IMG/VR virus record: IMGVR_UViG_3300032296_002452
Location: 1-64,000 of that record
Length of the DNA: 64,000 nt
Reading direction: 5' to 3' (one strand)
Source of the DNA: a virus
Shown: piece by piece, positions 1-64,000 of the stretch
How the letters are laid out: each line of letters opens with the position of its first letter
How positions within the stretch are numbered: the first letter of the stretch is position 1
Program-made: the position numbers and the translations under genes
Notes under the pieces: model-generated
The model's input: only the letters and a program-made list of their open reading frames with translations
Databases searched by the model: none
What the model was told of the DNA's origin: nothing

Positions 1-41
1 AAGCTTATAAACCCTTTTCTAATTATAAATTCGTTCGCCAT
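1..41 (-). CDS. Start of a gene running off the left edge (probable virion/fibre protein)
   Basis: An ATG at position 41 opens a minus-strand frame that stays open to the window edge; the 13 visible codons read MANEFIIRKGFIS. Many phage fibre and structural proteins begin with a similar short NEF-hydrophobic-K/R-G segment, and the gene would continue the fibre operon to its right. A TATTTAT-type promoter candidate lies about 50 bases upstream (90-101) on the same strand, which supports a real start. Only the first residues are seen, so the product is an inference from position and this short motif. Confidence 0.5.
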   Translation of the reverse strand, partial: MANEFIIRKGFIS

Positions 42-89
42 TCAAGTTTTCTTTTTTCACTTTCCAAAAGAAAAAACCGATGTTTTAAT

Positions 90-101
90 GAATAAATATT
101 A
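90..101 (-). promoter_or_regulatory. TATTTAT-type promoter candidate
   Basis: The minus strand reads TAATATTTATTC here, about 50 bases before the ATG at 41. It matches the directional motif found upstream of many genes in this window. Confidence 0.4.
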
Positions 102-105
102 GAGA

Positions 106-124
106 ATTAGTTATTGTAACTAAT
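106..124 (-). terminator. Weak hairpin after the 75-residue gene
   Basis: ATTAGTTA and TAACTAAT form a perfect 8-bp stem with a 3-base loop, 16 bases beyond the stop of the gene ending at 140. The stem is AT-rich and no clean T-tract follows on the minus strand, so termination is uncertain. Confidence 0.25.
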
Positions 125-139
125 ACTCATTAAATAAAA

Positions 140-367
140 TTAAAAAGAAATTATTTGACCCGCAACCATGTCGGCTCTTGTTTGTGCGGTGTAAACAGCG
201 GTAGTTCCTGTATTGCCCGTGTAAACGTCAAAAGGTCCTTGTGCGGTTGAGTTGGTTTCTATTTGAACCAAGAAATCTTGAGGTGACCCAGTAACGGTAA
301 TTTGTTGTGTAATTGAATTATTACAAGATGGGTCAGTATTAACTACTATAACGTCGTATGTTGGCAT
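140..367 (-). CDS. Small beta-rich protein of the fibre operon, unknown function
   Basis: This 75-residue protein is not recognised as a named family. It is rich in Thr, Val and short GNTGTT-like segments, the style of the neighbouring fibre and baseplate proteins, and has no signal peptide or membrane segment. Its middle (QITVTGSPQDFLVQI) looks like one strand-turn-strand unit of an Ig-like or fibre fold. It sits just downstream of a 97-residue gene and the SprB-repeat fibre, all on the minus strand, so a small fibre accessory or tip protein is a reasonable guess. A TATTTAT-type motif at 375-384 is 8 bases before its ATG. Confidence 0.55.
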   Translation of the reverse strand: MPTYDVIVVNTDPSCNNSITQQITVTGSPQDFLVQIETNSTAQGPFDVYTGNTGTTAVYTAQTRADMVAGQIISF

Positions 368-374
368 TTTATTT

Positions 375-384
375 TATAAATATC
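375..384 (-). promoter_or_regulatory. TATTTAT-type promoter candidate
   Basis: The minus strand reads GATATTTATA, 8 bases before the ATG at 367. It overlaps the stop codon of the upstream gene ending at 383. Confidence 0.45.
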
Positions 385-676
385 ACGCAGGTCCAACAGA
401 AATATTAAATTCACAGTCTACCGTGTTTATTATTAAATCAAACCAACATCCGGTTCTACATTGGATTTGTTTAATTATTTCACATCCATTACCGTAAATT
501 AATTTTAATAAAACTCCAGGTGCGGTTGCAAAAACGCTCGGAGGGTAATAAAATTCAGTGGGTGGTGTTGACCCTGTAATGGTACCTAAAAGTGTTTCAT
601 AATTACCATACAAATCAGAAATATACACTGAAATTGGTGTGGTTCCCGTTATTGATACTATTTCTATTCTCCCCAT
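383..676 (-). CDS. Small beta-rich protein of the fibre operon, unknown function
   Basis: This 97-residue protein is not a recognised family. It starts MGRIEIVSITGTTPISVYISD and is rich in hydroxylated residues, aromatics and short hydrophobic strands, with four cysteines in the last third (GCEII, QCRTGC, DCEF) that could form disulfides or bind a metal. It follows the SprB-repeat protein with a one-base gap, so the two are probably translated from one message. A role as fibre-associated protein is an inference from position. Confidence 0.55.
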   Translation of the reverse strand: MGRIEIVSITGTTPISVYISDLYGNYETLLGTITGSTPPTEFYYPPSVFATAPGVLLKLIYGNGCEIIKQIQCRTGCWFDLIINTVDCEFNISVGPA

Positions 677-677
677 T

Positions 678-2990
678 TTAACTCTGACAACCTAAGTTGT
701 AATCTATTGTTAAGTTTATTGCGATTGTTTTACCAACCAAACATTGTTCTGTTTGAATATTTGTAGTACCTGTGTTAAAATCTGTGGTAACACTTGTAAT
801 ACCCGGAATTGATTCTAAAAGTTGTTGACATGTATTGTAATATATCAAATCGGTTGGTACGTCAGTTCGAGTATACCCTGTATAAAAATCAGTCGAGAAA
901 GAATAACATTCTATTGTGTTATTTTGAATTCCCGAGAATGTTAAATATTGATTAAAACAAACTGAAGGGTCACCAGGAATTGTATTTCCTGATATATAAT
1001 TTTGACAATAATCGTAATAAGAAAAAGGAGTACCTGTTATTGTTCCCGAAACTATTTGGTTATAGTCTTCAACGGTAATCTCAACACCATAAATAACATT
1101 AAATAAAACACATCCATTATTTCCACTTACAGAGTCATTATATCCTTCATTCAATAACTTTTGTAGTGTTCGTTGACTACCTAATTGGTAATTAAAACTA
1201 TTATTTTTTACCGCATATTTCCTATAAGATGAAACATACTGAGTACATGTTATATCAATAAATTGGGTTAAATTACACCCGTTATTATCAATTACAGTAA
1301 GACTATATGTACCAGCGGTAAGACCGCTAACAGTTGTTCCTGTCTGATTGTTTACGTTATCTGACCAATTTAGCTGAAATGGTGGTACTCCTTGTGTGAT
1401 ATAAGCGGTTATTGAACCGTCATTACCTAAACCACATCCTGTGGGATAAAGAGAAAATTCAACAGGTTCTCCATTTGTGGTTGTGAATGGTCTGGTTATT
1501 CTACACCCATCAGCATCGGTGATTTGTAATACATATTCTCCTGCGGGTAAGTAATTAAATGTAACTCCGCTTGAAAATGTGGTTAAATATGAAAACCCGT
1601 TACTTAATACGTAATCAATTGGGTAAGTTGGGCTCCCGCTTATGGTAATCTGTATTGAAGATTCGGGTAATCCGCATGAACTATCAGAAACGTTAGTTAT
1701 AACATCAAATTTGTCTGATGTAAGTATTGTAAATTCTTGTTGGTATGCACATGGTCCTGAATCAACTATGAATAACGTATAATCACCCGCAGATAAATTG
1801 GAAAATATTTGAGTAGTTGATGTTGTTGAAACAATTTCGGTGTCCGAATTTGGTTTAACCAATGTAAATGTATATGCAGGTGAACCTCCTTCTAAATTTA
1901 TGGTGATTTTTCCATCTGATGAATTGCAAGTCGAATTTTCAACAAGTATATCAAAAACCAAAAAACTACCTGAGGTAATTAACCCTATTTGGAATGTTTC
2001 TTTACACAAAGAAGCGTCGGTTACTTCAACAAAAAATTCACCTCCAGGTAATCCTGTGTATGTTATACTCTGCGAATATGAAATATCTATCTCTCCATTC
2101 GAAGCCAAGTAATAATATGGACCTGTTCCACCTGTTATTGTTAAGGTAGCAACCCCATCACTACTAAAACACGTTGGTTGTGTTAAAACCCAAGAACCAA
2201 GTCCTAAAGGCGCGCTTGTTTCAACCATTGCACCTTTTGTTAGTACACACCCGTCTGCAGACGTTATTGTACAACTATATAATCCAGGTGTTAGACCTGT
2301 TATAGTTGTACCTGTTTGACCATTAGACCATTCGTAAGTAAATGGTGAGTTACCCGTAAGTCCTGTAACATATACCTTACCCGTGTGAATTTCGTTTGTT
2401 GTTGTAACTCCAGTTGCCCCTGTTATAAAAACTTCTCGAGTACCGTTACACAAACCATCATTAACAACATAAAAACCAAAATCCAAAGAATTTCCTGAAC
2501 TTATTAGAAAACCCCCTGTTTGTCCTGTACATCCTGAATTATCATTTACAACAATATTATAAACACCCGCAGACAACGTACTGTAATAGTAATTATTTTC
2601 ATATACATCCACAGAACTTATAAGATTGTCGTTGGAATCATAGAGATTGAAGGTATTAACTTGGCTATTTGTTTCTGCGGTTACAGAAACAAATCCATTA
2701 TTTTCACCGCATGTGGTACCTGACACATCAGATATTGTAACGGAAACGGATGAACTTATATTAAAGTTTACCGTCTGTTGTAAGTTGGTTGGGTAGCTAG
2801 AGTCAACTATACTTAAAGCATAACTACCAGGTAATAAAGAACTTCTAGTTGATGATAATACGTCATAGTCCGTTCCTAATCCGTTTTGATATGAAAAAGT
2901 ATACGGAGGATTACCTGTTGTTGCTGAAATTAATACGGAACCAAGTCCGTTACAAGTACCTGTTAGTTGTATATTATATTCTAAACTCAT
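678..2990 (-). CDS. Tail fibre/adhesin-like protein with SprB-type repeats
   Basis: This 770-residue protein has about seven tandem repeats of roughly 80 residues over residues 1-580. Each repeat carries a cysteine near its start (TC or SC, then G or S), a GG-x-x-PY-x-F-x-W/Y segment, a G-L/P-x-G-x-Y hairpin (for example GLTPGLYSCTI) and a closing D-x-x-GC. This is the pattern of SprB repeats, known from gliding-motility adhesins and large surface proteins of Bacteroidota. The C-terminal 190 residues are a different, cysteine-containing domain rich in Tyr and Asn. There is no signal peptide, as expected for a virion protein. The start overlaps the stop of the upstream 983-residue gene by 4 bases. 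I infer a receptor-binding or fibre shaft protein. Confidence 0.75.
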   Translation of the reverse strand: MSLEYNIQLTGTCNGLGSVLISATTGNPPYTFSYQNGLGTDYDVLSSTRSSLLPGSYALSIVDSSYPTNLQQTVNFNISSSVSVTISDVSGTTCGENNGFVSVTAETNSQVNTFNLYDSNDNLISSVDVYENNYYYSTLSAGVYNIVVNDNSGCTGQTGGFLISSGNSLDFGFYVVNDGLCNGTREVFITGATGVTTTNEIHTGKVYVTGLTGNSPFTYEWSNGQTGTTITGLTPGLYSCTITSADGCVLTKGAMVETSAPLGLGSWVLTQPTCFSSDGVATLTITGGTGPYYYLASNGEIDISYSQSITYTGLPGGEFFVEVTDASLCKETFQIGLITSGSFLVFDILVENSTCNSSDGKITINLEGGSPAYTFTLVKPNSDTEIVSTTSTTQIFSNLSAGDYTLFIVDSGPCAYQQEFTILTSDKFDVITNVSDSSCGLPESSIQITISGSPTYPIDYVLSNGFSYLTTFSSGVTFNYLPAGEYVLQITDADGCRITRPFTTTNGEPVEFSLYPTGCGLGNDGSITAYITQGVPPFQLNWSDNVNNQTGTTVSGLTAGTYSLTVIDNNGCNLTQFIDITCTQYVSSYRKYAVKNNSFNYQLGSQRTLQKLLNEGYNDSVSGNNGCVLFNVIYGVEITVEDYNQIVSGTITGTPFSYYDYCQNYISGNTIPGDPSVCFNQYLTFSGIQNNTIECYSFSTDFYTGYTRTDVPTDLIYYNTCQQLLESIPGITSVTTDFNTGTTNIQTEQCLVGKTIAINLTIDYNLGCQS
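1250..2990 (-). repeat. Region coding for seven SprB-like protein repeats
   Basis: The coding sequence holds about seven diverged units of roughly 240 bases. They are recognisable at protein level (cysteine spacing, the G-x-x-PY motif and the D-x-x-GC close) but not as exact DNA repeats. Confidence 0.65.
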
Positions 2991-5938
2991 ACACAGTCAA
3001 TATTGAGGTCTAAACCTACGTTTAATGTAAATACAATTTCAGACGGTAGATTACAAGTTAATGAATAAACACGTACTACACCATCAATAATTTGATAATA
3101 GTAATTTTCATCAATAAGTGAATCTAAGGCGGTTATTAATCCACCATACCAATCATTTTCTGTTGGAACGTCACTTATACCTAACTGTTGATAGAATAAA
3201 ACTTGTGCCGCGGTTACACCACTAATTTCAATATCAACGTACCAATACGCCGTTAAACTATTTGTTTCACAATCAGACAAAACATATCCATTGTCATCTA
3301 AATATTCATTAAGAGTATCAAAAAGAATGTCAGATAAAGAACTAACAGTAGAACCCGCATCTAACCATGGGTACACACCAAACTCAGTATATTCATCTAT
3401 ACAATCATATGGTAAAAATTGTCCTTTACATCCACATGGGTCGTACTCAATAGTTACTATTTCACATCCTCTTTGTCTTTTATATGCAAATTTTTGTCTC
3501 TGAAATATAGAATTTTCATATCTAAGACCTGTATTCCATATTGTAGTTGCCGGTATCATCTGTTTAACCAACTCAACCCAATAAGTCCCCAAACCTTCTA
3601 AATACGCAGAAACATTTTGATAAGTAAAATTGTCATTAGGAACGCCAGCAATTTCTGAGGACTCAATATATTTCCAAAAAATAGAACTCAAAGTAGGATA
3701 TCCACCTGTTTTTCCATCGGTAATCCACTGTCTATTTCTTGTATTAATCATATTTCTCCAAAAAGTTTGTGCAAATTCAAAGAAAGAGAGTCTATCAGGT
3801 TGTGGATTAATAACGGTCCAATCAATTCCTCCAATCTGAGGGTAAGGAACAGTAAGACCAGTGCTTGGTATAGGGTAATTATAATTCCTTGACATTTTCC
3901 ATACGTCATATGTAAAGGCGTAGGATGGGTTTAAAAATAAATCAACATTTTTGGCGTTTAGAACTAACCTATCGTCTTGAATCACGTAAAGAGCGTTGTA
4001 TCCAGATTCAATACTTCGTCTTATCTTAGGTGGTTGCCACGATTTTTTGTTGTCAATTACAGGTCTAAGTTTGTACCCTTCCCTCATGTAGGGGAAATTT
4101 CTATATCTTTCGTAATATTTTTGTCCGTATGTAAACGGTTGCAGTTCTGTTTGTACACTTGGGTTATTACCGGTATAAACCGATAAGGATTGATTCACCA
4201 CTGACGGACTAATGTGGTCAGGTTGTGGTTGATACCATCCCGCACCTAATTGGAAAAAGTAGTCGTCGGTTTGTAGTGGTGCTTTTGGCCAACCATTATT
4301 GTCTACAGGATACTCTTCTCTAGTTACATCGACTGTTTGAGTTTGTAGGTTTATATTGAAACCGGTATACACGGTTCCTAATATATTCTCGGTTACTGTG
4401 GGGTCAAATACCACATTTTGAGTAACTAAAGTCCCTCCTGATATTTGAGCGTACTGCTCATTAAAGTACGCCATATTAATTCTTGAATCCGCAAGATAAA
4501 CGTATTCGTTAAAATCTATTAAGAAGTCAGGTGCCCCTATTAATCTTAATGTAAATTCAATCGCCTTTCTAGTTCCTTTTGACCTAAACAAATAAGCCGA
4601 GTTTAATATTATATTTCTATAAAACTGAAAATTTACTTCTGCGGGTGTTTGTTGTCTTGAGTATCCTAAATAATTTCTAGTACCGCCAGTACCATAAATG
4701 GCATCTAAAAAATTTGTCTCAGTAATAGGTGATATATTGGGCTCCCAACCTAAGGTAAGTGCCAAATTTTTAAGTAATGCTGAAGGTATGTCGTTTCCAA
4801 CATTGTAATTTACCGATGTCATATGCGCCATACCGTCGATATATTTTTTAACCTCATCAAAACTTCTACCATATATTTGTAGTACTTTAGCAATTTTTTG
4901 GTCAGGAGTATCAAACTCTTTAAAAGCTTCTGTGGTAAAAAATCTTAATACTAAGTTAGTTTTTGCTAAATCAAAATTGATTCCTATATCAGATAGTGTT
5001 GCTAAATAGTTATCAAAATCAGGTGTTCTTATATCTAAATTCCATTGTCCGTCTAAAGGCCACGTAACGGATTGTTGTTTTGTTGCGGATTGACCGTTTT
5101 CTAATTCTACCGGAACGTTGAATACCGCAGTATATGCTGGTTGTATAAGTCTGTTAAGTAAAAACTTTTCAACCTCGTCAAAATTATCTGAAAACGTTTG
5201 TTCTGTGTAAAAAGTGTTAGGTCTTATTATTAATGGTAAAATAGAACTAGATGCGCCCGAAAAAGGATTACCTCTAACAACAAATTCGCAAACTCCAGAA
5301 AATAATGATTGGGATGAATTAAATATTATTACAGGATATTCAGTTTCAAACAAATAAAGAGAATATTTTAGATATTCAACCGTCAAATTTCTTAAAGGTG
5401 AAAAATCATATTCTCTACTTCTTAAGTTTATTGTTGCACCTGAAGAATAATCAATATTAAAAGGATTTTTTATTCTACTTACATTAACAATAAATGTTGT
5501 TTCATCTTCAATTTCGTTATAAACGATATTTGATGCGGTAACTCCTGTTGTTAGGTCGTAGTTAGTAAAATCAATATCTAAAGCCGCAGGAAAATAATTG
5601 ATTATTTTTGTTATTGAAACCTCAAATCTTTTACTTAAAGAACCATAAAGACTAAAAGACGTTACCTGACTTAAATCAAAATTAGGATAAACCCTGTAAT
5701 CTTTTGCCGCAGCCTTTCTAGCTTCTATTAAGTTAGTTATGTTTAGCGAATCTAAAGATATTGGATTAGAAAATGCACCAACATTAAAATTTCTATTAAT
5801 TTTTTCCTGTACAGTGGTAGTAAAACTGAAATTACCTTGGGTCAAACCACCTCCGTCCACAGTTTGTAAACCAACTATGTTGTCAAATGGAGTTTGACTA
5901 CCTATCGCCGCTGTATTTGGTATAAACTTTTTAGCCAT
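2987..5938 (-). CDS. Large baseplate/tail protein with a P2 gpI-like region
   Basis: This 983-residue structural protein has no signal peptide or membrane segment. Around residues 360-510 the sequence (MAHMTSVNYNVG, then NLALTLGWEP, then RNIILNSAYLFRSKGTRKAI and TLRLIGAP) resembles the tail protein I family of baseplate wedge components, in which a set of helices is followed by the restart-type motif R-S-K-G-T. The rest is beta-rich with many aromatic residues. A cysteine cluster (CGCKG and nearby C residues) lies near residue 835-850. It overlaps the SprB-repeat gene by 4 bases and the upstream gene by one base, so it is part of a coupled baseplate-fibre operon. I infer a wedge-to-fibre connecting protein. 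Confidence 0.6.
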   Translation of the reverse strand: MAKKFIPNTAAIGSQTPFDNIVGLQTVDGGGLTQGNFSFTTTVQEKINRNFNVGAFSNPISLDSLNITNLIEARKAAAKDYRVYPNFDLSQVTSFSLYGSLSKRFEVSITKIINYFPAALDIDFTNYDLTTGVTASNIVYNEIEDETTFIVNVSRIKNPFNIDYSSGATINLRSREYDFSPLRNLTVEYLKYSLYLFETEYPVIIFNSSQSLFSGVCEFVVRGNPFSGASSSILPLIIRPNTFYTEQTFSDNFDEVEKFLLNRLIQPAYTAVFNVPVELENGQSATKQQSVTWPLDGQWNLDIRTPDFDNYLATLSDIGINFDLAKTNLVLRFFTTEAFKEFDTPDQKIAKVLQIYGRSFDEVKKYIDGMAHMTSVNYNVGNDIPSALLKNLALTLGWEPNISPITETNFLDAIYGTGGTRNYLGYSRQQTPAEVNFQFYRNIILNSAYLFRSKGTRKAIEFTLRLIGAPDFLIDFNEYVYLADSRINMAYFNEQYAQISGGTLVTQNVVFDPTVTENILGTVYTGFNINLQTQTVDVTREEYPVDNNGWPKAPLQTDDYFFQLGAGWYQPQPDHISPSVVNQSLSVYTGNNPSVQTELQPFTYGQKYYERYRNFPYMREGYKLRPVIDNKKSWQPPKIRRSIESGYNALYVIQDDRLVLNAKNVDLFLNPSYAFTYDVWKMSRNYNYPIPSTGLTVPYPQIGGIDWTVINPQPDRLSFFEFAQTFWRNMINTRNRQWITDGKTGGYPTLSSIFWKYIESSEIAGVPNDNFTYQNVSAYLEGLGTYWVELVKQMIPATTIWNTGLRYENSIFQRQKFAYKRQRGCEIVTIEYDPCGCKGQFLPYDCIDEYTEFGVYPWLDAGSTVSSLSDILFDTLNEYLDDNGYVLSDCETNSLTAYWYVDIEISGVTAAQVLFYQQLGISDVPTENDWYGGLITALDSLIDENYYYQIIDGVVRVYSLTCNLPSEIVFTLNVGLDLNIDCV

Positions 5939-6846
5939 TACTGTGCTGTGATATTTGCGAAGTTTTTACTGAAATCAATATTATTATTTCTATTTTGTCT
6001 AACCTCGTACAACAGGTTATTGAATTCGTCTTTGATTTCATACAAGTTGTACTGTTGATAGATGTTATCTTGAGCATCGTAGATAGTGTAAATACCATCT
6101 TCCATTGACTTGGTTTGGTTACCATAAAGAGCAATCGCAACGGTATCCAAGTCATAATTCGCCAATGTAATCTCCATGGTTATAGGATTAAAAAAGGTAT
6201 TAGAAATTACTATGTTTTGACCGGGTTGTCCTATGAATGGTGTTGCGGTTGGTTTGTTTGTTGGTGAAGAACTAGGAGATAAGGTGCAGAACACCAAATT
6301 TGTTGGTGACTCAACATATCTATATCTGATTGCCTTTTGGACAGAGTTTACCAAGTTTTGTGCAATCGCCTCACAATAGAAGTTAGATGTTATAATTCTA
6401 AAAAAATTAGGTATTTTACTTCCATCAGGATTTAAATATTCCACTCTAAATCCAACTAGTCCTTGTTGTTGAAATTTATTTCTAAATGCCGAAGGTACAT
6501 TATTAATATCAATAATAATACCCTTAACGTTGGGAAGCGCCGACAATACGTTACAATCGGTAATTGAGGTTCTTATTTGTGCCGGTCTTATATATAATGT
6601 GTATATACCAAGTTGATTAAATTCACTTGCCGGTAATCTTAAATTGTACAAACCACCTAGCAGTTCGTTGTTGTTACCCCCTGTTTGAGCGTTATTGAAA
6701 TAAGGTCTCAATATTGTTGCTGAATTTAGTGTTTTTAAGACGAAATTATTTGTCACATCCCTTGATGGGGTATAATGCAAAATTATATCAACGTCTTCGG
6801 GACTGACATCGGCCGGTCTTATTGTTCCATAGGTTCCTGTTGCCAT
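5938..6846 (-). CDS. Baseplate-region structural protein, unknown
   Basis: This 302-residue protein is not assigned to a family. It is soluble-looking, with no hydrophobic segment and a mixed alpha/beta composition. A short Ser/Thr/Pro-rich stretch (SPSSSPTNKPTATP) near residue 195 looks like a flexible linker between an N-terminal domain of about 185 residues and a C-terminal domain of about 100 residues. The ATG follows a TATTTAT-type motif by 5 bases, suggesting that this gene begins a transcript including the 983-residue protein and the SprB-repeat fibre. A virion role is inferred from the operon. Confidence 0.55.
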   Translation of the reverse strand: MATGTYGTIRPADVSPEDVDIILHYTPSRDVTNNFVLKTLNSATILRPYFNNAQTGGNNNELLGGLYNLRLPASEFNQLGIYTLYIRPAQIRTSITDCNVLSALPNVKGIIIDINNVPSAFRNKFQQQGLVGFRVEYLNPDGSKIPNFFRIITSNFYCEAIAQNLVNSVQKAIRYRYVESPTNLVFCTLSPSSSPTNKPTATPFIGQPGQNIVISNTFFNPITMEITLANYDLDTVAIALYGNQTKSMEDGIYTIYDAQDNIYQQYNLYEIKDEFNNLLYEVRQNRNNNIDFSKNFANITAQ

Positions 6847-6851
6847 ATTTT

Positions 6852-6861
6852 ATAAATATTA
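6852..6861 (-). promoter_or_regulatory. TATTTAT-type promoter candidate
   Basis: The minus strand reads AATATTTATA, 5 bases before the ATG at 6846 and in the 32-base gap between two genes. Confidence 0.45.
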
Positions 6862-6878
6862 TTTTTTACTTTTTATCT

Positions 6879-8366
6879 TTATTCTACGTCAAAATATCCG
6901 TATCCATAACGGTTTAATTGTCCAAAATTATTTACCTCACCTAATCTGTGAATTTTTTCGTAAGGTGCTAACTTACCTCTTTCTACGTAAATGTTTGATT
7001 GAACTTCGGGTTGTGACGATAAACCCAACAAAAATTCTTCTTTCACAATCGCTTGTGCCATAGATGTTTCTTCACAACATAAATTTGTATTTTCCGTTAT
7101 ACTATAAAAATCGTTCGGGTTATTTTCATTGTCTAACAAGACATCGTTTTTGTAATAAAAAATAACAACATCATCACTTGCGGTCCTTCTAACACAAAAA
7201 TCTTTATAATAATTCCCAGGTACTTTGTATGGTTTGCTCAAATATGTATTCGCAAAACAATTACTATATCCCACAAATACAACACCATCATATTCAGGAT
7301 TTAATACGTTTCCAGATGCACTAAGTAAATCTCTTATATCTATCCTAACATCAAAAAAATTACAAGCCCTACAGCCAATATCTCCGTTTGGAAAAGTCAC
7401 ATACTCCTCACTAACTGTTAATATAGGTACTTGTATGTCGTCCGCTAATGTATCTTCGGTTATACCAGAACTTGGAAGTACATATATAGTCTGTTTATTT
7501 TGATAATCAATATAGTTCACATCACCTATTGTGTAAGCGGTATAAAATAACTTCAAATCAGAATCGTATGCATTTATTGAACTTATGCTACCGTACAACT
7601 GTCTATTTCTAAATACGGGTCCCAATCTGTATTGTGGTATTGAATAATTTCTAAGTTCGGACAATCTTGACTTTGTGTTTCCTGTAACAGGAAAAGGCCA
7701 AGGATTTACATACGGTTTTGATATTTGATATCTTTTTTGGTTTGTTGTGTCACCTGTGAATAGATATTTGTAACTAATTGGTGATGATGACCAAGAACCA
7801 CCTATCGGAGTAAAATAGGCATCCCCTAATGGGTCTAATATAATAGGAAATTGTGTTGCGGGTAATGTAATTTGTTTTTTTACTGTTATAACACCCCAAG
7901 GTCCATTTTGATTTACGGTTATTGTATATTTTTTTGGTGTTGATGGATAGGTATGTTTTATTACACCGTCCAACGGAAAATTTTCTATAGGCGAACCATC
8001 ACCAAAATCAACTTTGTATTGTGACAATAGATTAGTGGGAATAAACTCGTCCGATGTGTTTTTTATGTTGATTTCATAAGAGCCCGCCGAATCTACACCT
8101 TGTGGAAAAATAACAAAATTATTCACCACATCTATTTGTAATACGTTAAAATCTAAAACAGAGTAGTAACCCAAATCAATTATATTCTGTTTTATAAAAA
8201 CAGGTATTGTTAATCCCGTAAACAAAGAAGTACCAAGCGTACCTCCCGTTAACATTTGCGTCATGGCAGAATAAACACCTACTTCAGTTCCGTCATAATT
8301 AACGTCTTGAACTATTGTTTTTAGTACCTCGGGCGATATTCTTATTTTATAAAAATCAGTGTTCAT
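6879..8366 (-). CDS. Baseplate/fibre structural protein with a PKD-like domain
   Basis: This 495-residue protein contains a clear PKD-type Ig-like domain near residues 105-175: YKVDFGDGSP, then a loop, then HTYPSTPKKYTITV, matching the DFGDGS and HxY...Y-x-V signature of the fold. PKD domains are beta-sandwich modules found in many surface proteins of Bacteroidota and in phage fibres. The remainder is beta-rich with scattered cysteines (CRACNFF, CFAN, NLCCEE) that might form disulfides or bind metal. It overlaps the upstream 266-residue gene by one base, indicating translational coupling. I infer a fibre or baseplate-periphery protein; the exact role is unknown. Confidence 0.6.
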   Translation of the reverse strand: MNTDFYKIRISPEVLKTIVQDVNYDGTEVGVYSAMTQMLTGGTLGTSLFTGLTIPVFIKQNIIDLGYYSVLDFNVLQIDVVNNFVIFPQGVDSAGSYEINIKNTSDEFIPTNLLSQYKVDFGDGSPIENFPLDGVIKHTYPSTPKKYTITVNQNGPWGVITVKKQITLPATQFPIILDPLGDAYFTPIGGSWSSSPISYKYLFTGDTTNQKRYQISKPYVNPWPFPVTGNTKSRLSELRNYSIPQYRLGPVFRNRQLYGSISSINAYDSDLKLFYTAYTIGDVNYIDYQNKQTIYVLPSSGITEDTLADDIQVPILTVSEEYVTFPNGDIGCRACNFFDVRIDIRDLLSASGNVLNPEYDGVVFVGYSNCFANTYLSKPYKVPGNYYKDFCVRRTASDDVVIFYYKNDVLLDNENNPNDFYSITENTNLCCEETSMAQAIVKEEFLLGLSSQPEVQSNIYVERGKLAPYEKIHRLGEVNNFGQLNRYGYGYFDVE

Positions 8367-9166
8367 TATGGATTGATAAACTCATACCAATTTATGGGAT
8401 TTCCGTCTTGTCCTACTCTTAGACCAGATGGGTGTTTTTGAACTATATAATATTTTGGTCCATTTGTTATTGGGTCGTCTTCAAACGTAACCTTATAATA
8501 AAAAAACTCTTCGGGGTTAAAGGTTGTTGGCGAACTTGCGTTTTGTGGGGTATTAATCATTCGTACAAATTCACCCGTTTCACCATCAAAAAATTTCGCA
8601 CTCATATAAAAAGTTTTTATATCTAAAAAATTTTTCTTTTTTAACCAATAAATAAAAAACCCCTCTTTGTCACCAACAAAATCTAATCTAAAGTCGGGTT
8701 TTCTTATGTTTACTGTGTTAACACCTAATTGAGATTGTTCGAACGCCCCTTGACTTACAGGTAAAATTATTGTTATATAATTTTTTTGTGATTGTGTATT
8801 TGGGGTGTCGTATAAATCTAACTTCCAAAAAGAACTAACAAATTGATTAGTAAAATAATAAATTTGTTTTGTGTCAAACTTTGGTAGATAAGAACAAACA
8901 TAGGTATTTGTATTTGCACTTTTGAAAAAAAAGTTGTAATTTATCGCGGTACCGTCTTGGGTAAGTCCCACAGATGGATATGGTTTGTGTGTAATTCTAT
9001 TTGTTTCAAAATCTTCTTGATTTAATAGAGATTCAACAACATCTCTTTCGTAGGTTTCATAACCTTCGTCTACACCGGTAAGGTCCCAAACCTGTTCAAC
9101 AGGTATTGTGAACTCTAAATCCGTGATATCCGGTGTAAGTCCTATTCTATATTTATTCACATTCAT
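8366..9166 (-). CDS. Baseplate-region structural protein, unknown
   Basis: This 266-residue protein is unassigned. It is rich in aromatic residues, mostly beta by composition, and has no signal peptide or membrane segment. Its start codon lies inside the last codons of the 574-residue gene (14-base overlap), and its stop overlaps the next gene by one base, so all three are translationally coupled. The section DTPNQSQKNYITIILPVSQ-like (residues 120-145) and the closing WYEFINP are not diagnostic. I infer a virion component of the baseplate or fibre attachment. Confidence 0.5.
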   Translation of the reverse strand: MNVNKYRIGLTPDITDLEFTIPVEQVWDLTGVDEGYETYERDVVESLLNQEDFETNRITHKPYPSVGLTQDGTAINYNFFFKSANTNTYVCSYLPKFDTKQIYYFTNQFVSSFWKLDLYDTPNTQSQKNYITIILPVSQGAFEQSQLGVNTVNIRKPDFRLDFVGDKEGFFIYWLKKKNFLDIKTFYMSAKFFDGETGEFVRMINTPQNASSPTTFNPEEFFYYKVTFEDDPITNGPKYYIVQKHPSGLRVGQDGNPINWYEFINP

Positions 9167-10877
9167 CTATTAGTGGTCTTGGTATAAAGGTTGATTGTGT
9201 CAATCCTAATTTAGCCCCTTCAGGTATTAATCTGAATTGAACGTTTGTGTATGGATAGTGTGTTTGATTTACGAAAGGGTAATCAACACCATTACCATCT
9301 ACATCTATATATCCATAAGGATATAAATCTCGCCATCTAAACATATTTAAATTAGGTGAAAAATAAGAATAGGTTGGTATATCGATTATTGATTGTTTTT
9401 CACCCTCTTCAATATATCCTGAGTATGATTTAATTCTCATTGGGTGGTGAACTTGGTAATAGTATCCGACAGGATTTGTATTACCAACACCTATTTGAAA
9501 GTTCTTTTGATTAAATACGAATTTGTGGTAATATGGTGAAATTACTCTACCTAGTTGTTCATAGTCGTTATATTCATACCAATCCCCGTAAATAGTATCA
9601 CCTGTGTTTAGTGTTTCGTTATAGTAAAAATTAAAAGTCTTTGTTAAGTCTACTTTAGAATATGACGTTTTAGTTATGGATGTCTCGTTAGATAGCGGTT
9701 GGTTAAAATCCCACCAAGGTGAAATTATTGGTTCATTCATGTTGAATTCCCAACCCCTTTTTAATCCATATTTTTCATTCATAAACCATCCGGCATATCC
9801 TTTGTAAACAAACGTTAAATAAAAAAAATCAATTGGTTTTTGGTTCTCATCCAAGATACTCGCAATGTTTAGGTCTTTTTGATTTGTGATTGAGTATGCT
9901 TGTGAATTAGTTAACCTTGATACGCTAGAAATATTATTTGGAGTTAAAGAAGAAAATTCGAATTTTGAGGGGTTATTAAAAGCGTTTATGTCAAAAGCCG
10001 CGGTTTCAAGTTGCAAGTCAGCAGTTTTACTAGCAACTTTATTAATTCTTATATAATATCTAGATGTTGTATCGGCGGTATTTGTTATGTCTATAGTTCT
10101 TTTGAAGATATAAACATACCCTGATTTGAAAGTGGTTCCTGTGTAACCGGGGTTATATAGGTTAAAGATATATTCATCACTACCATACGTATCATTACCT
10201 AAAAGGTTTACTTCAAAAAAACTAGTCCCGTTGTATGAAAATGGAAACTTTACGTATTCACCCACAGATAAACCATGTTTTACGGGACATGTAAATTGTA
10301 GGTAGTTAGCACCATTTATAGTAACACCAGATAGAAGTGCGGGTATACCTTCAGATGATAAAAAACTAGCTAATAGGTTTCCGTTATCATTTTGATACCA
10401 TCTCATATTAAAATTTGTATCGGCACTGAAAGGGTATGTCAAATAATAATCCCAATTATATGTTGTTGCGGACTCTGCTCTATAACCTATATGAGTATTG
10501 TAACTATCTAATCTTATTAAATCAAACTCATATGTTTGTGGTATCCCGTACCACGTTACTGTTGTTCCTGCAATTTTTTGAGCTAAAGATTTTTCACCGT
10601 CCAATATATACAAGTTGTATGAAAAGGGATTGTAGTCAGTTGTACCTGAGTAATTATTTTCGAACAAAAAATCTACTTTGAATGTTGGTCTAAATATTGT
10701 GGACTTTTGTCTTTCTTGGTCAAACAAATCGGATAGGTTTAAATTAAACGACCTATCTGTTTCTACCAACAAACTTGTATTTTGTTCGAGCGTTGTTGGA
10801 ACCTGATAAGATACTTCGGGAGCGCCTTTGTATCTATTATTAGATTTTATTACAATATTGTCATTTACGTTATCCAT
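9153..10877 (-). CDS. Baseplate-region structural protein, unknown
   Basis: This 574-residue protein is not recognised as a named family. It is soluble, beta-rich and full of Tyr, Asn and Gly, like the other large structural proteins in this operon. It lies directly after the 1619-residue wedge candidate, sharing one base with it, in the place where T4-like genomes carry gp8-type wedge proteins next to gp6 and gp7. That gives a weak positional argument for a gp8-type role; no motif confirms it. The C-terminus overlaps the next gene by 14 bases. Confidence 0.5.
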   Translation of the reverse strand: MDNVNDNIVIKSNNRYKGAPEVSYQVPTTLEQNTSLLVETDRSFNLNLSDLFDQERQKSTIFRPTFKVDFLFENNYSGTTDYNPFSYNLYILDGEKSLAQKIAGTTVTWYGIPQTYEFDLIRLDSYNTHIGYRAESATTYNWDYYLTYPFSADTNFNMRWYQNDNGNLLASFLSSEGIPALLSGVTINGANYLQFTCPVKHGLSVGEYVKFPFSYNGTSFFEVNLLGNDTYGSDEYIFNLYNPGYTGTTFKSGYVYIFKRTIDITNTADTTSRYYIRINKVASKTADLQLETAAFDINAFNNPSKFEFSSLTPNNISSVSRLTNSQAYSITNQKDLNIASILDENQKPIDFFYLTFVYKGYAGWFMNEKYGLKRGWEFNMNEPIISPWWDFNQPLSNETSITKTSYSKVDLTKTFNFYYNETLNTGDTIYGDWYEYNDYEQLGRVISPYYHKFVFNQKNFQIGVGNTNPVGYYYQVHHPMRIKSYSGYIEEGEKQSIIDIPTYSYFSPNLNMFRWRDLYPYGYIDVDGNGVDYPFVNQTHYPYTNVQFRLIPEGAKLGLTQSTFIPRPLIDECE

Positions 10878-13800
10878 TAAATTCTGTCTATATAAGTAGA
10901 GTAAAATTTATCCATAGCCGTTTTACCCTTTTTTAAACCAAAATAAAAATACCAAGGAGCACTAACAATTGTTTTATTTGAATGGTTTGCACCTTTAATT
11001 GGTGCATAATCAAATGAATTTGGTGTTGATGTTTTAGTTGCACTGAAAATATATCCGGGTCTGAAATATGGTATTATGGAATCACCTATATAAAAATTAG
11101 AACCTACTGAGCCAGGTGAACCTTTTAACTCTCTTTTTAAATTTTGATACTTTTCTGTTTGCCAAAATTCTTTAGTTTCCCAATGGTTGTTTTGTGTCCC
11201 AAAAATATAATTACTGTTGTTTTCTATGTTCCATTGATATAGAGGTACTCTTTGTGAATTTTCAGGTAGTTCATCCGCAAATATAAGAGTAGAATTTGTT
11301 TGGTTTCTAATTATTCTTCTTGGTGATATATAATCTCTTAATTGTGTATCCGCCGAAAAAAATACACCTATTAAGGACTGTGAAAGTAGTGAATTATCAG
11401 AACCAACAAAAATTGGTGATGTGGATATAGAGGTGGTTTCTTGGTAATTTTCGTTAGTAAAACCAAAAACACCATATTGTGAATTTATTTGTAGCGCTTG
11501 AGCAAAATCACCATCTACTCTGTTGTTAGGTCTGTTAAATAATCTTCTCACTATTGCGTCTGAAAAATTACCAACCATGTAAGAAAGAAAATTTGAATTT
11601 GTTAGTCTAGATACGGCTAATAATGTGCCTAAGTCTCCAACATCTTGATAGGATGTCACGGGTATTTGGTCCATAATATATCCATAATAATTTGAACTAA
11701 AACTAACCTCTCTTGACCAAAAATATTTTGGACCCATATCTAATAAAGTAACTGGTGTTTGAATGTGTAAATCGTTAAAATTATACCCTTGAGCCTCTTT
11801 TCCTATAAAAGCGTTAGTATTATCATTAAATGGACTTGAACGATAATAAAAATTATAAGTATCATTATCCAAATATAAGGTTTCTTTGCAGTACTCGGAT
11901 TTTGGTTTGTTATTTCTATCATATACAGTTTGTAAAGCAAAAGGAAACGCATATAATGTGCCGTTAATCCAAGAATTAACAAATGAGTGACCTACAACAC
12001 CTCTACATAATGCCATCATAAATCGGTATCTATTAACCCACTCACTTAGTTGTAGAATATCACTTGGTATTGTAATGATTGGTTGGTTAACAAAACTATA
12101 ACAACCATTATTAACTTTTTTGTATTTTCTAGGTATCCCGTTTTTATTACACTCATCGTCAGGCCCTTTAGATGTAAATTTTGTTCCTGAACCTGAGTAA
12201 CAACTTAGGTCAACCATTCCTTGACATGAGAACGATTCAATAACTTTATTATACGTTTCACCTGTCGCAAAATCATCCCTATCATTATCACCTAAAGTCC
12301 CGCTTGATTCAAATACTTCTCTTGTCTGAGAAAGTCCTTGGTCGTCAAATAGTGTTAGGGACATTGAGTTTGACGCTTGGAGAGCAAATACATTATTTCC
12401 TGAAGTATTTAAAATAGAACCTGTTGGGAGTCTGTCAGACCTCATAACAATATTAGTTTTATTTACCGTTACTGTTATTCCCGTATATGTGGGTGCAAAA
12501 TATTTGTAGTCATTTAACCAAGTGCCAGATGCTGTGGTCACAACTTCTGATGTAATAAATGACCCACCTTCAATATATTCATTACTAAAGTATCCTGCAC
12601 CTGTTTGGTTGTTGGTTACTAAACGATTAGTTGATGGTGATGAAGTTGTACTTAAAAATGGTAGTGCACTTGTACAAGTTCTTACAAATCTACTAAGTAA
12701 AGTAGTTGCCGGTCCATTCAATGGGTCAATAAAATACCTTGATACACTTGAGCAATCTAAACTAGAATAATATGTATGTGCACTTGTTGTGTACGAGCTA
12801 AATCCACTTCCTGGTATAAACTCGTAAGATGGGTAAAATAATTTTTGATTTAATAAGGTACTGCCGCTAGATTGGGTTATCAAATCGTGTTCTACCGCAG
12901 TTGTTCCTGTTTGAATTGGTATGTTAAAGTAATAATCCCCATCTATATCGTATTGTGGTAAGTATGTTGTCCATCCCAACAAACGAGAAATATTGTATCT
13001 TACTTTTTTTCTACCACTGTGTGGGTCAACACCTCTTACCATTATAACAACACCTAAACCAGAAAATCCTTGATAATAATCTCTGTAAGCATTTTCAGTC
13101 GGATTCAATAAAACTCTTTGTACAAAATTGTTACCAATAGTAGTTGCGGTACTTGGGTTTGTAATTGCCGTTATGTCCGCCACGGTCATTGCGGTAATTA
13201 CCTGAAAATATTCTAAGTCAGATGGAAACTTATACTTAGTTTCTTTTGTGTCCGCGCTTACGGTATAAGTGGTTTGTTTACCGCTTAGTGGGTTTGTTTC
13301 ATCCGCCCAATTTACCGTCATAACAGTAGTTGACTGTTGGGTACCCGTTACTCCTAATGTTGTGGTTCCTGATTGCACGGCTGTTGGGTTAAAATCACCG
13401 CTTTTAATTGGTGCGGTAAAGGTTAATAATTGCCCTTTTTTGAATTCATTAATGCAATCATTATTTACCAAGTAGATTATAACACTATCATAGTGATAAT
13501 TGTTTGTGTTTCCTGAATTTTGATTTGGTTCAAAAATTACCTTAACTCTATTAGTACCCGCAGTTCTTATTCCCGAATCAGTATCAAAATATTTAGACTT
13601 TAGATTAAACAAATTCGCCCTTTCCCAAATAGGTAAAACAGGATTTGATACCGTACCTACTTGGGCACTTAGTAAACCAAATTGACCATTGGTGTATATT
13701 GGTGTTCTGAGTCTTACAATTCTTTCGGTCGTATTTGGTGAACCGATACCCGCCATGGCTTTTTGATTATCTTCTGCAGATATAACACCTCCAGGTCCAG

Positions 13801-15736
13801 GTACTCTTGTACTTCCTATTGTATAATTTTGAAAACTAAAGAAATTTGCGGTACACGAATTAGTATTCTCTTCAAATATTTCTTGAGCGGCATCACCAAA
13901 TTCACCCTCACCTAATGGCTCCGCTTTGCAAGAACAAGAGTTACACTCAGGATAGTCTAACATTGGAAGTGGGACGGTCACAAAAGGATTTTTTATTTTA
14001 GCAATAGAATTAAATGCGGTGCTTGCCTTAGGACATGTCAAATTACCACCGAGAAAATTAATAACTTGGCAAATCGCACCTAAAAAACCAAAAATATAAC
14101 CAAACACAATTGCCACCAAATATTTAACAATTGGAAAAATCAGTGATAAAATGTGTGTTACGAAAATTAAAGTTAATAACGGAAAGAACAAAATAGACAA
14201 AAGAAACGTAATCAATAAATAAACAACATCAGTGTTCATAACACCATCTGTAATTGGGAATTTGTTGTTTTCGGATTCACAGTCTCTATCGGTAATCGCC
14301 TTTATACCTATAAACCTGTTTCTCAATGTTCCTCTAGAAAATTGGTCAATGTGTTGAGCGACTGTGTAGACCTTGTTATATTCCATTTTATAGAATGTGT
14401 CCACACAATTTATTGCATCTTCTATTCTTTGGTCTATTGTTACTGTAGAAGCCGTTGTGTATCCTGTCCAATCCAAACCAAAATAATAACTGGCTTTGGC
14501 GCTTATGTGATTTATACTACTTGTTGGTTCGTCTATTAAAGGGTCGATTTTGCTATTACCCCATCCGTGTTCTCTTAAGTTTGGGACTAAAAAATACCCC
14601 CTTCTCACTTCTCCCGTCAATTCATTTGATTGATTCCACTTAATTTTAAACCTATATTTAGCCGAAGAAGGAATTCCGATTCTTGGGTCTGAGCTTATTA
14701 TTTGTTCACCAAATTCATTGGTAATTATATTGTCTAAATTCATTGGAACTTCTGTCATCCAAGTTCCATTTTCGTCGATTACATTACCGTCATTGGTTAA
14801 TTTATACTGCTCAAGGAATGGTCTATTATACTCATCTAAAATAGGTGTCTGTCTTATAGCAATTATTTGACCCGGACCTGTGGTTAAACTACATAATTCA
14901 CCCATAGATAAACTAGGTCTACAACTAATTTTTTGTGGTGAGTCGTCATCATTTGATAATATAGAACCCATAAAAATTGCTGTGGGTGTAATTTCTATAC
15001 CAGATTTTCTTAAATCAAAGTCAACTCTTTCGATTTTTACTTGACACAATTCTTCGTTTCCCCAAAAAGGACTAACTTCTATGTTTTCACTTAGAGTCAC
15101 AATTTGTGGTAATTCATCTAAATTTGTTGATGCCGCAAAACGGGTTCCTTTAATTTGGTCTGCCGTTGCCCTACCCATGTTAATTAAGTCTTGCGGACCT
15201 AATGAAAATGGTCCCATGTCGGACAGGTCTAAATCCATTACCACCGTTTGGTTTCCAAGTGGTGCCCCAAAAATCATATAATCACCCGAACTATTTGTTT
15301 TTACGGTATACTTATAATATTTTTCATAAATTTGTAATACGGTTTGGTTTGTCAAAACATCATTTACGGTAGGAAATGTACCTGTTGGTGTGTGACCACC
15401 GTGACTTGGCTCATATGGTAATAAATTATATCTATACCCTTCTTCGTTTACATCACCAATTTGTACATAAGGATATAATGTAGATATTATAGGGTCTAAA
15501 GCATCCGTCGCGGACAAAGGTACAAATATTGAAACTTTCGCGTTTGGTACACCATAACCTCCGTTTGCAACAACACGACCAGCAACAACACCGTAATCAG
15601 AACACATTCTATCATAAATGTCAGATTGTAATAATTTAAGTGATAAAACCTCGATAGATTCCCAATCTTGGTCTATCTGCACTTGTATTTCTTTATCAAC
15701 ACCTACCTGTGTCCTTAATCTATAGTTTTTGTTCAT
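10877..15736 (-). CDS. Giant baseplate wedge candidate (gp7 position) with hydrophobic segments
   Basis: This 1619-residue protein follows gp6 directly, the place of gp7 in T4 (1032 residues), so a gp7-like wedge role is a positional inference. The N-terminal part (residues 1-180) includes a carboxypeptidase-regulatory-like beta unit (GRVVANGGYGVPNAKVSIFVP, with a later YMIFGAPLGNQTVVMD). Residues about 500-575 hold a dense block of three to four hydrophobic segments (LLITFLLSILFFPLLTLIF; YLVAIVFGYIFGFLGAI), which is unusual for a baseplate component. A cysteine cluster (CNSCSCK) follows near residue 600. The rest is beta-rich with many TGTT segments. A TATTTAT-type motif lies 8 bases before the ATG. 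Confidence 0.65.
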   Translation of the reverse strand: MNKNYRLRTQVGVDKEIQVQIDQDWESIEVLSLKLLQSDIYDRMCSDYGVVAGRVVANGGYGVPNAKVSIFVPLSATDALDPIISTLYPYVQIGDVNEEGYRYNLLPYEPSHGGHTPTGTFPTVNDVLTNQTVLQIYEKYYKYTVKTNSSGDYMIFGAPLGNQTVVMDLDLSDMGPFSLGPQDLINMGRATADQIKGTRFAASTNLDELPQIVTLSENIEVSPFWGNEELCQVKIERVDFDLRKSGIEITPTAIFMGSILSNDDDSPQKISCRPSLSMGELCSLTTGPGQIIAIRQTPILDEYNRPFLEQYKLTNDGNVIDENGTWMTEVPMNLDNIITNEFGEQIISSDPRIGIPSSAKYRFKIKWNQSNELTGEVRRGYFLVPNLREHGWGNSKIDPLIDEPTSSINHISAKASYYFGLDWTGYTTASTVTIDQRIEDAINCVDTFYKMEYNKVYTVAQHIDQFSRGTLRNRFIGIKAITDRDCESENNKFPITDGVMNTDVVYLLITFLLSILFFPLLTLIFVTHILSLIFPIVKYLVAIVFGYIFGFLGAICQVINFLGGNLTCPKASTAFNSIAKIKNPFVTVPLPMLDYPECNSCSCKAEPLGEGEFGDAAQEIFEENTNSCTANFFSFQNYTIGSTRVPGPGGVISAEDNQKAMAGIGSPNTTERIVRLRTPIYTNGQFGLLSAQVGTVSNPVLPIWERANLFNLKSKYFDTDSGIRTAGTNRVKVIFEPNQNSGNTNNYHYDSVIIYLVNNDCINEFKKGQLLTFTAPIKSGDFNPTAVQSGTTTLGVTGTQQSTTVMTVNWADETNPLSGKQTTYTVSADTKETKYKFPSDLEYFQVITAMTVADITAITNPSTATTIGNNFVQRVLLNPTENAYRDYYQGFSGLGVVIMVRGVDPHSGRKKVRYNISRLLGWTTYLPQYDIDGDYYFNIPIQTGTTAVEHDLITQSSGSTLLNQKLFYPSYEFIPGSGFSSYTTSAHTYYSSLDCSSVSRYFIDPLNGPATTLLSRFVRTCTSALPFLSTTSSPSTNRLVTNNQTGAGYFSNEYIEGGSFITSEVVTTASGTWLNDYKYFAPTYTGITVTVNKTNIVMRSDRLPTGSILNTSGNNVFALQASNSMSLTLFDDQGLSQTREVFESSGTLGDNDRDDFATGETYNKVIESFSCQGMVDLSCYSGSGTKFTSKGPDDECNKNGIPRKYKKVNNGCYSFVNQPIITIPSDILQLSEWVNRYRFMMALCRGVVGHSFVNSWINGTLYAFPFALQTVYDRNNKPKSEYCKETLYLDNDTYNFYYRSSPFNDNTNAFIGKEAQGYNFNDLHIQTPVTLLDMGPKYFWSREVSFSSNYYGYIMDQIPVTSYQDVGDLGTLLAVSRLTNSNFLSYMVGNFSDAIVRRLFNRPNNRVDGDFAQALQINSQYGVFGFTNENYQETTSISTSPIFVGSDNSLLSQSLIGVFFSADTQLRDYISPRRIIRNQTNSTLIFADELPENSQRVPLYQWNIENNSNYIFGTQNNHWETKEFWQTEKYQNLKRELKGSPGSVGSNFYIGDSIIPYFRPGYIFSATKTSTPNSFDYAPIKGANHSNKTIVSAPWYFYFGLKKGKTAMDKFYSTYIDRI

Positions 15737-15744
15737 GGGTTACC

Positions 15745-15754
15745 TGATAAATAG
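15745..15754 (-). promoter_or_regulatory. TATTTAT-type promoter candidate
   Basis: The minus strand reads CTATTTATCA, 8 bases before the ATG at 15736, in a 68-base gap after the gp6-like gene. The same gap also holds a weak AT-only hairpin around 15761-15779. Confidence 0.45.
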
Positions 15755-15804
15755 TTGATGGTCTATTTTAGAAAAAATAGTCACATACTAAAAAAAATAA
15801 ATCA

Positions 15805-17646
15805 TCAGGAGATTGTTGTTGATGTGTAGTTTTTAACTCTAACCAAAATATCTTTTTCAGGGAATCTAACTTGATATATTTGATTAGGTTGTGCAAATAT
15901 TACACCGTCTATTAGTCCTATTTGTTTTGTCTCTGAGTTAGAGAAAGGTTGTGATGTTTGTGATGAACTATATTGTCCACCGACTAAGTTAAAGAATTTA
16001 ATACTACCGACATTAATTACACCATTTTCATTTTGGATTGTTCTCATAATATTTGCCAAATATACGTTATCCCCTAAACCTCTACTTAATGGGTTGAAAT
16101 GTTCGGTGTATACTTTGTCAACTATGTTTGTAATAACACTACCTTGGTTTTGAGTGGCGTCCAATATTACCTCAATCTCTAAAGATAAATCAATTACATT
16201 TGCAACTTGCACTGAAACGTAGTCGTTCATCATTCTATAGTTAGAAAGATATTCCGCAAGATTTTGTTTTAGTGTGTTTGAAACTACCTCAGTTAATGAA
16301 CCATTGGTGTCAAAGGATACTATTTGAATATTAATTTTGTTGTCGTTTTCAACAATAGCGACTTTTGCAGGTGCACCAAATTCAGATGGCATCTTTTGGA
16401 TTATCGCCTGATAATCCGCAACTGTAACCGCTCTGTTTTGAGACGCAAAATTAAATGTAACAAAATTTCTAACTTCATCTGTTGTTGGATATCCCGCACC
16501 ACCTATAGCAGCAGTTACGTTGTTACATCTCAATGAATTTATTACTTGTGTATTAATACTCTCACTCGGTCCATTAACAAAAAAGTTTACAGTACCAATC
16601 GTGTTGATTGTATTAATACCTAAATTAGTTCCTAAACCACCACCAACTCTATATTGAATAAACATGGTTGTATTTGGTTGTGGTGTGGTTCCTAAGGCAA
16701 AATTGTTTTGATACTTAGCCAAATTCATGGGAACTCCGAGTGAGGTAAATTGTCTCAATTGGTCTTCCGCTGTGTTTGTTCCTCCACCAAAAGTCAATTT
16801 CATAAATCCTTCAGGTGTGTATTCGCTAATAAATCTTTGTTCTGTTTGAATATATTTCCCGACTTTAATTCCTGGTTGGTCAGAAGCCTTTGTAACATCG
16901 GCAATAAAAACTCTATTATCAGCCAAAGCATCCACTTCATACCATTTACCAACAGGGCTTAAAAATTCTGATGCGGATGGTACGTTTGAGTAGTTTGTCC
17001 CTTGTCTTTGTATGATTGATGTGACACCTAAAACGTTTCTTTCGGGTAAGAAAAGTTCAAAGAAAGGTCTAACATCATTTGGTGTTATAACTCTTTTGAA
17101 TACTTTTGTAATACCATTTACCACTATTTCTCTTTTTACAATAGTGTAATTAATTAGATTGTTATTGGCGTCAAAATTTGGTATTTTTAATCTATTAGGA
17201 AAACCTTCGGCGTTAAATGGTGAGGCAAAATCAATGTCTGTAATATTTTCAAAAACCTGACCAGCACCATAAACTTGACTCCCCCTTCTTAAAACTCCCA
17301 AATATCTTTCATCTTCTTTATCCCCAAATGCAGGAACTGTTATTGAAAAATCGGTTAGTGATACCGATGGTCTTTGACCAGGTATTTTTAATCCGTATGT
17401 TCTTGCTATGTTATAAACAGATGAACGTTGTTGTGCGTATTGAAGAACGGTTTCTTGGATACTCCTATCTATGTGAAAGTGAAGGTTGTCTGCCACCGCA
17501 GCGTTCAAATCCATCAATACCGAAAACACCGAAGCGTCATTGAAGTTATCGATTAGTTCAGGATAATATTGTTTAACATAATTTATGAGTTCCTGTCTAA
17601 TTCCTTGGAAGTCTCTAGTGGTATACGATATTTGTTGGTTTGCCAT
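15805..17646 (-). CDS. Baseplate wedge protein, gp6-like (baseplate J family)
   Basis: This 613-residue protein resembles T4 gp6 and the baseplate J proteins, which form the ring of the wedge around the hub. The N-terminus (YTTRDFQGIRQELINYV, then YYPELIDNFNDASVFSVLMDL and the helix that begins LHFHIDRSIQETVLQYAQQR) is the typical gp6/J start, in which a DFxxIRxxLxxxxxxxFP segment is followed by D-x-s-g. The C-terminal half carries the J-like repeat (VRNFVTFNFASQNRAVTVADYQAII, here seen in parts) and ends in a beta domain. It lies 5 bases after the gp25-like gene, the same pairing as in many contractile systems. Length is close to T4 gp6 (660). Confidence 0.9.
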   Translation of the reverse strand: MANQQISYTTRDFQGIRQELINYVKQYYPELIDNFNDASVFSVLMDLNAAVADNLHFHIDRSIQETVLQYAQQRSSVYNIARTYGLKIPGQRPSVSLTDFSITVPAFGDKEDERYLGVLRRGSQVYGAGQVFENITDIDFASPFNAEGFPNRLKIPNFDANNNLINYTIVKREIVVNGITKVFKRVITPNDVRPFFELFLPERNVLGVTSIIQRQGTNYSNVPSASEFLSPVGKWYEVDALADNRVFIADVTKASDQPGIKVGKYIQTEQRFISEYTPEGFMKLTFGGGTNTAEDQLRQFTSLGVPMNLAKYQNNFALGTTPQPNTTMFIQYRVGGGLGTNLGINTINTIGTVNFFVNGPSESINTQVINSLRCNNVTAAIGGAGYPTTDEVRNFVTFNFASQNRAVTVADYQAIIQKMPSEFGAPAKVAIVENDNKINIQIVSFDTNGSLTEVVSNTLKQNLAEYLSNYRMMNDYVSVQVANVIDLSLEIEVILDATQNQGSVITNIVDKVYTEHFNPLSRGLGDNVYLANIMRTIQNENGVINVGSIKFFNLVGGQYSSSQTSQPFSNSETKQIGLIDGVIFAQPNQIYQVRFPEKDILVRVKNYTSTTIS

Positions 17647-17651
17647 ATAAA

Positions 17652-18113
17652 TTAAATATTGATGATAACGAAATCTTGAGTTCCAAATGCGTCATTTGTT
17701 ACCGTAAAATCCACTCTAACCTTTGCTGTATACTCAACCTTTTTTTGATTTGGTATTAATAGATTTTGATTTATTACGTTTCCTGCGGTTGTTACAGTTT
17801 GACTTGATTCTTCCTGTGAGGCATCGGTAACAGAAATGTTTGTTATTTGTAAATTAGGAATATACTTTGTAACTGAATCTCTAATTTCCGCCTCTATTGA
17901 TGAAAATGTTGGTCCGTCTAATGGTTCAAAAATGTATTCCAATAGTCTTGTACCAAAATCAGGTAAAAAATAACGTGTACCTTTTCTTGTTAATAATAAA
18001 TGAACCAAATTTGTTCTAACCTCTTCTTTTGCATAATCGGTTAAATCTAAATATTGACCATTAAAAGAATCTATAAAAGGAAAGGTTATACCATATGTTT
18101 TTCCATTAGCCAT
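17652..18113 (-). CDS. Baseplate wedge protein, gp25-like
   Basis: This 153-residue protein belongs to the GPW/gp25 family, a small wedge protein that nucleates sheath polymerisation at the baseplate. The family core is present at residues 28-75: the helix with NLVHLLLTRKGTRYFLPDFG, then TRLLEYIFEPLD, followed by a helix (IEAEIRDSVTKYIP) and a C-terminal beta strand pair. The R-x-F/Y-x-P-x-F-G-x-x-L segment is the classic signature. It sits immediately upstream of the gp6-like gene. Its ATG overlaps the last codons of the DUF5522 gene by 8 bases, and a TATTTAT-type motif precedes it by 4 bases. Confidence 0.92.
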   Translation of the reverse strand: MANGKTYGITFPFIDSFNGQYLDLTDYAKEEVRTNLVHLLLTRKGTRYFLPDFGTRLLEYIFEPLDGPTFSSIEAEIRDSVTKYIPNLQITNISVTDASQEESSQTVTTAGNVINQNLLIPNQKKVEYTAKVRVDFTVTNDAFGTQDFVIINI

Positions 18114-18318
18114 TGTTTATAAATATATTCGTGTTCCCTTTTTTGTGAAGGGGATAATATGGACAGTGTCTGCACCCCGAACCACAACAGTGACCACGCT
18201 TTAAATGAAATTCTTTTGTAAAAACATATTTACCATTTTCGATATAAAAATCAGAAGGGGAAAGCTTTTGGCTCTCCCCCTCCCCAAATGTGTTTATGTT
18301 TTTGTTATTTGATTTCAC
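18106..18318 (-). CDS. Small cysteine-rich DUF5522 family protein
   Basis: The protein carries the DUF5522 signature: VFTKEFHLKRGHCCGSGCRHCPY, seen here as Y-VFTKEFHLKRG followed by H-CC-x-x-GC-x-x-CPY, in which the Cys and His residues probably bind zinc or iron. Members are short (about 50-70 residues) and common in Bacteroidota; the function is unknown. I prefer the GTG at 18318 (70 residues): it lies in the last codons of the reductase gene, giving a 14-base overlap typical of coupling. An ATG at 18348 would add 10 residues read wholly inside the reductase frame. The signature and the short length look host-derived. Confidence 0.75.
   Translation of the reverse strand: MKSNNKNINTFGEGESQKLSPSDFYIENGKYVFTKEFHLKRGHCCGSGCRHCPYYPLHKKGNTNIFINNG
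18118..18126 (-). promoter_or_regulatory. TATTTAT-type promoter candidate
   Basis: The minus strand reads ATATTTATA, 4 bases before the ATG of the gp25-like gene at 18113 and inside the end of the DUF5522 gene. It separates the DNA-metabolism genes from the structural genes that follow. Confidence 0.45.
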
Positions 18319-20164
18319 ATGCACCACCCGCACATGCCAACTCACCACTTAAATCTGTGTTGTCTTGTAATTCAACAACTTTACTTAAGTCAATTGAGTG
18401 TAGTTTAGCGAATAATCTTTCATATTCTTCTTTAGTACAATCTTCAAAAGGTGCTTGTACATATGTTCCACCATCGTACGGAAGAACAGAAAGACCATTG
18501 TAGTAGTCACGGTTTTCCCACATCCACTCTCCAGCCAATTCCCAATCTTCGGGTTTCAAACTAATTGTTGCAGAAACGTTGTGTGTATTATTGCCAGTTC
18601 TGTGACCGGGTCTAACCCACTCTTGTGTGATTTTCTTTACACGGTCCAGCAATTGGAATGGTGATTCTGTTCTCAAAATCGCCCCTTCAGGTGCTTTTTG
18701 TGGAACTGAGATAACCGCCGTATCGTGTGGACGGAAGAATTCATCTTCAACTAACTCAGGATGGTAGATAGACAAGTATTGGTAGATAGCCTCGTTCTTA
18801 CCCACACGAACTCTACGGATATAGTAGTCGTTGTGCCATGCGTGAATACCTGATGATGTTCCTAAAGTAAGTGAAGTAGTTCCTGCAGGTTTTACTGTTG
18901 TTGTACGAGCTGATTTGTTGATACCAATAAGTTCAGCGACTCTCGCATTTTCTTCTTTAACCATTTTAGCCGCTTCTTTCATGTTGTAACCTAAAACCGC
19001 ACCTGAACCGATACCTGTCATGGATACACCAATAAGCGCCTCTTTTTCTGTGGTACGTTTCCATACGTCTCTCAAGTAATGAAAATCAGTGTATCCTGCT
19101 TGAAGTGTTCCAATGAAAGCCGCTGCTTTAACACGAGCGTTTAGGTCTTCTTGTGATTCAATATCAGATACATTTACCTCACACAAATTACAAAATTGAT
19201 TAGGTCTCAAAGCGATTTCACAACATGGATTTGTTCCCCAATCTTTGTCGTTTGTGAAGTAGATACCAGGTTCACCAGCTCCTGACGCTTCAACACGTTT
19301 CCACAAATCCATAAAGAATTCTTTTGTAATTTTGTGTCTAACCAAAGCAGCCGAATTATTAGCTCTACCTCTTTGTGGATTTTTTTCCCACCAAGCACCT
19401 GACTTACATGAAATCATTTCTTGGTCGTTAGCGGAGAATAGTGAAATCAATGCAGCTCTACGAATACCACCCGCAAGAACTGCGTCTGCGATGTGACAAA
19501 CCATATCATGAACTTCAATAGGTGTAAGTTTATCACCATCTTCTTTGGCGTCTAACATACCTTTTAGTTTGTGTATACAGTCTTTTAGTGGTTGAGGACC
19601 GGGTGCTTTACCTCCTGATGTCACAAGTTGTGCCCCTTTAGGTCTAATGTCTGAAAAATCAAACTCGGGTGTTGATAAATTCTCACCAAAGTAAGACTTC
19701 ATTAATACTTTAATTGCGTCTGCCCATCCTTCAATTGAATCTCCGATGAGAAATCTTCTTGTTCTGTTAGCGTTTGGTTTTCTGATTTCAGGTAGTTTGT
19801 CCACGTGGTGTTTCTGTACTGAATATCCAACCCCTGTTCCACCCAATAACAAGAACATAGTTTCTGAAAAAGCATCCAAGTGGTCAATAGGTAGGTAAGC
19901 ACAATTGTAAATTCTGTTTGGAGAAATTTCAATTGGTTTACCACCAAATTGCATTGACCTCATTGAAGGTAATACTTTTTTATCATACACCATCTTATAA
20001 ACCTCTTTGATTTCTTCTTCCATCTTTGGGTATTTTTTGATGTGCATGTTCATGTTTCTTGTTACGAGTTCTTCCCAAGATTCTCGTCTGTTTAATTCAG
20101 GAATAAACTTCGCATACTTCATGTATACGGTTAGGTCTGACAATATTTTTTGTGATGCGTCCAT
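18305..20164 (-). CDS. nrdJ: Adenosylcobalamin-dependent (class II) ribonucleotide reductase, monomeric type
   Basis: This 619-residue enzyme reduces ribonucleotides to deoxyribonucleotides using adenosylcobalamin. All expected cysteines of the monomeric Lactobacillus-type triphosphate reductase are present: C88 in RIYNCAYLPID (the first redox cysteine), the N-P-C-C-E active-site segment with C314 as thiyl-radical cysteine and E316, the second redox cysteine C325 (11 residues after C314, same spacing as C408/C419 in the L. leichmannii enzyme), and a C-terminal C-x4-C shuttle (CAGGAC). The PSMRSMQFGG and PAGTTSLTLGTSSGIH segments are also typical. No small subunit gene is nearby, as expected for class II. 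The likely substrate is nucleoside triphosphates, but the di/tri choice is inferred. Confidence 0.92.
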   Translation of the reverse strand: MDASQKILSDLTVYMKYAKFIPELNRRESWEELVTRNMNMHIKKYPKMEEEIKEVYKMVYDKKVLPSMRSMQFGGKPIEISPNRIYNCAYLPIDHLDAFSETMFLLLGGTGVGYSVQKHHVDKLPEIRKPNANRTRRFLIGDSIEGWADAIKVLMKSYFGENLSTPEFDFSDIRPKGAQLVTSGGKAPGPQPLKDCIHKLKGMLDAKEDGDKLTPIEVHDMVCHIADAVLAGGIRRAALISLFSANDQEMISCKSGAWWEKNPQRGRANNSAALVRHKITKEFFMDLWKRVEASGAGEPGIYFTNDKDWGTNPCCEIALRPNQFCNLCEVNVSDIESQEDLNARVKAAAFIGTLQAGYTDFHYLRDVWKRTTEKEALIGVSMTGIGSGAVLGYNMKEAAKMVKEENARVAELIGINKSARTTTVKPAGTTSLTLGTSSGIHAWHNDYYIRRVRVGKNEAIYQYLSIYHPELVEDEFFRPHDTAVISVPQKAPEGAILRTESPFQLLDRVKKITQEWVRPGHRTGNNTHNVSATISLKPEDWELAGEWMWENRDYYNGLSVLPYDGGTYVQAPFEDCTKEEYERLFAKLHSIDLSKVVELQDNTDLSGELACAGGACEIK

Positions 20165-20195
20165 TTTTTTTTACAAATTTAATAAAATACGTTTA

Positions 20196-21596
20196 TTAGT
20201 TCAAATTATTTTGCGGATTTTGTTCCGATTCCCTTTGTTTTCTTCTTTCCATAAGTTCTTTAATTCTATCACTCTTTTGTTGTTCCTTAACTTCTTGGAA
20301 TCCTAAGAATGTAACAGAACTATCTGTGTCGATTTCAATCAACTCGTTATTGAACTTACAGTTTTCGAAGATGATTCCATCGGGACCCAAACGGGATTTT
20401 GTGATTGCGATTGTTGCGAGTTTCATTTCTTTCTGTTGAAGGGTTTTAGCCACTGATATAATAACGTGTCCTACTTGAGCCTTCTTGATTGAACCACCCA
20501 TTTGGTCGGTAGTTACAACTTCAGAAGAGATGGAACTTCTATTTCCTTGTGTTGCGGTCCATCCTACAATATTTAACTCGTGACACATAGCCTCAAACCC
20601 TCTCATCACAGAACCTTCACTTTTCCACTCATCCCCGAGGTTCTTATCAGGAACAATACAATCAATGTAATCAATAACAACTAAGTCAATCTTGATTCCA
20701 TCGGCAATCATTTTTCTTACTTTATTTTTGATTTGGTTCATAGTCAAAGTGTCTGACGCTTCTTTCTGTAAAATCAATCTGTTTGGCATCTGACCTTCAA
20801 TTTCTTTTACTTTTTCCATAACATCTTCTTTGTGTGCCGCCAAATCATCAGGTGCAATACCTGTCCAAATCGTAAAGTGTTTTCTTTGTATAACCTTTGG
20901 GTTGTCTTCAAAAAATATCTGAAGTACATTGTAACCCACGTTAAACGCAGTGTTGGCGATTTTAGTTAGAATGGTAGTTTTACCCACACCTGTTGGTGCC
21001 AATATTACCCCAATTTCACCTTTAGCCAACCCACCTTTTAATAACTTATCAATACCTGAAATACCCATAGGTACAGGGTGTCTGAAATCATCGTTTAAGA
21101 CATCGTCTAAATTGTGAAACACGTCATTACTGTGGTTGTCTCTTTCACCAACTTGTAATGCAGTTCTTACCAACTCTTCTAACTTGTCATAATTTTCAAA
21201 CTCACCAGCGTCAATAATTTTTTGAGCTTTTGTCATTACTTTCTGTAGCTCTTGTTGTTTACAGAATTTTAATGCCTTGTCCTGTACAAAATTAGAACCT
21301 TCAAAAGGTGCGTTTCTAATTTGTTTTATTGTGTCCATCAGAATTCTCAACATCATTTCTTGTGGAAACTCACTTTTGGAAATTTGTTCCAAAGTTTCAA
21401 ATGATGGTGAGCACTGATATTTTTGGTAATATTCCTTAACCATCTGAAGGATGGTTTTGAAATACTTGTTTTCAAAGTGGGTTGGTTCTATAACATCAAT
21501 TATTGAGTGTGTAAAATCTTTATCTACTATGATTTGGTTTAATAATTGTAACTGAAATGATTGACCTAAATACTCAAAATTCTTGTGTGATGACAT
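20196..21596 (-). CDS. Replicative DNA helicase, DnaB/gp41-like
   Basis: This 466-residue protein is a hexameric 5'-3' replicative helicase of the DnaB/RecA-fold family. Residues 1-150 are the helical N-terminal domain. The motor domain has the Walker A motif APTGVGKTT (residues 200-208), Walker B in LVVIDYID (305-312) and a later conserved GGSIKKAQVGHVIISVAKT region with IAITKSRLGPDG, the arginine-finger region of DnaB proteins. The C-terminal 30 residues are charged. It lies in a replication cluster with an unknown protein, the FEN nuclease and UvsX. AGGGGAG on the minus strand (21605-21612), 8 bases before the ATG, is one of the few good Shine-Dalgarno sites. No primase is seen in the window. 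Confidence 0.9.
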   Translation of the reverse strand: MSSHKNFEYLGQSFQLQLLNQIIVDKDFTHSIIDVIEPTHFENKYFKTILQMVKEYYQKYQCSPSFETLEQISKSEFPQEMMLRILMDTIKQIRNAPFEGSNFVQDKALKFCKQQELQKVMTKAQKIIDAGEFENYDKLEELVRTALQVGERDNHSNDVFHNLDDVLNDDFRHPVPMGISGIDKLLKGGLAKGEIGVILAPTGVGKTTILTKIANTAFNVGYNVLQIFFEDNPKVIQRKHFTIWTGIAPDDLAAHKEDVMEKVKEIEGQMPNRLILQKEASDTLTMNQIKNKVRKMIADGIKIDLVVIDYIDCIVPDKNLGDEWKSEGSVMRGFEAMCHELNIVGWTATQGNRSSISSEVVTTDQMGGSIKKAQVGHVIISVAKTLQQKEMKLATIAITKSRLGPDGIIFENCKFNNELIEIDTDSSVTFLGFQEVKEQQKSDRIKELMERRKQRESEQNPQNNLN

Positions 21597-21617
21597 AAAA
21601 TATTCTCCCCTTGGATT

Positions 21618-21628
21618 TGATAAATATT
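21618..21628 (-). promoter_or_regulatory. TATTTAT-type promoter candidate before the helicase
   Basis: The minus strand reads AATATTTATCA, about 21 bases before the ATG at 21596 and followed by an AGGGGAG ribosome site. It lies in the 30-base gap after the 150-residue gene. Confidence 0.45.
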
Positions 21629-22079
21629 ACCCAACTAAACTAATTCCGCAATACTCGTAATTTAAATTTTCGTCTGAAAAAATGTCAGTCAAACCCTTCA
21701 ATAGACTTTTTACTTGCGGGCGTATGTCTACGGTGTATCTTATCTTAGGTGGGTATATTTTAGCGTCCATCTGTCTATGACAAATTGTCACATCTCCCAA
21801 CTTCAAATAAATGTTAAATACCTCAGGACCGTCTGTCATAGACGTAGATAAAACCGCAGGGTCTTCAATAATTGCGTCTTTGTTGTCCATCATGTAGACC
21901 ACTGTTTTCATCTTCAAATCGTAAGCAAAATCTTCCGCAAACTCTTTTAGGTACTCATACAAATCAACCGAGCTTTTAGCGTCTTGATTGTAGTTTTTTA
22001 CATTAAAGAATCTTTGAATTACAATGTTTTCATTCAGTGTAATCAAAAACTCCATCTTAATCGAATCTTGTTCTTTCAT
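21627..22079 (-). CDS. Conserved-looking unknown protein between helicase and FEN nuclease
   Basis: This 150-residue protein is not recognised. It is soluble, alpha/beta, with a run of charged and aromatic residues (YEYLKEFAEDFAYDLKMKT; VDIRPQVKSLLKGLTDIF), and contains no cysteine cluster or catalytic motif that I can name. It is separated from the FEN gene by only two bases and lies 30 bases before the helicase, so it is almost certainly part of the replication operon. Candidates by position are a helicase loader, a recombination mediator (UvsY role) or a replisome accessory; no sequence evidence favours one. Confidence 0.55.
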   Translation of the reverse strand: MKEQDSIKMEFLITLNENIVIQRFFNVKNYNQDAKSSVDLYEYLKEFAEDFAYDLKMKTVVYMMDNKDAIIEDPAVLSTSMTDGPEVFNIYLKLGDVTICHRQMDAKIYPPKIRYTVDIRPQVKSLLKGLTDIFSDENLNYEYCGISLVG

Positions 22080-22081
22080 AG

Positions 22082-23095
22082 TTATTTATTTTTATTCTGT
22101 GTGTGTTTTCTTTTTTCTTTTCTTGTTAATTTCAAAAATGGTGTGATGAATCCTACCCAAGCATCGTCTCGTTTTGGTAGGTATTTGAAGATACCGTCAT
22201 CAGTCATCATTCTGATTAGGTTCTTATACCCCCTTCCATCGGGGTCTAAAGATTCGGTACAGTATGACTGAACCATTTCTTTAGCTTCGTCTGTTAGTAG
22301 TGGGTTTTTTAGATTGACAATTTGTTCGTTGACCTGAAAATATTCTTCACCGAATATACCTTCTTTTGTTCTTCCTGTTAGTAGGTTTTGAAGTGTCTTA
22401 TTGTCTTTATCCTCCTTGATTAAAAGTTCTGCTCTGTGTAAAATATTAGTAATATTTACCGTTTCGTCAAGCAACTCAGGAAAGTATTTAATTAACTTCT
22501 TTTCACCTAATCCATAAATTCCCGCAATGTTGTCTGACTTATCACCTGTCAATATTTTGTACGTTAAAATATTAGATACAGGAATTTCATATTCATAAAT
22601 TTTTACCTTATCACCACTTTTATAATAAGTTTTAGAAATGGGGGCGAATACGGTAGTGTTCTCATCTACAAGTTGTAGGTAATCCCTATCTGAGGAAAAA
22701 ATTGTTTTCTTTTCATTTGGTGCAATTAAACAATAATATGCGACCAAATCATCCGCTTCACATTCTTCAAATTCAACTTGTCGTACGAACATTTCTTCAA
22801 GGTATTTTTTTACCTTGTTCTTTTGCCAATCATACGAATCTTTCTGAAATTCGTTTAAAGGTTCTCTTCTGTTGAGTTTGTAGTTTGGATAAATCTTTCT
22901 TCTAACTGAAGAATTGTTGTGTCCGTCCCAAAAGACCAACACCTTATCAAAATTGTTTTCTTCTAAGTGTTTACGTAAAGTATTGATGAAATGGAAAAGA
23001 CCACCAATGTGATTTCCGTTGTGGTAATATTCTTTTACCCCGTGATATCCGATTTTAAATAGGTTGTCCCCATCTACTAATAGCGTCTTTTCCAC
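22082..23095 (-). CDS. FEN/RNase H-type 5'-3' nuclease
   Basis: This 337-residue protein is a flap endonuclease-type nuclease, the family of T4 RNase H, which removes RNA primers and flaps during lagging-strand synthesis. The metal-binding acidic residues are visible: D8 and D10 (LLVDGDNL), E110/E111, E113, D115, D116 (EFEECEADDLVAYY), D136 and D138 (FSSDRDYLQL), and D185, D188 (LTGDKSDNIAGIYGLGEKK), followed by the helix-hairpin-helix GLG motif. An intact bridging region (RRKIYPNYKLNR) is present. The start codon is GTG at 23095; the 10-base gap to the UvsX gene and the same strand indicate a replication operon. Length is close to T4 RNase H (305). Confidence 0.9.
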   Translation of the reverse strand: MEKTLLVDGDNLFKIGYHGVKEYYHNGNHIGGLFHFINTLRKHLEENNFDKVLVFWDGHNNSSVRRKIYPNYKLNRREPLNEFQKDSYDWQKNKVKKYLEEMFVRQVEFEECEADDLVAYYCLIAPNEKKTIFSSDRDYLQLVDENTTVFAPISKTYYKSGDKVKIYEYEIPVSNILTYKILTGDKSDNIAGIYGLGEKKLIKYFPELLDETVNITNILHRAELLIKEDKDNKTLQNLLTGRTKEGIFGEEYFQVNEQIVNLKNPLLTDEAKEMVQSYCTESLDPDGRGYKNLIRMMTDDGIFKYLPKRDDAWVGFITPFLKLTRKEKRKHTQNKNK

Positions 23096-23105
23096 TCTTC
23101 AATTT

Positions 23106-24113
23106 TTATGCGATTTCACTTTCTTGTTCCGTTAGAACAAAATCTCCGTCCAATCCAATGATTTGGTTCCAATATTCGGCATGTTCTTTTTTGTATGCCT
23201 CTATTGATGCCTTTTCTTCAGCGGCGTCTTTACCCGCCAAGAATCCATGTGGTGTTACAATAATTTTTCCGTCCTCATAACCCAAACCGTTAATGTGATT
23301 TTTCAATACAGATACTTTAGTTCTGATTGCGAATTTAACAGTTCTTTTGTCTTTTGTTGCGGAAATTTTATTTGTCCCCGCACCTTTTTGATTACCGAAC
23401 AAAAATACTAAAGATGAGTTCAACCAAATTGCTTCACCACCCTTTGCCTTAATCTTAGGTTGACCAAAAGGATTGTCGGGTAGTTCCACCCAAGGTTGGT
23501 TGATAATAATCAGTGTATTCTCGTATTTTGAATCTGACTTACGTGAACCTGAAATACGTTGGTTGATACCCATACCAATTTTGTCGGCAAGAACCGCTGC
23601 GTTGTGTTGTTTACCACCTTTACCTTCGTAAGTCATCTTACATGGTACAGAACCTACTGAGTCCCAAATAAAACACAAACTATAATCCAATTCACCCTTC
23701 TCTTGAGCATCGAGTAAACTATTGATATAATCGGTAATTTGTTCGATGTAATTAAAGTTGTTATTGAATATATAGAATCCGTCCCAATCCGCTTCACCCG
23801 TTTCTTCGTCAACAATTTCACTACATTCAAAACCCATAAGTTGTGCGTGTTCAAAACTCCACTTTTGTTCAGTAATAATGAATACAGGAAGAATACCCAT
23901 TTTTTGTGCCGCCACAGCCGATTTAACTGCCGCAGTTGTTTTACCTGTGTCAGAGTGACCCAAGAACATATTTAAATGTCCTATTGCAGGACCTGGTAGT
24001 CCAACCGCATCCAAAAAATCTTTTCCTAAATCAAGGAACTTTTGCGGTTTGTATTTTGCGGAGCTTGAAAATTGTTTTTTAATGTCTCCGAATTCTTTTT
24101 TCTTAATCGCCAT
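23106..24113 (-). CDS. uvsX: UvsX/RecA-type recombinase
   Basis: This 335-residue strand-exchange protein resembles T4 UvsX and RecA. The Walker A motif is LGHSDTGKTT at residues 51-60, and the Walker B region is SLCFIWDSVGSVPC around residues 145-160, with SD-style D-S-V-G as in UvsX. The following L1 and L2 loop regions include QHNAAVLADKIGMGINQRI and the later GGEAIWLNSSLVFLFGNQ. It drives recombination-dependent replication and repair with the gp32-like protein upstream. No Shine-Dalgarno site is visible: the 15 bases before the ATG are AT-rich. The gene lies 80 bases downstream of the gp32-like gene, past an intrinsic terminator. Confidence 0.9.
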   Translation of the reverse strand: MAIKKKEFGDIKKQFSSSAKYKPQKFLDLGKDFLDAVGLPGPAIGHLNMFLGHSDTGKTTAAVKSAVAAQKMGILPVFIITEQKWSFEHAQLMGFECSEIVDEETGEADWDGFYIFNNNFNYIEQITDYINSLLDAQEKGELDYSLCFIWDSVGSVPCKMTYEGKGGKQHNAAVLADKIGMGINQRISGSRKSDSKYENTLIIINQPWVELPDNPFGQPKIKAKGGEAIWLNSSLVFLFGNQKGAGTNKISATKDKRTVKFAIRTKVSVLKNHINGLGYEDGKIIVTPHGFLAGKDAAEEKASIEAYKKEHAEYWNQIIGLDGDFVLTEQESEIA

Positions 24114-24149
24114 TGTCTATGTGTGTATTATTTTTTTATTAAAAATAAA

Positions 24150-24186
24150 GAGCATAGACACTATGTCTATGTAAGTGTCTATGCTC
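24150..24186 (-). terminator. Intrinsic terminator after the gp32-like gene
   Basis: A perfect 12-bp stem (GAGCATAGACAC with GTGTCTATGCTC, loop 13 bases) sits 8 bases past the stop at 24194 and is followed on the minus strand by TTTATTTTT. The loop contains another CATAGACA-type sequence that can pair with the 3' arm, giving an alternative 8-bp hairpin. Confidence 0.85.
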
Positions 24187-24193
24187 AGTTAAA

Positions 24194-25036
24194 TTAGAAT
24201 GGTAAATCCTCGTCAGGGTCAGCTCCCGCTTGTGGGTCTGTGTAAGAACTCATTTCTTTGTTCCCACCCATGGTCATGATTGCCTCATCACCATATACCC
24301 ATTTCTGAGTTTCGGGGTTCCACTTTGGAACTTCTCCACGTGAGATAGCCTCAAGATATTCTACGGGTTTTTTAGAATATACGTCACTCCATACCAAGTC
24401 ATCTTCCAACCAAGATTTCATGGTCTCAGCTTCTGTGTGTAGTGGTGATGGGTCATCGTGCATTACGGTTTGAATTGTGGTGTAAGGTTTACCCGCGTTT
24501 GTTTTAGACTTAGAAAGTTGTATGATAAGGTCTCTTCCTGAATTTGCGTCGGTGATGTCACCTTTTGCTCTCCAAATTGGAATGATTTTATCCAAAACGC
24601 CTTCTTTCTTGTAGTTGTCCTTGAATCTCCAAAACTTAACACCTTCGTGTTCTTTGTCTCGGTCGATAACCTTTACGATGTAAAACTTACGTGATTTGTA
24701 CTGTTTAGCAAGTTCCTTGTCGGAATCTTTACCTGTGGACATTAGTTCTTCGTAAACTTCGTTCAATGGTGAACGTTCGTTGTCATTTTTACCGGGGTCA
24801 TACAATTTTGTCCATTTCCCGTCGATTTGAATTTCATGGTACCAAACCTCTTTAAAAGGTGAGCTACCGTCTTTTGTTGGAAGGATGCGTACTCTACGTT
24901 GTCCTTGTGATTCATTGTCTAAAAGGATACATGCAAAATACTTTTTCATTCTTTCCTCTTGTGACATTCTGTCTTCGCCAAAGTTAGCCGTGTTTTTTTC
25001 ATACTGCGCCAATACTGAATCTAATACATTACTCAT
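24194..25036 (-). CDS. Single-stranded DNA-binding protein, gp32-like
   Basis: This 280-residue protein has the features of a T4 gp32-type ssDNA-binding protein. The basic N-terminal region (residues 20-60: QEERMKKYFACILLDNESQG then QRRVRILP) includes a start like RxxRILP found in related phage proteins. The middle holds aromatic and basic residues for an OB fold (WYHEIQIDGKWTKLYDP; KFYIVKVIDRDKEHEG). The C-terminus is acidic and ends DPDEDLPF, almost the DDDIPF tip of bacterial SSB that recruits partner proteins. The zinc-binding Cys/His set of T4 gp32 is absent (only one cysteine). Single promoter and terminator suggest it is made separately and in quantity. A TTTATAA element lies 22-31 bases before the ATG. 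Confidence 0.75.
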   Translation of the reverse strand: MSNVLDSVLAQYEKNTANFGEDRMSQEERMKKYFACILLDNESQGQRRVRILPTKDGSSPFKEVWYHEIQIDGKWTKLYDPGKNDNERSPLNEVYEELMSTGKDSDKELAKQYKSRKFYIVKVIDRDKEHEGVKFWRFKDNYKKEGVLDKIIPIWRAKGDITDANSGRDLIIQLSKSKTNAGKPYTTIQTVMHDDPSPLHTEAETMKSWLEDDLVWSDVYSKKPVEYLEAISRGEVPKWNPETQKWVYGDEAIMTMGGNKEMSSYTDPQAGADPDEDLPF

Positions 25037-25057
25037 GATAAATTTTGTTTTAAGTGT

Positions 25058-25067
25058 TTATAAATTA
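25058..25067 (-). promoter_or_regulatory. Degenerate TATTTAT-like element before the gp32-like gene
   Basis: The minus strand reads AATTTATAAA about 22 bases before the ATG at 25036. It lacks the first part of the motif, so it is a weak match. The 130-base gap also contains the terminator of the upstream gene. Confidence 0.25.
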
Positions 25068-25134
25068 TAGTTGTTAATTTTCCGTTTGTCAAATTCGCCA
25101 AGTTTTTATTTTCTGTTATAAAAGTATAATAAAA

Positions 25135-25160
25135 AAAGGGAAGATTTACACCTTCCCTTT
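25135..25160 (-). terminator. Intrinsic terminator after the 226-residue gene
   Basis: AAAGGGAAG and CTTCCCTTT form a 9-bp stem with an 8-base loop, 6 bases past the stop at 25167. It is followed by a run of T on the minus strand (25131-25137). Confidence 0.85.
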
Positions 25161-25166
25161 AGTATT

Positions 25167-25847
25167 TTAGTTACTGTTGTAGTTCCGTGTGTTAAGTGAA
25201 GGTAATCCCGATGCAAATGTTTTTTTAATTTCATTTGGTGAAAAATTCTGAACTTCATCACTTGTTAAAACATATTCATTTTTTCCCGATTTTTCCATGT
25301 CAGACATTTTATCGGTAAAAAAATCGGATAATTTTTGATTGTATGGACCTGAATCCAAAGTTCTTAATTCCAATCTTTCTTCAGGTGTTTTTTCTCTATA
25401 TTTATCCAACTTAGTTTCAATATCATTTAGTTTTTGAACTAGTCCGTCCATCTCACCTAATTTAGATTGTAAACCTTCTAGTTGTTTAAATAGGGAGTCA
25501 AAATACTCTTCTTGTTTTGTTTCTATATTTTTTTGACTACTAACTAAATCAGTAATTTCTAATTCTTCAGTTTCACCCCCTTTTTCCTCCGACTCACCTT
25601 TACTATCAATTTTTTCAACGTCTTTATCCGCTTCAACATCAATAATGGATGGTGTTGCGGGAGCCGGAGCCGCACCGGGGGTGTCGGGAGGTGCCGGTAT
25701 GTCTCCACCTGGAGGTGGTGGAACGTCACCAGCCGGCTCGGGAATTACTTCTGCGGGAGGCGGTGGTGGAGCGTCTTGTTCAAAAATGTATTTATTGATA
25801 GAATTATATCTAGCAATTTCTTTAAGTATTTTTTCGTCTGTTTTCAT
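25167..25847 (-). CDS. Proline-rich, coiled-coil protein, unknown
   Basis: This 226-residue protein is not recognised. Residues 26-66 are a Pro/Ala/Gly-rich segment (PPPPPAEV, PPPPGGDIP, PGAAPAPATP), followed by an acidic linker (DKDVEKIDSKGESEEKGG-like) and a long heptad region (residues 100-165: KQEEYFDSLFKQLEGLQSKL then VQKLNDIETKLDKYREKT) that is probably a coiled coil. The C-terminal 50 residues are globular. It lies downstream of the giant hub gene and a 74-residue gene with a terminator after it, so it ends the tail operon. A scaffold, chaperone or structural linker role is possible; none is shown. Confidence 0.55.
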   Translation of the reverse strand: MKTDEKILKEIARYNSINKYIFEQDAPPPPPAEVIPEPAGDVPPPPGGDIPAPPDTPGAAPAPATPSIIDVEADKDVEKIDSKGESEEKGGETEELEITDLVSSQKNIETKQEEYFDSLFKQLEGLQSKLGEMDGLVQKLNDIETKLDKYREKTPEERLELRTLDSGPYNQKLSDFFTDKMSDMEKSGKNEYVLTSDEVQNFSPNEIKKTFASGLPSLNTRNYNSN

Positions 25848-25850
25848 TTT

Positions 25851-26075
25851 TTAATCAACCAATAACTGTTTAACCCCCATTGGAGTTTCAACTTGAACTC
25901 TTCTGTTTATTTTTTTTGTGTTATCAAATCTTTCAATAAGACCGTCCTTTACACTAACAGTATAGCAATCACCCGTTTCTAAATCGCAAACTTGTGATGT
26001 TCCATCCCCATTTGGTTTTTCACTATATTTGGTGTTTTTACCCAAATAGTTATCTAATATGTTTTTTACACTCAT
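25851..26075 (-). CDS. Small protein next to the baseplate hub gene, unknown
   Basis: This 74-residue protein is not recognised. It has two nearby cysteines (QVCDLETGDCYTV), a hydrophobic-charged mixture and no membrane segment. The ATG lies 16 bases after a TATTTAT-type motif, and its stop is 3 bases before the start of the proline-rich gene, so the two form a small transcription unit ending in the terminator at 25135-25160. It looks like a compact beta protein; a virion or tail accessory role is inferred only from position. Confidence 0.5.
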   Translation of the reverse strand: MSVKNILDNYLGKNTKYSEKPNGDGTSQVCDLETGDCYTVSVKDGLIERFDNTKKINRRVQVETPMGVKQLLVD

Positions 26076-26091
26076 AACAATTTTATTTACT

Positions 26092-26101
26092 TATAAATAT
26101 C
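26092..26101 (-). promoter_or_regulatory. TATTTAT-type promoter candidate
   Basis: The minus strand reads GATATTTATA, about 16 bases before the ATG at 26075 and just after the stop of the giant hub gene. Confidence 0.5.
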
Positions 26102-26107
26102 TCGTTA

Positions 26108-29100
26108 TTATAAAAGAGAATTCTTTTTCATTATGGTTATCGTCTCAGTTGCCTTTGTCAATAACGTATTGTACTCGTTTGTGTTCGCAGTAATCCACTT
26201 ATCAAGTTCTTCCACAGTTTTAAATCTCTCTGTTGGCCAATACCTAACGTAAGTTAAACTTAACGGTCCTGAATAAGAATCAACTCCATTAGCCCAATAA
26301 GCGGCATAGGTTGCCACTTTACCTGTGTAGAAACTGACGGCAAATCTAATAAAATTAGTTAAATTAGCGAAATCTAAATATGGTCTTACGTTACCTGAAG
26401 AATCTGATAAACAAAAATAATTTGGTGAAAATAAAGTATTCAAACTACCACCATATTTAATATTTTCATATAGGTATCCACCAGCTGCGGCACCTCCGTA
26501 ATTACTATTAAACCCATAAAATCTTTCATCTTTTACTCCATTCAAATACATAGTATAAAAAACACATGCAATAACTCTTGGGTCTGATGTGTATTGTTTT
26601 ATAATGTTAGCAACCTCAGAATAAGATGCGGTAGTTGGTATTGTTTCAACACCTACAAATCTATTGTAATTTGGACTAAGTGATGTAAAGCAAGTTGATG
26701 ATGGTTCCGCCTTATAGTTCTGATTAGGGTTTATTGAATTACCAACTGTCGTAATATTTGGTGAAGGATTACCAGGTATTTGTTCGTTTTGTCTTTTTCT
26801 TCTAACTTCTAAAATTAAATCGTTAAGTATATTTTGATTTAAACTAGCGATTTGGTCGTTTATTTTTGGAAGTGAGTATGTTGGCATTCTAACTCCCTTA
26901 AATGTGGTTCTAAAATTACCCGAATCTATTTGATGACTTACAGACTGTATCATGTATGGTCCATTAAACATAGGAACGTGTCTCAAGTTAAAGTACATCG
27001 TTGGTTGAATCATAGCGTTACCTAAACATTCGATAGAGCATTCGTAAGACCTATTTTTATATATGTTGTACAAACTAACACTTTGTACAAAAGATTTTCT
27101 TCCACCGGCTGCGTTGACCATTTCGGTAAGTTGTTTGTTTGCCTCAGTGGTTGCCGCAAATTGGACTTGGTCTAATGTTATATTATAAAACATAGATTGA
27201 TTTCTATTACCCATATCAACATTAAATCCAACAACTTTATTTGTAACCGACCAGTTGTTTTTATCTATTAGTTTTTCTAATAGTGGGTTGTCTTGAGCTC
27301 TAGCCAACGCAAAAGTGTCTCCTTGGAATCTAACATCAGCATTGTCTTTCATGTCTAAATGTTCTGATGGTTTTCCCGCATAAAAACAAACCAATTTTGG
27401 TGAGGATAGTCTAGTGTCGACCTCAGTAAATGTACCAAACAAGGAATTAGCCAAATCTAAACTACCTTCAGCAACAGGAGGTGTATTTGGTCTAATATCA
27501 TTTATGCCCCAAAAATTTATGTATGAAGCCATCGGCATCATAAAGAATTTGTTTTCGGCAATTATTTTAGACAACATGTCTATTACTCTAGCGTTTTGAT
27601 TAGAATCTGAAAACAAATAAGCTTTCAAACCAAATACATCAAAGTACACTTTATCACCAATGTCTCTATTTGCCCTATCTAAAAATAAAACATCTTCTAA
27701 TAAAGTTTTTTCTTTATAGTCATTTCCCGCAATCCATTTATCATTAAACGCTTTGAAGGTTTCCCAATATTCGATTTTTGGTTGTGACCCTTCTATTGCG
27801 GAATTTATTGGTTTTATATTAACACTGTCAATATTAGGTAATTGTCTCTGTAATTTAAAAAACAACTGTGTTAAAGTTTGTGAAACATAATCATCTTTCT
27901 CATTAATAAAGTCTGTTATGTCACTTGTAAAAGACGCACTGTTGTATCCACCATTATTTGATAGTTTTTGGGTTCCGTATATTTTTATCAAAGGCGCAAA
28001 TTGTTGTACGTTTGCGGCGGTAAACTGAACATTATTATCAATAAAAAAGTCAGTATAGTAAGAACCTTGGTCTGAGTATCGTAAATCAGGTATTGACGAG
28101 AATCCTACATTAGTGTACATCGCTTTCCAAGCATCGGGGAATAAAAGTTCAGACTGTACTAATGTTGTCGCCCCATCACCAGGCAAACTGTTTTTAACAT
28201 ACCCCGCATATTGTATTGGGTCGACTATTTTTGGGTTTGAGAACGTACCAAAAATTTGTCTATTATACTCACCGGGATTTCCGTATTTAAACGTTATATT
28301 GTAATTTAAAATACTTTCTATTTGATTTCCTATATTTTTAACCTGATTATTAGACAGTCTTTGTATATAATCTTCACCACCTAAAGTATTTGGTACTTCA
28401 TCAACTAATAATAAGGACGTTAAACATGACTGAAAATTAGTTGCCACCGGATTTAATCCCAAAGAAGGGGCTTCAATGTCATTTAAGTCTCTACAATAAT
28501 TTAAAAATTCTTTTTCAAATTCGTCTAAAATTTGTTTTTTAAATGTACCGAATATATCTTCAATTTTACTATACTTGTTTGTGTCACCAAATAAAGACAT
28601 AGCATTTTGAATTTCAGTATCATCTAATATTTCATTCAGATATGCGTCAGGTGGGGGTAACGGTATTTGGGTTGTATCAAAATATCCGTAAACCGGTGCA
28701 CCCCAAAACAATCTAGAGGAACCATTATATACCGCAGAGTTGTTTACTATATCTTGTCCCGGTCTTAATACAAAGTTGTTACCATCTCTTTCAAATATTT
28801 CATATTTGGCTTGGTTTATTGTTGACCCAAACGATGGGAATATTATGGTTTTAAATTTTTGACTGGCGGCAAATTCTTTTCTGTTTTTTATATCAAATGA
28901 TGAATACCATGACTTAGAGTTAAGTGATGTATTAGGTATTGTTGGATTGTATCCTACAGGTTCATTTATTGAGGCATTTCTTGAGTAACCCAAATTTAAC
29001 CCTAAACTAACGGCGTATTGAATGTCGGAATCCGTATAAGTGGTAAATAAATCCAAACCAGACACAAAGTAAAATATATCATTTATTAGTTTTGGATAAA

Positions 29101-32100
29101 ATCCAACATTAATAACCGTTTGGTTTACAGTAGGACCAGAAACGGTTTTTTCTAACGTAATTTCTTCGACCCTTGTTTTACCTGTTAAAGTATATGTTTT
29201 TGTTGGTGAATTGGTAACCGGGTCAAAATTATTAACATAATTTGTTGATGTCCAAACGGGTGCTATTATGTCGTTACCCGTTTCAATAAAAGTTTTATAT
29301 CTATGCCAAATTGCCCCGTACTTAAGAACCCAAGCGTATGGTAAATTGTGTACCGCACCAAATTTTTTAAGTGTTGCAAATATATAGTCTAATTTTTTCT
29401 CTTCAGAACTTGCAGGGTCTTTCCATGTATTTGGTTCTGAATTGTATTTTTCTCTCAAAGTGGCCAAAGGTAAACTATTAAGGAAAAGGTACGCCGCTTC
29501 AACGTACGGATACTGAACCCCTATTGTTTTTGATTTTTGTACACCTAATTGTAATGCATTTATAAAATAAGGTGTGTTTAACATTGACACTGTTTGTGTA
29601 CCCACAACTCCAACATTAGGACTTTCAGGATATTCTAACAAACCTTCAGTTGGTAATAATTTTTTTTCTTGTACTCTGTTTATATAAAATTCATCAAAAT
29701 TTCTAACCACAGGGGTATTGTTGTTTTGATAATTGTAATTAGTATAAGGTCGATTGTATGTTTCCCAAAAAGAAACATCGTAGTTTGAAATAATTTTTTT
29801 GTCTGTGTTTAGGACTAAACTAAGTTTTGTTTCATATCTATCTTGCGCCGTGTTTTGTCCGTTGGCCAAGTTACTTTGAGACCAAGACAAATCGGTAAAA
29901 GGAGCGGTGTCTAAAAAGTCGGTTTCGTTTGAAACACTACTTTCTAAGTATTCGGTTATCTTATTTAATGAGTTTGCATTTTCTGCGGTTGACACCGAAC
30001 CACCCCCCAATGAAGATATTGGGTCAATACTAAAATCTTTTTCAACATATCCTCTAATATATCTCGTATTGTATAGTCCTCTAATAAAAGACTGCCAATT
30101 TAAACCTGTTCCTTGGTTCGATATTGTCTGTAAAAACTGAAGATAATTTCCACCCGAAATGGCGTATTCTTTAAGTTTTTTAGACAAATACGGATTACTA
30201 ACACCCAAAGAATCTACGATGTTTATCGCCTCTAAATCTGAATGAATTTTATAAATTTCAAAATCAAATCCACCAGGTTTTGATAATCTTTCAAAATACG
30301 CCCCCATTAAAATTCTTTCATATATTTCGTAAAAGTATTTTACCTCTTCTTTGTCGGTATATGGAATATTACTTGTTGGGAATTCTACGGCGTTTAAGGT
30401 TATTCTTAATACGGTTTCGGATTCATTACTGTCTCCGTTAGGGTCGTTTGTTTCTAATCTCTCAGAATACGCTTTGATGTATTCTTCAACAAACTCAACC
30501 TCAGGCCAAACAAAATAGTTATTACCTTTTGTTTTAGACACTTCTTTAGGGTCTCCAGGATATCTTAATTCAAACCTTTCATCTCCGTCTACATCAACTT
30601 CAACAAAATATTGCGGCCATGGATAAACAGGTATTAAAGTGTCCCCGCTTATACCAACACTATTTTTGGCATCCACACTATTACTTTTGTCGGGCGGTAA
30701 AATTGCTGCCTTTCTATCTTTATGAAATCTTTTATCCCAAGCGTCTCTATGAACATCATCTAATAACCTGTAAAAACCCTCAACTGAAGCAAATATAACG
30801 GCAAACAAATTTCTAAGTGTTGGTTTGAATCCCAATCCATTTGGTCCTTCAAGTTTTTCTCTTAGTTTATCTTGAAGAGCAACTTCAACTTCTTGTCTTA
30901 ACTTAGATATATCACTGAACATTTTATTAGAAAGTTCACCAAATGAACCAACACCATCAAAGACAAAGAGATAATTTTTAACGGTGGACACGCCAGCCGA
31001 GTTTGTAAAATTTGTTCCTTGTAATAATCCCGAAAAACCGCTGTCAATTTTAAACTGTTGTAATTCTATACTAATTGTTTCACCTGTAGTACCTGACACA
31101 GAACTATATCTTGGCGGTCTTTTTTTAACCTGTGTAAAAGTTTCAATCCAATTTATTTCGTTATCGCTTGGTGTAACTATTAAATCGTTTAAGTCAATAG
31201 GATTGGTAATACTTGATGGTATTTTTTGACCGTTAATTTCGTAGGTACCATCCTTACCACACGTTGGGTTTTCGGACAAAGTTTTATTATAGTTTTGAAT
31301 AATCCTTTCTAAATATGAAATTGCATCTATTTTACCTTGGTCGGTTAAATATTCTTTTTTAAGAACAAAAAGTTTTCTATCTTTATTATCAATAAAATAG
31401 TTGTTTTGGTCTATATATTTACCCAAAAAAGAATCGTCCAATCCACTAGATACGTCAGTAACATATTCACCTAAAGTTTTATTATATGAATCAATATCTG
31501 ATAGTGGAGTAAAATCCGCCTGTCCAAAAGATGCAAGTATATTAGTTTCGAGTGCGTCTAATCTTTGGTTTAACTCATACAATGTTAACTCAGGGAAATC
31601 CGGTGATATAAGTTTTTGTTCTTTATATCTTGAGTAAACTTCATTGATTTTTTGTCTACCTCTAAATACTATCTTGGATTGTAGTGTTTGGTTTGAACTT
31701 CCGTTGGATGTTTGAGCAGCATTTTGTTGTGCGGTACTTGGAGCGTTTTGAGAAATTTCATATTTTGTTTTATACATGAACGGTAGTGCAAATAAAGAAC
31801 CAACCGTTGTTTCTGCTAAGACAGTAAATTTATAACCATAAAATTTTAACGCAACTCTGTAGTTTCCTGTTGTACCATCAAAAGAAGCTGAAAAACTAAC
31901 TAAATTTAATTGGTATTTAACCGCCTTTCCGTAAAACCCTTTAATTGTTAAATAAAAAGTGGGGTATGGTAGATTAAAAAATGCGGCATATGGTGATTGG
32001 TCACCCTTTTCAAACAAAGCCCTACCTTGTATATCAATAAGTTGTATGTCGACAACCGGAGTATTTGACCTATCATTGTCAATTTTTATTGACTCAATAC

Positions 32101-32509
32101 CCATTATTCCCGTATCGTAGTTATTTAATATATCTTGTTTGATATAAAACTCGTTAGGTTTTTTTTGGTCTTGAATTACCGTTCTTTGTTTTTGATTTAA
32201 CCCTTTTCCTTCTAACGTGTCTTTACCCGTGAATTCATTAGCCCATTCGTCAGTTAAATAATCTTTACCACCAGGTCGTAAAAAATTAATAGACGCAATT
32301 TCAACATTTTGAATTGAGTCGTCTAATGGTCTACCCGAAGCTAATTTAGTTCTTGGAATTAATTTAGCCTCTAAGTTAGCGTACATGACCAACTCTTCTT
32401 GGTCAACTACTCTATCATAAACTTCATTATTGTTGTCAATTATTTTGTTTGGGTCGATAACAACAATATTTTGGTAATCAAATTCAACTAAAATATTCTC
32501 ATCGGCCAT
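26108..32509 (-). CDS. Giant baseplate hub protein with a possible C-terminal lysozyme-like region
   Basis: This 2133-residue protein is far longer than T4 hub proteins (gp27, 391; gp5, 575). Around residues 1815-1875 it has a segment shared with gp27/VgrG-type hub and late-control proteins: CSIECLGNAMIQPTMYFNLR, then VPMFNGPYMIQSVSHQI and the TTFKGVRMP close. Residues 1960-2133 (RFYGFNSNYGG and a following aromatic-rich part) recall the peptidoglycan-hydrolase tails of tail-associated proteins; a catalytic residue is not identified. The N-terminal part is beta-rich and includes the IMGIESIKIDNDRSNTPVVDIQ-type strand region seen in related tail proteins. It overlaps the gp53-like gene by 11 bases. 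I infer the baseplate hub and tail lysozyme. Confidence 0.7.
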   Translation of the reverse strand: MADENILVEFDYQNIVVIDPNKIIDNNNEVYDRVVDQEELVMYANLEAKLIPRTKLASGRPLDDSIQNVEIASINFLRPGGKDYLTDEWANEFTGKDTLEGKGLNQKQRTVIQDQKKPNEFYIKQDILNNYDTGIMGIESIKIDNDRSNTPVVDIQLIDIQGRALFEKGDQSPYAAFFNLPYPTFYLTIKGFYGKAVKYQLNLVSFSASFDGTTGNYRVALKFYGYKFTVLAETTVGSLFALPFMYKTKYEISQNAPSTAQQNAAQTSNGSSNQTLQSKIVFRGRQKINEVYSRYKEQKLISPDFPELTLYELNQRLDALETNILASFGQADFTPLSDIDSYNKTLGEYVTDVSSGLDDSFLGKYIDQNNYFIDNKDRKLFVLKKEYLTDQGKIDAISYLERIIQNYNKTLSENPTCGKDGTYEINGQKIPSSITNPIDLNDLIVTPSDNEINWIETFTQVKKRPPRYSSVSGTTGETISIELQQFKIDSGFSGLLQGTNFTNSAGVSTVKNYLFVFDGVGSFGELSNKMFSDISKLRQEVEVALQDKLREKLEGPNGLGFKPTLRNLFAVIFASVEGFYRLLDDVHRDAWDKRFHKDRKAAILPPDKSNSVDAKNSVGISGDTLIPVYPWPQYFVEVDVDGDERFELRYPGDPKEVSKTKGNNYFVWPEVEFVEEYIKAYSERLETNDPNGDSNESETVLRITLNAVEFPTSNIPYTDKEEVKYFYEIYERILMGAYFERLSKPGGFDFEIYKIHSDLEAINIVDSLGVSNPYLSKKLKEYAISGGNYLQFLQTISNQGTGLNWQSFIRGLYNTRYIRGYVEKDFSIDPISSLGGGSVSTAENANSLNKITEYLESSVSNETDFLDTAPFTDLSWSQSNLANGQNTAQDRYETKLSLVLNTDKKIISNYDVSFWETYNRPYTNYNYQNNNTPVVRNFDEFYINRVQEKKLLPTEGLLEYPESPNVGVVGTQTVSMLNTPYFINALQLGVQKSKTIGVQYPYVEAAYLFLNSLPLATLREKYNSEPNTWKDPASSEEKKLDYIFATLKKFGAVHNLPYAWVLKYGAIWHRYKTFIETGNDIIAPVWTSTNYVNNFDPVTNSPTKTYTLTGKTRVEEITLEKTVSGPTVNQTVINVGFYPKLINDIFYFVSGLDLFTTYTDSDIQYAVSLGLNLGYSRNASINEPVGYNPTIPNTSLNSKSWYSSFDIKNRKEFAASQKFKTIIFPSFGSTINQAKYEIFERDGNNFVLRPGQDIVNNSAVYNGSSRLFWGAPVYGYFDTTQIPLPPPDAYLNEILDDTEIQNAMSLFGDTNKYSKIEDIFGTFKKQILDEFEKEFLNYCRDLNDIEAPSLGLNPVATNFQSCLTSLLLVDEVPNTLGGEDYIQRLSNNQVKNIGNQIESILNYNITFKYGNPGEYNRQIFGTFSNPKIVDPIQYAGYVKNSLPGDGATTLVQSELLFPDAWKAMYTNVGFSSIPDLRYSDQGSYYTDFFIDNNVQFTAANVQQFAPLIKIYGTQKLSNNGGYNSASFTSDITDFINEKDDYVSQTLTQLFFKLQRQLPNIDSVNIKPINSAIEGSQPKIEYWETFKAFNDKWIAGNDYKEKTLLEDVLFLDRANRDIGDKVYFDVFGLKAYLFSDSNQNARVIDMLSKIIAENKFFMMPMASYINFWGINDIRPNTPPVAEGSLDLANSLFGTFTEVDTRLSSPKLVCFYAGKPSEHLDMKDNADVRFQGDTFALARAQDNPLLEKLIDKNNWSVTNKVVGFNVDMGNRNQSMFYNITLDQVQFAATTEANKQLTEMVNAAGGRKSFVQSVSLYNIYKNRSYECSIECLGNAMIQPTMYFNLRHVPMFNGPYMIQSVSHQIDSGNFRTTFKGVRMPTYSLPKINDQIASLNQNILNDLILEVRRKRQNEQIPGNPSPNITTVGNSINPNQNYKAEPSSTCFTSLSPNYNRFVGVETIPTTASYSEVANIIKQYTSDPRVIACVFYTMYLNGVKDERFYGFNSNYGGAAAGGYLYENIKYGGSLNTLFSPNYFCLSDSSGNVRPYLDFANLTNFIRFAVSFYTGKVATYAAYWANGVDSYSGPLSLTYVRYWPTERFKTVEELDKWITANTNEYNTLLTKATETITIMKKNSLL

Positions 32510-32822
32510 AATAATAGAAGTGATTGTCTAATGCGTTTTTATAGTCTTGAAGTGAACCAATCAGAGGATACGGTATCGTAAGTATTGCACCATCGTATAT
32601 GTTCCATTCTAACCCACCAAACTGTGGATTACCCTGTAGAATAAGCCACCCAAAATATGGTGAATTATAGTATTCTTGACTTATTTTATCTAGTCTTGAA
32701 ATACCTTCTCTGTAAATGTATCTTTGGTCAGTTGTCTTAGATGGCAAAGTTACATAAGGCACAACTGTCTGTCGACCATTAATCAAGAAATTCAAATACC
32801 TATTGTAATATTGTAACGCCAT
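32499..32822 (-). CDS. Baseplate wedge protein, gp53-like
   Basis: This 107-residue protein resembles T4 gp53 and related LysM-like wedge proteins. The signature is visible: YREGISRLDKISQEYYNSPYFGWLIL (here given in two parts), that is, an R-x-D-x-I-a-x-x-Y-Y-x-x-x-x-x-W-x-I helix-strand unit, followed by a hydrophobic strand (GAILTIPYP). Proteins of this family join the wedge or tail-tube end to the hub and bind peptidoglycan-like surfaces in some systems. It sits between two giant tail genes, sharing 11 bases with the hub and one base with the OmpA-domain protein, in the order expected for a contractile tail operon. Confidence 0.75.
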   Translation of the reverse strand: MALQYYNRYLNFLINGRQTVVPYVTLPSKTTDQRYIYREGISRLDKISQEYYNSPYFGWLILQGNPQFGGLEWNIYDGAILTIPYPLIGSLQDYKNALDNHFYYYGR

Positions 32823-35800
32823 TAATTAAACTTCTTTTTTAAGTTATACACTTTTTTATCATTATCAACATTTTGTGTTGTATATAAATTTTTAACATTT
32901 GTTTTTTGTGTTGCCGATGCAGCTGGTAGGGTTGAGAATGTAAAATTTCTTTTAACTCCTGACGGGAATGTTTTGTACTTTTCACCAAAAAAGTTTGGGT
33001 TACCGTTTTTAAATAACGTTAGGGTTTTTATTGCCTCGTCTTGTTCTCTTTGGAATGCCGCCTTTGTTTGTGTTCCATAAAATAAATCAAAATTTCTTTC
33101 AAATGAAACATCATTAATGTCTTTTAACATTTTTGTTCTAAAATTTTCGTAGTTTTTTAAAATTGTTTGACACAATATCATGTATTCTCTTTTTTTGGTT
33201 GTTGAATTAAAATCATTTGAGTCTGAAGTTTGTATTGGTTCAAAGTCACCACCAGCTTTATAACTTACGTTATATAGAAAATTAGGTCCTGTGTTTTTTA
33301 ATGCGGTAATAAATTGTGTATTTCCACTCCCTATTAATGTTAAATCAGAAATTAAAGTTGTATATGAATCAGCGGTTAGTGATGTTGTAGTTCCTGTTTG
33401 AATTGTTGTACCTGAAATATTAAATATCTTAGGGTTACCATCTGTCATAATGTACGCATCGGTATTACTCGCAATTAAATTGGCACAATCTATTAGATAA
33501 CCTAAACTTTGTTGTTGTGTTGTTATTGTTTGTATTCTTTCTGTTAGTTTACTCAAAAAACCACTTTTTAATTCATTTAAGAATGTGGTATAATTTTTCT
33601 TAAAAGTTCTAATACTGGCTTGATTAGCACCTTTACCCGCAACTCCCGATTGTATAAATGCAATACTATCTGTTTCAATATCTAAAGTAAGTGCCGAAAA
33701 AACCTCATCAATATTTTTTTGATACGCCGATGGTTTACCGTATAATGGTGAATCTATTGGTGTGTTAAACGCTAATAATTTTCCTGTGGTATAGTCCATT
33801 TCAGAAACAGTTGCTTGATATACACCATAGTTGTATTCATTAACTATTTCATTCATAAATGTATCTACCGCACTGTAATACTCTTTTGTCTGAGTATTTA
33901 ATTTGTCCATAAACACTGTGTATGATGTGGTACCTGTTTCAGCAGTCTCTGTTTGTGTTCTTAGTGTAATGTCACCAATTGTTTTTCCAAAATCGTTCTC
34001 TTGGACGTTGTTTACACTATTCACACCAACCACAGGTGTTTGGTCAATTATCGCCTGTACTAACGCCTTGTCAAGTGCCGACGTATCTACAGTTGGTGTT
34101 GCTCTTTCATCATATATTTCAGTATTTGCGTAGAAATTAAATGACAATGCATTTTGTAGTCTTTCTACAGGATTTTTAAGTCCACTACCACCAATAAAGT
34201 TAAATCCTAAAGTTACATCAACTATCATAGGTTGTACACCAATTCCTTCAGGATTTAAATCAAGATTTTCATATTTTAAACTTAAACTTGTGGGAATTAT
34301 TTTTGTATTATAAAAATCACCAATTCTCAATACCAATACGGGAGGTGCTCCAAAAGCGGTGTTTATAGCATCGTTATATATTTTTTCACCGTTAGCACCA
34401 ATTGTAGGTATTGTGTCACCAGGTCTTGTACATTGTTGTAAGAAAGTTAATCTACCATTTAATCCTTCAGGTGTCATACTGTGAAAGACTGGCGAAAAAT
34501 ATTTTATTTTATCTTTAATAGAATCAAATACGAATGGATTTGTTTCTTTTAATACTTCAAAATAGTCGCATTCAGATAGTAGATATCTTAGTATTTTTTT
34601 ACTTATACCTTGTTTTACTTGTTGTAGTAAATCTATCTGTGGTTGTGGTTTTTGTGGTTGTGGTGTTCTTCCTTGAGCGGCCAATGCGTCATTCTGATTT
34701 GCGGTTATATCGGGTGGTGGTGTAGAAGACAATGGTTCAGAAGTTATACTACTAATTCTAACCACACGACACGCCATTGCGTTTAATCCATACCACTTAA
34801 CAGTCAAGTCTTGGGTTGTTGCCAAATCGCCATCGGTACAATTATAAGAATCTAATGTGGTATTTTTGTTGTAACTTCTTGGTTGTACGCCTTCTGCGTT
34901 TTCTCCAAGAGCTAAAGGTTGTATTAATACTTTACCTTCGTCAATCAAGTTACTCAAACTTAATGTTTCTTCCCCTGATTGAAATGTAAATCCTGAAAAA
35001 TACTGTAACACACTATCAATTCTTCTTTGGGAAAGTTTATCGTTGTATGTTTTGCTTTGTGGTGCAGACGCACTACCTTGTAGTCTGATTGTTACTCTTT
35101 CGTTTTTATTTTTTACAACATTAATAATATCTTTTAATAGTTCTTTAGATTGATTGTAATTGTCACTAATTATGTCATCAAAGAAATTGCCTATTTGTTC
35201 TTGTACGGTTCCTCCGTTTTTGGCGTTTTGGTCAACGTAAAATTGTTTAAGACCTAAATATGGACCAACTAAATTTTCAAATGGTTGGGTTGAGAAAACC
35301 TGTGTGGTGTTTGGGTCGGGTATGTCGTTTTCAAAATAAAACCCTAAGTTTTGATATTTGTTTAGATTTACCTCTGTTGGTTGTTGTACTGTTTGACTAT
35401 CGTTATTAGTTGCATTACTTATTGCGGATACATCTTCCTGTGTTGAATTTGGGTTGTTTAATATTTGTTGATAAGTGTATAGTTCACTAGTGGGTATTGT
35501 ATTATACTGTCTGGCCAATTCATATAAATCATATTTTCTACATCCGGCATAAAAAGAATTTATTACAGAATCCACTTTAGCTCTGTCTGTTTCAGATGCC
35601 AACACTTTGTTAACAAGTATGTTTACAACAGAAGGATGGTCAACTACCATCTTCCAAGATAACGTACCGGTTCTTTTTGTATTTGTGTAAGTATATACAG
35701 GTTCAGGTCTTCCTAAGAAATCATGGTCTTTAAATGATGGGGTAACGCTCTCATCAAATTTCAAATCGTATGGTGGAAACCACATAACCCTACCTCCATT

Positions 35801-37765
35801 AGGTCCTCTTTCACATACGGGTAAATCTTGAACTCTGTAATCGGGTCTTGCTCCTGTTCTCCAAGCCAAATTCTCAATAGAAAACATATATTTTCTAGCA
35901 TAACCACCAAGACCATTATTATTGTTTGGTACTATGTTTGTAGAATCCGTTCCTTTATATGGTGCGATGTTTAAGTTATATGTGTTATCCAAAACCGAGT
36001 CGGCGAATTTTCTTCCGTAATTTGTTATACCTTCTCTTTTTTGTAAGTCGGTAAAAGTATAATATGGTGTGTCTTTGGTAAAAATCCTACAGTATTCTTG
36101 TCCTACTTCAACACCATTTTGTGATTTATAAGAAATTACTTTTGAACCTTTAGTGATTTCTTTGTACCCATCATTAAATACTTTCGCCGTTTGGTCTATT
36201 GCATTTCCTACGTGAGCAAATCTTGCCTTTCCTTCCGGTATTGAGTCAATTAATTTTTGTGTATTAAATAGTATTGAGTTTGGTGTAAACTCGTATCTTG
36301 TTGATTCTGTGGCTTGTAGTGTATTACTAATCTCATTAAATTGTGGGTCGGCACCAAAAACTTTACCGCCAGGTCCAACGTAATTTCCTGCGTCTTTTTT
36401 GTATTTTGGTGATACCCAAGTAAATCCACCTTGTATACTTCCGTCGTCTTCGTATGCCCTACCTGCTAAACCAAATTTAAAATCCTTATCTTCACCTTCA
36501 AATAATTTAGCCAATAAGTCATTACCGTATACGGGCGCATTCACTTCTTTTCCCACATCATTTAAAGGTACTTGACCTGGTGGTGATGTAAGTGTTGATG
36601 GGTCTCTGTCTGTACCACCAACATAAAAATCACCAGAACCTGCGGGTGAGTCAAATATTGATGTAATTGCACCAACTATTCGACTTACCAAATTACCTCC
36701 CTTTGTAAGTTGGTAGTTTGGTCTATATCGGTTCATATCTATGTTAGCCTGTAATTGAGATTTTTGACCTGAACCAGTATATTCCAAAAATAACTCAGAT
36801 GGTGTTCTACCTCTGTCTGTTTTACGTCCTAATAATTTACCTACGAACCCACTTCTATATGCAGCGATTTGTGAGAAAGCACTACCATAGTTTTTTTGTT
36901 CCATGTCTTCGTCAAAATAATCACCCGGTATTGGTGATACAGGAATTGTTACACCAGCAAATCTTTGCAGGATATCCATACCATTACCTAATATTCCGCC
37001 GCTAACCGTAATTTTCCAATCTCTAGCCACTAACGGTCTTTTTCCTGCAAGTATTTGAGCCAAATTAAATGGGTCTTTTAGTCCGTTCAATATGTTTAAT
37101 CTACCTATTGTTTGATTTCTAACATTTTGGTCAACTCTATATTGTAAATTGTCTTTTAGATTTTTAGCGGATAGTTTCATCGGGTCTGAATCTTCAGATA
37201 ACAATCCGTCGTCACCCACAGGGTCACCTTGTAAAAGAATATTATATGGGGTATAAATAGAAGGAACAAAACTTGGTGGTGTCCAATAGTTTTGGAATGT
37301 AGGAATTACCGTTCTGTCTATTGAGTTGTCGTAAACAAACGTATATGATGTTTGAGCACTTTGAGTTATATCTACAACAGGAAGGGGAGCAAACTTATTT
37401 CTTGTTGCGTTTGCTGCTCTAAAAGTAAAATTATATCTAACTATAGCATTTAAAAATGGTGGTGTTGGTCCGTAAGCCCCTTGATTTGGTTGTGTTGGTT
37501 CAGTATCGGTAATAAAACTAATGTCTTTATCATAACCACCGTTAGGTCCGTACTCATTTCTTTTATACGCATCAGTAAGATAAGGTTCATTAACTAATGG
37601 GTCAGGTGTATTAACAACTGAAAAGTCTCTTAAAAATAAATCACCCGCCGCCCTATCATTTTTTCCCGAATATATACCGGGTACGTTGTAGGGTGGAAGG
37701 TTTCTACCCAGTAAATTTTGTCTGAGTATAAAGGTAGAAAAATATGATAATGGACTTTCTGCCAT
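32822..37765 (-). CDS. Giant tail/baseplate protein with an OmpA-like domain
   Basis: This 1647-residue protein is a structural component. It contains the segment GGRVMWFPPYDLKFDE, then DHDFLGRPEPVYTYTNTKRTG and SWKMVVDHPSVVNILVN, typical of large tail proteins in related phages and contractile injection systems. Residues about 865-1010 resemble the OmpA C-terminal (peptidoglycan-associated) domain: KNERVTIRLQGSASAPQSKTY then NDKLSQRRIDSVLQYF, that is, the G-x-A-(S/T)-x-x-x-x-x-x-N-x-x-L-S-x-x-R motif. The HSMTPEGLNGRLTFLQQCTR segment at about residue 1105 is also recurrent in such proteins. It lies directly after the tape measure. I infer a baseplate or inner-tail protein able to bind peptidoglycan; the exact role is unknown. 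Confidence 0.65.
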   Translation of the reverse strand: MAESPLSYFSTFILRQNLLGRNLPPYNVPGIYSGKNDRAAGDLFLRDFSVVNTPDPLVNEPYLTDAYKRNEYGPNGGYDKDISFITDTEPTQPNQGAYGPTPPFLNAIVRYNFTFRAANATRNKFAPLPVVDITQSAQTSYTFVYDNSIDRTVIPTFQNYWTPPSFVPSIYTPYNILLQGDPVGDDGLLSEDSDPMKLSAKNLKDNLQYRVDQNVRNQTIGRLNILNGLKDPFNLAQILAGKRPLVARDWKITVSGGILGNGMDILQRFAGVTIPVSPIPGDYFDEDMEQKNYGSAFSQIAAYRSGFVGKLLGRKTDRGRTPSELFLEYTGSGQKSQLQANIDMNRYRPNYQLTKGGNLVSRIVGAITSIFDSPAGSGDFYVGGTDRDPSTLTSPPGQVPLNDVGKEVNAPVYGNDLLAKLFEGEDKDFKFGLAGRAYEDDGSIQGGFTWVSPKYKKDAGNYVGPGGKVFGADPQFNEISNTLQATESTRYEFTPNSILFNTQKLIDSIPEGKARFAHVGNAIDQTAKVFNDGYKEITKGSKVISYKSQNGVEVGQEYCRIFTKDTPYYTFTDLQKREGITNYGRKFADSVLDNTYNLNIAPYKGTDSTNIVPNNNNGLGGYARKYMFSIENLAWRTGARPDYRVQDLPVCERGPNGGRVMWFPPYDLKFDESVTPSFKDHDFLGRPEPVYTYTNTKRTGTLSWKMVVDHPSVVNILVNKVLASETDRAKVDSVINSFYAGCRKYDLYELARQYNTIPTSELYTYQQILNNPNSTQEDVSAISNATNNDSQTVQQPTEVNLNKYQNLGFYFENDIPDPNTTQVFSTQPFENLVGPYLGLKQFYVDQNAKNGGTVQEQIGNFFDDIISDNYNQSKELLKDIINVVKNKNERVTIRLQGSASAPQSKTYNDKLSQRRIDSVLQYFSGFTFQSGEETLSLSNLIDEGKVLIQPLALGENAEGVQPRSYNKNTTLDSYNCTDGDLATTQDLTVKWYGLNAMACRVVRISSITSEPLSSTPPPDITANQNDALAAQGRTPQPQKPQPQIDLLQQVKQGISKKILRYLLSECDYFEVLKETNPFVFDSIKDKIKYFSPVFHSMTPEGLNGRLTFLQQCTRPGDTIPTIGANGEKIYNDAINTAFGAPPVLVLRIGDFYNTKIIPTSLSLKYENLDLNPEGIGVQPMIVDVTLGFNFIGGSGLKNPVERLQNALSFNFYANTEIYDERATPTVDTSALDKALVQAIIDQTPVVGVNSVNNVQENDFGKTIGDITLRTQTETAETGTTSYTVFMDKLNTQTKEYYSAVDTFMNEIVNEYNYGVYQATVSEMDYTTGKLLAFNTPIDSPLYGKPSAYQKNIDEVFSALTLDIETDSIAFIQSGVAGKGANQASIRTFKKNYTTFLNELKSGFLSKLTERIQTITTQQQSLGYLIDCANLIASNTDAYIMTDGNPKIFNISGTTIQTGTTTSLTADSYTTLISDLTLIGSGNTQFITALKNTGPNFLYNVSYKAGGDFEPIQTSDSNDFNSTTKKREYMILCQTILKNYENFRTKMLKDINDVSFERNFDLFYGTQTKAAFQREQDEAIKTLTLFKNGNPNFFGEKYKTFPSGVKRNFTFSTLPAASATQKTNVKNLYTTQNVDNDKKVYNLKKKFN

Positions 37766-37772
37766 ATGTTTT

Positions 37773-37782
37773 CTATAAATAG
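37773..37782 (-). promoter_or_regulatory. TATTTAT-type promoter candidate
   Basis: The minus strand reads CTATTTATAG, 7 bases before the ATG at 37765 in the 33-base gap after the tape-measure gene. Confidence 0.5.
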
Positions 37783-37798
37783 ATTACTCCACGGTTTT

Positions 37799-39607
37799 TT
37801 ATTGTGTAGTCGTATTTGGTTTTAATGGCATTGCTTTACCAATATTATTATTTTTTTCAATTTCACTTCTAATTATACCTTCTATATAACTCTTTAACTC
37901 AGGACTTATTGTCACTTGTTCGTTGTTTTTTCCATTTACACTAACAGAACCTGAAACGTCTATTTTAATGTCTTCAACTTTTACGTTTGTGTTTTGATTT
38001 ACATTTTGTGTTAATGTTTGGCTTTTAACATCAACACCAAACGATTTACTTAGTTCAACAAAACCTTTTGACACAACATCTGTAATTGTATTTCCTAAAC
38101 CAGCAAAAACGTTATCAGGCATAATGTCTTTTTTGAATTGTGTTGAGTAATCAAAACTCATAACTCTGTTGGATAGTGTTTCCAATCCTGTAACAAAATT
38201 ATCTCCAAATTTTGCAAATTTACCCAAAACATCTCCCAATCCTTGTTTACCTGATATAACATCATTTAGTGTTCCTATACTAGAAGATATTGCTTGGTCA
38301 ACATTTGACTGAAACTCTCTAGGTCTTACTAAGTTTGTAAACCCTTCTCTTGCGGTTCCTGTTGCACCACGAAGTATTTCTTGGGACGAGGAAACAATTC
38401 TAGTTCCCGCTAATGGTCCCGCAATTGTGGCTCTTATTGCCGCCACGTCGGCTTGTATTATTTTTTCGGTATCGAGTGCTGCTCTCGCGATTTCTTTGGG
38501 GGATAACTCAGCATTCGCATCCTGTATCGCCTTTATATCCGCACTGTTTATTTGGCTAACTAATTTTGTATCACCCTGGGTATTTAACTTAACAACAAAA
38601 CCACCTTTTGTTTTGTCGTACTGTGCTACGTTAGCAATAAATTGTTTTGTTTCTTCAGGAATATCACCACCCAATTTTAAATCTCTACCAACTATTTTTA
38701 ATCTTTCAGTCGCTTGACTCATTTTAACCAAGTCGTCATAAGCAATTCCTGTTTCGGTTTGAAGAACTCTCAAATCACGTTTTGCATTTGGGTATAATTC
38801 AAATGATTTGGTTTTTTCATTAAAGAATGTAAATCCTTCGGTTACTTTAGAAATTTGTTTTGTTAGTTCTTCAGTGTCTTCACTCGCCAAATACATTAAT
38901 CTAAATGGGTCAGCCAAGTCACCAGCAGCGACTCCCATTCTTTGAAAAGCAGCAACCATTTTAATTGCACCTTCAGGGTCAAATACTTTTTCGGCAAAGT
39001 CAAAAATGCTTTTCATGTTTATTCTTAAAGCCGCTGCTTGAGCTGCCATTCTACCTAATCCTTCAACACCATCCTCAAACCCAAACTTGTTCATATCGTC
39101 CAAACCTATACTAATGTTCTTCATTACGGCATCGACGTTAACTCCGACCGCTCTTGCGTTGTTAGCTGCGGCGTTTAATGCCTCGGGAAAATCGTTAATA
39201 GATTTACCGACTGTAATAAAATTTTCAGCCATTGTTCCAACGGTACCCGCCTGTAAACTATACGCTTGTGTTACCTCAGCAATTGCAACCATTTGTTGAC
39301 TTGTTAATAAAAGATTAACTTGTAAACCATCTAAAATTTCGTCTTGAGCCTTTTTTGCCTTGGCTAAAGCGTCTGCAAAATCTATACTTCCCGTTGATAT
39401 CGCCTGTAATTCAGGTACCGCTAATGATAAACTCTGTTGGATACCAGCAGCATATTGACGAGATTGTCCCATGGCACCAACAATAGAACTTGCTTGTACA
39501 TCTAACCCCTTGTACAATGCGTTCATACTTTCCGCCAATGTACTGAAAGCGTTTTTTATCTCTTCAGTAATTTTTTGAAAATTAAATGTACTGCCCGTAT
39601 CTGCCAT
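37799..39607 (-). CDS. Tail tape-measure-like protein
   Basis: This 602-residue protein is rich in Ala, Ile, Gln and Lys helices and has the look of a tape measure protein: helical repeats such as AAAFNASGK-like and GRMAAQAAALRINMKSIFDFAE, with a conserved phage tail tape-measure part (DFADALAKAKKAQDEI, SLQAGTVGTMAENFITVGKS and VGVNVDAVMKNISI, residues 70-170). The tape measure sets tail length, with about 1.5 angstrom per residue (a general rule), which suggests a tail near 90 nm. Its position between the tail assembly chaperone and baseplate genes is the canonical one. The C-terminal region (QTLTQNVNQNTNVKVEDIKI) is a beta-type linker. No transmembrane segment is evident. Confidence 0.8.
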   Translation of the reverse strand: MADTGSTFNFQKITEEIKNAFSTLAESMNALYKGLDVQASSIVGAMGQSRQYAAGIQQSLSLAVPELQAISTGSIDFADALAKAKKAQDEILDGLQVNLLLTSQQMVAIAEVTQAYSLQAGTVGTMAENFITVGKSINDFPEALNAAANNARAVGVNVDAVMKNISIGLDDMNKFGFEDGVEGLGRMAAQAAALRINMKSIFDFAEKVFDPEGAIKMVAAFQRMGVAAGDLADPFRLMYLASEDTEELTKQISKVTEGFTFFNEKTKSFELYPNAKRDLRVLQTETGIAYDDLVKMSQATERLKIVGRDLKLGGDIPEETKQFIANVAQYDKTKGGFVVKLNTQGDTKLVSQINSADIKAIQDANAELSPKEIARAALDTEKIIQADVAAIRATIAGPLAGTRIVSSSQEILRGATGTAREGFTNLVRPREFQSNVDQAISSSIGTLNDVISGKQGLGDVLGKFAKFGDNFVTGLETLSNRVMSFDYSTQFKKDIMPDNVFAGLGNTITDVVSKGFVELSKSFGVDVKSQTLTQNVNQNTNVKVEDIKIDVSGSVSVNGKNNEQVTISPELKSYIEGIIRSEIEKNNNIGKAMPLKPNTTTQ

Positions 39608-39615
39608 TTTTTACT

Positions 39616-39625
39616 TATAAATAGG
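39616..39625 (-). promoter_or_regulatory. TATTTAT-type promoter candidate
   Basis: The minus strand reads CCTATTTATA, 8 bases before the ATG of the tape-measure gene at 39607 and just after the stop of the frameshift extension (39630). Confidence 0.5.
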
Positions 39626-39629
39626 TATC

Positions 39630-39821
39630 TTAATCATTTTTGGTAAATTCAGTTACTAATTTATCTATAAGATATCTTCTCATAAAACTAGGCATTGTTA
39701 AAAAATCACTATACGTGACTGTAGTATGTCTCGACAAAACGTAAAATTCGTCGATAAGTAAGCTTCTATAATCAGAAGAAAACCCGAAAAAATTCCACCC
39801 CGAAGTTGATAGAAACATCAA
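39630..39821 (-). CDS. Frameshift extension of the tail assembly chaperone
   Basis: This short frame encodes SSDYRSLLIDEFYVLSRHTT followed by a helix with MPSFMRRYLIDKLV. It overlaps the end of the chaperone gene by 50 bases and lies in the +1 frame relative to it. The region resembles the C-terminal extension of T4 gp26/tail-assembly-chaperone-type proteins that is reached by ribosomal frameshifting in many tailed phages. The in-frame ATG at 39821 would put extra residues MMFLSTSGWNFFGF in front, copied from the overlap in a different frame; I consider it less likely than frameshifting at TTTTTTC (39786-39792). It has no plausible promoter or ribosome site of its own. Confidence 0.6.
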   Translation of the reverse strand: MMFLSTSGWNFFGFSSDYRSLLIDEFYVLSRHTTVTYSDFLTMPSFMRRYLIDKLVTEFTKND

Positions 39822-40518
39822 CTTTTTTTCCTGACGGGGTATAAACTGTTTTAACCAAATCTAATCTTGGTTCATTTTTATCCAAAAACTCACGTATAAA
39901 TTTAGAATCTGAAATTGGCATTGATTGGATAAACTTAGATATTTCATTGGAATCTTTACTACCATTAACTTCAATCAATTGTTTTTGTAACGCCCATGTA
40001 ACTTTGGGTACTACCATGTTTGGTGGGTATGATTGTGCCATAACATCTAAATCTTTTGTATCCTTTAAACATAAAGGTTTCAATTTGACTTCAACCCCAC
40101 TTTTAGGTAACACAACTTTATAATGTCCGTTTTCATCAGGTTCTTGTTCAGGTCTTTTTATGTTTAACTCATCCAACAATAATGTTGTCGTGAATTTTTG
40201 TCCTGTATCGGGGTCGTTTACACTTATATTATATTCAGGACCAAAAGCAGTATTCCTTAAAAAAATTAATATTGCCTCAACATCTCCTTGCATTAACTCG
40301 TCCGGTTTTAAGTCTGGTTCATATAACTTAGTACGAATAAGTTGAGTAATCATATCATTAGTATTACTCATTAAAAGGTTTTCGTCAGCCGCGGTTAAGT
40401 ATCCGACTTTTACGCTTTTCTTTTTTGATTTATAAAATCTACCTCCAGTAGGTAGTGGAACCACATCGTGTGGTAAATTAAAATTTTCTTGCCCGAATTT
40501 AGTCAAATTTTCATCCAT
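39772..40518 (-). CDS. Tail assembly chaperone (gp26-like), short form
   Basis: This 248-residue protein lies between the tail tube and tape-measure genes, the classic place of the tail assembly chaperone. Its N-terminal part (DVVPLPTGGRFYKSKKKSVKV then GYLTAADENLLMS) matches the P-L-P-x-x-G-x-x-Y-x-x-x-K-x-x-x-V-x-x-x-T-a-x-x-E-x-x-l motif seen in T4 gp26/gp51-related baseplate hub assembly proteins. Its last codons contain GAA TTT TTT CGG, a slippery site, before a TGA stop, and a second frame continues in +1. It likely guides tube assembly around the tape measure and is not kept in the virion. A terminator hairpin ends 5 bases before its ATG, so translation start lacks a Shine-Dalgarno site. 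Confidence 0.75.
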   Translation of the reverse strand: MDENLTKFGQENFNLPHDVVPLPTGGRFYKSKKKSVKVGYLTAADENLLMSNTNDMITQLIRTKLYEPDLKPDELMQGDVEAILIFLRNTAFGPEYNISVNDPDTGQKFTTTLLLDELNIKRPEQEPDENGHYKVVLPKSGVEVKLKPLCLKDTKDLDVMAQSYPPNMVVPKVTWALQKQLIEVNGSKDSNEISKFIQSMPISDSKFIREFLDKNEPRLDLVKTVYTPSGKKVDVSINFGVEFFRVFF

Positions 40519-40522
40519 AAAA

Positions 40523-40548
40523 AAACACAGGGGTTAGTCCCTGTGTTT
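40523..40548 (-). terminator. Intrinsic terminator after the tail tube gene
   Basis: AAACACAGGG pairs with CCCTGTGTTT in a 10-bp stem with a 6-base loop, followed by a T run on the minus strand. It ends 4 bases before the ATG of the chaperone gene at 40518. It therefore also occupies the start region of the next gene. Confidence 0.8.
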
Positions 40549-40598
40549 AAATATACTTAGGTTGATTATTAAATCAACAAAATATGAAAAATATAGTA

Positions 40599-41087
40599 TT
40601 AGTAAACTAATATACAACGGTCAGGTTGTAAAGTTACATCAAAATCAGCTAACTTGTCATCAGAATAACCTACGTTACCCCAACCAACTTTTGTAATTAT
40701 AGTTCCTTCAAGTATCCATTTTTCAACTACAACTCCTGTTGGGTCTAGCATTTCTAAATCAACGTTTTTCTTATAACCCGCAGCGTAACCCATACGACCT
40801 GTTACTGATTCTGCGTGTAAACGAACCCATTCCATAATTGCTTGTGTTGCGGATGGACCTATTGGGTCACGGAATTTAACGTTAATTGTACCCCAAGTAA
40901 ATCTACCCGACACAAATGTCGAAGTATTCAAAAACGGGATTTCAACTCCTTTTATGTCAATTGATGGTCTACCTGATGATTCAACAAACCATTCATTTAA
41001 ACCCAATGTACTATCAAATCTTAAAATAAATCGGTTCGAACGTTTTGGTTCGTATGGAACCGGCATTTTCATGAGTAAATCAGCCAT
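40599..41087 (-). CDS. Tail tube protein, gp19-like
   Basis: This 162-residue protein is the tail tube (T4 gp19-like). The characteristic N-terminus is PVPYEPKRSNRFILRFDSTLG, with FVESSGRPSIDIKGVEIPFLN, then a FRDPIGPSATQAIMEWVR segment and a beta-rich C-terminus ending in a short strand (FDVTLQPDRCILVY). Many copies stack into the tube through which DNA passes. Length is close to T4 gp19 (163). It is followed by a strong terminator and preceded by an AT-rich leader of about 120 bases with a TATTTAT-type motif, in keeping with high expression. Confidence 0.93.
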   Translation of the reverse strand: MADLLMKMPVPYEPKRSNRFILRFDSTLGLNEWFVESSGRPSIDIKGVEIPFLNTSTFVSGRFTWGTINVKFRDPIGPSATQAIMEWVRLHAESVTGRMGYAAGYKKNVDLEMLDPTGVVVEKWILEGTIITKVGWGNVGYSDDKLADFDVTLQPDRCILVY

Positions 41088-41130
41088 AGTATATTTTCTT
41101 TAATATTTTTATTTTTTATTTTATGTGTAT

Positions 41131-41143
41131 CTATAAATACTCC
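41131..41143 (-). promoter_or_regulatory. TATTTAT-type promoter candidate before the tail tube
   Basis: The minus strand reads GGAGTATTTATAG, 43 bases before the ATG at 41087. The leader between them is very AT-rich and has no other feature. A weak stem (GTTC 41187-41190 with GAAC 41206-41209) lies upstream, just past the stop of the HAD gene. Confidence 0.5.
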
Positions 41144-41209
41144 GAATTAATATTTTTGTATTTACTTTTGTTTTTTAACTTTTATAGTTCCACTAGACCA
41201 GTCCAGAAC

Positions 41210-42037
41210 TTAATATTTTCTTTTAATTCCTCCTTTAGTTAAATAAGTTTGTACTATATTATCAGGGTCATCTTCAAATTTACTTTTCATTAATTCAACA
41301 TTTTTTAAATCATCATCTGAAAAACCAATAGAAGGTATAAAATTATTTGTAACTAAATTTTTGATTTTAGCTCTTTGGTTTAATTCTTCTGATAATTGTT
41401 TTACATAAGTAACAAACTCCCTCATAGCATCAACTTTAGCCTCTTCAGGATTGGACTCAACTCCGGCACCATAACTAACGGGATAAAATTTACACATATC
41501 CAAATAGTTAATTATTAATTCACGGTCAGAAAGTTTGTCCATGTTCATGAAATTCCTGAATTTCTTTAAATTTTTTATTAGTTGTTTTTTATCAATTCCA
41601 CCAAAATCCATTACAATCATATTGTAAACCGCATCTTTTATTGTTTGTGGTGAATGACCTCTAGCGGTTATTATTGCAAAAATAGAACCATTATTAATTG
41701 CCTCAACAAAATCGTTCCATACAGGTCCTTTTTCTGCGTCAAAAACATCTACCTTAAATTGTTCGTCTCCGTCTGTTCTAAAATTTCTAAAAGCTGTTGT
41801 GTAATCTAACCCTATAATTGTTCTACCATTATATTTAAAAGGTTCTTTGCCAATTTTACTTCTGTATTCAGCAAAATCTTCTGTACTCATACCAACCTCT
41901 TCCCCGTTTTCGTCTAAAACCATGATTTTGGTTGGCATAGACAGTATGTTGTCATCCCAATCAAAGGCATAATATTTTAAACTTGGGGTCCCAAATTCTG
42001 TAAACCCTTCAACAATTCGTTTATATCTATAAAACAT
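41210..42037 (-). CDS. HAD-superfamily protein inside the tail operon
   Basis: This 275-residue protein carries HAD hydrolase motifs: motif I AFDWDDNIL (D26, D28) with Asn where most phosphatases have Thr, motif II IFAIITARG (T124), a lysine candidate K201 (EEAKVDAMREF) and an acidic motif IV candidate with D241-D243 (FSDDDL). HAD enzymes transfer or remove phosphoryl groups, and phage members act on nucleotides, sugars or nucleic-acid ends. It lies between sheath and tube genes, with no link to any known tail function. Substrate unknown. The N-terminal FYRYKRIVEGF extension is not part of the HAD core. Confidence 0.7.
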   Translation of the reverse strand: MFYRYKRIVEGFTEFGTPSLKYYAFDWDDNILSMPTKIMVLDENGEEVGMSTEDFAEYRSKIGKEPFKYNGRTIIGLDYTTAFRNFRTDGDEQFKVDVFDAEKGPVWNDFVEAINNGSIFAIITARGHSPQTIKDAVYNMIVMDFGGIDKKQLIKNLKKFRNFMNMDKLSDRELIINYLDMCKFYPVSYGAGVESNPEEAKVDAMREFVTYVKQLSEELNQRAKIKNLVTNNFIPSIGFSDDDLKNVELMKSKFEDDPDNIVQTYLTKGGIKRKY

Positions 42038-42059
42038 TAATTTTAGAAATGGCTAAAAA

Positions 42060-42086
42060 ATGAGACCGGCACTTAACCGGTCTCAT
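42060..42086 (-). terminator. Intrinsic terminator after the tail sheath gene
   Basis: ATGAGACCGG and CCGGTCTCAT form a 10-bp GC-rich stem with a 7-base loop, 9 bases past the stop at 42095. A TTTTTAG run follows on the minus strand. It lies just before the HAD gene. Confidence 0.85.
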
Positions 42087-42094
42087 CGTTTTTA

Positions 42095-45000
42095 TTAGAT
42101 GTCTTCGAATGAAGCACCTGTTGGTGTAATCAAGAATTCTATATCAATAAATTCTAATGATTTAGTTGGTTTCAGATAGATTTTACCAACCAATTGGTTT
42201 CTGTCCAAATCAGCAGGGTCTGAAGAAACTGTCACACGGAAATCGTACAAACCTCTGTCTCTTCTAATCGAATCCAAAATTGGGTTTACTGAATCCAAAA
42301 AGTCCTGTCTAACTTTTTCGTCGTTTTGTTCAAACAACAATCTAGCTGCGACTGCTGATATTAATTTACGTGTTTGAAGTAATAGTCTTCTAACGTTAAT
42401 TCTATCAAGAGCGGATTCTGCAACTTGTAAGGTTTTATTACCCCAAATTACAGTTCCTACATCAGCAAAAGTTGCAATTGGGTTGATTCTACCTTCATAC
42501 AAAGTATCTCTTTGTGTTTGTGTTAGTTTTAATCTTGCCTTAATTGAGTTTACCAAACCTCTTGTATAACCTGCCGATGCAAACCATGGGAATGCAATAT
42601 TGTCAGTTAACGCCAAGTTTCTTGTTACTTCACCTGTTGCGGGAATATAAATTTGAGTGTTATTTACTGTATCCCTAACTAAAATCCAAGGATAATAAGT
42701 TGCGGTATAGTTTGAATCAATACCTGTTGTATTCAAATTGTCAACAGCTTCTGTTGGTAATATAATATCATCCACCGTAACTACAGGTAAATAAACATTA
42801 ACATCAGGGGTTGTACAAACATATAAAGAATCTGCTCTATCCCTTTCAACCATTTCAATAGCGTTTTCTACTAAATTACCGTTGTTTACGTAATCAATAC
42901 CTGGTGTAACTAATACATTTATGTTTACCGCTTCAGGATTGTTAAATGTTTGAATACCCAATAAGTAAGCGTAGTAGTCGGTGTTAGACCAGTTTGTTAC
43001 GTCTTGGTCTATTGTAATAATTTTAAACATACCTTCATTTGTCGCACTTGGGTATCTGTTTAAAGCATCACAAGCCCCGTTCGCCCACCCCGAACCACCA
43101 ATAATAAACCTGTCAGTATTTGTTCTTGTTTCTCTGTAAATGTCCCAACCGTCAAAACCTCCTTGAACCAAGAATGTGAATTTACGTGATTGGATTGTGT
43201 AATAAGGGTTATTTGGATTAGTTGGGTCTGTTTGGAACGACGCATCTCCTACATCAAACATAGAAGTACCTGAAGTAGAATAAATTGCCGGAATAGTAAC
43301 AACAGTCGCTCCCGAATCCATATGAAATCCTTTTGACAAATAGTTCCAAGGTAATGAGTCAACCTGACAAATGTTAGAAGGATTTAATTTACCTTTATAG
43401 GTATAATAGTCAGGGTCCCAACCATAAGCATAAGCCGTTGAGAAACCTAAATAAGTTTGTCTGATTTTGTCGCCAGAACTATATACTGCGTTGTCACCAC
43501 CTACCGCATTTCCAAAAGGAGGATTAGAGATAATTTCATTTGGGAAATTATATCTGGTTTTATAGATAGGAAATGGACTTATTGCACCTGTATACTTCCT
43601 AAAGTTGTAACCTTCAAAACCACATGGTAATGATGTTATTGGTGCGTTTTCGTTAAGTTCCAACATGATAAACTTAGACAATAAAGCGTATTCTCCGTTT
43701 GAACTACCTATTTTTTTACCTACATAACTATTAGACGCTGGGTCCATAGTACAGTTAGTAAATCTCTCTAAGAAAACAGGATTAGAATCTGTATCGGTAT
43801 AACTACGAACACCAATATCAAATGTGCCATTTGTAAACGAAATGTTTAATATTGAAATTTTTATTTCTACGTTAGCCGAATCACCATCAGATATTGTATG
43901 TACTTTAAATAATTTAGTTACTTTAGTACCTTCTAATTGTGATACAACCCAAGGAGATTCAGCACTTTGATATCTATCTAAATACCAACCTATCGATGAA
44001 GAAGAATTACTTCTCGCACTTGGTAGATTAACAAAACTACAATTTATACCTCTAATGTATCCTTGATTGTACGAATTATTTAAGAAGGTTGGGAACGTTT
44101 CTTCAACAAACATTGGGACATCTCTTCTAGGTTTACCGAAGTTTGTAACACCAAAAACCCTGTCTATGTAATTAGCCGCGGATAGAGATAAAGACGTTTC
44201 AAAACTAAAAGTAGTACTTTCAATAGTACCACCCGTAATCGCAAAAGTAGCAAAAGGATTTTTAGATATATCGCCATAGGTTGGTACGGAAGTACAATCT
44301 ACTGTGGCACCTGTACAAAAATATTCAGGACCATAGTTAGAACCAACATAAGTTGCAATACCTCTTGACCTTAAAGTTGCTACAACAACATCATCATAAT
44401 CACAATAAGAAACACCTGAATAAGTATATAATGTGCCCGATACTGAACCCGAGAAACTACCACTGCCTAAATCAGTTGCTCCTGTAACGTTAATGTAAAA
44501 CGAATATCCCGAATATGTACAATCACCTTCATTGTCAAACAAAGCGTAGTACCATTCATCATTTTGGTCATTTTCTAAATCGTTAAGTGATAAATCCACA
44601 TCGTTTACACCTAAATCATTTATTTCGGTTGTATAAACAAGTGACGTATAACCCGTATAGTCATTGGTTGCAATACTACCAAAATAATCAATCGAAGTTG
44701 ACGCCGCAGAAAACATACCGTCTATTGCTAAATCATATATATAATTTTGAATGTCACCACTTATTGTTGAAACACTTCCATTAAACTGTGTATATTCACC
44801 AAAATGATTTTGAATTGGGGTAGGTAATGCGGTTAAGAAATCAATTGAAGACGAGCTTCCTGTTGTACCTGAAAAATTAAAACTAAAAGGTGTTGTTAAG
44901 TTTGAGTCTATTCCAATAGTTGTTGGGTCAACATTGGCGATTGTTGTTAAAGACCAAGACGGACCAGCGTCGTATCCTGATAATCCAAGCACTCTTGTTA

Positions 45001-45277
45001 CAAAAAGTTGATTAGATTGTTGTAAATACGATTTAGCTATGTATGCTGCCTCGTATTTTGGTATTTGAGTGTTAACAAATTTTTCGGGTTGGGTTCCTCC
45101 AAAATACGACTGAAAATCATCATAGTTTGTGATGAAAATAGGTTCGAAAGCCGGACCTTTAATTGTTTCTCCAACAATACCGAGAGTTGTTACACCCACA
45201 CTTTGAGCTACGAAGCTTAAATCTCTTTCTGACGTATACACACCAGGTGATACGAATACTTTATTTGAACTTGCCAT
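42095..45277 (-). CDS. Tail sheath protein, gp18-like, enlarged
   Basis: This 1060-residue protein is the contractile sheath. The N-terminus (VFVSPGVYTSERDLSFVAQS, then GIVGETIKGPAFEPIFITNY) is the sheath start with the SPGVY-x-x-E-x-D motif. The C-terminal part holds the conserved core: QRDTLYEGRINPIATFADVG, the GNKTLQ and LDRINVRRLL segments, and the final RDRGLYDFRVTVSSDPADLD helix-strand unit that links neighbouring subunits. The middle (about residues 150-700) carries large, Tyr/Gly/Thr-rich insertions, so the protein is about 400 residues longer than T4 gp18 (659). It is followed by a strong terminator and preceded by a TATTTAT-type motif 36 bases before the ATG. Confidence 0.93.
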   Translation of the reverse strand: MASSNKVFVSPGVYTSERDLSFVAQSVGVTTLGIVGETIKGPAFEPIFITNYDDFQSYFGGTQPEKFVNTQIPKYEAAYIAKSYLQQSNQLFVTRVLGLSGYDAGPSWSLTTIANVDPTTIGIDSNLTTPFSFNFSGTTGSSSSIDFLTALPTPIQNHFGEYTQFNGSVSTISGDIQNYIYDLAIDGMFSAASTSIDYFGSIATNDYTGYTSLVYTTEINDLGVNDVDLSLNDLENDQNDEWYYALFDNEGDCTYSGYSFYINVTGATDLGSGSFSGSVSGTLYTYSGVSYCDYDDVVVATLRSRGIATYVGSNYGPEYFCTGATVDCTSVPTYGDISKNPFATFAITGGTIESTTFSFETSLSLSAANYIDRVFGVTNFGKPRRDVPMFVEETFPTFLNNSYNQGYIRGINCSFVNLPSARSNSSSSIGWYLDRYQSAESPWVVSQLEGTKVTKLFKVHTISDGDSANVEIKISILNISFTNGTFDIGVRSYTDTDSNPVFLERFTNCTMDPASNSYVGKKIGSSNGEYALLSKFIMLELNENAPITSLPCGFEGYNFRKYTGAISPFPIYKTRYNFPNEIISNPPFGNAVGGDNAVYSSGDKIRQTYLGFSTAYAYGWDPDYYTYKGKLNPSNICQVDSLPWNYLSKGFHMDSGATVVTIPAIYSTSGTSMFDVGDASFQTDPTNPNNPYYTIQSRKFTFLVQGGFDGWDIYRETRTNTDRFIIGGSGWANGACDALNRYPSATNEGMFKIITIDQDVTNWSNTDYYAYLLGIQTFNNPEAVNINVLVTPGIDYVNNGNLVENAIEMVERDRADSLYVCTTPDVNVYLPVVTVDDIILPTEAVDNLNTTGIDSNYTATYYPWILVRDTVNNTQIYIPATGEVTRNLALTDNIAFPWFASAGYTRGLVNSIKARLKLTQTQRDTLYEGRINPIATFADVGTVIWGNKTLQVAESALDRINVRRLLLQTRKLISAVAARLLFEQNDEKVRQDFLDSVNPILDSIRRDRGLYDFRVTVSSDPADLDRNQLVGKIYLKPTKSLEFIDIEFLITPTGASFEDI

Positions 45278-45312
45278 TCTGTTTTTCTTTTATTCTTTGA
45301 TTTATTTTATTG

Positions 45313-45323
45313 TATAAATATCC
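45313..45323 (-). promoter_or_regulatory. TATTTAT-type promoter candidate before the sheath
   Basis: The minus strand reads GGATATTTATA, 36 bases before the ATG of the sheath gene. It lies in the intergenic region shared with the plus-strand regulator candidate. Confidence 0.55.
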
Positions 45324-45342
45324 ACCAAAAACACAAAAACTT

Positions 45343-45387
45343 TACATTTATTAATGTATTTATAAATTGGGCAGATTATTTTCTGCC
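45343..45387. promoter_or_regulatory. Two inverted repeats upstream of the ribbon-helix-helix gene
   Basis: TACATT (45343-45348) pairs with AATGTA (45353-45358), and GGCAGA (45370-45375) pairs with TCTGCC (45382-45387). They lie between the divergent sheath promoter and the ATG of the small plus-strand gene at 45405. They could be operator sites for its product, by analogy with ribbon-helix-helix repressors, or simply RNA hairpins. Confidence 0.4.
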
Positions 45388-45404
45388 TAATTTCTACCTC
45401 TGTA

Positions 45405-45569
45405 ATGGAAAAAAACACTAAGAAAATAAAGAACCTAAAAATATCCGTAGAATCACATGAAACACTAAAAAAATACTGTGATAAACGTGGACTTAAAATT
45501 TATAAATTTTTAGAAAGTTTAATTATGGAAAAGTGTAAAGAAAAAAAAGATATATACGGAGAAAGTTAG
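45405..45569 (+). CDS. Small ribbon-helix-helix candidate regulator
   Basis: This 54-residue protein is short and highly basic. The segment KKIKNLKISVESHETLKKYC is a beta strand followed by a helix, and DKRGLKIYKFLESLIMEKCK is a second helix, the pattern of a ribbon-helix-helix (Arc/CopG) DNA-binding dimer in which the I-x-V/I strand with basic side chains touches DNA. It is the only plus-strand gene in a 27-kb minus-strand block. Its stop overlaps the end of the convergent gene at 45566 by 4 bases. Two inverted repeats lie upstream. A transcription regulator of the late tail genes is my inference; no homologue is identified. Confidence 0.6.
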   Translation: MEKNTKKIKNLKISVESHETLKKYCDKRGLKIYKFLESLIMEKCKEKKDIYGES

Positions 45570-46606
45570 ACTATTGTTGCATTCCAATTTAAAGTTGCAG
45601 CAATTCCAGATATGTTTTTTAACACATCAATTCTAAGAACATCATTAGAATTAATTTGTAAACTTGTTAAATCGGTACCGTAAAAATCACCATTAATATA
45701 CACATCATACGTTACCACATTGTCCATATCTAAAAATTCTAAATTAACTCTGTAAGGTAAATTTTTTTCAACACTTATAATTGATGGTGAATACCTATAA
45801 GGAATAACAAATTGATTTGGATTTTCGGGATAAACATTTCTTTTTCCTCTCAATTTTTTTGTGTTTACCTCCATCATGGTCAAAGTTCTCGATATTGCGG
45901 GTTTTACTTCAAACTCATCTTCATCAATCAGAATACCCAACATTGTGAATGAATATGTTTGGATATAAAATTTTCTTTTTTCTAAATCAACCACATCTTC
46001 ATCGGCAACATTATCCAAAACAATTGGGATATAATGTCCTTTTATAAACGCATACGCCTGCCTACTTGTGAATTTTTGCATAACAATTTTATTGAATTGG
46101 TTTAATTCTCTCATTCTGTTACACATTATTTTAACTTGATACTTAATATCAACAGGTATTGGTTGTGGAATGGTATAAACATCCGCACCTCTACGGTTTC
46201 CGTCCCAAGTAGGGACTACGGCAAATAAAAATTGTTTTCTATCGGGTATTGTATAGATTAAAGGATTAGAGCCATATTTAACTTCCGGCTCCCTAACTAT
46301 TGTGATAAAAGGTAAATCAACGTTTTTATCTATGTCTTGAAAGTTCCATGTTTCGGTAAACTGAGCCCAGTTTTGTGAAGTAATAATAATATCAACAACG
46401 GGAACTCTTTCACCCGAAGTAACCATAGATAAATCATCTTTTACAAAATCCAACATACCCCTATCCAAGTCGTCATGTAATAACGACTTAGGTAAATAAG
46501 TCCCGTCCTTTGTGATATATTCAAGTAACTGTTCTCTTCTTGGATAAAGAGTTCTTACAGGTTCCAAAGGAAGTGTTGGTTTAACTATTTTTTTGGGTAG
46601 TGCCAT
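45566..46606 (-). CDS. Tail terminator candidate (gp15-like)
   Basis: This 346-residue protein lies upstream of the sheath in the place of T4 gp15, which stops tail growth and stabilises the sheath. A region at about residues 140-235 (IPVDIKYQVKIMCNRMREL then VMQKFTSRQAYAFIKGHYIP and FYIQTYSFTMLGILID) is similar in layout to T4 gp15 (SPIKMIYELSIFTRYED, then a helix and a strand pair). The C-terminal 90 residues are an extra beta domain (SVEKNLPYRVNLEFLDMDN). Sequence similarity is weak by eye, so the call rests mainly on gene order: neck candidate, small protein, this gene, sheath, tube. Confidence 0.45.
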   Translation of the reverse strand: MALPKKIVKPTLPLEPVRTLYPRREQLLEYITKDGTYLPKSLLHDDLDRGMLDFVKDDLSMVTSGERVPVVDIIITSQNWAQFTETWNFQDIDKNVDLPFITIVREPEVKYGSNPLIYTIPDRKQFLFAVVPTWDGNRRGADVYTIPQPIPVDIKYQVKIMCNRMRELNQFNKIVMQKFTSRQAYAFIKGHYIPIVLDNVADEDVVDLEKRKFYIQTYSFTMLGILIDEDEFEVKPAISRTLTMMEVNTKKLRGKRNVYPENPNQFVIPYRYSPSIISVEKNLPYRVNLEFLDMDNVVTYDVYINGDFYGTDLTSLQINSNDVLRIDVLKNISGIAATLNWNATIV

Positions 46607-47064
46607 TATTTTTTTATTTCTTTAATAATAAATAACTTGTTTCTGTGGTTTATCATTGCCACTTCAGACGCTTTATAGATTGGTTCTTGTGTTTTTTTCA
46701 CAACAAAAGAATCGTGTTCATATGGATTATATGTAATAATTCTTTGATTTGGTTCGTCAGGGATTGAACCGCAAGGATATTGACAAAAATCTTTCAAATC
46801 ACCTATAACAAAAGCATGTACGTTCTTTTGTTTTTCGGACCTTACTTTTTTCTTACCACCTTGTCTAACCTTAAAAGTGACATCTGTTAATTTTACATAA
46901 TCGGCATAAAGAACAACTTTTTTATTAAGTGTTACAGAAAAGGTTTTTTTATGTAGGTTATAATAAACCTCAACCCTCTTTCCTTTCAAAGACTCCTTTT
47001 CTGACTCTTCATTAATTTTTTTAATCAGATTTAGTATTTGGTTTTCGTTAATTGAAATGTTCAT
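46606..47064 (-). CDS. Unknown protein between neck and tail terminator candidates
   Basis: This 152-residue protein is not recognised. It has a helical start (ISINENQILNLIKKINEES) and a beta-rich core (GKRVEVYYNLHKKTFSVTLN; KHNRK-like end INHRNKLFIIKEIKK). The CQYPCGSIPDEP segment contains two cysteines. Both ends overlap neighbours by one base, so it is coupled to the genes on either side. A head-tail connection or assembly role follows from position only. Confidence 0.5.
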   Translation of the reverse strand: MNISINENQILNLIKKINEESEKESLKGKRVEVYYNLHKKTFSVTLNKKVVLYADYVKLTDVTFKVRQGGKKKVRSEKQKNVHAFVIGDLKDFCQYPCGSIPDEPNQRIITYNPYEHDSFVVKKTQEPIYKASEVAMINHRNKLFIIKEIKK

Positions 47065-47576
47065 TATAATCCTCTAAATTCATTCATGTTTACGGGAACC
47101 GCAACATAAGTTTTATAAAATGGTTTGTAACCACCATATGTATGTTTTAAATCAGATACAATCCTACCATCGTTGGCAACACTGTAATATCTAACTCTTG
47201 ATTCTGTTTCATAATAGGCGATGTAATCACCAAAATCTATTGTAATAGATAAACTATCCAACTCTTTTTGATATACAGAAAAAGTCATATTACCCGGTTC
47301 TGATTGAGCAATCTTTGACGTTCCTAAAAATTTATTTTCAGGTTGTACTATTTTAACATAGGCTTTAAATTGAACAGGGGCTTGAAATTGGATTCCGTCC
47401 TGTAAAGCTTCACCATACACATCATCCACTTTGGTTTTTTGTTTGTCCACTTTGTATAAAACCAAAGTGAAGTTCATATCACCTCCAAGCCATTCCTGAC
47501 CCATATCAATATCTAAATCAAAATCTTCACCCCCAAAGAATTTACCAAGTCGGGTTATAGGTACTTTTTTTTCCAT
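47064..47576 (-). CDS. Neck protein candidate (gp14-like)
   Basis: This 170-residue protein lies first in the tail operon. The layout of a beta-rich domain with VDDVYGEALQDGIQFQAPVQF-like (residues 50-72) and a later GDYIAYYETESRVRYYSVAN region followed by KPFYKTYV resembles neck proteins of T4-like phages (gp14, 256 residues in T4), which close the head-tail joint. No motif is decisive. The start lies next to a divergent gene at 47643, and a TATTTAT-type motif precedes it by 26 bases. Confidence 0.4.
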   Translation of the reverse strand: MEKKVPITRLGKFFGGEDFDLDIDMGQEWLGGDMNFTLVLYKVDKQKTKVDDVYGEALQDGIQFQAPVQFKAYVKIVQPENKFLGTSKIAQSEPGNMTFSVYQKELDSLSITIDFGDYIAYYETESRVRYYSVANDGRIVSDLKHTYGGYKPFYKTYVAVPVNMNEFRGL

Positions 47577-47602
47577 ATTATTTATTAGTTGGTGTTCCTT
47601 AT

Positions 47603-47613
47603 TGATAAATACC
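47603..47613 (-). promoter_or_regulatory. TATTTAT-type promoter candidate of the tail operon
   Basis: The minus strand reads GGTATTTATCA, 26 bases before the ATG at 47576 in the 66-base divergent gap with the SNF2 helicase gene. Confidence 0.5.
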
Positions 47614-47642
47614 TATAAATTTGTTATTTTTTATATTACCGA

Positions 47643-49397
47643 ATGATTGAAGGTGTGCGGAATACTATTGAAAGTAAGGCTCTAAATATTTTAGAAACAT
47701 ATGACGGTGCCAACAATTACATATTAAAACTTCAACAAAAATCTAAATCAAACAAAAAATTCTTTCCGACAAGAAACCAAGCCGAATACATTGTAAATTA
47801 TCAACACACAAAACCAAAGGTTGCCAAGAAATGGGTCGACCTTGACCAATACTTCGCCGAAAAAATTGCTGATGACAAAGGATATATTGAAATACCTCAG
47901 AAAATTTATGTAGAAAAATTGTTGGTTGAAAAAGATTTATCCTTTCACATTTGGGGTAAATTTTTTGATGGTCAAGAAATATTTGATTTTTGGGTTCCAA
48001 AAGCCGCAATGTTAAAAGACAACTCAATCGAAAACGTTGAATTAGATTTTGACAAGTATTCTCACAGACCTTTAATGGACCACCAAAAAGAAGCGGTAAA
48101 AAGATTGGTTGTTAACAGAAGATTTATTTTGGCGGATGATATGGGTTTGGGTAAAACCACCGCGACTGTTGTTGGGGCGTTAGAAACAAATGCAAAAAAA
48201 GTTTTAGTTATATGTCCTGCATCTCTGAAGATTAACTGGCAAAGAGAAATATCAAACTACACCGACAGAAGTATCGCGATTATTGACGGAAAGAAATGGG
48301 AAGATGCCGATTTTACAATTATTAATTACGACATCATAAAGAACTTCCACGACTTTGATAATAAAGAACATTCGGTAATTTTAAATTCAAAGTTTGATTT
48401 GGTTATTATTGATGAGGCTCACTACATTCAAAACACACAAGCCCAAAGAACAAAATTAATAAATGATTTTGTTAGAACGGTAGATAGATTGTGGCTTTTA
48501 ACAGGAACCCCAATTACATCAAGACCAATTAATTACTACAATTTATTAAACCTTATTCAATCCCCCGTCGCATCAAATTGGATGGCGTATGTAAGAAGAT
48601 ATTGTAATGGGTATCAGTTCAGAGCGGGAAAAAGAAAAGTTTGGAACGTTAGTGGTGCGTCTAACTTGGACGAGTTAAGAGAAAGAACCCAAAGACAAGT
48701 ATTAAGAAGATTAAAAGAAAACATTTTGGACCTACCTGAAAAAATTATAACACCCGTTTACTTGAGATTAAAATCAAAAGAATACGAAGAACTGATGGGT
48801 GAATATTATGATTGGTACGACAAAAGCGGTGAAGCCGATTCATTAACAATTCAATTTTCTAAACTTACAAAAGTTCGTCAGGTAATTGCTAAAGAAAAAA
48901 TAAATGCAACTATTGAGTTAATTGAAAGTGTGTTGGAACAAGACAAGAAAGTTATTATCTTTACCAATTTTACAAATTCATTGGAATTAATTTTAGAAAA
49001 GTTTGGTAAAATTGCGGTTCGTGTTGACGGTTCTTGTTCTCAAAAAGAAAGACAATTTGCTGTTGACCAATTTCAAAACAACGAATCAATCAAGGTTTTT
49101 GTTGGAAATATAAAAGCGGCAGGTGTTGGTTTAACACTAACCGCAGGCGAAGTCGTTATTATGAACGACTTATCATTTTTACCGTCCGACCACTCACAAG
49201 CCGAAGACCGAGCATACCGTATTGGACAAAAAAATTCAGTGTTGGTTTACTATCCAATTTTTGATAACACCATAGAAGGAATTATCTATGACATACTTCA
49301 GAAGAAGAAAAATATATTTGAAACCATTATGGGTGACAATGTAGATGGGGGTGATGTGGCGTCAGAAATCTTAGATAGAATTAATAACTTTAGATAA
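47643..49397 (+). CDS. SNF2-family helicase
   Basis: This 584-residue protein is a superfamily 2 helicase of the SNF2 type. It has motif I DDMGLGKTT (residues 165-173), motif Ia (LVICPASLKINWQREI), motif II DEAH (257-260), motif III (LTGTP), and in the second lobe VFVGNIKAAGVGLTLTAG (motif V) and the SQAEDRAYRIGQ motif VI around residue 520. The closest type is SMARCAL1/HARP-like annealing helicases, which reanneal DNA or remodel forks; T4 UvsW is the functional counterpart. The N-terminal 145 residues are a separate domain. Together with UvsX it probably serves recombination-dependent replication. It is the first of four plus-strand genes. Confidence 0.88.
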   Translation: MIEGVRNTIESKALNILETYDGANNYILKLQQKSKSNKKFFPTRNQAEYIVNYQHTKPKVAKKWVDLDQYFAEKIADDKGYIEIPQKIYVEKLLVEKDLSFHIWGKFFDGQEIFDFWVPKAAMLKDNSIENVELDFDKYSHRPLMDHQKEAVKRLVVNRRFILADDMGLGKTTATVVGALETNAKKVLVICPASLKINWQREISNYTDRSIAIIDGKKWEDADFTIINYDIIKNFHDFDNKEHSVILNSKFDLVIIDEAHYIQNTQAQRTKLINDFVRTVDRLWLLTGTPITSRPINYYNLLNLIQSPVASNWMAYVRRYCNGYQFRAGKRKVWNVSGASNLDELRERTQRQVLRRLKENILDLPEKIITPVYLRLKSKEYEELMGEYYDWYDKSGEADSLTIQFSKLTKVRQVIAKEKINATIELIESVLEQDKKVIIFTNFTNSLELILEKFGKIAVRVDGSCSQKERQFAVDQFQNNESIKVFVGNIKAAGVGLTLTAGEVVIMNDLSFLPSDHSQAEDRAYRIGQKNSVLVYYPIFDNTIEGIIYDILQKKKNIFETIMGDNVDGGDVASEILDRINNFR

Positions 49398-49412
49398 AAT
49401 GGTAAAGTCGTA

Positions 49413-49421
49413 TTATTTATA
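49413..49421 (+). promoter_or_regulatory. TATTTAT-type promoter candidate, plus strand
   Basis: The plus strand reads TTATTTATA, 24 bases before the ATG at 49446. It shows that the motif keeps the same orientation relative to genes on the other strand. Confidence 0.45.
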
Positions 49422-49445
49422 ATGAAATAAAAATACGATTAGATA

Positions 49446-50990
49446 ATGAAAAATTTAGTTAACAGAGTTCAAGAATTAGAAGAAGAAATTCTAATTAAAG
49501 AAGCACTTAAAGAAACTCGTAAAAGAAACGAAAAAGCCACAAACCAAGCAAGAAAAATCAAAGTAGAAAAATTACCCTACGGTTACGATTCCTTAAAAAA
49601 GTTTATTGACCCCGAAACAATGGATGTTCATTACAACAAACATTATAAGGGATATGTTGATAAACTTAACAACGCTCTTGAAAACAAAGACGCGCCTGAT
49701 GACTTAGAAAAGATTGTTCAGGGAATTAAAAAGTACAACAAAACAATTAGGAACAATGCGGGAGGTGCTTACAATCACCAACTTTTTTGGAATATGTTAA
49801 CACCAAAAAAAATGACACCAAGAGGTGAGATTGCAAAACACATCAACAAAAATTTTGGTTCGTTTGTTTCATTTAAGAAAAAATTTGAGACCATTGCCAA
49901 AGAAAGATTTGGTTCAGGATGGGTTTGGTTGGTAATGACTGACGATGAAAAGTTAAAGATTATGTCCACACCAAATCAGGACAATCCAATAATGAATACA
50001 ATCGAAGGTGGGGGTTATCCTTTATTGGGTTTGGATTTATGGGAACATGCATATTACCTTAGATACAGAAACAAAAGAGATGAATACATCAAAAACTTTT
50101 GGAATGTTGTGAATTGGGACTATGTTGATAACTCGTTGAAAAGTAAATTAAAGATACCGATAAAGGAATCAATTAAACCCTTTATCTTTGAATCTATGGA
50201 ACCAAAAATGTGTCCTTCACCTGTAACAAAAAAATACGAAAGTTTTTTAAACTCACATCCTGACCTTTACGAAGAATATAGAAAAGACATTGATAGATAT
50301 GTGCAAGATAAGTTTTCTTCACTGTTCAAAAAAGCAACAAAAGAACAAGGTCAAGGTGTTTATAACTTTGAAGGTAGTGAAGGTAAAAGGTCTTTGATTA
50401 ACAACTTTAACACAAACATTGCGGTTTTTTGTTATTTGGCCGAAGAAATTAACAAAAAAGTTAAATCTTTAGGTAGACCCGAATTTACATATCTAACCGC
50501 AAAATCAGAAGAAGAAAAAATTAAAGAATTTACAAGATACCGTAGAGCGTTAAAATATTTCAAAGCAGAAATATTTGACACAAACGGAGAATTGTTTAAA
50601 AATATTATGTCGATTTTGGACAAAATTTATTCTGCAGGTGAAAGAAGGGAAGCTCGTGTTATTACCAAAATGAGAGAAATTATGGGTGAAGAAAATGTTG
50701 ACCACACAGGGGGACATGGAAACCAAGAAGACTTTAAAGGAAACGATGCAAAATTCATGAAAGATGGTAAATGGCATACCGCACAGATAAAGCCTTTTTG
50801 GAAAATGTTGAAAACAAAAGACAATACATATGAAGTTTATTCATCAGGTAAAATAACCAAATACAGAACCGATTGGATGATATTTGAAAATGAAAAATCA
50901 GGTGTAAAAGTTTTCAAAAATGATTTAATAGAAATTGGTGACGGGTTTTATGTATTCTCAGTAGACTCTCTTTTGTATTCAATATCATAA
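49446..50990 (+). CDS. Superoxide dismutase (Fe/Mn type) fused to a nuclease-like domain
   Basis: Residues 40-238 are a complete Fe/Mn superoxide dismutase: LPYGYDSLKKFIDPETMDVH (start), GGAYNHQLFWNM, FGSGWVWLVM and GLDLWEHAYYLRYRNKRDEY. The four metal ligands H62, H111, D197 and H201 are present, as are H66 and Y70. The Gln of NQDNP (178) is in the Mn-type position. The C-terminal half (255-514) is unlike any SOD: a helical part is followed by GERREARVITKMREIMGEEN and, near 429-449, DF then ND then QIK in an E/D...D...QxK arrangement that suggests a PD-(D/E)XK nuclease fold. The nuclease call is an inference. The first 35 residues are charged and helical. An adjacent TATTTAT-type motif lies upstream. 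Confidence 0.8.
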   Translation: MKNLVNRVQELEEEILIKEALKETRKRNEKATNQARKIKVEKLPYGYDSLKKFIDPETMDVHYNKHYKGYVDKLNNALENKDAPDDLEKIVQGIKKYNKTIRNNAGGAYNHQLFWNMLTPKKMTPRGEIAKHINKNFGSFVSFKKKFETIAKERFGSGWVWLVMTDDEKLKIMSTPNQDNPIMNTIEGGGYPLLGLDLWEHAYYLRYRNKRDEYIKNFWNVVNWDYVDNSLKSKLKIPIKESIKPFIFESMEPKMCPSPVTKKYESFLNSHPDLYEEYRKDIDRYVQDKFSSLFKKATKEQGQGVYNFEGSEGKRSLINNFNTNIAVFCYLAEEINKKVKSLGRPEFTYLTAKSEEEKIKEFTRYRRALKYFKAEIFDTNGELFKNIMSILDKIYSAGERREARVITKMREIMGEENVDHTGGHGNQEDFKGNDAKFMKDGKWHTAQIKPFWKMLKTKDNTYEVYSSGKITKYRTDWMIFENEKSGVKVFKNDLIEIGDGFYVFSVDSLLYSIS

Positions 50991-50995
50991 TTGTT

Positions 50996-51005
50996 GATAT
51001 TTATA
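50996..51005 (+). promoter_or_regulatory. TATTTAT-type promoter candidate, plus strand
   Basis: The plus strand reads GATATTTATA, only 4 bases before the ATG at 51010. The short gap suggests a leaderless or very short leader transcript if the motif is a -10 box. Confidence 0.5.
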
Positions 51006-51009
51006 TGGT

Positions 51010-52131
51010 ATGGCAACAATACCTGAACCGGAAAGAACCCAATTATTTACAAGAATAAGACATCTCTTGGGTGCACCATTGAGAAGTGTTGAATTAGAAG
51101 ACGAACAATTAGATTCCCTTTTACAATTATCTATTGATGATTATAGTCAATATGTTTTAGATTGGTTAATTAACTCTCAATGGACTTCTCTTTATGGATT
51201 AGATTTAGACGCACAGTCGTTGGCAAATGCTTTGGTCACAAGAAGTTTAGATTGGGAAACTCAATACACGTACGCATATTCTAAAATTGTTGGGTTACAA
51301 GCAAATGGTCCTTGGGTTCTAAAAAAGGACTATTTTGATTTGGTACCTAATCAACAAGTATATGAAATACCTGCGTGTAGAGAAATTAACGAATTATTAT
51401 GGTTTACGCCCGCAGAACAAAACAATATTTTGTTTGACCCTTGGTCTTTCGGATTCTTGGGTGGAACAGGATTAGGCGGACCTGGTGGATTCTCACAAAT
51501 TGGTTGGGGTGGGGGATACACTATGTTTTCAGGTTATGACGTTCTTGCTCGTTTACAGGACGTAAATATAAAAAACAGATTAGTTAGTTCTGATTTAACA
51601 TACAAAATAACCGCACTTCCTGATGGTAAAAAAGCGGTATGGTTGTACAACGTTCCGGGTGGTAAGTTTGACTTTGGTAACATGGAAGTTAATAGACGTA
51701 GAGTGTGGTATTACTACTATGAGGCATGTGAACAAGATAGAGACCAATGTTTAAGGGACAATCCCGATATAGTCAAATTACCTTCAGATATTCCACTTTA
51801 TGGATTGTCTTGGGTTGACATAAACGTGCCGGCAAGACAATGGGTGAGAAGATGGTTTACCGCTTATTGTAAAGAAACATTAGCAAGGGTTAGAGGTAAA
51901 TTTTCAGGAAATCTAAAAACACCTGATTCAGAACTTACAATGGACTACACTTCATTACAAACTGAAGCCAAGGATGAAAAGGCCAAATTAATTGAAGAAT
52001 TGATAGGCGCTGATGGGACTCTGACCAGATTAAGACCTGAAAAAGTAATGGAAAGAGAAGCTTTATTGTCTGAGAACTTGAACAAACAACTCAAGTTTAG
52101 AGCCTTCCCACAACCGATTACAGTTATTTAA
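51010..52131 (+). CDS. Neck protein, gp13-like
   Basis: This 373-residue protein resembles the T4 gp13-type neck protein that completes the head and joins it to the tail. Its most telling part is the C-terminal helix region (QWVRRWFTAYCKETLARVRG then TMDYTSLQTEAKDEKAKLIEEL), in which a conserved W-x-x-x-x-x-x-A-x-x-K-E-x-L-g-x-x-R helix is followed by an acidic-lysine helix. The first 60 residues (RTQLFTRIRHLLGAPLRSVE) form the helical start of such proteins. A Gly-rich loop (GFLGGTGLGGPGGF) sits at about residue 155. It is on the plus strand, apart from the rest of the tail genes, which is unusual. Confidence 0.65.
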   Translation: MATIPEPERTQLFTRIRHLLGAPLRSVELEDEQLDSLLQLSIDDYSQYVLDWLINSQWTSLYGLDLDAQSLANALVTRSLDWETQYTYAYSKIVGLQANGPWVLKKDYFDLVPNQQVYEIPACREINELLWFTPAEQNNILFDPWSFGFLGGTGLGGPGGFSQIGWGGGYTMFSGYDVLARLQDVNIKNRLVSSDLTYKITALPDGKKAVWLYNVPGGKFDFGNMEVNRRRVWYYYYEACEQDRDQCLRDNPDIVKLPSDIPLYGLSWVDINVPARQWVRRWFTAYCKETLARVRGKFSGNLKTPDSELTMDYTSLQTEAKDEKAKLIEELIGADGTLTRLRPEKVMEREALLSENLNKQLKFRAFPQPITVI

Positions 52132-52132
52132 T

Positions 52133-52468
52133 ATGGCGGTTATACGTTCAATTCCAATTAGAAAATACATAAATGGACACGAAGTAACAACTTCAGAAGT
52201 TGCATTAATTTCAGATGAGTTTTATAGTACAAAAGGAGAAGATATTTTAATAATAAGGCAAACTGACTTTTGTAAAATAAAACTTGATTCTACCACTACT
52301 GATAGAATCAAGATTAAAGTTTTAAATAATGTTTTAATTATACCTGACAAAGGTAAAATAGACGAAGAGTGGGACGAACTAAGTATATCTAAAGGTGCCT
52401 GTGTTGAGTTAAGATTTGCGGGCGGTAGTTGGTATATTATGTCTTCCGATGGTATTAAGTTTGATTAA
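52133..52468 (+). CDS. Small beta-rich protein, unknown
   Basis: This 111-residue protein starts one base after the gp13-like gene stop, so it is coupled to it. It is beta-rich (GEDILIIRQTDFCKIKLDST, IKIKVLNNVLIIPDKGK) and ends with AGGSWYIMSSDGIKFD, a W-Y-I/L-S-S-D-G segment found at the end of small phage virion proteins such as decoration or head-fibre proteins. No family is recognised. Its stop codon overlaps the convergent polymerase gene by 4 bases. Confidence 0.55.
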   Translation: MAVIRSIPIRKYINGHEVTTSEVALISDEFYSTKGEDILIIRQTDFCKIKLDSTTTDRIKIKVLNNVLIIPDKGKIDEEWDELSISKGACVELRFAGGSWYIMSSDGIKFD

Positions 52469-55182
52469 CTCATATACTGACCCCAACCTTCTTCCGCTCT
52501 TTCGTAAATGTATTCAGGAGATAAACCTCTTCTATTCCAATAATCTAATTCTTCGGGTGTAATATCCAAAACATCTTTGTACAAATCGTCCTGACCGCCT
52601 TCATCTAAAGGTAAACCATTAATCAATTCACATTGTTCTGTGGTAAACAATCCCCTATCTTTTGGGTCATCGACTATCAAAGCATCTCTAACTTCTTGTT
52701 TAAATACAACCAAGAATGGTTCAATCCTTTTATTAAATGTTGACACTGCACGAGGAACATTATATTCACCTGTCATATTTGGGTTTGATTCCAATTCTGC
52801 AGGGTCCAACATATAACAATTAATCGTTACGGTATCTCCTTTCTTTACAACGTCACCATGAGATGCTCGTGTTCCATTGTTTACATACAGAATAACATCA
52901 CCCAAATTAACGTGCATATTATTCTGAATTGCAAGCTCCATATGGGCTTGTCTTGACATCAATGAACCCGCTTTAGTTTTTTGTGTACATCTAAATACAT
53001 AATCATCAATTGTTTGTTTAACTTTAGCCTTCTGAGCAATCTTAAGAAGAGGTATTTGTTTTTCAAAAATCTTGGTCAAATATTCATAGTAATATTCTAT
53101 AAAACCTTTACCATCACCATCCAACAACATTTTGATTCCTTTATCAATAAACTCCTCAATATAACCAGGTAGTTTCTTTGATTTGATTGTGTTACCTGTC
53201 AATTTGATTTTACCTTTTTCTGTAATCAAAGCGTAGTTCTTACGAGCCAAGTTAATACATGCGGGCCAAACACCATCATTATCTAATGCCATTTCACCTC
53301 TCATGAATATGTCATTATATTCGGCGATATCCGCAGCCGCTCCTGTATACTCCTTACCTTCTTTTACTTTCCAATTGTTACCACGACCAATGTATTTACG
53401 ATTCTCCACACCTTCTGGGGCTGAGAAGTTTACACCGTCCGTATCCATTACAAGGGGTTGATATCCACGAGCCATAAAGAATTTAATCATCTGACGAAGA
53501 TATTGTCTACCCGTACAAGTAATCTGTTCGCCCATGTACATATCACCCCAATGGAATACCTGCGGGGCTGACAACGCACCAAACATTGAGTTAATAAAGA
53601 TTTTAATTGGTAATTGTTTGCGGTCGTATGATTTTGATTTCTTTGGGTCCGACTTTTCGTATTCCTCTGCGAGTTGTTTGTACATAATACGAGAGTTACG
53701 GAAGAATCCCAAGAACCCTTTCATCGCACCTGTAATGTCACAGTCGGGGAATACATCGTGAACCAGCTGAATAGATGGATACAGAGAACTAAAGTCAAGT
53801 TTTAGAACCGACCTTGAATATCCAACTTTAATCAATCGGGACAAACCTCCAACGAATGAAGTTTTTTGTTCCTTTTCAGGAACGGCAAGTCCTTGTTTAT
53901 ATGACCAAGCCAACATAATCATCTTCCACAAAGTTGCGGTGCCCATCGTACTTACACGTTCATAAGTTGTGGGAACTAACGAAGCCAAAAGGAACGAACC
54001 TTGGTTAAACTCATCATCCACAATAAGGGTTTCTTCTAAGTCATCATCAAGATACCTCTCAACAATATCACTACCTGTAGTTTTGATATATGTGTCAGAA
54101 TGTTTCAAACAAGCGGAGTCAATCTTTGGGTCAACACCAACTTTTTTGTACTTACCATTTTTAATATTCAACCAATATTCTTCATTATTAGAATACATAG
54201 AACCAATATCAGTGTGGTCAATATACACACGGTCTTCAGCCTCGGCGTCCAAATAAGTTGTAATATACTTCAATCCCGCCGATTTGATATTGGAATTAAT
54301 TGCCTGTGCTCTACGAACTGCGTGAATTATATCAATTACATTATATCCCCACATACCAACTTGATTATACTTTTCTACCTCGTTGGCAAGTTTAAGTAAC
54401 TGTTCTGATTGTGATATTGTTTTCTCGTTGTTAAGTGTTCTACTTATCTTTTTTATATCCAATCCAAGTGCCTTACATCTTTCAAATATCCAATACCAGT
54501 CAAAGTTTGCTGAATTGTATCCACCGATAATACTTGGTTTTAGATAATCTATCGTTTGGAAAAATTCAATCAATCCATCCCTTTCTTGTTCTTCAGTGGC
54601 ACACTCAATTACCTTTTTGAACCCTTTGTTTGTTTTCATTCCAATCATGAAGATACGACCGTCTTTGGGTTCTAACGAGGTCGTTTCTAAGTCATATACA
54701 AACCTTGTGATGTCATTGTATTCTTCATATCCTTTGAACAATCGTTTTTCTTTCTGAATTAGGAATTGTTCTACGGGTGGAAGTATCAATATCTTATCTC
54801 TTGTTTTTTCACCCCAAGGGTCCAATCCGCCATCACGGAAAAATTGTATCAAATGTCGATACCCTTTTAAACTTTTAACCATGTAGGTTAATCCACGTTC
54901 TAATCGTGGATGTCCATCGGTTCTTAATTTGTCTATAACAATACCATGTTTGGACATTCCTTCTTTTTGTAGTGCCCGTGAACTTTGATAAAAGTTACAG
55001 TCCTTTAGGTCACCAACCCAAGCAAAGGCAATAAAATTGTCTTTGATGATGGTTTTTCCCTTGTTGGGGATTTCCTTAATTTTGTAAATTGCGTCTGTTG
55101 TGTAATCGTACTCTACCGCTACGATGTGTTCTTCAGGGTCATTACCCTCCAAAAATGATTTGATTTCTTCGTTACTTATCAT
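52465..55182 (-). CDS. Family B DNA polymerase with 3'-5' exonuclease
   Basis: This 905-residue protein is the phage replicase, T4 gp43-like. Exonuclease motifs are intact: ExoI VYDLETTSLE (D164, E166), ExoII GYNSANFDW (D228) and a later D-containing motif. Polymerase motif A is LKLDFSSLYPSIQ near residue 462, motif B is IKIFINSMFGALSAP, and motif C is LVMDTDGVNF near residue 578. The KKLPGYI segment after motif C and the thumb-like C-terminal part are intact. The start is supported by a Shine-Dalgarno site (AAGGAA, 55186-55192 on the minus strand). It is convergent with the preceding plus-strand gene and overlaps it by 4 bases. Clamp and clamp-loader genes are not in this window. Confidence 0.95.
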   Translation of the reverse strand: MISNEEIKSFLEGNDPEEHIVAVEYDYTTDAIYKIKEIPNKGKTIIKDNFIAFAWVGDLKDCNFYQSSRALQKEGMSKHGIVIDKLRTDGHPRLERGLTYMVKSLKGYRHLIQFFRDGGLDPWGEKTRDKILILPPVEQFLIQKEKRLFKGYEEYNDITRFVYDLETTSLEPKDGRIFMIGMKTNKGFKKVIECATEEQERDGLIEFFQTIDYLKPSIIGGYNSANFDWYWIFERCKALGLDIKKISRTLNNEKTISQSEQLLKLANEVEKYNQVGMWGYNVIDIIHAVRRAQAINSNIKSAGLKYITTYLDAEAEDRVYIDHTDIGSMYSNNEEYWLNIKNGKYKKVGVDPKIDSACLKHSDTYIKTTGSDIVERYLDDDLEETLIVDDEFNQGSFLLASLVPTTYERVSTMGTATLWKMIMLAWSYKQGLAVPEKEQKTSFVGGLSRLIKVGYSRSVLKLDFSSLYPSIQLVHDVFPDCDITGAMKGFLGFFRNSRIMYKQLAEEYEKSDPKKSKSYDRKQLPIKIFINSMFGALSAPQVFHWGDMYMGEQITCTGRQYLRQMIKFFMARGYQPLVMDTDGVNFSAPEGVENRKYIGRGNNWKVKEGKEYTGAAADIAEYNDIFMRGEMALDNDGVWPACINLARKNYALITEKGKIKLTGNTIKSKKLPGYIEEFIDKGIKMLLDGDGKGFIEYYYEYLTKIFEKQIPLLKIAQKAKVKQTIDDYVFRCTQKTKAGSLMSRQAHMELAIQNNMHVNLGDVILYVNNGTRASHGDVVKKGDTVTINCYMLDPAELESNPNMTGEYNVPRAVSTFNKRIEPFLVVFKQEVRDALIVDDPKDRGLFTTEQCELINGLPLDEGGQDDLYKDVLDITPEELDYWNRRGLSPEYIYERAEEGWGQYMS

Positions 55183-55245
55183 ATGTTCCTTTCCGAGTGG
55201 TTCATTATCTTCCGTACAAGGACGGAGTTTACCTTCTCATTCAAA

Positions 55246-55255
55246 CATAAATATA
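55246..55255 (-). promoter_or_regulatory. TATTTAT-like element upstream of DNA polymerase
   Basis: The minus strand reads TATATTTATG, 63 bases before the ATG at 55182. A 5-bp hairpin (55211-55226, loop 6) lies between it and the ribosome site, in the leader. Confidence 0.35.
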
Positions 55256-55270
55256 AGAAACAAAATCACA

Positions 55271-55651
55271 TTAACAACATGGGTTCGTTGAAATAAATGA
55301 ATCTTGAATATTGATGAATAACTCATCTCTAATAGGTAGTATAATATTACCGTCATTTGTTCTTAGAATAAATTCCCCTTGGAATCTACCCGGTCTACTT
55401 GTTTCTCGTGTTGTGAATTGAAAATAGATATAATATTCAGGCGGGGTTTGTGGGTCAACAAATGTTTTTTCTACAATATATGCGGGCCTTGAAGCAATTC
55501 TTGGTATGCCTGTAGTTGTATCAACCATAGAAAAGGCAATAGTTGATGTTTCTAATAAATCCATAAAGTGACGGTAATCACTTCTACCATCTTTAACGAC
55601 CTGCATTTTTAACACAGGTAAAGTTGCATTTTTCTTGATAAAGAATTCCAT
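55271..55651 (-). CDS. Small virion/baseplate-associated candidate protein
   Basis: This 126-residue protein begins MEFFIKKNATLPVLKMQVVK then DGRSDYRHFMDLLETSTIAF, the style of the N-terminal domain of small baseplate or fibre proteins (FxxKxxTLPxLxMxxxxDG). The rest is beta-rich and ends ISTNPCC. It has no signal peptide. A TATTTAT-type motif lies 10 bases before the ATG at 55651. It is separated from the glycosyltransferase cassette by 20 bases. No homologue is named; a tail or fibre accessory is the best guess. Confidence 0.5.
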   Translation of the reverse strand: MEFFIKKNATLPVLKMQVVKDGRSDYRHFMDLLETSTIAFSMVDTTTGIPRIASRPAYIVEKTFVDPQTPPEYYIYFQFTTRETSRPGRFQGEFILRTNDGNIILPIRDELFINIQDSFISTNPCC

Positions 55652-55660
55652 TGGTATTAT

Positions 55661-55670
55661 ATAAATACCA
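55661..55670 (-). promoter_or_regulatory. TATTTAT-type promoter candidate
   Basis: The minus strand reads GGTATTTATA, 10 bases before the ATG at 55651 and just after the end of the two-domain glycosyltransferase gene. Confidence 0.5.
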
Positions 55671-55671
55671 A

Positions 55672-57345
55672 TTAACTTTCTTTTCTTAAACTAGCATCAT
55701 AAAAATCGAATCTATTATGTTCTGTTGGTGTGATTAATAATAGACCGGGACTTATTTCACCCTTTTTGGTTTCTTGATAAATGTAACTCATCCATGTTTG
55801 TTCAAAGGGATGTGCCCAAGTTGTTGTTAAAAACATTTTTTTATTTCCATGTTTTGTAACAACCTGAGGCCAATTACAATAATAAATTTCACCAGTTGCA
55901 TACGGTATATTATTATGTGATAAAATTTTAGTAAACTTAGTTTTAGGCGCGTTTGGGTCCAAACCTCGAACAGGTAGTGATGGTTTTTCGGGCCAAAATT
56001 GTTCTCTTACGGTTTGTGGGACATTATACCAAGACCACTGAGTTCCATTATCACCATAAAATTCACTATAATTCATTTTAATAAAATCTAAATTTTCAAA
56101 CTTCGCAATTTCTAAAGTGTTAACATACAAATCGTTTACTTTTCTGTTAAATCCATTCTTACATACATCTCCATTTTTGGGATAAAAAAACATATCGTCT
56201 TCAAAAAAGAAATAAAAATCAAATTCATTTTGTTGTGCGTGTTCCGCAATCCACTGCCTACCGCCACAAATTCCCAAATTGTCTTTTTTAATATATTCAA
56301 AATCAAACTCTTCACAAAGTTCTTTGTATTTTTCTGATGTCGACAAATCTGATGAATTATCTAATAGATATTTTTTTGGTTTATCTATAAAGTTTGTGTC
56401 ATATTGTATCATCGACTCTATTAAAGTTTCAAACTGTTTTGGACTGTTAAAAGTTATGACATACAAAGCGGTGTTATTAATATCTAAATCCCCATTTTTA
56501 ATTTTCTTTCCTGTCGTCTTAACCTCAACCCTGTCGTTTTTTAAGTCCTCACAAAACTTATTTATTAAACCATTATCATCTATTTCCGCATATTCAATCA
56601 AATTAGGATTTCTGTACATTAAAATACTAAAAATAGATTCTTCTGTACCCATAAAACCTTCGTTTATGGTTGAAAATAGTAAATCATAATAAAGTCCGTT
56701 TATATTTCCAATGTCGTTTTTTCTACCGCCAAATAAACCACCTCTACAAACAAGTTTTACATCTGATTCTGCGTAACTGTTTATTTTAGGATACGGAAAA
56801 CCGTGTATTTCGTTATTTGCTTCATAAGGAAATGCAACAAATCCAAATCGATTAAATAGTTTGGGTAACTTTTCATGTATTTTATCGTGAGAAAAATAAC
56901 CAGGGTGTACTGTGTTTGTGATACCCGCATCAATCCAATACAAGTGTGTAGAATCGAATTTGTCCATAAGTCTTGCGTCGTTTAACAAAAACACTTTGGA
57001 CATAACAAGAGGATTGTACCATTCTAAAGAACCTTGTGTTGACTCTTTTAACCAAGTAGCCTGATTGTACCAATCAGGATTATTACGAATAGATTGTATT
57101 TTTTCAAAAGGTACCGTAGTTTTAAACCACTCTTTGTCTCGTAAAATAAATTGTGTGTTTTCGTGTCCTCTTCTTTGCTCAACAAATTTCTTTAATTCGT
57201 TGTCACCAAATATAATTATATTAAAGTCAGCTCTTAAAAGCTCATCTAACTTATTTAAATAATGGTCAAAAGAACGTGACCAACCTTGATTTAGTTGTTC
57301 TCTTTTTATGTCCCACAAACCGGTTACAAACGTTAACTTATCCAT
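55672..57345 (-). CDS. Two-domain glycosyltransferase (HtrL/YibB-like plus GT2-like)
   Basis: This 557-residue protein appears to hold two modules. Residues 1-280 resemble the HtrL/YibB family: FVTGLWDI start, SKVFLLNDARLMDKFDST, then LYWIDAGITNTVHPGYF, with a W-I/V-D-A/S-G acidic motif, and a GGRKNDIGNINGLYYDL segment. Residues 290-557 resemble a GT2-type transferase: ALYVITFNSPKQFETLIESM, then a ICGGRQWIAEHAQQNEFDFY region and FFFEDDMFFYP (D-D metal motif near residue 380). Both would transfer sugars from nucleotide donors to a phage or host glycan. It is the last gene of an eight-gene cassette; its start overlaps the next gene by 8 bases. Confidence 0.7.
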   Translation of the reverse strand: MDKLTFVTGLWDIKREQLNQGWSRSFDHYLNKLDELLRADFNIIIFGDNELKKFVEQRRGHENTQFILRDKEWFKTTVPFEKIQSIRNNPDWYNQATWLKESTQGSLEWYNPLVMSKVFLLNDARLMDKFDSTHLYWIDAGITNTVHPGYFSHDKIHEKLPKLFNRFGFVAFPYEANNEIHGFPYPKINSYAESDVKLVCRGGLFGGRKNDIGNINGLYYDLLFSTINEGFMGTEESIFSILMYRNPNLIEYAEIDDNGLINKFCEDLKNDRVEVKTTGKKIKNGDLDINNTALYVITFNSPKQFETLIESMIQYDTNFIDKPKKYLLDNSSDLSTSEKYKELCEEFDFEYIKKDNLGICGGRQWIAEHAQQNEFDFYFFFEDDMFFYPKNGDVCKNGFNRKVNDLYVNTLEIAKFENLDFIKMNYSEFYGDNGTQWSWYNVPQTVREQFWPEKPSLPVRGLDPNAPKTKFTKILSHNNIPYATGEIYYCNWPQVVTKHGNKKMFLTTTWAHPFEQTWMSYIYQETKKGEISPGLLLITPTEHNRFDFYDASLRKES

Positions 57346-58204
57346 TTAATTCTTCTAATATTTTATAAAAACTTTTATTTTCTATGAAAAAACTTTCGGG
57401 TCTATTTTTAAAATTGTCTTCATGCCACCAAACATCAAAATATAATGGATTAAACCAATCTTTATGGTTTTGGAACATCAAAGACATAAAATGTTCCTCA
57501 AAGAATAACCTACCTTGTTCAGGTAAAATCATATTTACATATTCGTCAAATTTGTCAACGATTTTACGCCAATTTTCTTTTTTACCCCCAAACATACCCC
57601 CAATAACATGAAGACTTCTGTCATAATTAGTATAATATTTTGGGTCTACGGTACTCTCCCAATAATTCCTATCGTTTTCTTTTGCAATTACAACAAATTT
57701 ATCACCACAAAAATTAATTAAATTGTTTAAAAATTGGTCGTTAAATAAATTTGATTCGTAGTATATCCTGTATCCGGGTCCATTTAAATATTTGTTTGGA
57801 ATTATACCACAATGGGACAATCCCGCATCAAACCAAAAATAATAATCGTAAGTTTCGTCTTCGTTATTGTACCAAGAAAATTTTGAATATTGTATTTCAT
57901 AACACCTGTCAGATTTTTTCATTTTTTCAACGTCCTTAACACTGTTTATTATTTCCGAATACAAACACTCATTTAATTCTTTTATCACAAAATTTAATCT
58001 TTCTTTTGGTATTTGATTAATATCGTAAAAAAAAGTTTTTAAATCATCTACCTCTCTACTTGATGTGTAACATACAAAATCGGCGTTATTCATTTTTAAT
58101 AGTGATAGTAAAGAAAATCTATAGTGGTCTTTTCTACCTTCTCTACCACCAAGTTCTGACCCATTCAAATCAGAATAAATTGCAGTCATTATTTTAATTT
58201 TCAT
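57338..58204 (-). CDS. HtrL/YibB-like glycosyltransferase
   Basis: This 288-residue protein resembles the HtrL/YibB family and the N-terminal half of the neighbouring two-domain protein. The motif YDYYFWFDAGLSHCGIIPNK has the same W-F/I-D-A-G metal-binding arrangement as its neighbour (LYWIDAGITNT), and IGGMFGGKKENWRK matches the GGLFGGRKND part. The donor and acceptor sugars are unknown. Overlap with genes on both sides (8 and 11 bases) shows tight coupling. The two proteins may have arisen by duplication. Confidence 0.65.
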   Translation of the reverse strand: MKIKIMTAIYSDLNGSELGGREGRKDHYRFSLLSLLKMNNADFVCYTSSREVDDLKTFFYDINQIPKERLNFVIKELNECLYSEIINSVKDVEKMKKSDRCYEIQYSKFSWYNNEDETYDYYFWFDAGLSHCGIIPNKYLNGPGYRIYYESNLFNDQFLNNLINFCGDKFVVIAKENDRNYWESTVDPKYYTNYDRSLHVIGGMFGGKKENWRKIVDKFDEYVNMILPEQGRLFFEEHFMSLMFQNHKDWFNPLYFDVWWHEDNFKNRPESFFIENKSFYKILEELNG

Positions 58205-58919
58205 TGTTTCTAATTTCTAAACATTTATCGTAATCTAAAAAAACATTATCTAATTTATCAGGATAGTAAACATTCCAGTTGTACGTCATAACATAATGGT
58301 TTGAGTCAAATGTTTTATTTATATCTGAATAATCTCTTTTTTGAACTATCAACGGTAATTTCGCGGAAAAGGATTGAATGTTTGGATAAACACCTCTGTC
58401 TAAAAATTCGTCAATAGGAACCTGTTTGTGAGTATTTTCTATTACATCATTTGTATCCCATTTAATGATATATTCACAAGCTTCTTTAGTCAAAATAAAA
58501 CCTGAAGTACCAAAGATACCTCTGTGTCTATTAATGTCTTTTGGGGGTGTATTGGTCAAGTCCACAAGGTTTTCAGAATATTTATTTAGAGGTCTGTGTA
58601 TTGACGGTGCAAAATGGAAAAAAAACCATTCAGTTTTATTTAATTCTTCCTCAATTTGCGAAATCATTTTTTTGGTGTATGGCATAAAAAATATGTCATC
58701 CTCAAAAACCATGGCATACTCGTACCCTCTATCTAAAATTATTTGTGCGATTTTTTGATGAGAATACGCACAACCTTCATAGCTGTTGGTATCAATCGCG
58801 TTAAATCTTTCAAACTCCCAACCCATGTATTCAAATTCTTTTTTTACGGATTCTAACCTGTCGGTACGTCTTTCTAAATTTATTAAGAATTTGGGGGTAT
58901 CATTAAAATTAATTTTCAT
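58194..58919 (-). CDS. Glycosyltransferase family 25 (LPS-type)
   Basis: This 241-residue protein is a family 25 glycosyltransferase, a group known from lipooligosaccharide synthesis. The characteristic start is LINLERRTDRLESVKKEFEY (residues 12-31), the R-R-x-D-R motif, followed by GCAYSHQKIAQIILDRG and the metal-binding VFEDDIFFM (E73-D75). The HHFAPS/NRHRGIFGTSGFIL region at 115-145 is also typical. It would add galactose or a related sugar, but the donor cannot be read. It overlaps the next gene by 11 bases. Confidence 0.8.
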   Translation of the reverse strand: MKINFNDTPKFLINLERRTDRLESVKKEFEYMGWEFERFNAIDTNSYEGCAYSHQKIAQIILDRGYEYAMVFEDDIFFMPYTKKMISQIEEELNKTEWFFFHFAPSIHRPLNKYSENLVDLTNTPPKDINRHRGIFGTSGFILTKEACEYIIKWDTNDVIENTHKQVPIDEFLDRGVYPNIQSFSAKLPLIVQKRDYSDINKTFDSNHYVMTYNWNVYYPDKLDNVFLDYDKCLEIRNNEN

Positions 58920-59673
58920 ATATTAAATTTGATTTATCATTATGCCCACGTCTGTGAGCAAATACAACAGAACCTAACTCTAAAGCCAATTTTAAGTTAC
59001 GATTCCAATCGGTCCAATAACCAAATATGTCGATATCTTGTCTTGGGCAGTTATATCTATGTGTAAGAATAGATAAAATACTTTGGTCGTGTCTATGGTT
59101 TTCTTGATTTCCGTCTAAACAACCAGGAATTAAAGATAATTTATAAGCCTCGTCAAATATGTTTTGAAACTTACCATTTGATTTGTATCCTACTAAACCG
59201 GCCCAAAGTTGTTTACCGCTCAACTCTTCCTCAGTTGCTGAAATACATTTTCTACATTCTGTGTGGGTATAGTTTCGGTTAGTGTGTACGTCACCAACTA
59301 AAAAAATCTCATCTTTTTCTATTTTTTCATAAATGGTATTTAAAGACTTTAGAGGGCACGCCCCTGAATCCATCCAAAGAACATTTTCTCCTAACTCACC
59401 ACTTTTGTACATACAATAAATTTTGTAAACATAAGATTTAGGTTCCATAAATTTAGGGTGTAGTTCAGTAGGATTGTCAGGAAACTTTAAGACTGTGACA
59501 TTTTTTAATTTATTTAAAGTTAATATTTCAGACGAATCTAACCCTAAATCGTATACATATATTTTATTCACCAAATCTTCACTGTATTTGTGCACACCAC
59601 TAATAAGTGTAAGTAACGATTCATAGTATGGACTATTTGTTGCGGTAACTAAAATATTTTTATACATTTTCAT
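58909..59673 (-). CDS. Glycosyltransferase-like protein (GT8-like fold)
   Basis: This 254-residue protein has a Rossmann-type N-terminus (YKNILVTATNSPYYESLLTL) and a LWMDSGACPLKSLNT segment in which D-S-G is the likely metal motif, as in small glycosyltransferases of the GT8/DUF1647 type. CPRQDIDIFGYWTDW and the closing VFAHRRGHND are conserved-looking. Substrate unknown. It lies in the middle of the cassette and overlaps both neighbours by 11-14 bases. Confidence 0.6.
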   Translation of the reverse strand: MKMYKNILVTATNSPYYESLLTLISGVHKYSEDLVNKIYVYDLGLDSSEILTLNKLKNVTVLKFPDNPTELHPKFMEPKSYVYKIYCMYKSGELGENVLWMDSGACPLKSLNTIYEKIEKDEIFLVGDVHTNRNYTHTECRKCISATEEELSGKQLWAGLVGYKSNGKFQNIFDEAYKLSLIPGCLDGNQENHRHDQSILSILTHRYNCPRQDIDIFGYWTDWNRNLKLALELGSVVFAHRRGHNDKSNLIYEN

Positions 59674-60475
59674 CTAAAAATTTTTGTATTATTTTTTCAG
59701 GAAACATGTATTCTTTTGCTAACTCAAAGTTCTTATCAACATATTCTTTTTTGGATTGGTACAACTCAGGTGACAATTTATTTAAAATTTCAGGTAAGTC
59801 TTCGTCTCCTTCGAAATAAATTATACCATTTTCGTCAAAATAATTAGAAGTTGATTTAGAACCTACGTAAATTGGTATGGTTCCAGATAAGAAACAATCT
59901 AAAAGTTTTTCAGTAAAGTAGTCGGACTCAATACTATTTTCTATAATAATTGAAAACATGTAATCTTTTAATCCATCAATTTTAAAGTCTAATGGTTTTT
60001 CGCAACCAGTCCCAAAAAAATCTAATCTATTATCATTTTTTAATCTGTCAAATACCCTAAATCTCATCCTGTGATAAGGGTTCCAATTTTTCCACGAAAA
60101 AATACAACTAACTAATTTTGATTTTTCATGAATGTTTATGTCTTCTTCTCTTAACCACGTACCCCCATGAGGAACATAAACAACGTTATCTGATTGTGAT
60201 AGTAAATTTTTATGGTGAGTAAAAATATATTTATAGTCATTTTTGTTTTTAATGATTTCTATATAGTTTTCTCCGTTAATTATCGGTGGTTCTATAAGCC
60301 ACGCACAATTTATTTTTGAGTTGTCTTTTGGTATTACAAAACACATTCTGTCAACATATACCGCAACATCGTAATTGTTGGGTTCTCTTTCCCAATCTGT
60401 TTTAGGGTCAATGTATCTAGACAGACCTGGTTGTCCTATTAAGTTTTCATCAATTAGTCTTATTTTTTTTGTCAT
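59660..60475 (-). CDS. Family 10 (fucosyltransferase-type) glycosyltransferase
   Basis: This 271-residue protein ends with the family 10 motif: FSIIIENSIESDYFTEKLLD then CFLSGTIPIYVGS (residues 174-206), that is, the N-S-x-x-x-D-Y-x-T-E-K-x-x-D-x-x-x-x-G-x-x-P-I-Y signature of alpha-1,3-fucosyltransferases. Family members move fucose from GDP-fucose; phage and bacterial relatives may use other donors. The N-terminal half is a Rossmann-like domain. The segment IFSWKNWNPYHRMRFRVF near residue 127 is also typical of the family. It overlaps the next gene by 14 bases. Confidence 0.8.
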   Translation of the reverse strand: MTKKIRLIDENLIGQPGLSRYIDPKTDWEREPNNYDVAVYVDRMCFVIPKDNSKINCAWLIEPPIINGENYIEIIKNKNDYKYIFTHHKNLLSQSDNVVYVPHGGTWLREEDINIHEKSKLVSCIFSWKNWNPYHRMRFRVFDRLKNDNRLDFFGTGCEKPLDFKIDGLKDYMFSIIIENSIESDYFTEKLLDCFLSGTIPIYVGSKSTSNYFDENGIIYFEGDEDLPEILNKLSPELYQSKKEYVDKNFELAKEYMFPEKIIQKFLDENV

Positions 60476-60476
60476 T

Positions 60477-61163
60477 TTAATATAAAATTTCGAATTTGTT
60501 TAGTCCTTTTGTATTGGCATATGAATCATAGTTTCTTACGTAATTATGTAAAAAAAACTTTGTGTTTGGAAACGAATAAGAGTTAATCATATCTTTTATA
60601 GATGATTGCATAACATGAACTTCTTTTGCTTTTTCTATCAAATATATGTAATCAAAAATTAAAAACTTTTTATTGTTACCAACAATTTTTAAGTCGGTTC
60701 TAATTCTGCTCTTATCTAAAAACATACCTCTATCAGGGTCTTCATGAACAAATATAAAATCTTCGTCCTTTGGATTTAATGTTTTGTAAAGTAACATTTC
60801 TCTATCTAAATCTCGCTCTACAAAATAACCATCGAATCTTAAAGAAAACGGAAGATTTTCTGACAGATAAAAACCCTCGTCAAATGTTTCTACTAAGTGT
60901 CTTAATGACCTTGATTTGTCAAAACCTATTTTTATTAGGTCATCAGATATGTTATGTTTATGTATGTATTCATCCACTTCTTGGTCCGAAGACAGACCAA
61001 TAGTGTGAAAATTACGCAAATCCCTATACATAAATTTTATATTCTCTTCAAAGTGTTTGTAACAAAATAAGGTGATTTCACCAAACACATTATAATAATA
61101 TCTTACTAATGCATTACAAGTAAAATGGTCACCCAATCCCATATGATGATAAATAAATTTCAT
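60477..61163 (-). CDS. Glycosyltransferase-like protein, unknown subtype
   Basis: This 228-residue protein starts KFIYHHMGLGDHFTCNALVR, a G-L-G-D-x-x-x-x-x-x-x-V-R motif like that of GT9-type (heptosyltransferase) and related transferases, in which the first strand-turn-helix binds the nucleotide. The closing region VHVMQSSIKDMINSYSFPN holds a Q-S-S-x-x-D segment typical of GT-B active sites. The substrate is unknown. It lies one base after the family 10 gene. Confidence 0.55.
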   Translation of the reverse strand: MKFIYHHMGLGDHFTCNALVRYYYNVFGEITLFCYKHFEENIKFMYRDLRNFHTIGLSSDQEVDEYIHKHNISDDLIKIGFDKSRSLRHLVETFDEGFYLSENLPFSLRFDGYFVERDLDREMLLYKTLNPKDEDFIFVHEDPDRGMFLDKSRIRTDLKIVGNNKKFLIFDYIYLIEKAKEVHVMQSSIKDMINSYSFPNTKFFLHNYVRNYDSYANTKGLNKFEILY

Positions 61164-61169
61164 TTTTTA

Positions 61170-61547
61170 TTAATATGGTTTGTAACTTTTTTCCTCAATA
61201 AACGTAGAAAAGTATTTCAAGTTTATTTCTTTTTTTATTTCCGCTCTTTTATCATTAACAAAATAAACAGACCGAGCTAATTGTACAAAAGAGTCATTAA
61301 ATTCTTTTTTTCTTTCTTTTTCTCTTATATTTTCCTCAATGTCCCAAAGCTCTTTATTCACTTTTAATAGTTCTACATACTCAGGAGACTCTGTTGAAAT
61401 ACCTAAATATTTTTCAACCACGGATTTTAAGTAGTCAAATTCACTCACAATATTTTTTAGTTTTTCAACCGATGTAATGTTATTTTTTTTAATTTCTAAA
61501 ATTGTTAACTTATCAACAATTTCCGCATGTGAAACTTCTATTTTCAT
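61170..61547 (-). CDS. DUF6165 family protein of the glycosyltransferase cassette
   Basis: This 125-residue helical protein shows the DUF6165 pattern: MKIEVSHAEIVDKLTILEIK (start), then NKELWDIEENIREKERKKEF and the close QLARSVYFVNDKRAEIKKEI, with a C-terminal EEKSY. The family is of unknown function and is found beside glycosyltransferase genes, which fits this position. It probably forms a helical bundle and may be a partner of a transferase. No catalytic residue is evident. Confidence 0.75.
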   Translation of the reverse strand: MKIEVSHAEIVDKLTILEIKKNNITSVEKLKNIVSEFDYLKSVVEKYLGISTESPEYVELLKVNKELWDIEENIREKERKKEFNDSFVQLARSVYFVNDKRAEIKKEINLKYFSTFIEEKSYKPY

Positions 61548-61552
61548 TTTAA

Positions 61553-62818
61553 TTAACTAACGTGTTGATGATTTAAATTACCTGTAATTCTTTCACACCA
61601 ATCTTTAGATTCTGAGTGAGGCCACACAACCCAATAGGATGGTTGGTGTGTTGTTTGGAATTCTCTCCAAACCTTACAATAACCATCGGGGTCATTCATC
61701 ATTCTTGAAATTTCTGCTTTATCGGCGTCTTTTCTATAAATTGTTTCATCATTTGCATCGTGGAAAGCCACTACCCAAAAATCGTAATCTTTTTCAGGTA
61801 CTTGATGGAATCCAATATCAATACAATGTTTAAACACAACCGCGAAACTATTTTTCCAATCCTCTTCAGTTTCATAGTTGTATGTATTTGGTGGATATTT
61901 CTTATCTATTGTTTCTTGTTGAATAGCTCTTCTTTCAAACAATAGTCCCGAATAAATTTCATAGTCTCTTAATGTTCTAATCGGTCCAAATCCAAAAACT
62001 CCATCATGTCCTTCTTGAACTTCGCCATCCATACCAAATAATTTTCTGTTTGTTAAGTGAGAATGATTGTTTCTTCTAACCCATTCTTTATCATCATCCC
62101 ACTGTTTAGTCCTACCCTTGCGAGTATATTCATGCCAAATTAAAGTTTTATGTGGGTGAAACAAATCATATCCCCAAGTATAAGCTCGTGCGGCAATTGA
62201 AATTTCTTCTCCGTGAAAATAATACTCAGGGTTATGTTGTACCTCAGTTGAAAATTGACCCAACGTAAAACAGTAGTGAGCAGAATAAAATCTTGCGGGT
62301 ACAGGTTCTTTCATGTCTTGCCAACCGGGTATTGTTTCGGGTAAAAAGAACACCGCACCTTCAGGAATAAATCTATCAAATACCATTCTCCATGGTTCTT
62401 GTACTCTTCCTTGTGGGTCATTTTCGGGGTCAAAAGATGAAACATAACCTGTCAATAAAGGTTTTTCATACCCTTTCTTTTGAAGTTGTTTAATCATCTT
62501 AATCATTTCGTCATCCCAATTTGGTGCGAACCTCATATGAGAATCTATCTGTAAAGTGTACTCTTCACCTTCGTATAATTGTTGTACCAAATTTCTTGCC
62601 CAACAAACACCTTCCGCTTCTTGATAGGGGATGTTTAAAACTCTAAATCTTTTATCACCTACAAACTCAGATAGGTCATCAAAACCATCTTCAGGGTGAA
62701 ACTGACGAGCAACACCAATTCTGAGATTTTTAGGTCTCTTGGCATTTTCAATCATATTTTTAATTGTTGGGATTAACTGTGGGTCACGATACGCAGCGAT
62801 TTGAACAAATATTTTCAT
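61553..62818 (-). CDS. GlcNAc-type glycosyltransferase (GT2-like)
   Basis: This 421-residue protein belongs to the glycosyltransferase (GlcNAc) family. It starts MKIFVQIAAYRDPQLIPTIK, the IaaYRDP segment typical of the family, and has YTLQIDSHMRFAPNWDD with D92-S-H as the metal motif. Later segments (FDRFIPEGAVFFLPE, HYCFTLGQFSTEV and YFHGEEISIAARAYTWGYD-like HGEE) match family members that attach N-acetylglucosamine to proteins or glycans. It is the first gene of the cassette after the lectin fibre and lies 92 bases from it. Confidence 0.8.
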   Translation of the reverse strand: MKIFVQIAAYRDPQLIPTIKNMIENAKRPKNLRIGVARQFHPEDGFDDLSEFVGDKRFRVLNIPYQEAEGVCWARNLVQQLYEGEEYTLQIDSHMRFAPNWDDEMIKMIKQLQKKGYEKPLLTGYVSSFDPENDPQGRVQEPWRMVFDRFIPEGAVFFLPETIPGWQDMKEPVPARFYSAHYCFTLGQFSTEVQHNPEYYFHGEEISIAARAYTWGYDLFHPHKTLIWHEYTRKGRTKQWDDDKEWVRRNNHSHLTNRKLFGMDGEVQEGHDGVFGFGPIRTLRDYEIYSGLLFERRAIQQETIDKKYPPNTYNYETEEDWKNSFAVVFKHCIDIGFHQVPEKDYDFWVVAFHDANDETIYRKDADKAEISRMMNDPDGYCKVWREFQTTHQPSYWVVWPHSESKDWCERITGNLNHQHVS

Positions 62819-62824
62819 ATAATA

Positions 62825-62843
62825 ATCTTTTACAAAAAAAGAT
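62825..62843 (-). terminator. Weak AT hairpin after the lectin fibre gene
   Basis: ATCTTTT and AAAAGAT form a 7-bp stem with a 5-base loop in the 92-base gap between the fibre stop (62911) and the next start (62818). It lacks a GC-rich base; no other feature is seen in the gap. Confidence 0.2.
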
Positions 62844-62910
62844 ATTATAAAGACAAAAATTATGAATAGTTAAACTATCAAATTATAACCCGTTTTTAGA
62901 CATCTAAACT

Positions 62911-63987
62911 TCAATTAAAGGTTAACGACCAACTTAATATTTGGTGATTATCATTTGCACCTCCTGTGGCAGCGCCAAATCCCATATAGTAAGAACCTGT
63001 ATCAAATGAGAAGCTTGTAAATGTTTGATTTGCCGAAACAGGTTTAGAATTCGTTGTGTTCCAATAAAGAGCAAAGGTCTGTGCAGAATTATTATAATCC
63101 GCCCAAAAATATAAGGTTTGTCTCCACAATCCTGATGATACTGAGGTGAGTAACGTATTTACGTTATTTTTATACCAAACGTAAAAATTGTTAGTGTATG
63201 TGTTAAATGTAATTGCGTTTATTGTTGCAGGGTCTGAAATCCTACCGACACCTCCACCGCCAATACCTGTTGTGGTATTGGTGGAAGTCCACTGTACACA
63301 GTAACCATCCGCACCTGTTCCTCCACCAATAAAAGTAGACCACTGAGTGGAAAAATTCCTATCAAATCTAATTGCGGTTGTTCTGTAAACATTACCCACT
63401 TGATTATTACTTGCGGTAGTTAAATTAATAATATTTGATGAAACTGCTGCGTTACCTCGAAGTACTAATCCCGAAGTAGATGAGAAATTGGCATAACTAA
63501 ACCCTTGTACATTCGAAGTATTCGATGGTGTAACGGTTGGAGTTGGCGTTTTGGTCGATGTTACACTTGGTGTTGGAGTTAGTGTATTAGTAGGGGTTTG
63601 GGTTATGGTTGGAGTGGGTGTTAGAGTTGGCGGTGGAACATACGAAGTCCAATAACCATTATTATTTAAATAAGTTTTTGCGGTTGATGTATCGGTAAAA
63701 GTTTGAGTTTTAATAACCGAATTACAAAGGTCAATAAATGATTGGTCCGAAAATACTTTTGTTCTCCAAAATTGAACGTATCCTGTTCCTGACACGGGTA
63801 GTGGTTGAGTACCACCCGATTGTGGGTATGCTATTACGTAACCCAAATCCTCGTCAGGACCGTTGTACCACCTTATACCTGTCGCATCAAATCCTGCGGT
63901 AGGAATCCCAATTGCTAAATCACCAATTTGTTCCGTTCCCGATATTGTAGTACCTGTATTATATGCAAATGGTCTAGAAATGGACAT
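62911..63987 (-). CDS. L-type lectin tail fibre with Thr/Pro-rich stalk
   Basis: This 358-residue protein has three parts. Residues 1-117 are an N-terminal beta domain typical of small phage fibres (SRPFAYNTGTTISGTEQIGD). Residues 118-158 are a Thr/Pro-rich stalk (TLTPTPTITQTP repeats). Residues 160-358 are an L-type (legume-like) lectin domain: FSYANFSSTSGLVLRGNAAV, then NVYRTTAIRFDRNFSTQWST, GGTGADGYCVQWTS, a GIGGGG loop and a closing HQILSWSLTF strand. Such domains bind carbohydrate, usually via Ca. There is no signal peptide. It is the first gene of the block and lies next to the glycosyltransferase cassette, so a glycan-binding receptor protein is likely. Confidence 0.8.
   Translation of the reverse strand: MSISRPFAYNTGTTISGTEQIGDLAIGIPTAGFDATGIRWYNGPDEDLGYVIAYPQSGGTQPLPVSGTGYVQFWRTKVFSDQSFIDLCNSVIKTQTFTDTSTAKTYLNNNGYWTSYVPPPTLTPTPTITQTPTNTLTPTPSVTSTKTPTPTVTPSNTSNVQGFSYANFSSTSGLVLRGNAAVSSNIINLTTASNNQVGNVYRTTAIRFDRNFSTQWSTFIGGGTGADGYCVQWTSTNTTTGIGGGGVGRISDPATINAITFNTYTNNFYVWYKNNVNTLLTSVSSGLWRQTLYFWADYNNSAQTFALYWNTTNSKPVSANQTFTSFSFDTGSYYMGFGAATGGANDNHQILSWSLTFN
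63514..63636 (-). repeat. Thr/Pro-rich repeat coding for a fibre stalk
   Basis: About 120 bases code for repeated T-P, TPTP and T-x-TPT units (residues 118-158 of the fibre), seen in DNA as repeated GTTGGAGT/GGTGTT-like units. The segment is low-complexity and probably unfolded or extended. Confidence 0.7.
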
Positions 63988-64000
63988 ATTTATAAACCAA

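Follow-up and report, generated by a model that had tools for sequence, protein, structure and literature searches.

Tail chaperone locus and its second frame

The window, that is, the whole stretch of 64,000 nucleotides analysed here (positions 1 to 64,000 of the IMG/VR virus record IMGVR_UViG_3300032296_002452), has no DNA-level match among phage records. Its minus strand carries, in this order, the genes for tail sheath and tail tube, gene A, and a 602-aa ORF (Table 1). The initial annotation described gene A as lying between tube and tape measure. The tube gene is confirmed by a family match. The 602-aa ORF matches nothing in family and similarity searches and shows no similarity to the tape measure of Flavobacterium phage immuto, so that it can be called a tape measure by position only. 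The next large gene in the records of immuto and of Bacillus phage SP-15 is annotated as tape measure.

Table 1. Features of the tail chaperone locus (window coordinates).
Feature	Position	Strand	Basis
Tail sheath protein gene	42095..45277	-	phrog_23, 2.3e-59
Tail tube protein gene	40599..41087	-	phrog_4542, 2e-25
Gene A, putative short tail assembly chaperone (TAC-N-like), 248 aa	39772..40518	-	PF12322 'T4_baseplate', T4 gp26 family; phrog_150 2.5e-15; PF12322 1.2e-11
Upstream RNA hairpin	39797..39840	-	pairing, compensatory changes, z vs synonymous recodings, single-sequence fold
Predicted slip site UUU UUU C	39786..39792	-	P-site UUU 39789-39787 would re-pair with UUC one base on
Rare A-site codon CGG (Arg)	39784..39786	-	CGG/CGC enrichment in clade W; codon counts of window
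ORF B, +1 frame, C-terminal extension giving the predicted 295-aa long form (TAC-NC-like)	39630..39785	-	frame layout; B HMM match to T4 gp51
602-aa ORF in tape-measure position	37799..39607	-	position only

Gene A scores 45.2 bits against PF12322 (cut-off 24.5). Its predicted model (pLDDT 86.7) has fold matches in BFVD to SP-15, Vibrio VH7D, Aeromonas 25 gp26 and T4-like hub proteins; no match to A was found in the PDB by sequence or by fold. T4 gp26 and gp51 are both members of PF12322, and gp51 has an additional C-terminal stretch. An HMM of the B domain matches residues 208-248 of T4 gp51 (19.9 bits, E 6e-8, of moderate strength as the search comprised two sequences, gp26 and gp51) and does not match gp26. 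These matches favour the initial reading of A as a tail assembly chaperone, and place it in the T4 gp26/gp51 type, with B corresponding to the gp51 C-terminus, a relationship that had been overlooked. In cyanophages, B lies in the -1 frame and is annotated as 'gp51', a gene of 43-57 aa following gp26. Since B resembles the C-terminal extension of gp51, A appears to be the short chaperone and A+B the long one, for which T4 has a gene each. Family membership and the cyanophage annotation thus suggest that most of the family derives both forms from a single frameshifted gene, and T4 from two. The T4-like chaperone genes (gp26/gp51) have reportedly been identified as chaperones, apparently by Vladimirov, Gautam and Davidson (2022, Virology 566:9-15), as far as title and citations of that paper tell.

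Gene A ends in GAA TTT TTT CGG GTT TTC TTC TGA, and a second frame in +1 is open over its stop codon; both had been reported in the initial annotation and both are present on the minus strand. After the last A-frame Phe of the shift site, 47 codons follow in +1. Substitutions in B among relatives fall mostly at third codon positions (1043 : 765 : 2058 for positions one to three), a protein-type pattern by which B is under protein-level selection.

Conservation and sign of the second frame

The same layout, together with nearly every base around the site, is kept in seven viral contigs that are 75-89% identical to the window (L001-L007). The layout is also kept in fourteen relatives at 56-61% identity, retrieved by N-terminal patterns only, and at 24-28% identity in Mel-JY01, SP-15, LIS04 and LR756508, which are isolate or assembled genomes. 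Because it persists over this whole range, the A/B layout is, on comparative grounds, far beyond chance and not a sequencing indel. Among distant phages retrieved by protein search, a recognisable B domain stands in +1 in Microcystis phage Mel-JY01, Bacillus phage SP-15, Listeria phage LIS04 and an uncultured 484-kb phage, and likewise in immuto and in Streptococcus phage GXN1. The records of these phages either list B as a hypothetical gene of its own or omit it.

The survey set comprised 310 loci from four viral-contig scans and earlier loci; seven were cut by contig ends, leaving 303 assessable. The initial annotation had proposed comparing the junction in related phages. At all 303 loci B is conserved, overlaps A in another frame across the A stop codon, and has no generally usable start of its own; by B HMM it lies in +1 at 210 loci and in -1 at 93 (the HMM score is below 8 bits at five distant loci of clade S). 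Thus a large set of phages related to the window has +1, which the initial annotation had considered unusual, as its regular arrangement. After removal of near-copies, 145 +1 loci and 91 -1 loci were left. They were divided into clade W, which includes the window; clade M, with Mel-JY01 and immuto; clade S, with SP-15; and clade T, T4-like and in -1.

The -1 frame carries the same B domain in T4-like cyanophages, Vibrio, Aeromonas and other phages. A tree of 62 A proteins has a single deep split between +1 and -1, and -1 reappears later at L181/L212, L039 and L040, the last placed unsurely on account of its long branch. L181 and L212 belong to clade M, which otherwise has +1, but carry B in -1 at A_AAT_TTC; their sign switch is accompanied by neither a clear loss of the upstream hairpin nor a clear gain of a downstream one.

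Directly before the ATG of gene A (40519-40548, minus strand), between the tube and chaperone genes, stands a hairpin, ACACAGGGACTAACCCCTGTGT, with a T run after it, which resembles an intrinsic terminator. Such a hairpin precedes A at 29 of the 49 clade-W loci and at none of 72 in clade M; in SP-15 a terminator is annotated at the same place before the chaperone gene.

Proposed slip site, rare codon and flanking hairpins

The site reads TTT TTT_CGN at 49/49 non-redundant clade-W loci, a count partly biased toward the motif since one scan used EFFR[PV]FF as a pattern; loci retrieved by N-terminal patterns are free of such bias. TTT_Y is found at all 70 +1 loci of clade M and at about 22 of 26 in clade S. 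The clade-T site is T_TTT_TTC (84/89) or T_TTT_TTT (4). The Phe codons of the clade-W site are always TTT (98/98, vs 349/450 elsewhere in the same genes, p = 5e-10). The A-site codon is CGG or CGC at 39/49 clade-W loci, whereas over the rest of these genes 3 of 446 Arg codons are CGG or CGC (p = 7e-45; p = 8e-20 when restricted to CGN codons), although part of this bias may be coding, as the codon is also constrained by the +1 frame. In the minus-strand ORFs of the window CGG accounts for 4 of 685 Arg codons. The codon is called rare by phage codon usage, which may not mirror host tRNA supply. Both the +1 slip at TTT_C and the rare CGG in the A site, as proposed initially, are thus supported by comparison, and a P-site Phe-tRNA slip from UUU to UUC would explain the layout. 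Four clade-S loci (L312, L315, L317, L321) are without TTT_Y and perhaps shift to +1 at TTA/CTA TTY AAT CCC_A. A candidate phage-encoded slipping tRNA-Phe(gaa), predicted by ARAGORN at 21415-21506 on the plus strand, was rejected: it is antisense inside a 466-aa ORF, and Rfam gives no tRNA there at the gathering threshold.

Directly upstream of the site, clade W has a hairpin that the initial annotation had overlooked. Its base helix pairs 39840-39835 with 39802-39797 (98% of cells paired), and its inner helix pairs about 39824-39817 with 39810-39803, leaving a 5' bulge of about 10 nt that begins UCAGGA. The inner pair of the base helix varies between GC, GU and AU, and in the divergent L089 CCCC/GGGG is replaced in the helix by GUCC/GGAC, with amino acids changing too. 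The covariation score of the helix was never reached by row shuffles, and the single-sequence fold has -17.3 kcal/mol. The Gly codon GGG occurs in the hairpin arm at 48/49 loci, vs 60/569. The UCAGGA of the bulge (alignment columns 61-66, window 39834-39829) is nearly invariant, and its Gly codon is GGA at 49/49 loci, although GGT is the commoner Gly codon.

Folding energies were compared with those of synonymous recodings, which preserve codon usage; GC-rich codon choice could still add to the z values. In clade W (n = 49) the 45-nt window at -51..-6 has a mean z of -2.9 to -3.0; windows further upstream are mostly near zero, and no structure was detected downstream of the site (z -0.2 at +7..+52). 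Clade M has a z of -2.0 to -2.4 at the same place, a signal in folding energy only, since a consensus hairpin in a single register was sought and not found, and has some downstream signal as well (z -1.5). The upstream signal of clade S is weak (z about -0.8). Clade T shows the mirror image, with -0.1 upstream and -3.1 at +8..+53 downstream. Structure would therefore lie behind the ribosome in the +1 clades W and M, and in front of it in the -1 clade. By these comparisons the upstream hairpin is a selected RNA structure, with covariation in clade W, and the pattern over about 300 relatives suggests that an upstream hairpin goes with a forward skip and a front hairpin with a backward slip.

How the second frame may be reached

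The possible re-pairing of UUU to UUY, the enrichment of CGG/CGC and the upstream hairpin make it very likely that this gp26-type tail chaperone undergoes programmed +1 frameshifting. Gene A would be translated in the zero frame to give the short chaperone. In a fraction of ribosomes, with Phe-tRNA on the second UUU and the scarcely used CGG waiting in the A site, the tRNA would move one base forward from UUU to UUC; GGG would be read next, and the ribosome would go on through ORF B to the 295-aa long chaperone. The hairpin would re-form to the rear of the ribosome, with 7 bases between the end of its 3' arm and the P-site codon, and would probably favour the forward slip. The slip, its efficiency and the role of the hairpin are inferred. 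The short and long forms would correspond to lambda gpG and gpGT and to T4 gp26 and gp51; by analogy with lambda, A may bind the tape measure and B the tube protein. We hold with considerable confidence that synthesis of a short and a long chaperone by +1 slipping at UUU_CGG, probably favoured by the hairpin, is the best explanation of the locus.

The most serious rival accepts the +1 shift and questions the hairpin, which could be a by-product of GC-rich codons or have another role such as mRNA stability, the slip being driven by the rare codon and UUU_C alone. Rare codons alone are able to cause frameshifting (PMC5009743), and clade S shifts at UUU_CGU in spite of its weak upstream signal. 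We consider this unlikely, given the compensatory pairs in clade W, the confinement of the signal to -51..0 in clades W and M and its absence there from the -1 clade, and the stimulation of +1 by engineered upstream hairpins (PMC6321510).

It is far less probable that ORF B is a separate small gene with its own start or with coupling at the A stop. Many records do annotate B as its own gene ('gp51', 'baseplate hub assembly catalyst' or 'hypothetical'), an in-frame ATG stands upstream of the junction in the window and some relatives, and nt-1 has TAATG at the A stop. As listed (39821..39630), ORF B begins TTG ATG in the window, but in L002-L007 a stop stands directly behind the same ATG (ATG TAG), which means that initiation at the listed start is not conserved. 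An in-frame ATG for B is present at only 14/49 clade-W loci, and in-frame ATG, GTG and TTG are all absent from the overlap at 72/89 -1 loci and 30/70 +1 loci of clade M. An independent start would also give no account of the slip motif, the rare codon or the hairpin, and in T4 gp51 A and B form one chain.

A -2 shift as in phage Mu, in which the P-site Phe-tRNA would move two bases back in UUUUUU and add an extra Phe, leads to the same frame as +1, and the six-U run of the window allows perfect re-pairing. However, at about 17 non-redundant +1 loci the codon preceding the slip UUU is CAG, TTC, AAC, AGC, ACG or CCC; -2 re-pairing would mispair there and is thus not possible in all members, whereas +1 onto UUY fits, which points to the UUU before Y as the slipping codon. 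Rare A-site codons and upstream duplexes are moreover tied to +1 and not to backward shifts (PMC6321510), and we regard -2 as quite improbable. The canonical -1 arrangement at X_XXY_YYZ does not apply, B lying in +1 in the window and at 210 loci and clade W having no downstream structure. Transcriptional slippage on the T run (T6 in clade W, T7 in much of clade M), which would change the mRNA while the ribosome does not slip, is hardly credible, as loci with TTTC only (CAG TTT_CTT, AAC TTT_CTA, AGC TTT_CTT) keep the layout, and as the CGG/CGC enrichment and a hairpin on the translational side would be unexplained.

The proposed +1 slip at UUU_Y has partial counterparts elsewhere. T4-like -1 chaperones have the same A and B domains and, as in the window, a poly-U shift site near the A end; poly-T signals have been noted in T4-like TAC-N genes (cited in PMC12846349). 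The -1 chaperones of T4-like and other myophages combine U_UUU_UUC with a downstream hairpin, whereas the window has UUU_CGG, +1 and an upstream hairpin. In T4 itself, where gp51 carries a C-terminal extension like B, the two forms come from two paralogous, divergently oriented genes and not from one shifted gene. Lambda also makes a short and a long chaperone, gpG and gpGT, from a single gene flanked by tube and tape measure, the latter being assigned in the window by position only, but they arise by -1 at a different site, with another sign and stimulator (PMC5009743). A +1 shift in a tail gene is known from the chaperone of the haloarchaeal myovirus HSTV-2; the Listeria phages PSA, A118 and A500 also use +1, but at CCC and in genes for major tail or capsid proteins instead of chaperones (PMC5009743). 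The site UUU followed by A-site CGN with +1 recurs in influenza PA-X (UCC_UUU_CGU), which differs in its eukaryotic ribosomes, a stimulator that is not known and a very low efficiency (PMC5009743). Hairpins engineered upstream raise +1 shifting by 70S ribosomes, and both these and the prfB +1 site place a duplex just behind the E site next to a slow A site, as proposed for the window (PMC6321510). The prfB site uses a Shine-Dalgarno duplex and a stop codon, and the hairpins are man-made; in the window these roles would fall to a naturally occurring hairpin and to a sense codon that is rarely used.

We speculate more broadly, with about as much doubt as conviction, that the side of the hairpin sets the direction of the slip (+1 with a rear hairpin and UUU_Y, -1 with a front hairpin and U_UUU_UUC), that the sign has changed several times, and that the +1 hairpin replaces an internal Shine-Dalgarno duplex, perhaps as the hosts hardly use Shine-Dalgarno pairing. 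Of the 37 minus-strand ORFs in the window that reach 120 aa, only 3 have a Shine-Dalgarno-like motif, as in Bacteroidota-like translation; a host that cannot offer such a duplex would be consistent with this.

A frameshifted tail chaperone is of a known kind; what appears new is a +1 site that has a naturally occurring hairpin upstream, together with the mirrored -1 relatives. No +1 shift in gp26-type chaperones was found in the literature, within which the 2022 Virology paper was covered by title and citations only. A 2016 review described the G/GT frameshift as conserved 'except T4'. None of four annotated phage records examined closely (Mel-JY01, SP-15, LIS04 and immuto) marks the second frame in +1 as a frameshift. 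Phages with gp26-type chaperones would come under the G/GT scheme, and a single protein family would include shifts of either sign. They would also provide a natural and widespread upstream hairpin linked to +1, hitherto shown with engineered constructs, so that what sets the direction of a shift may be tested by hairpin swapping.
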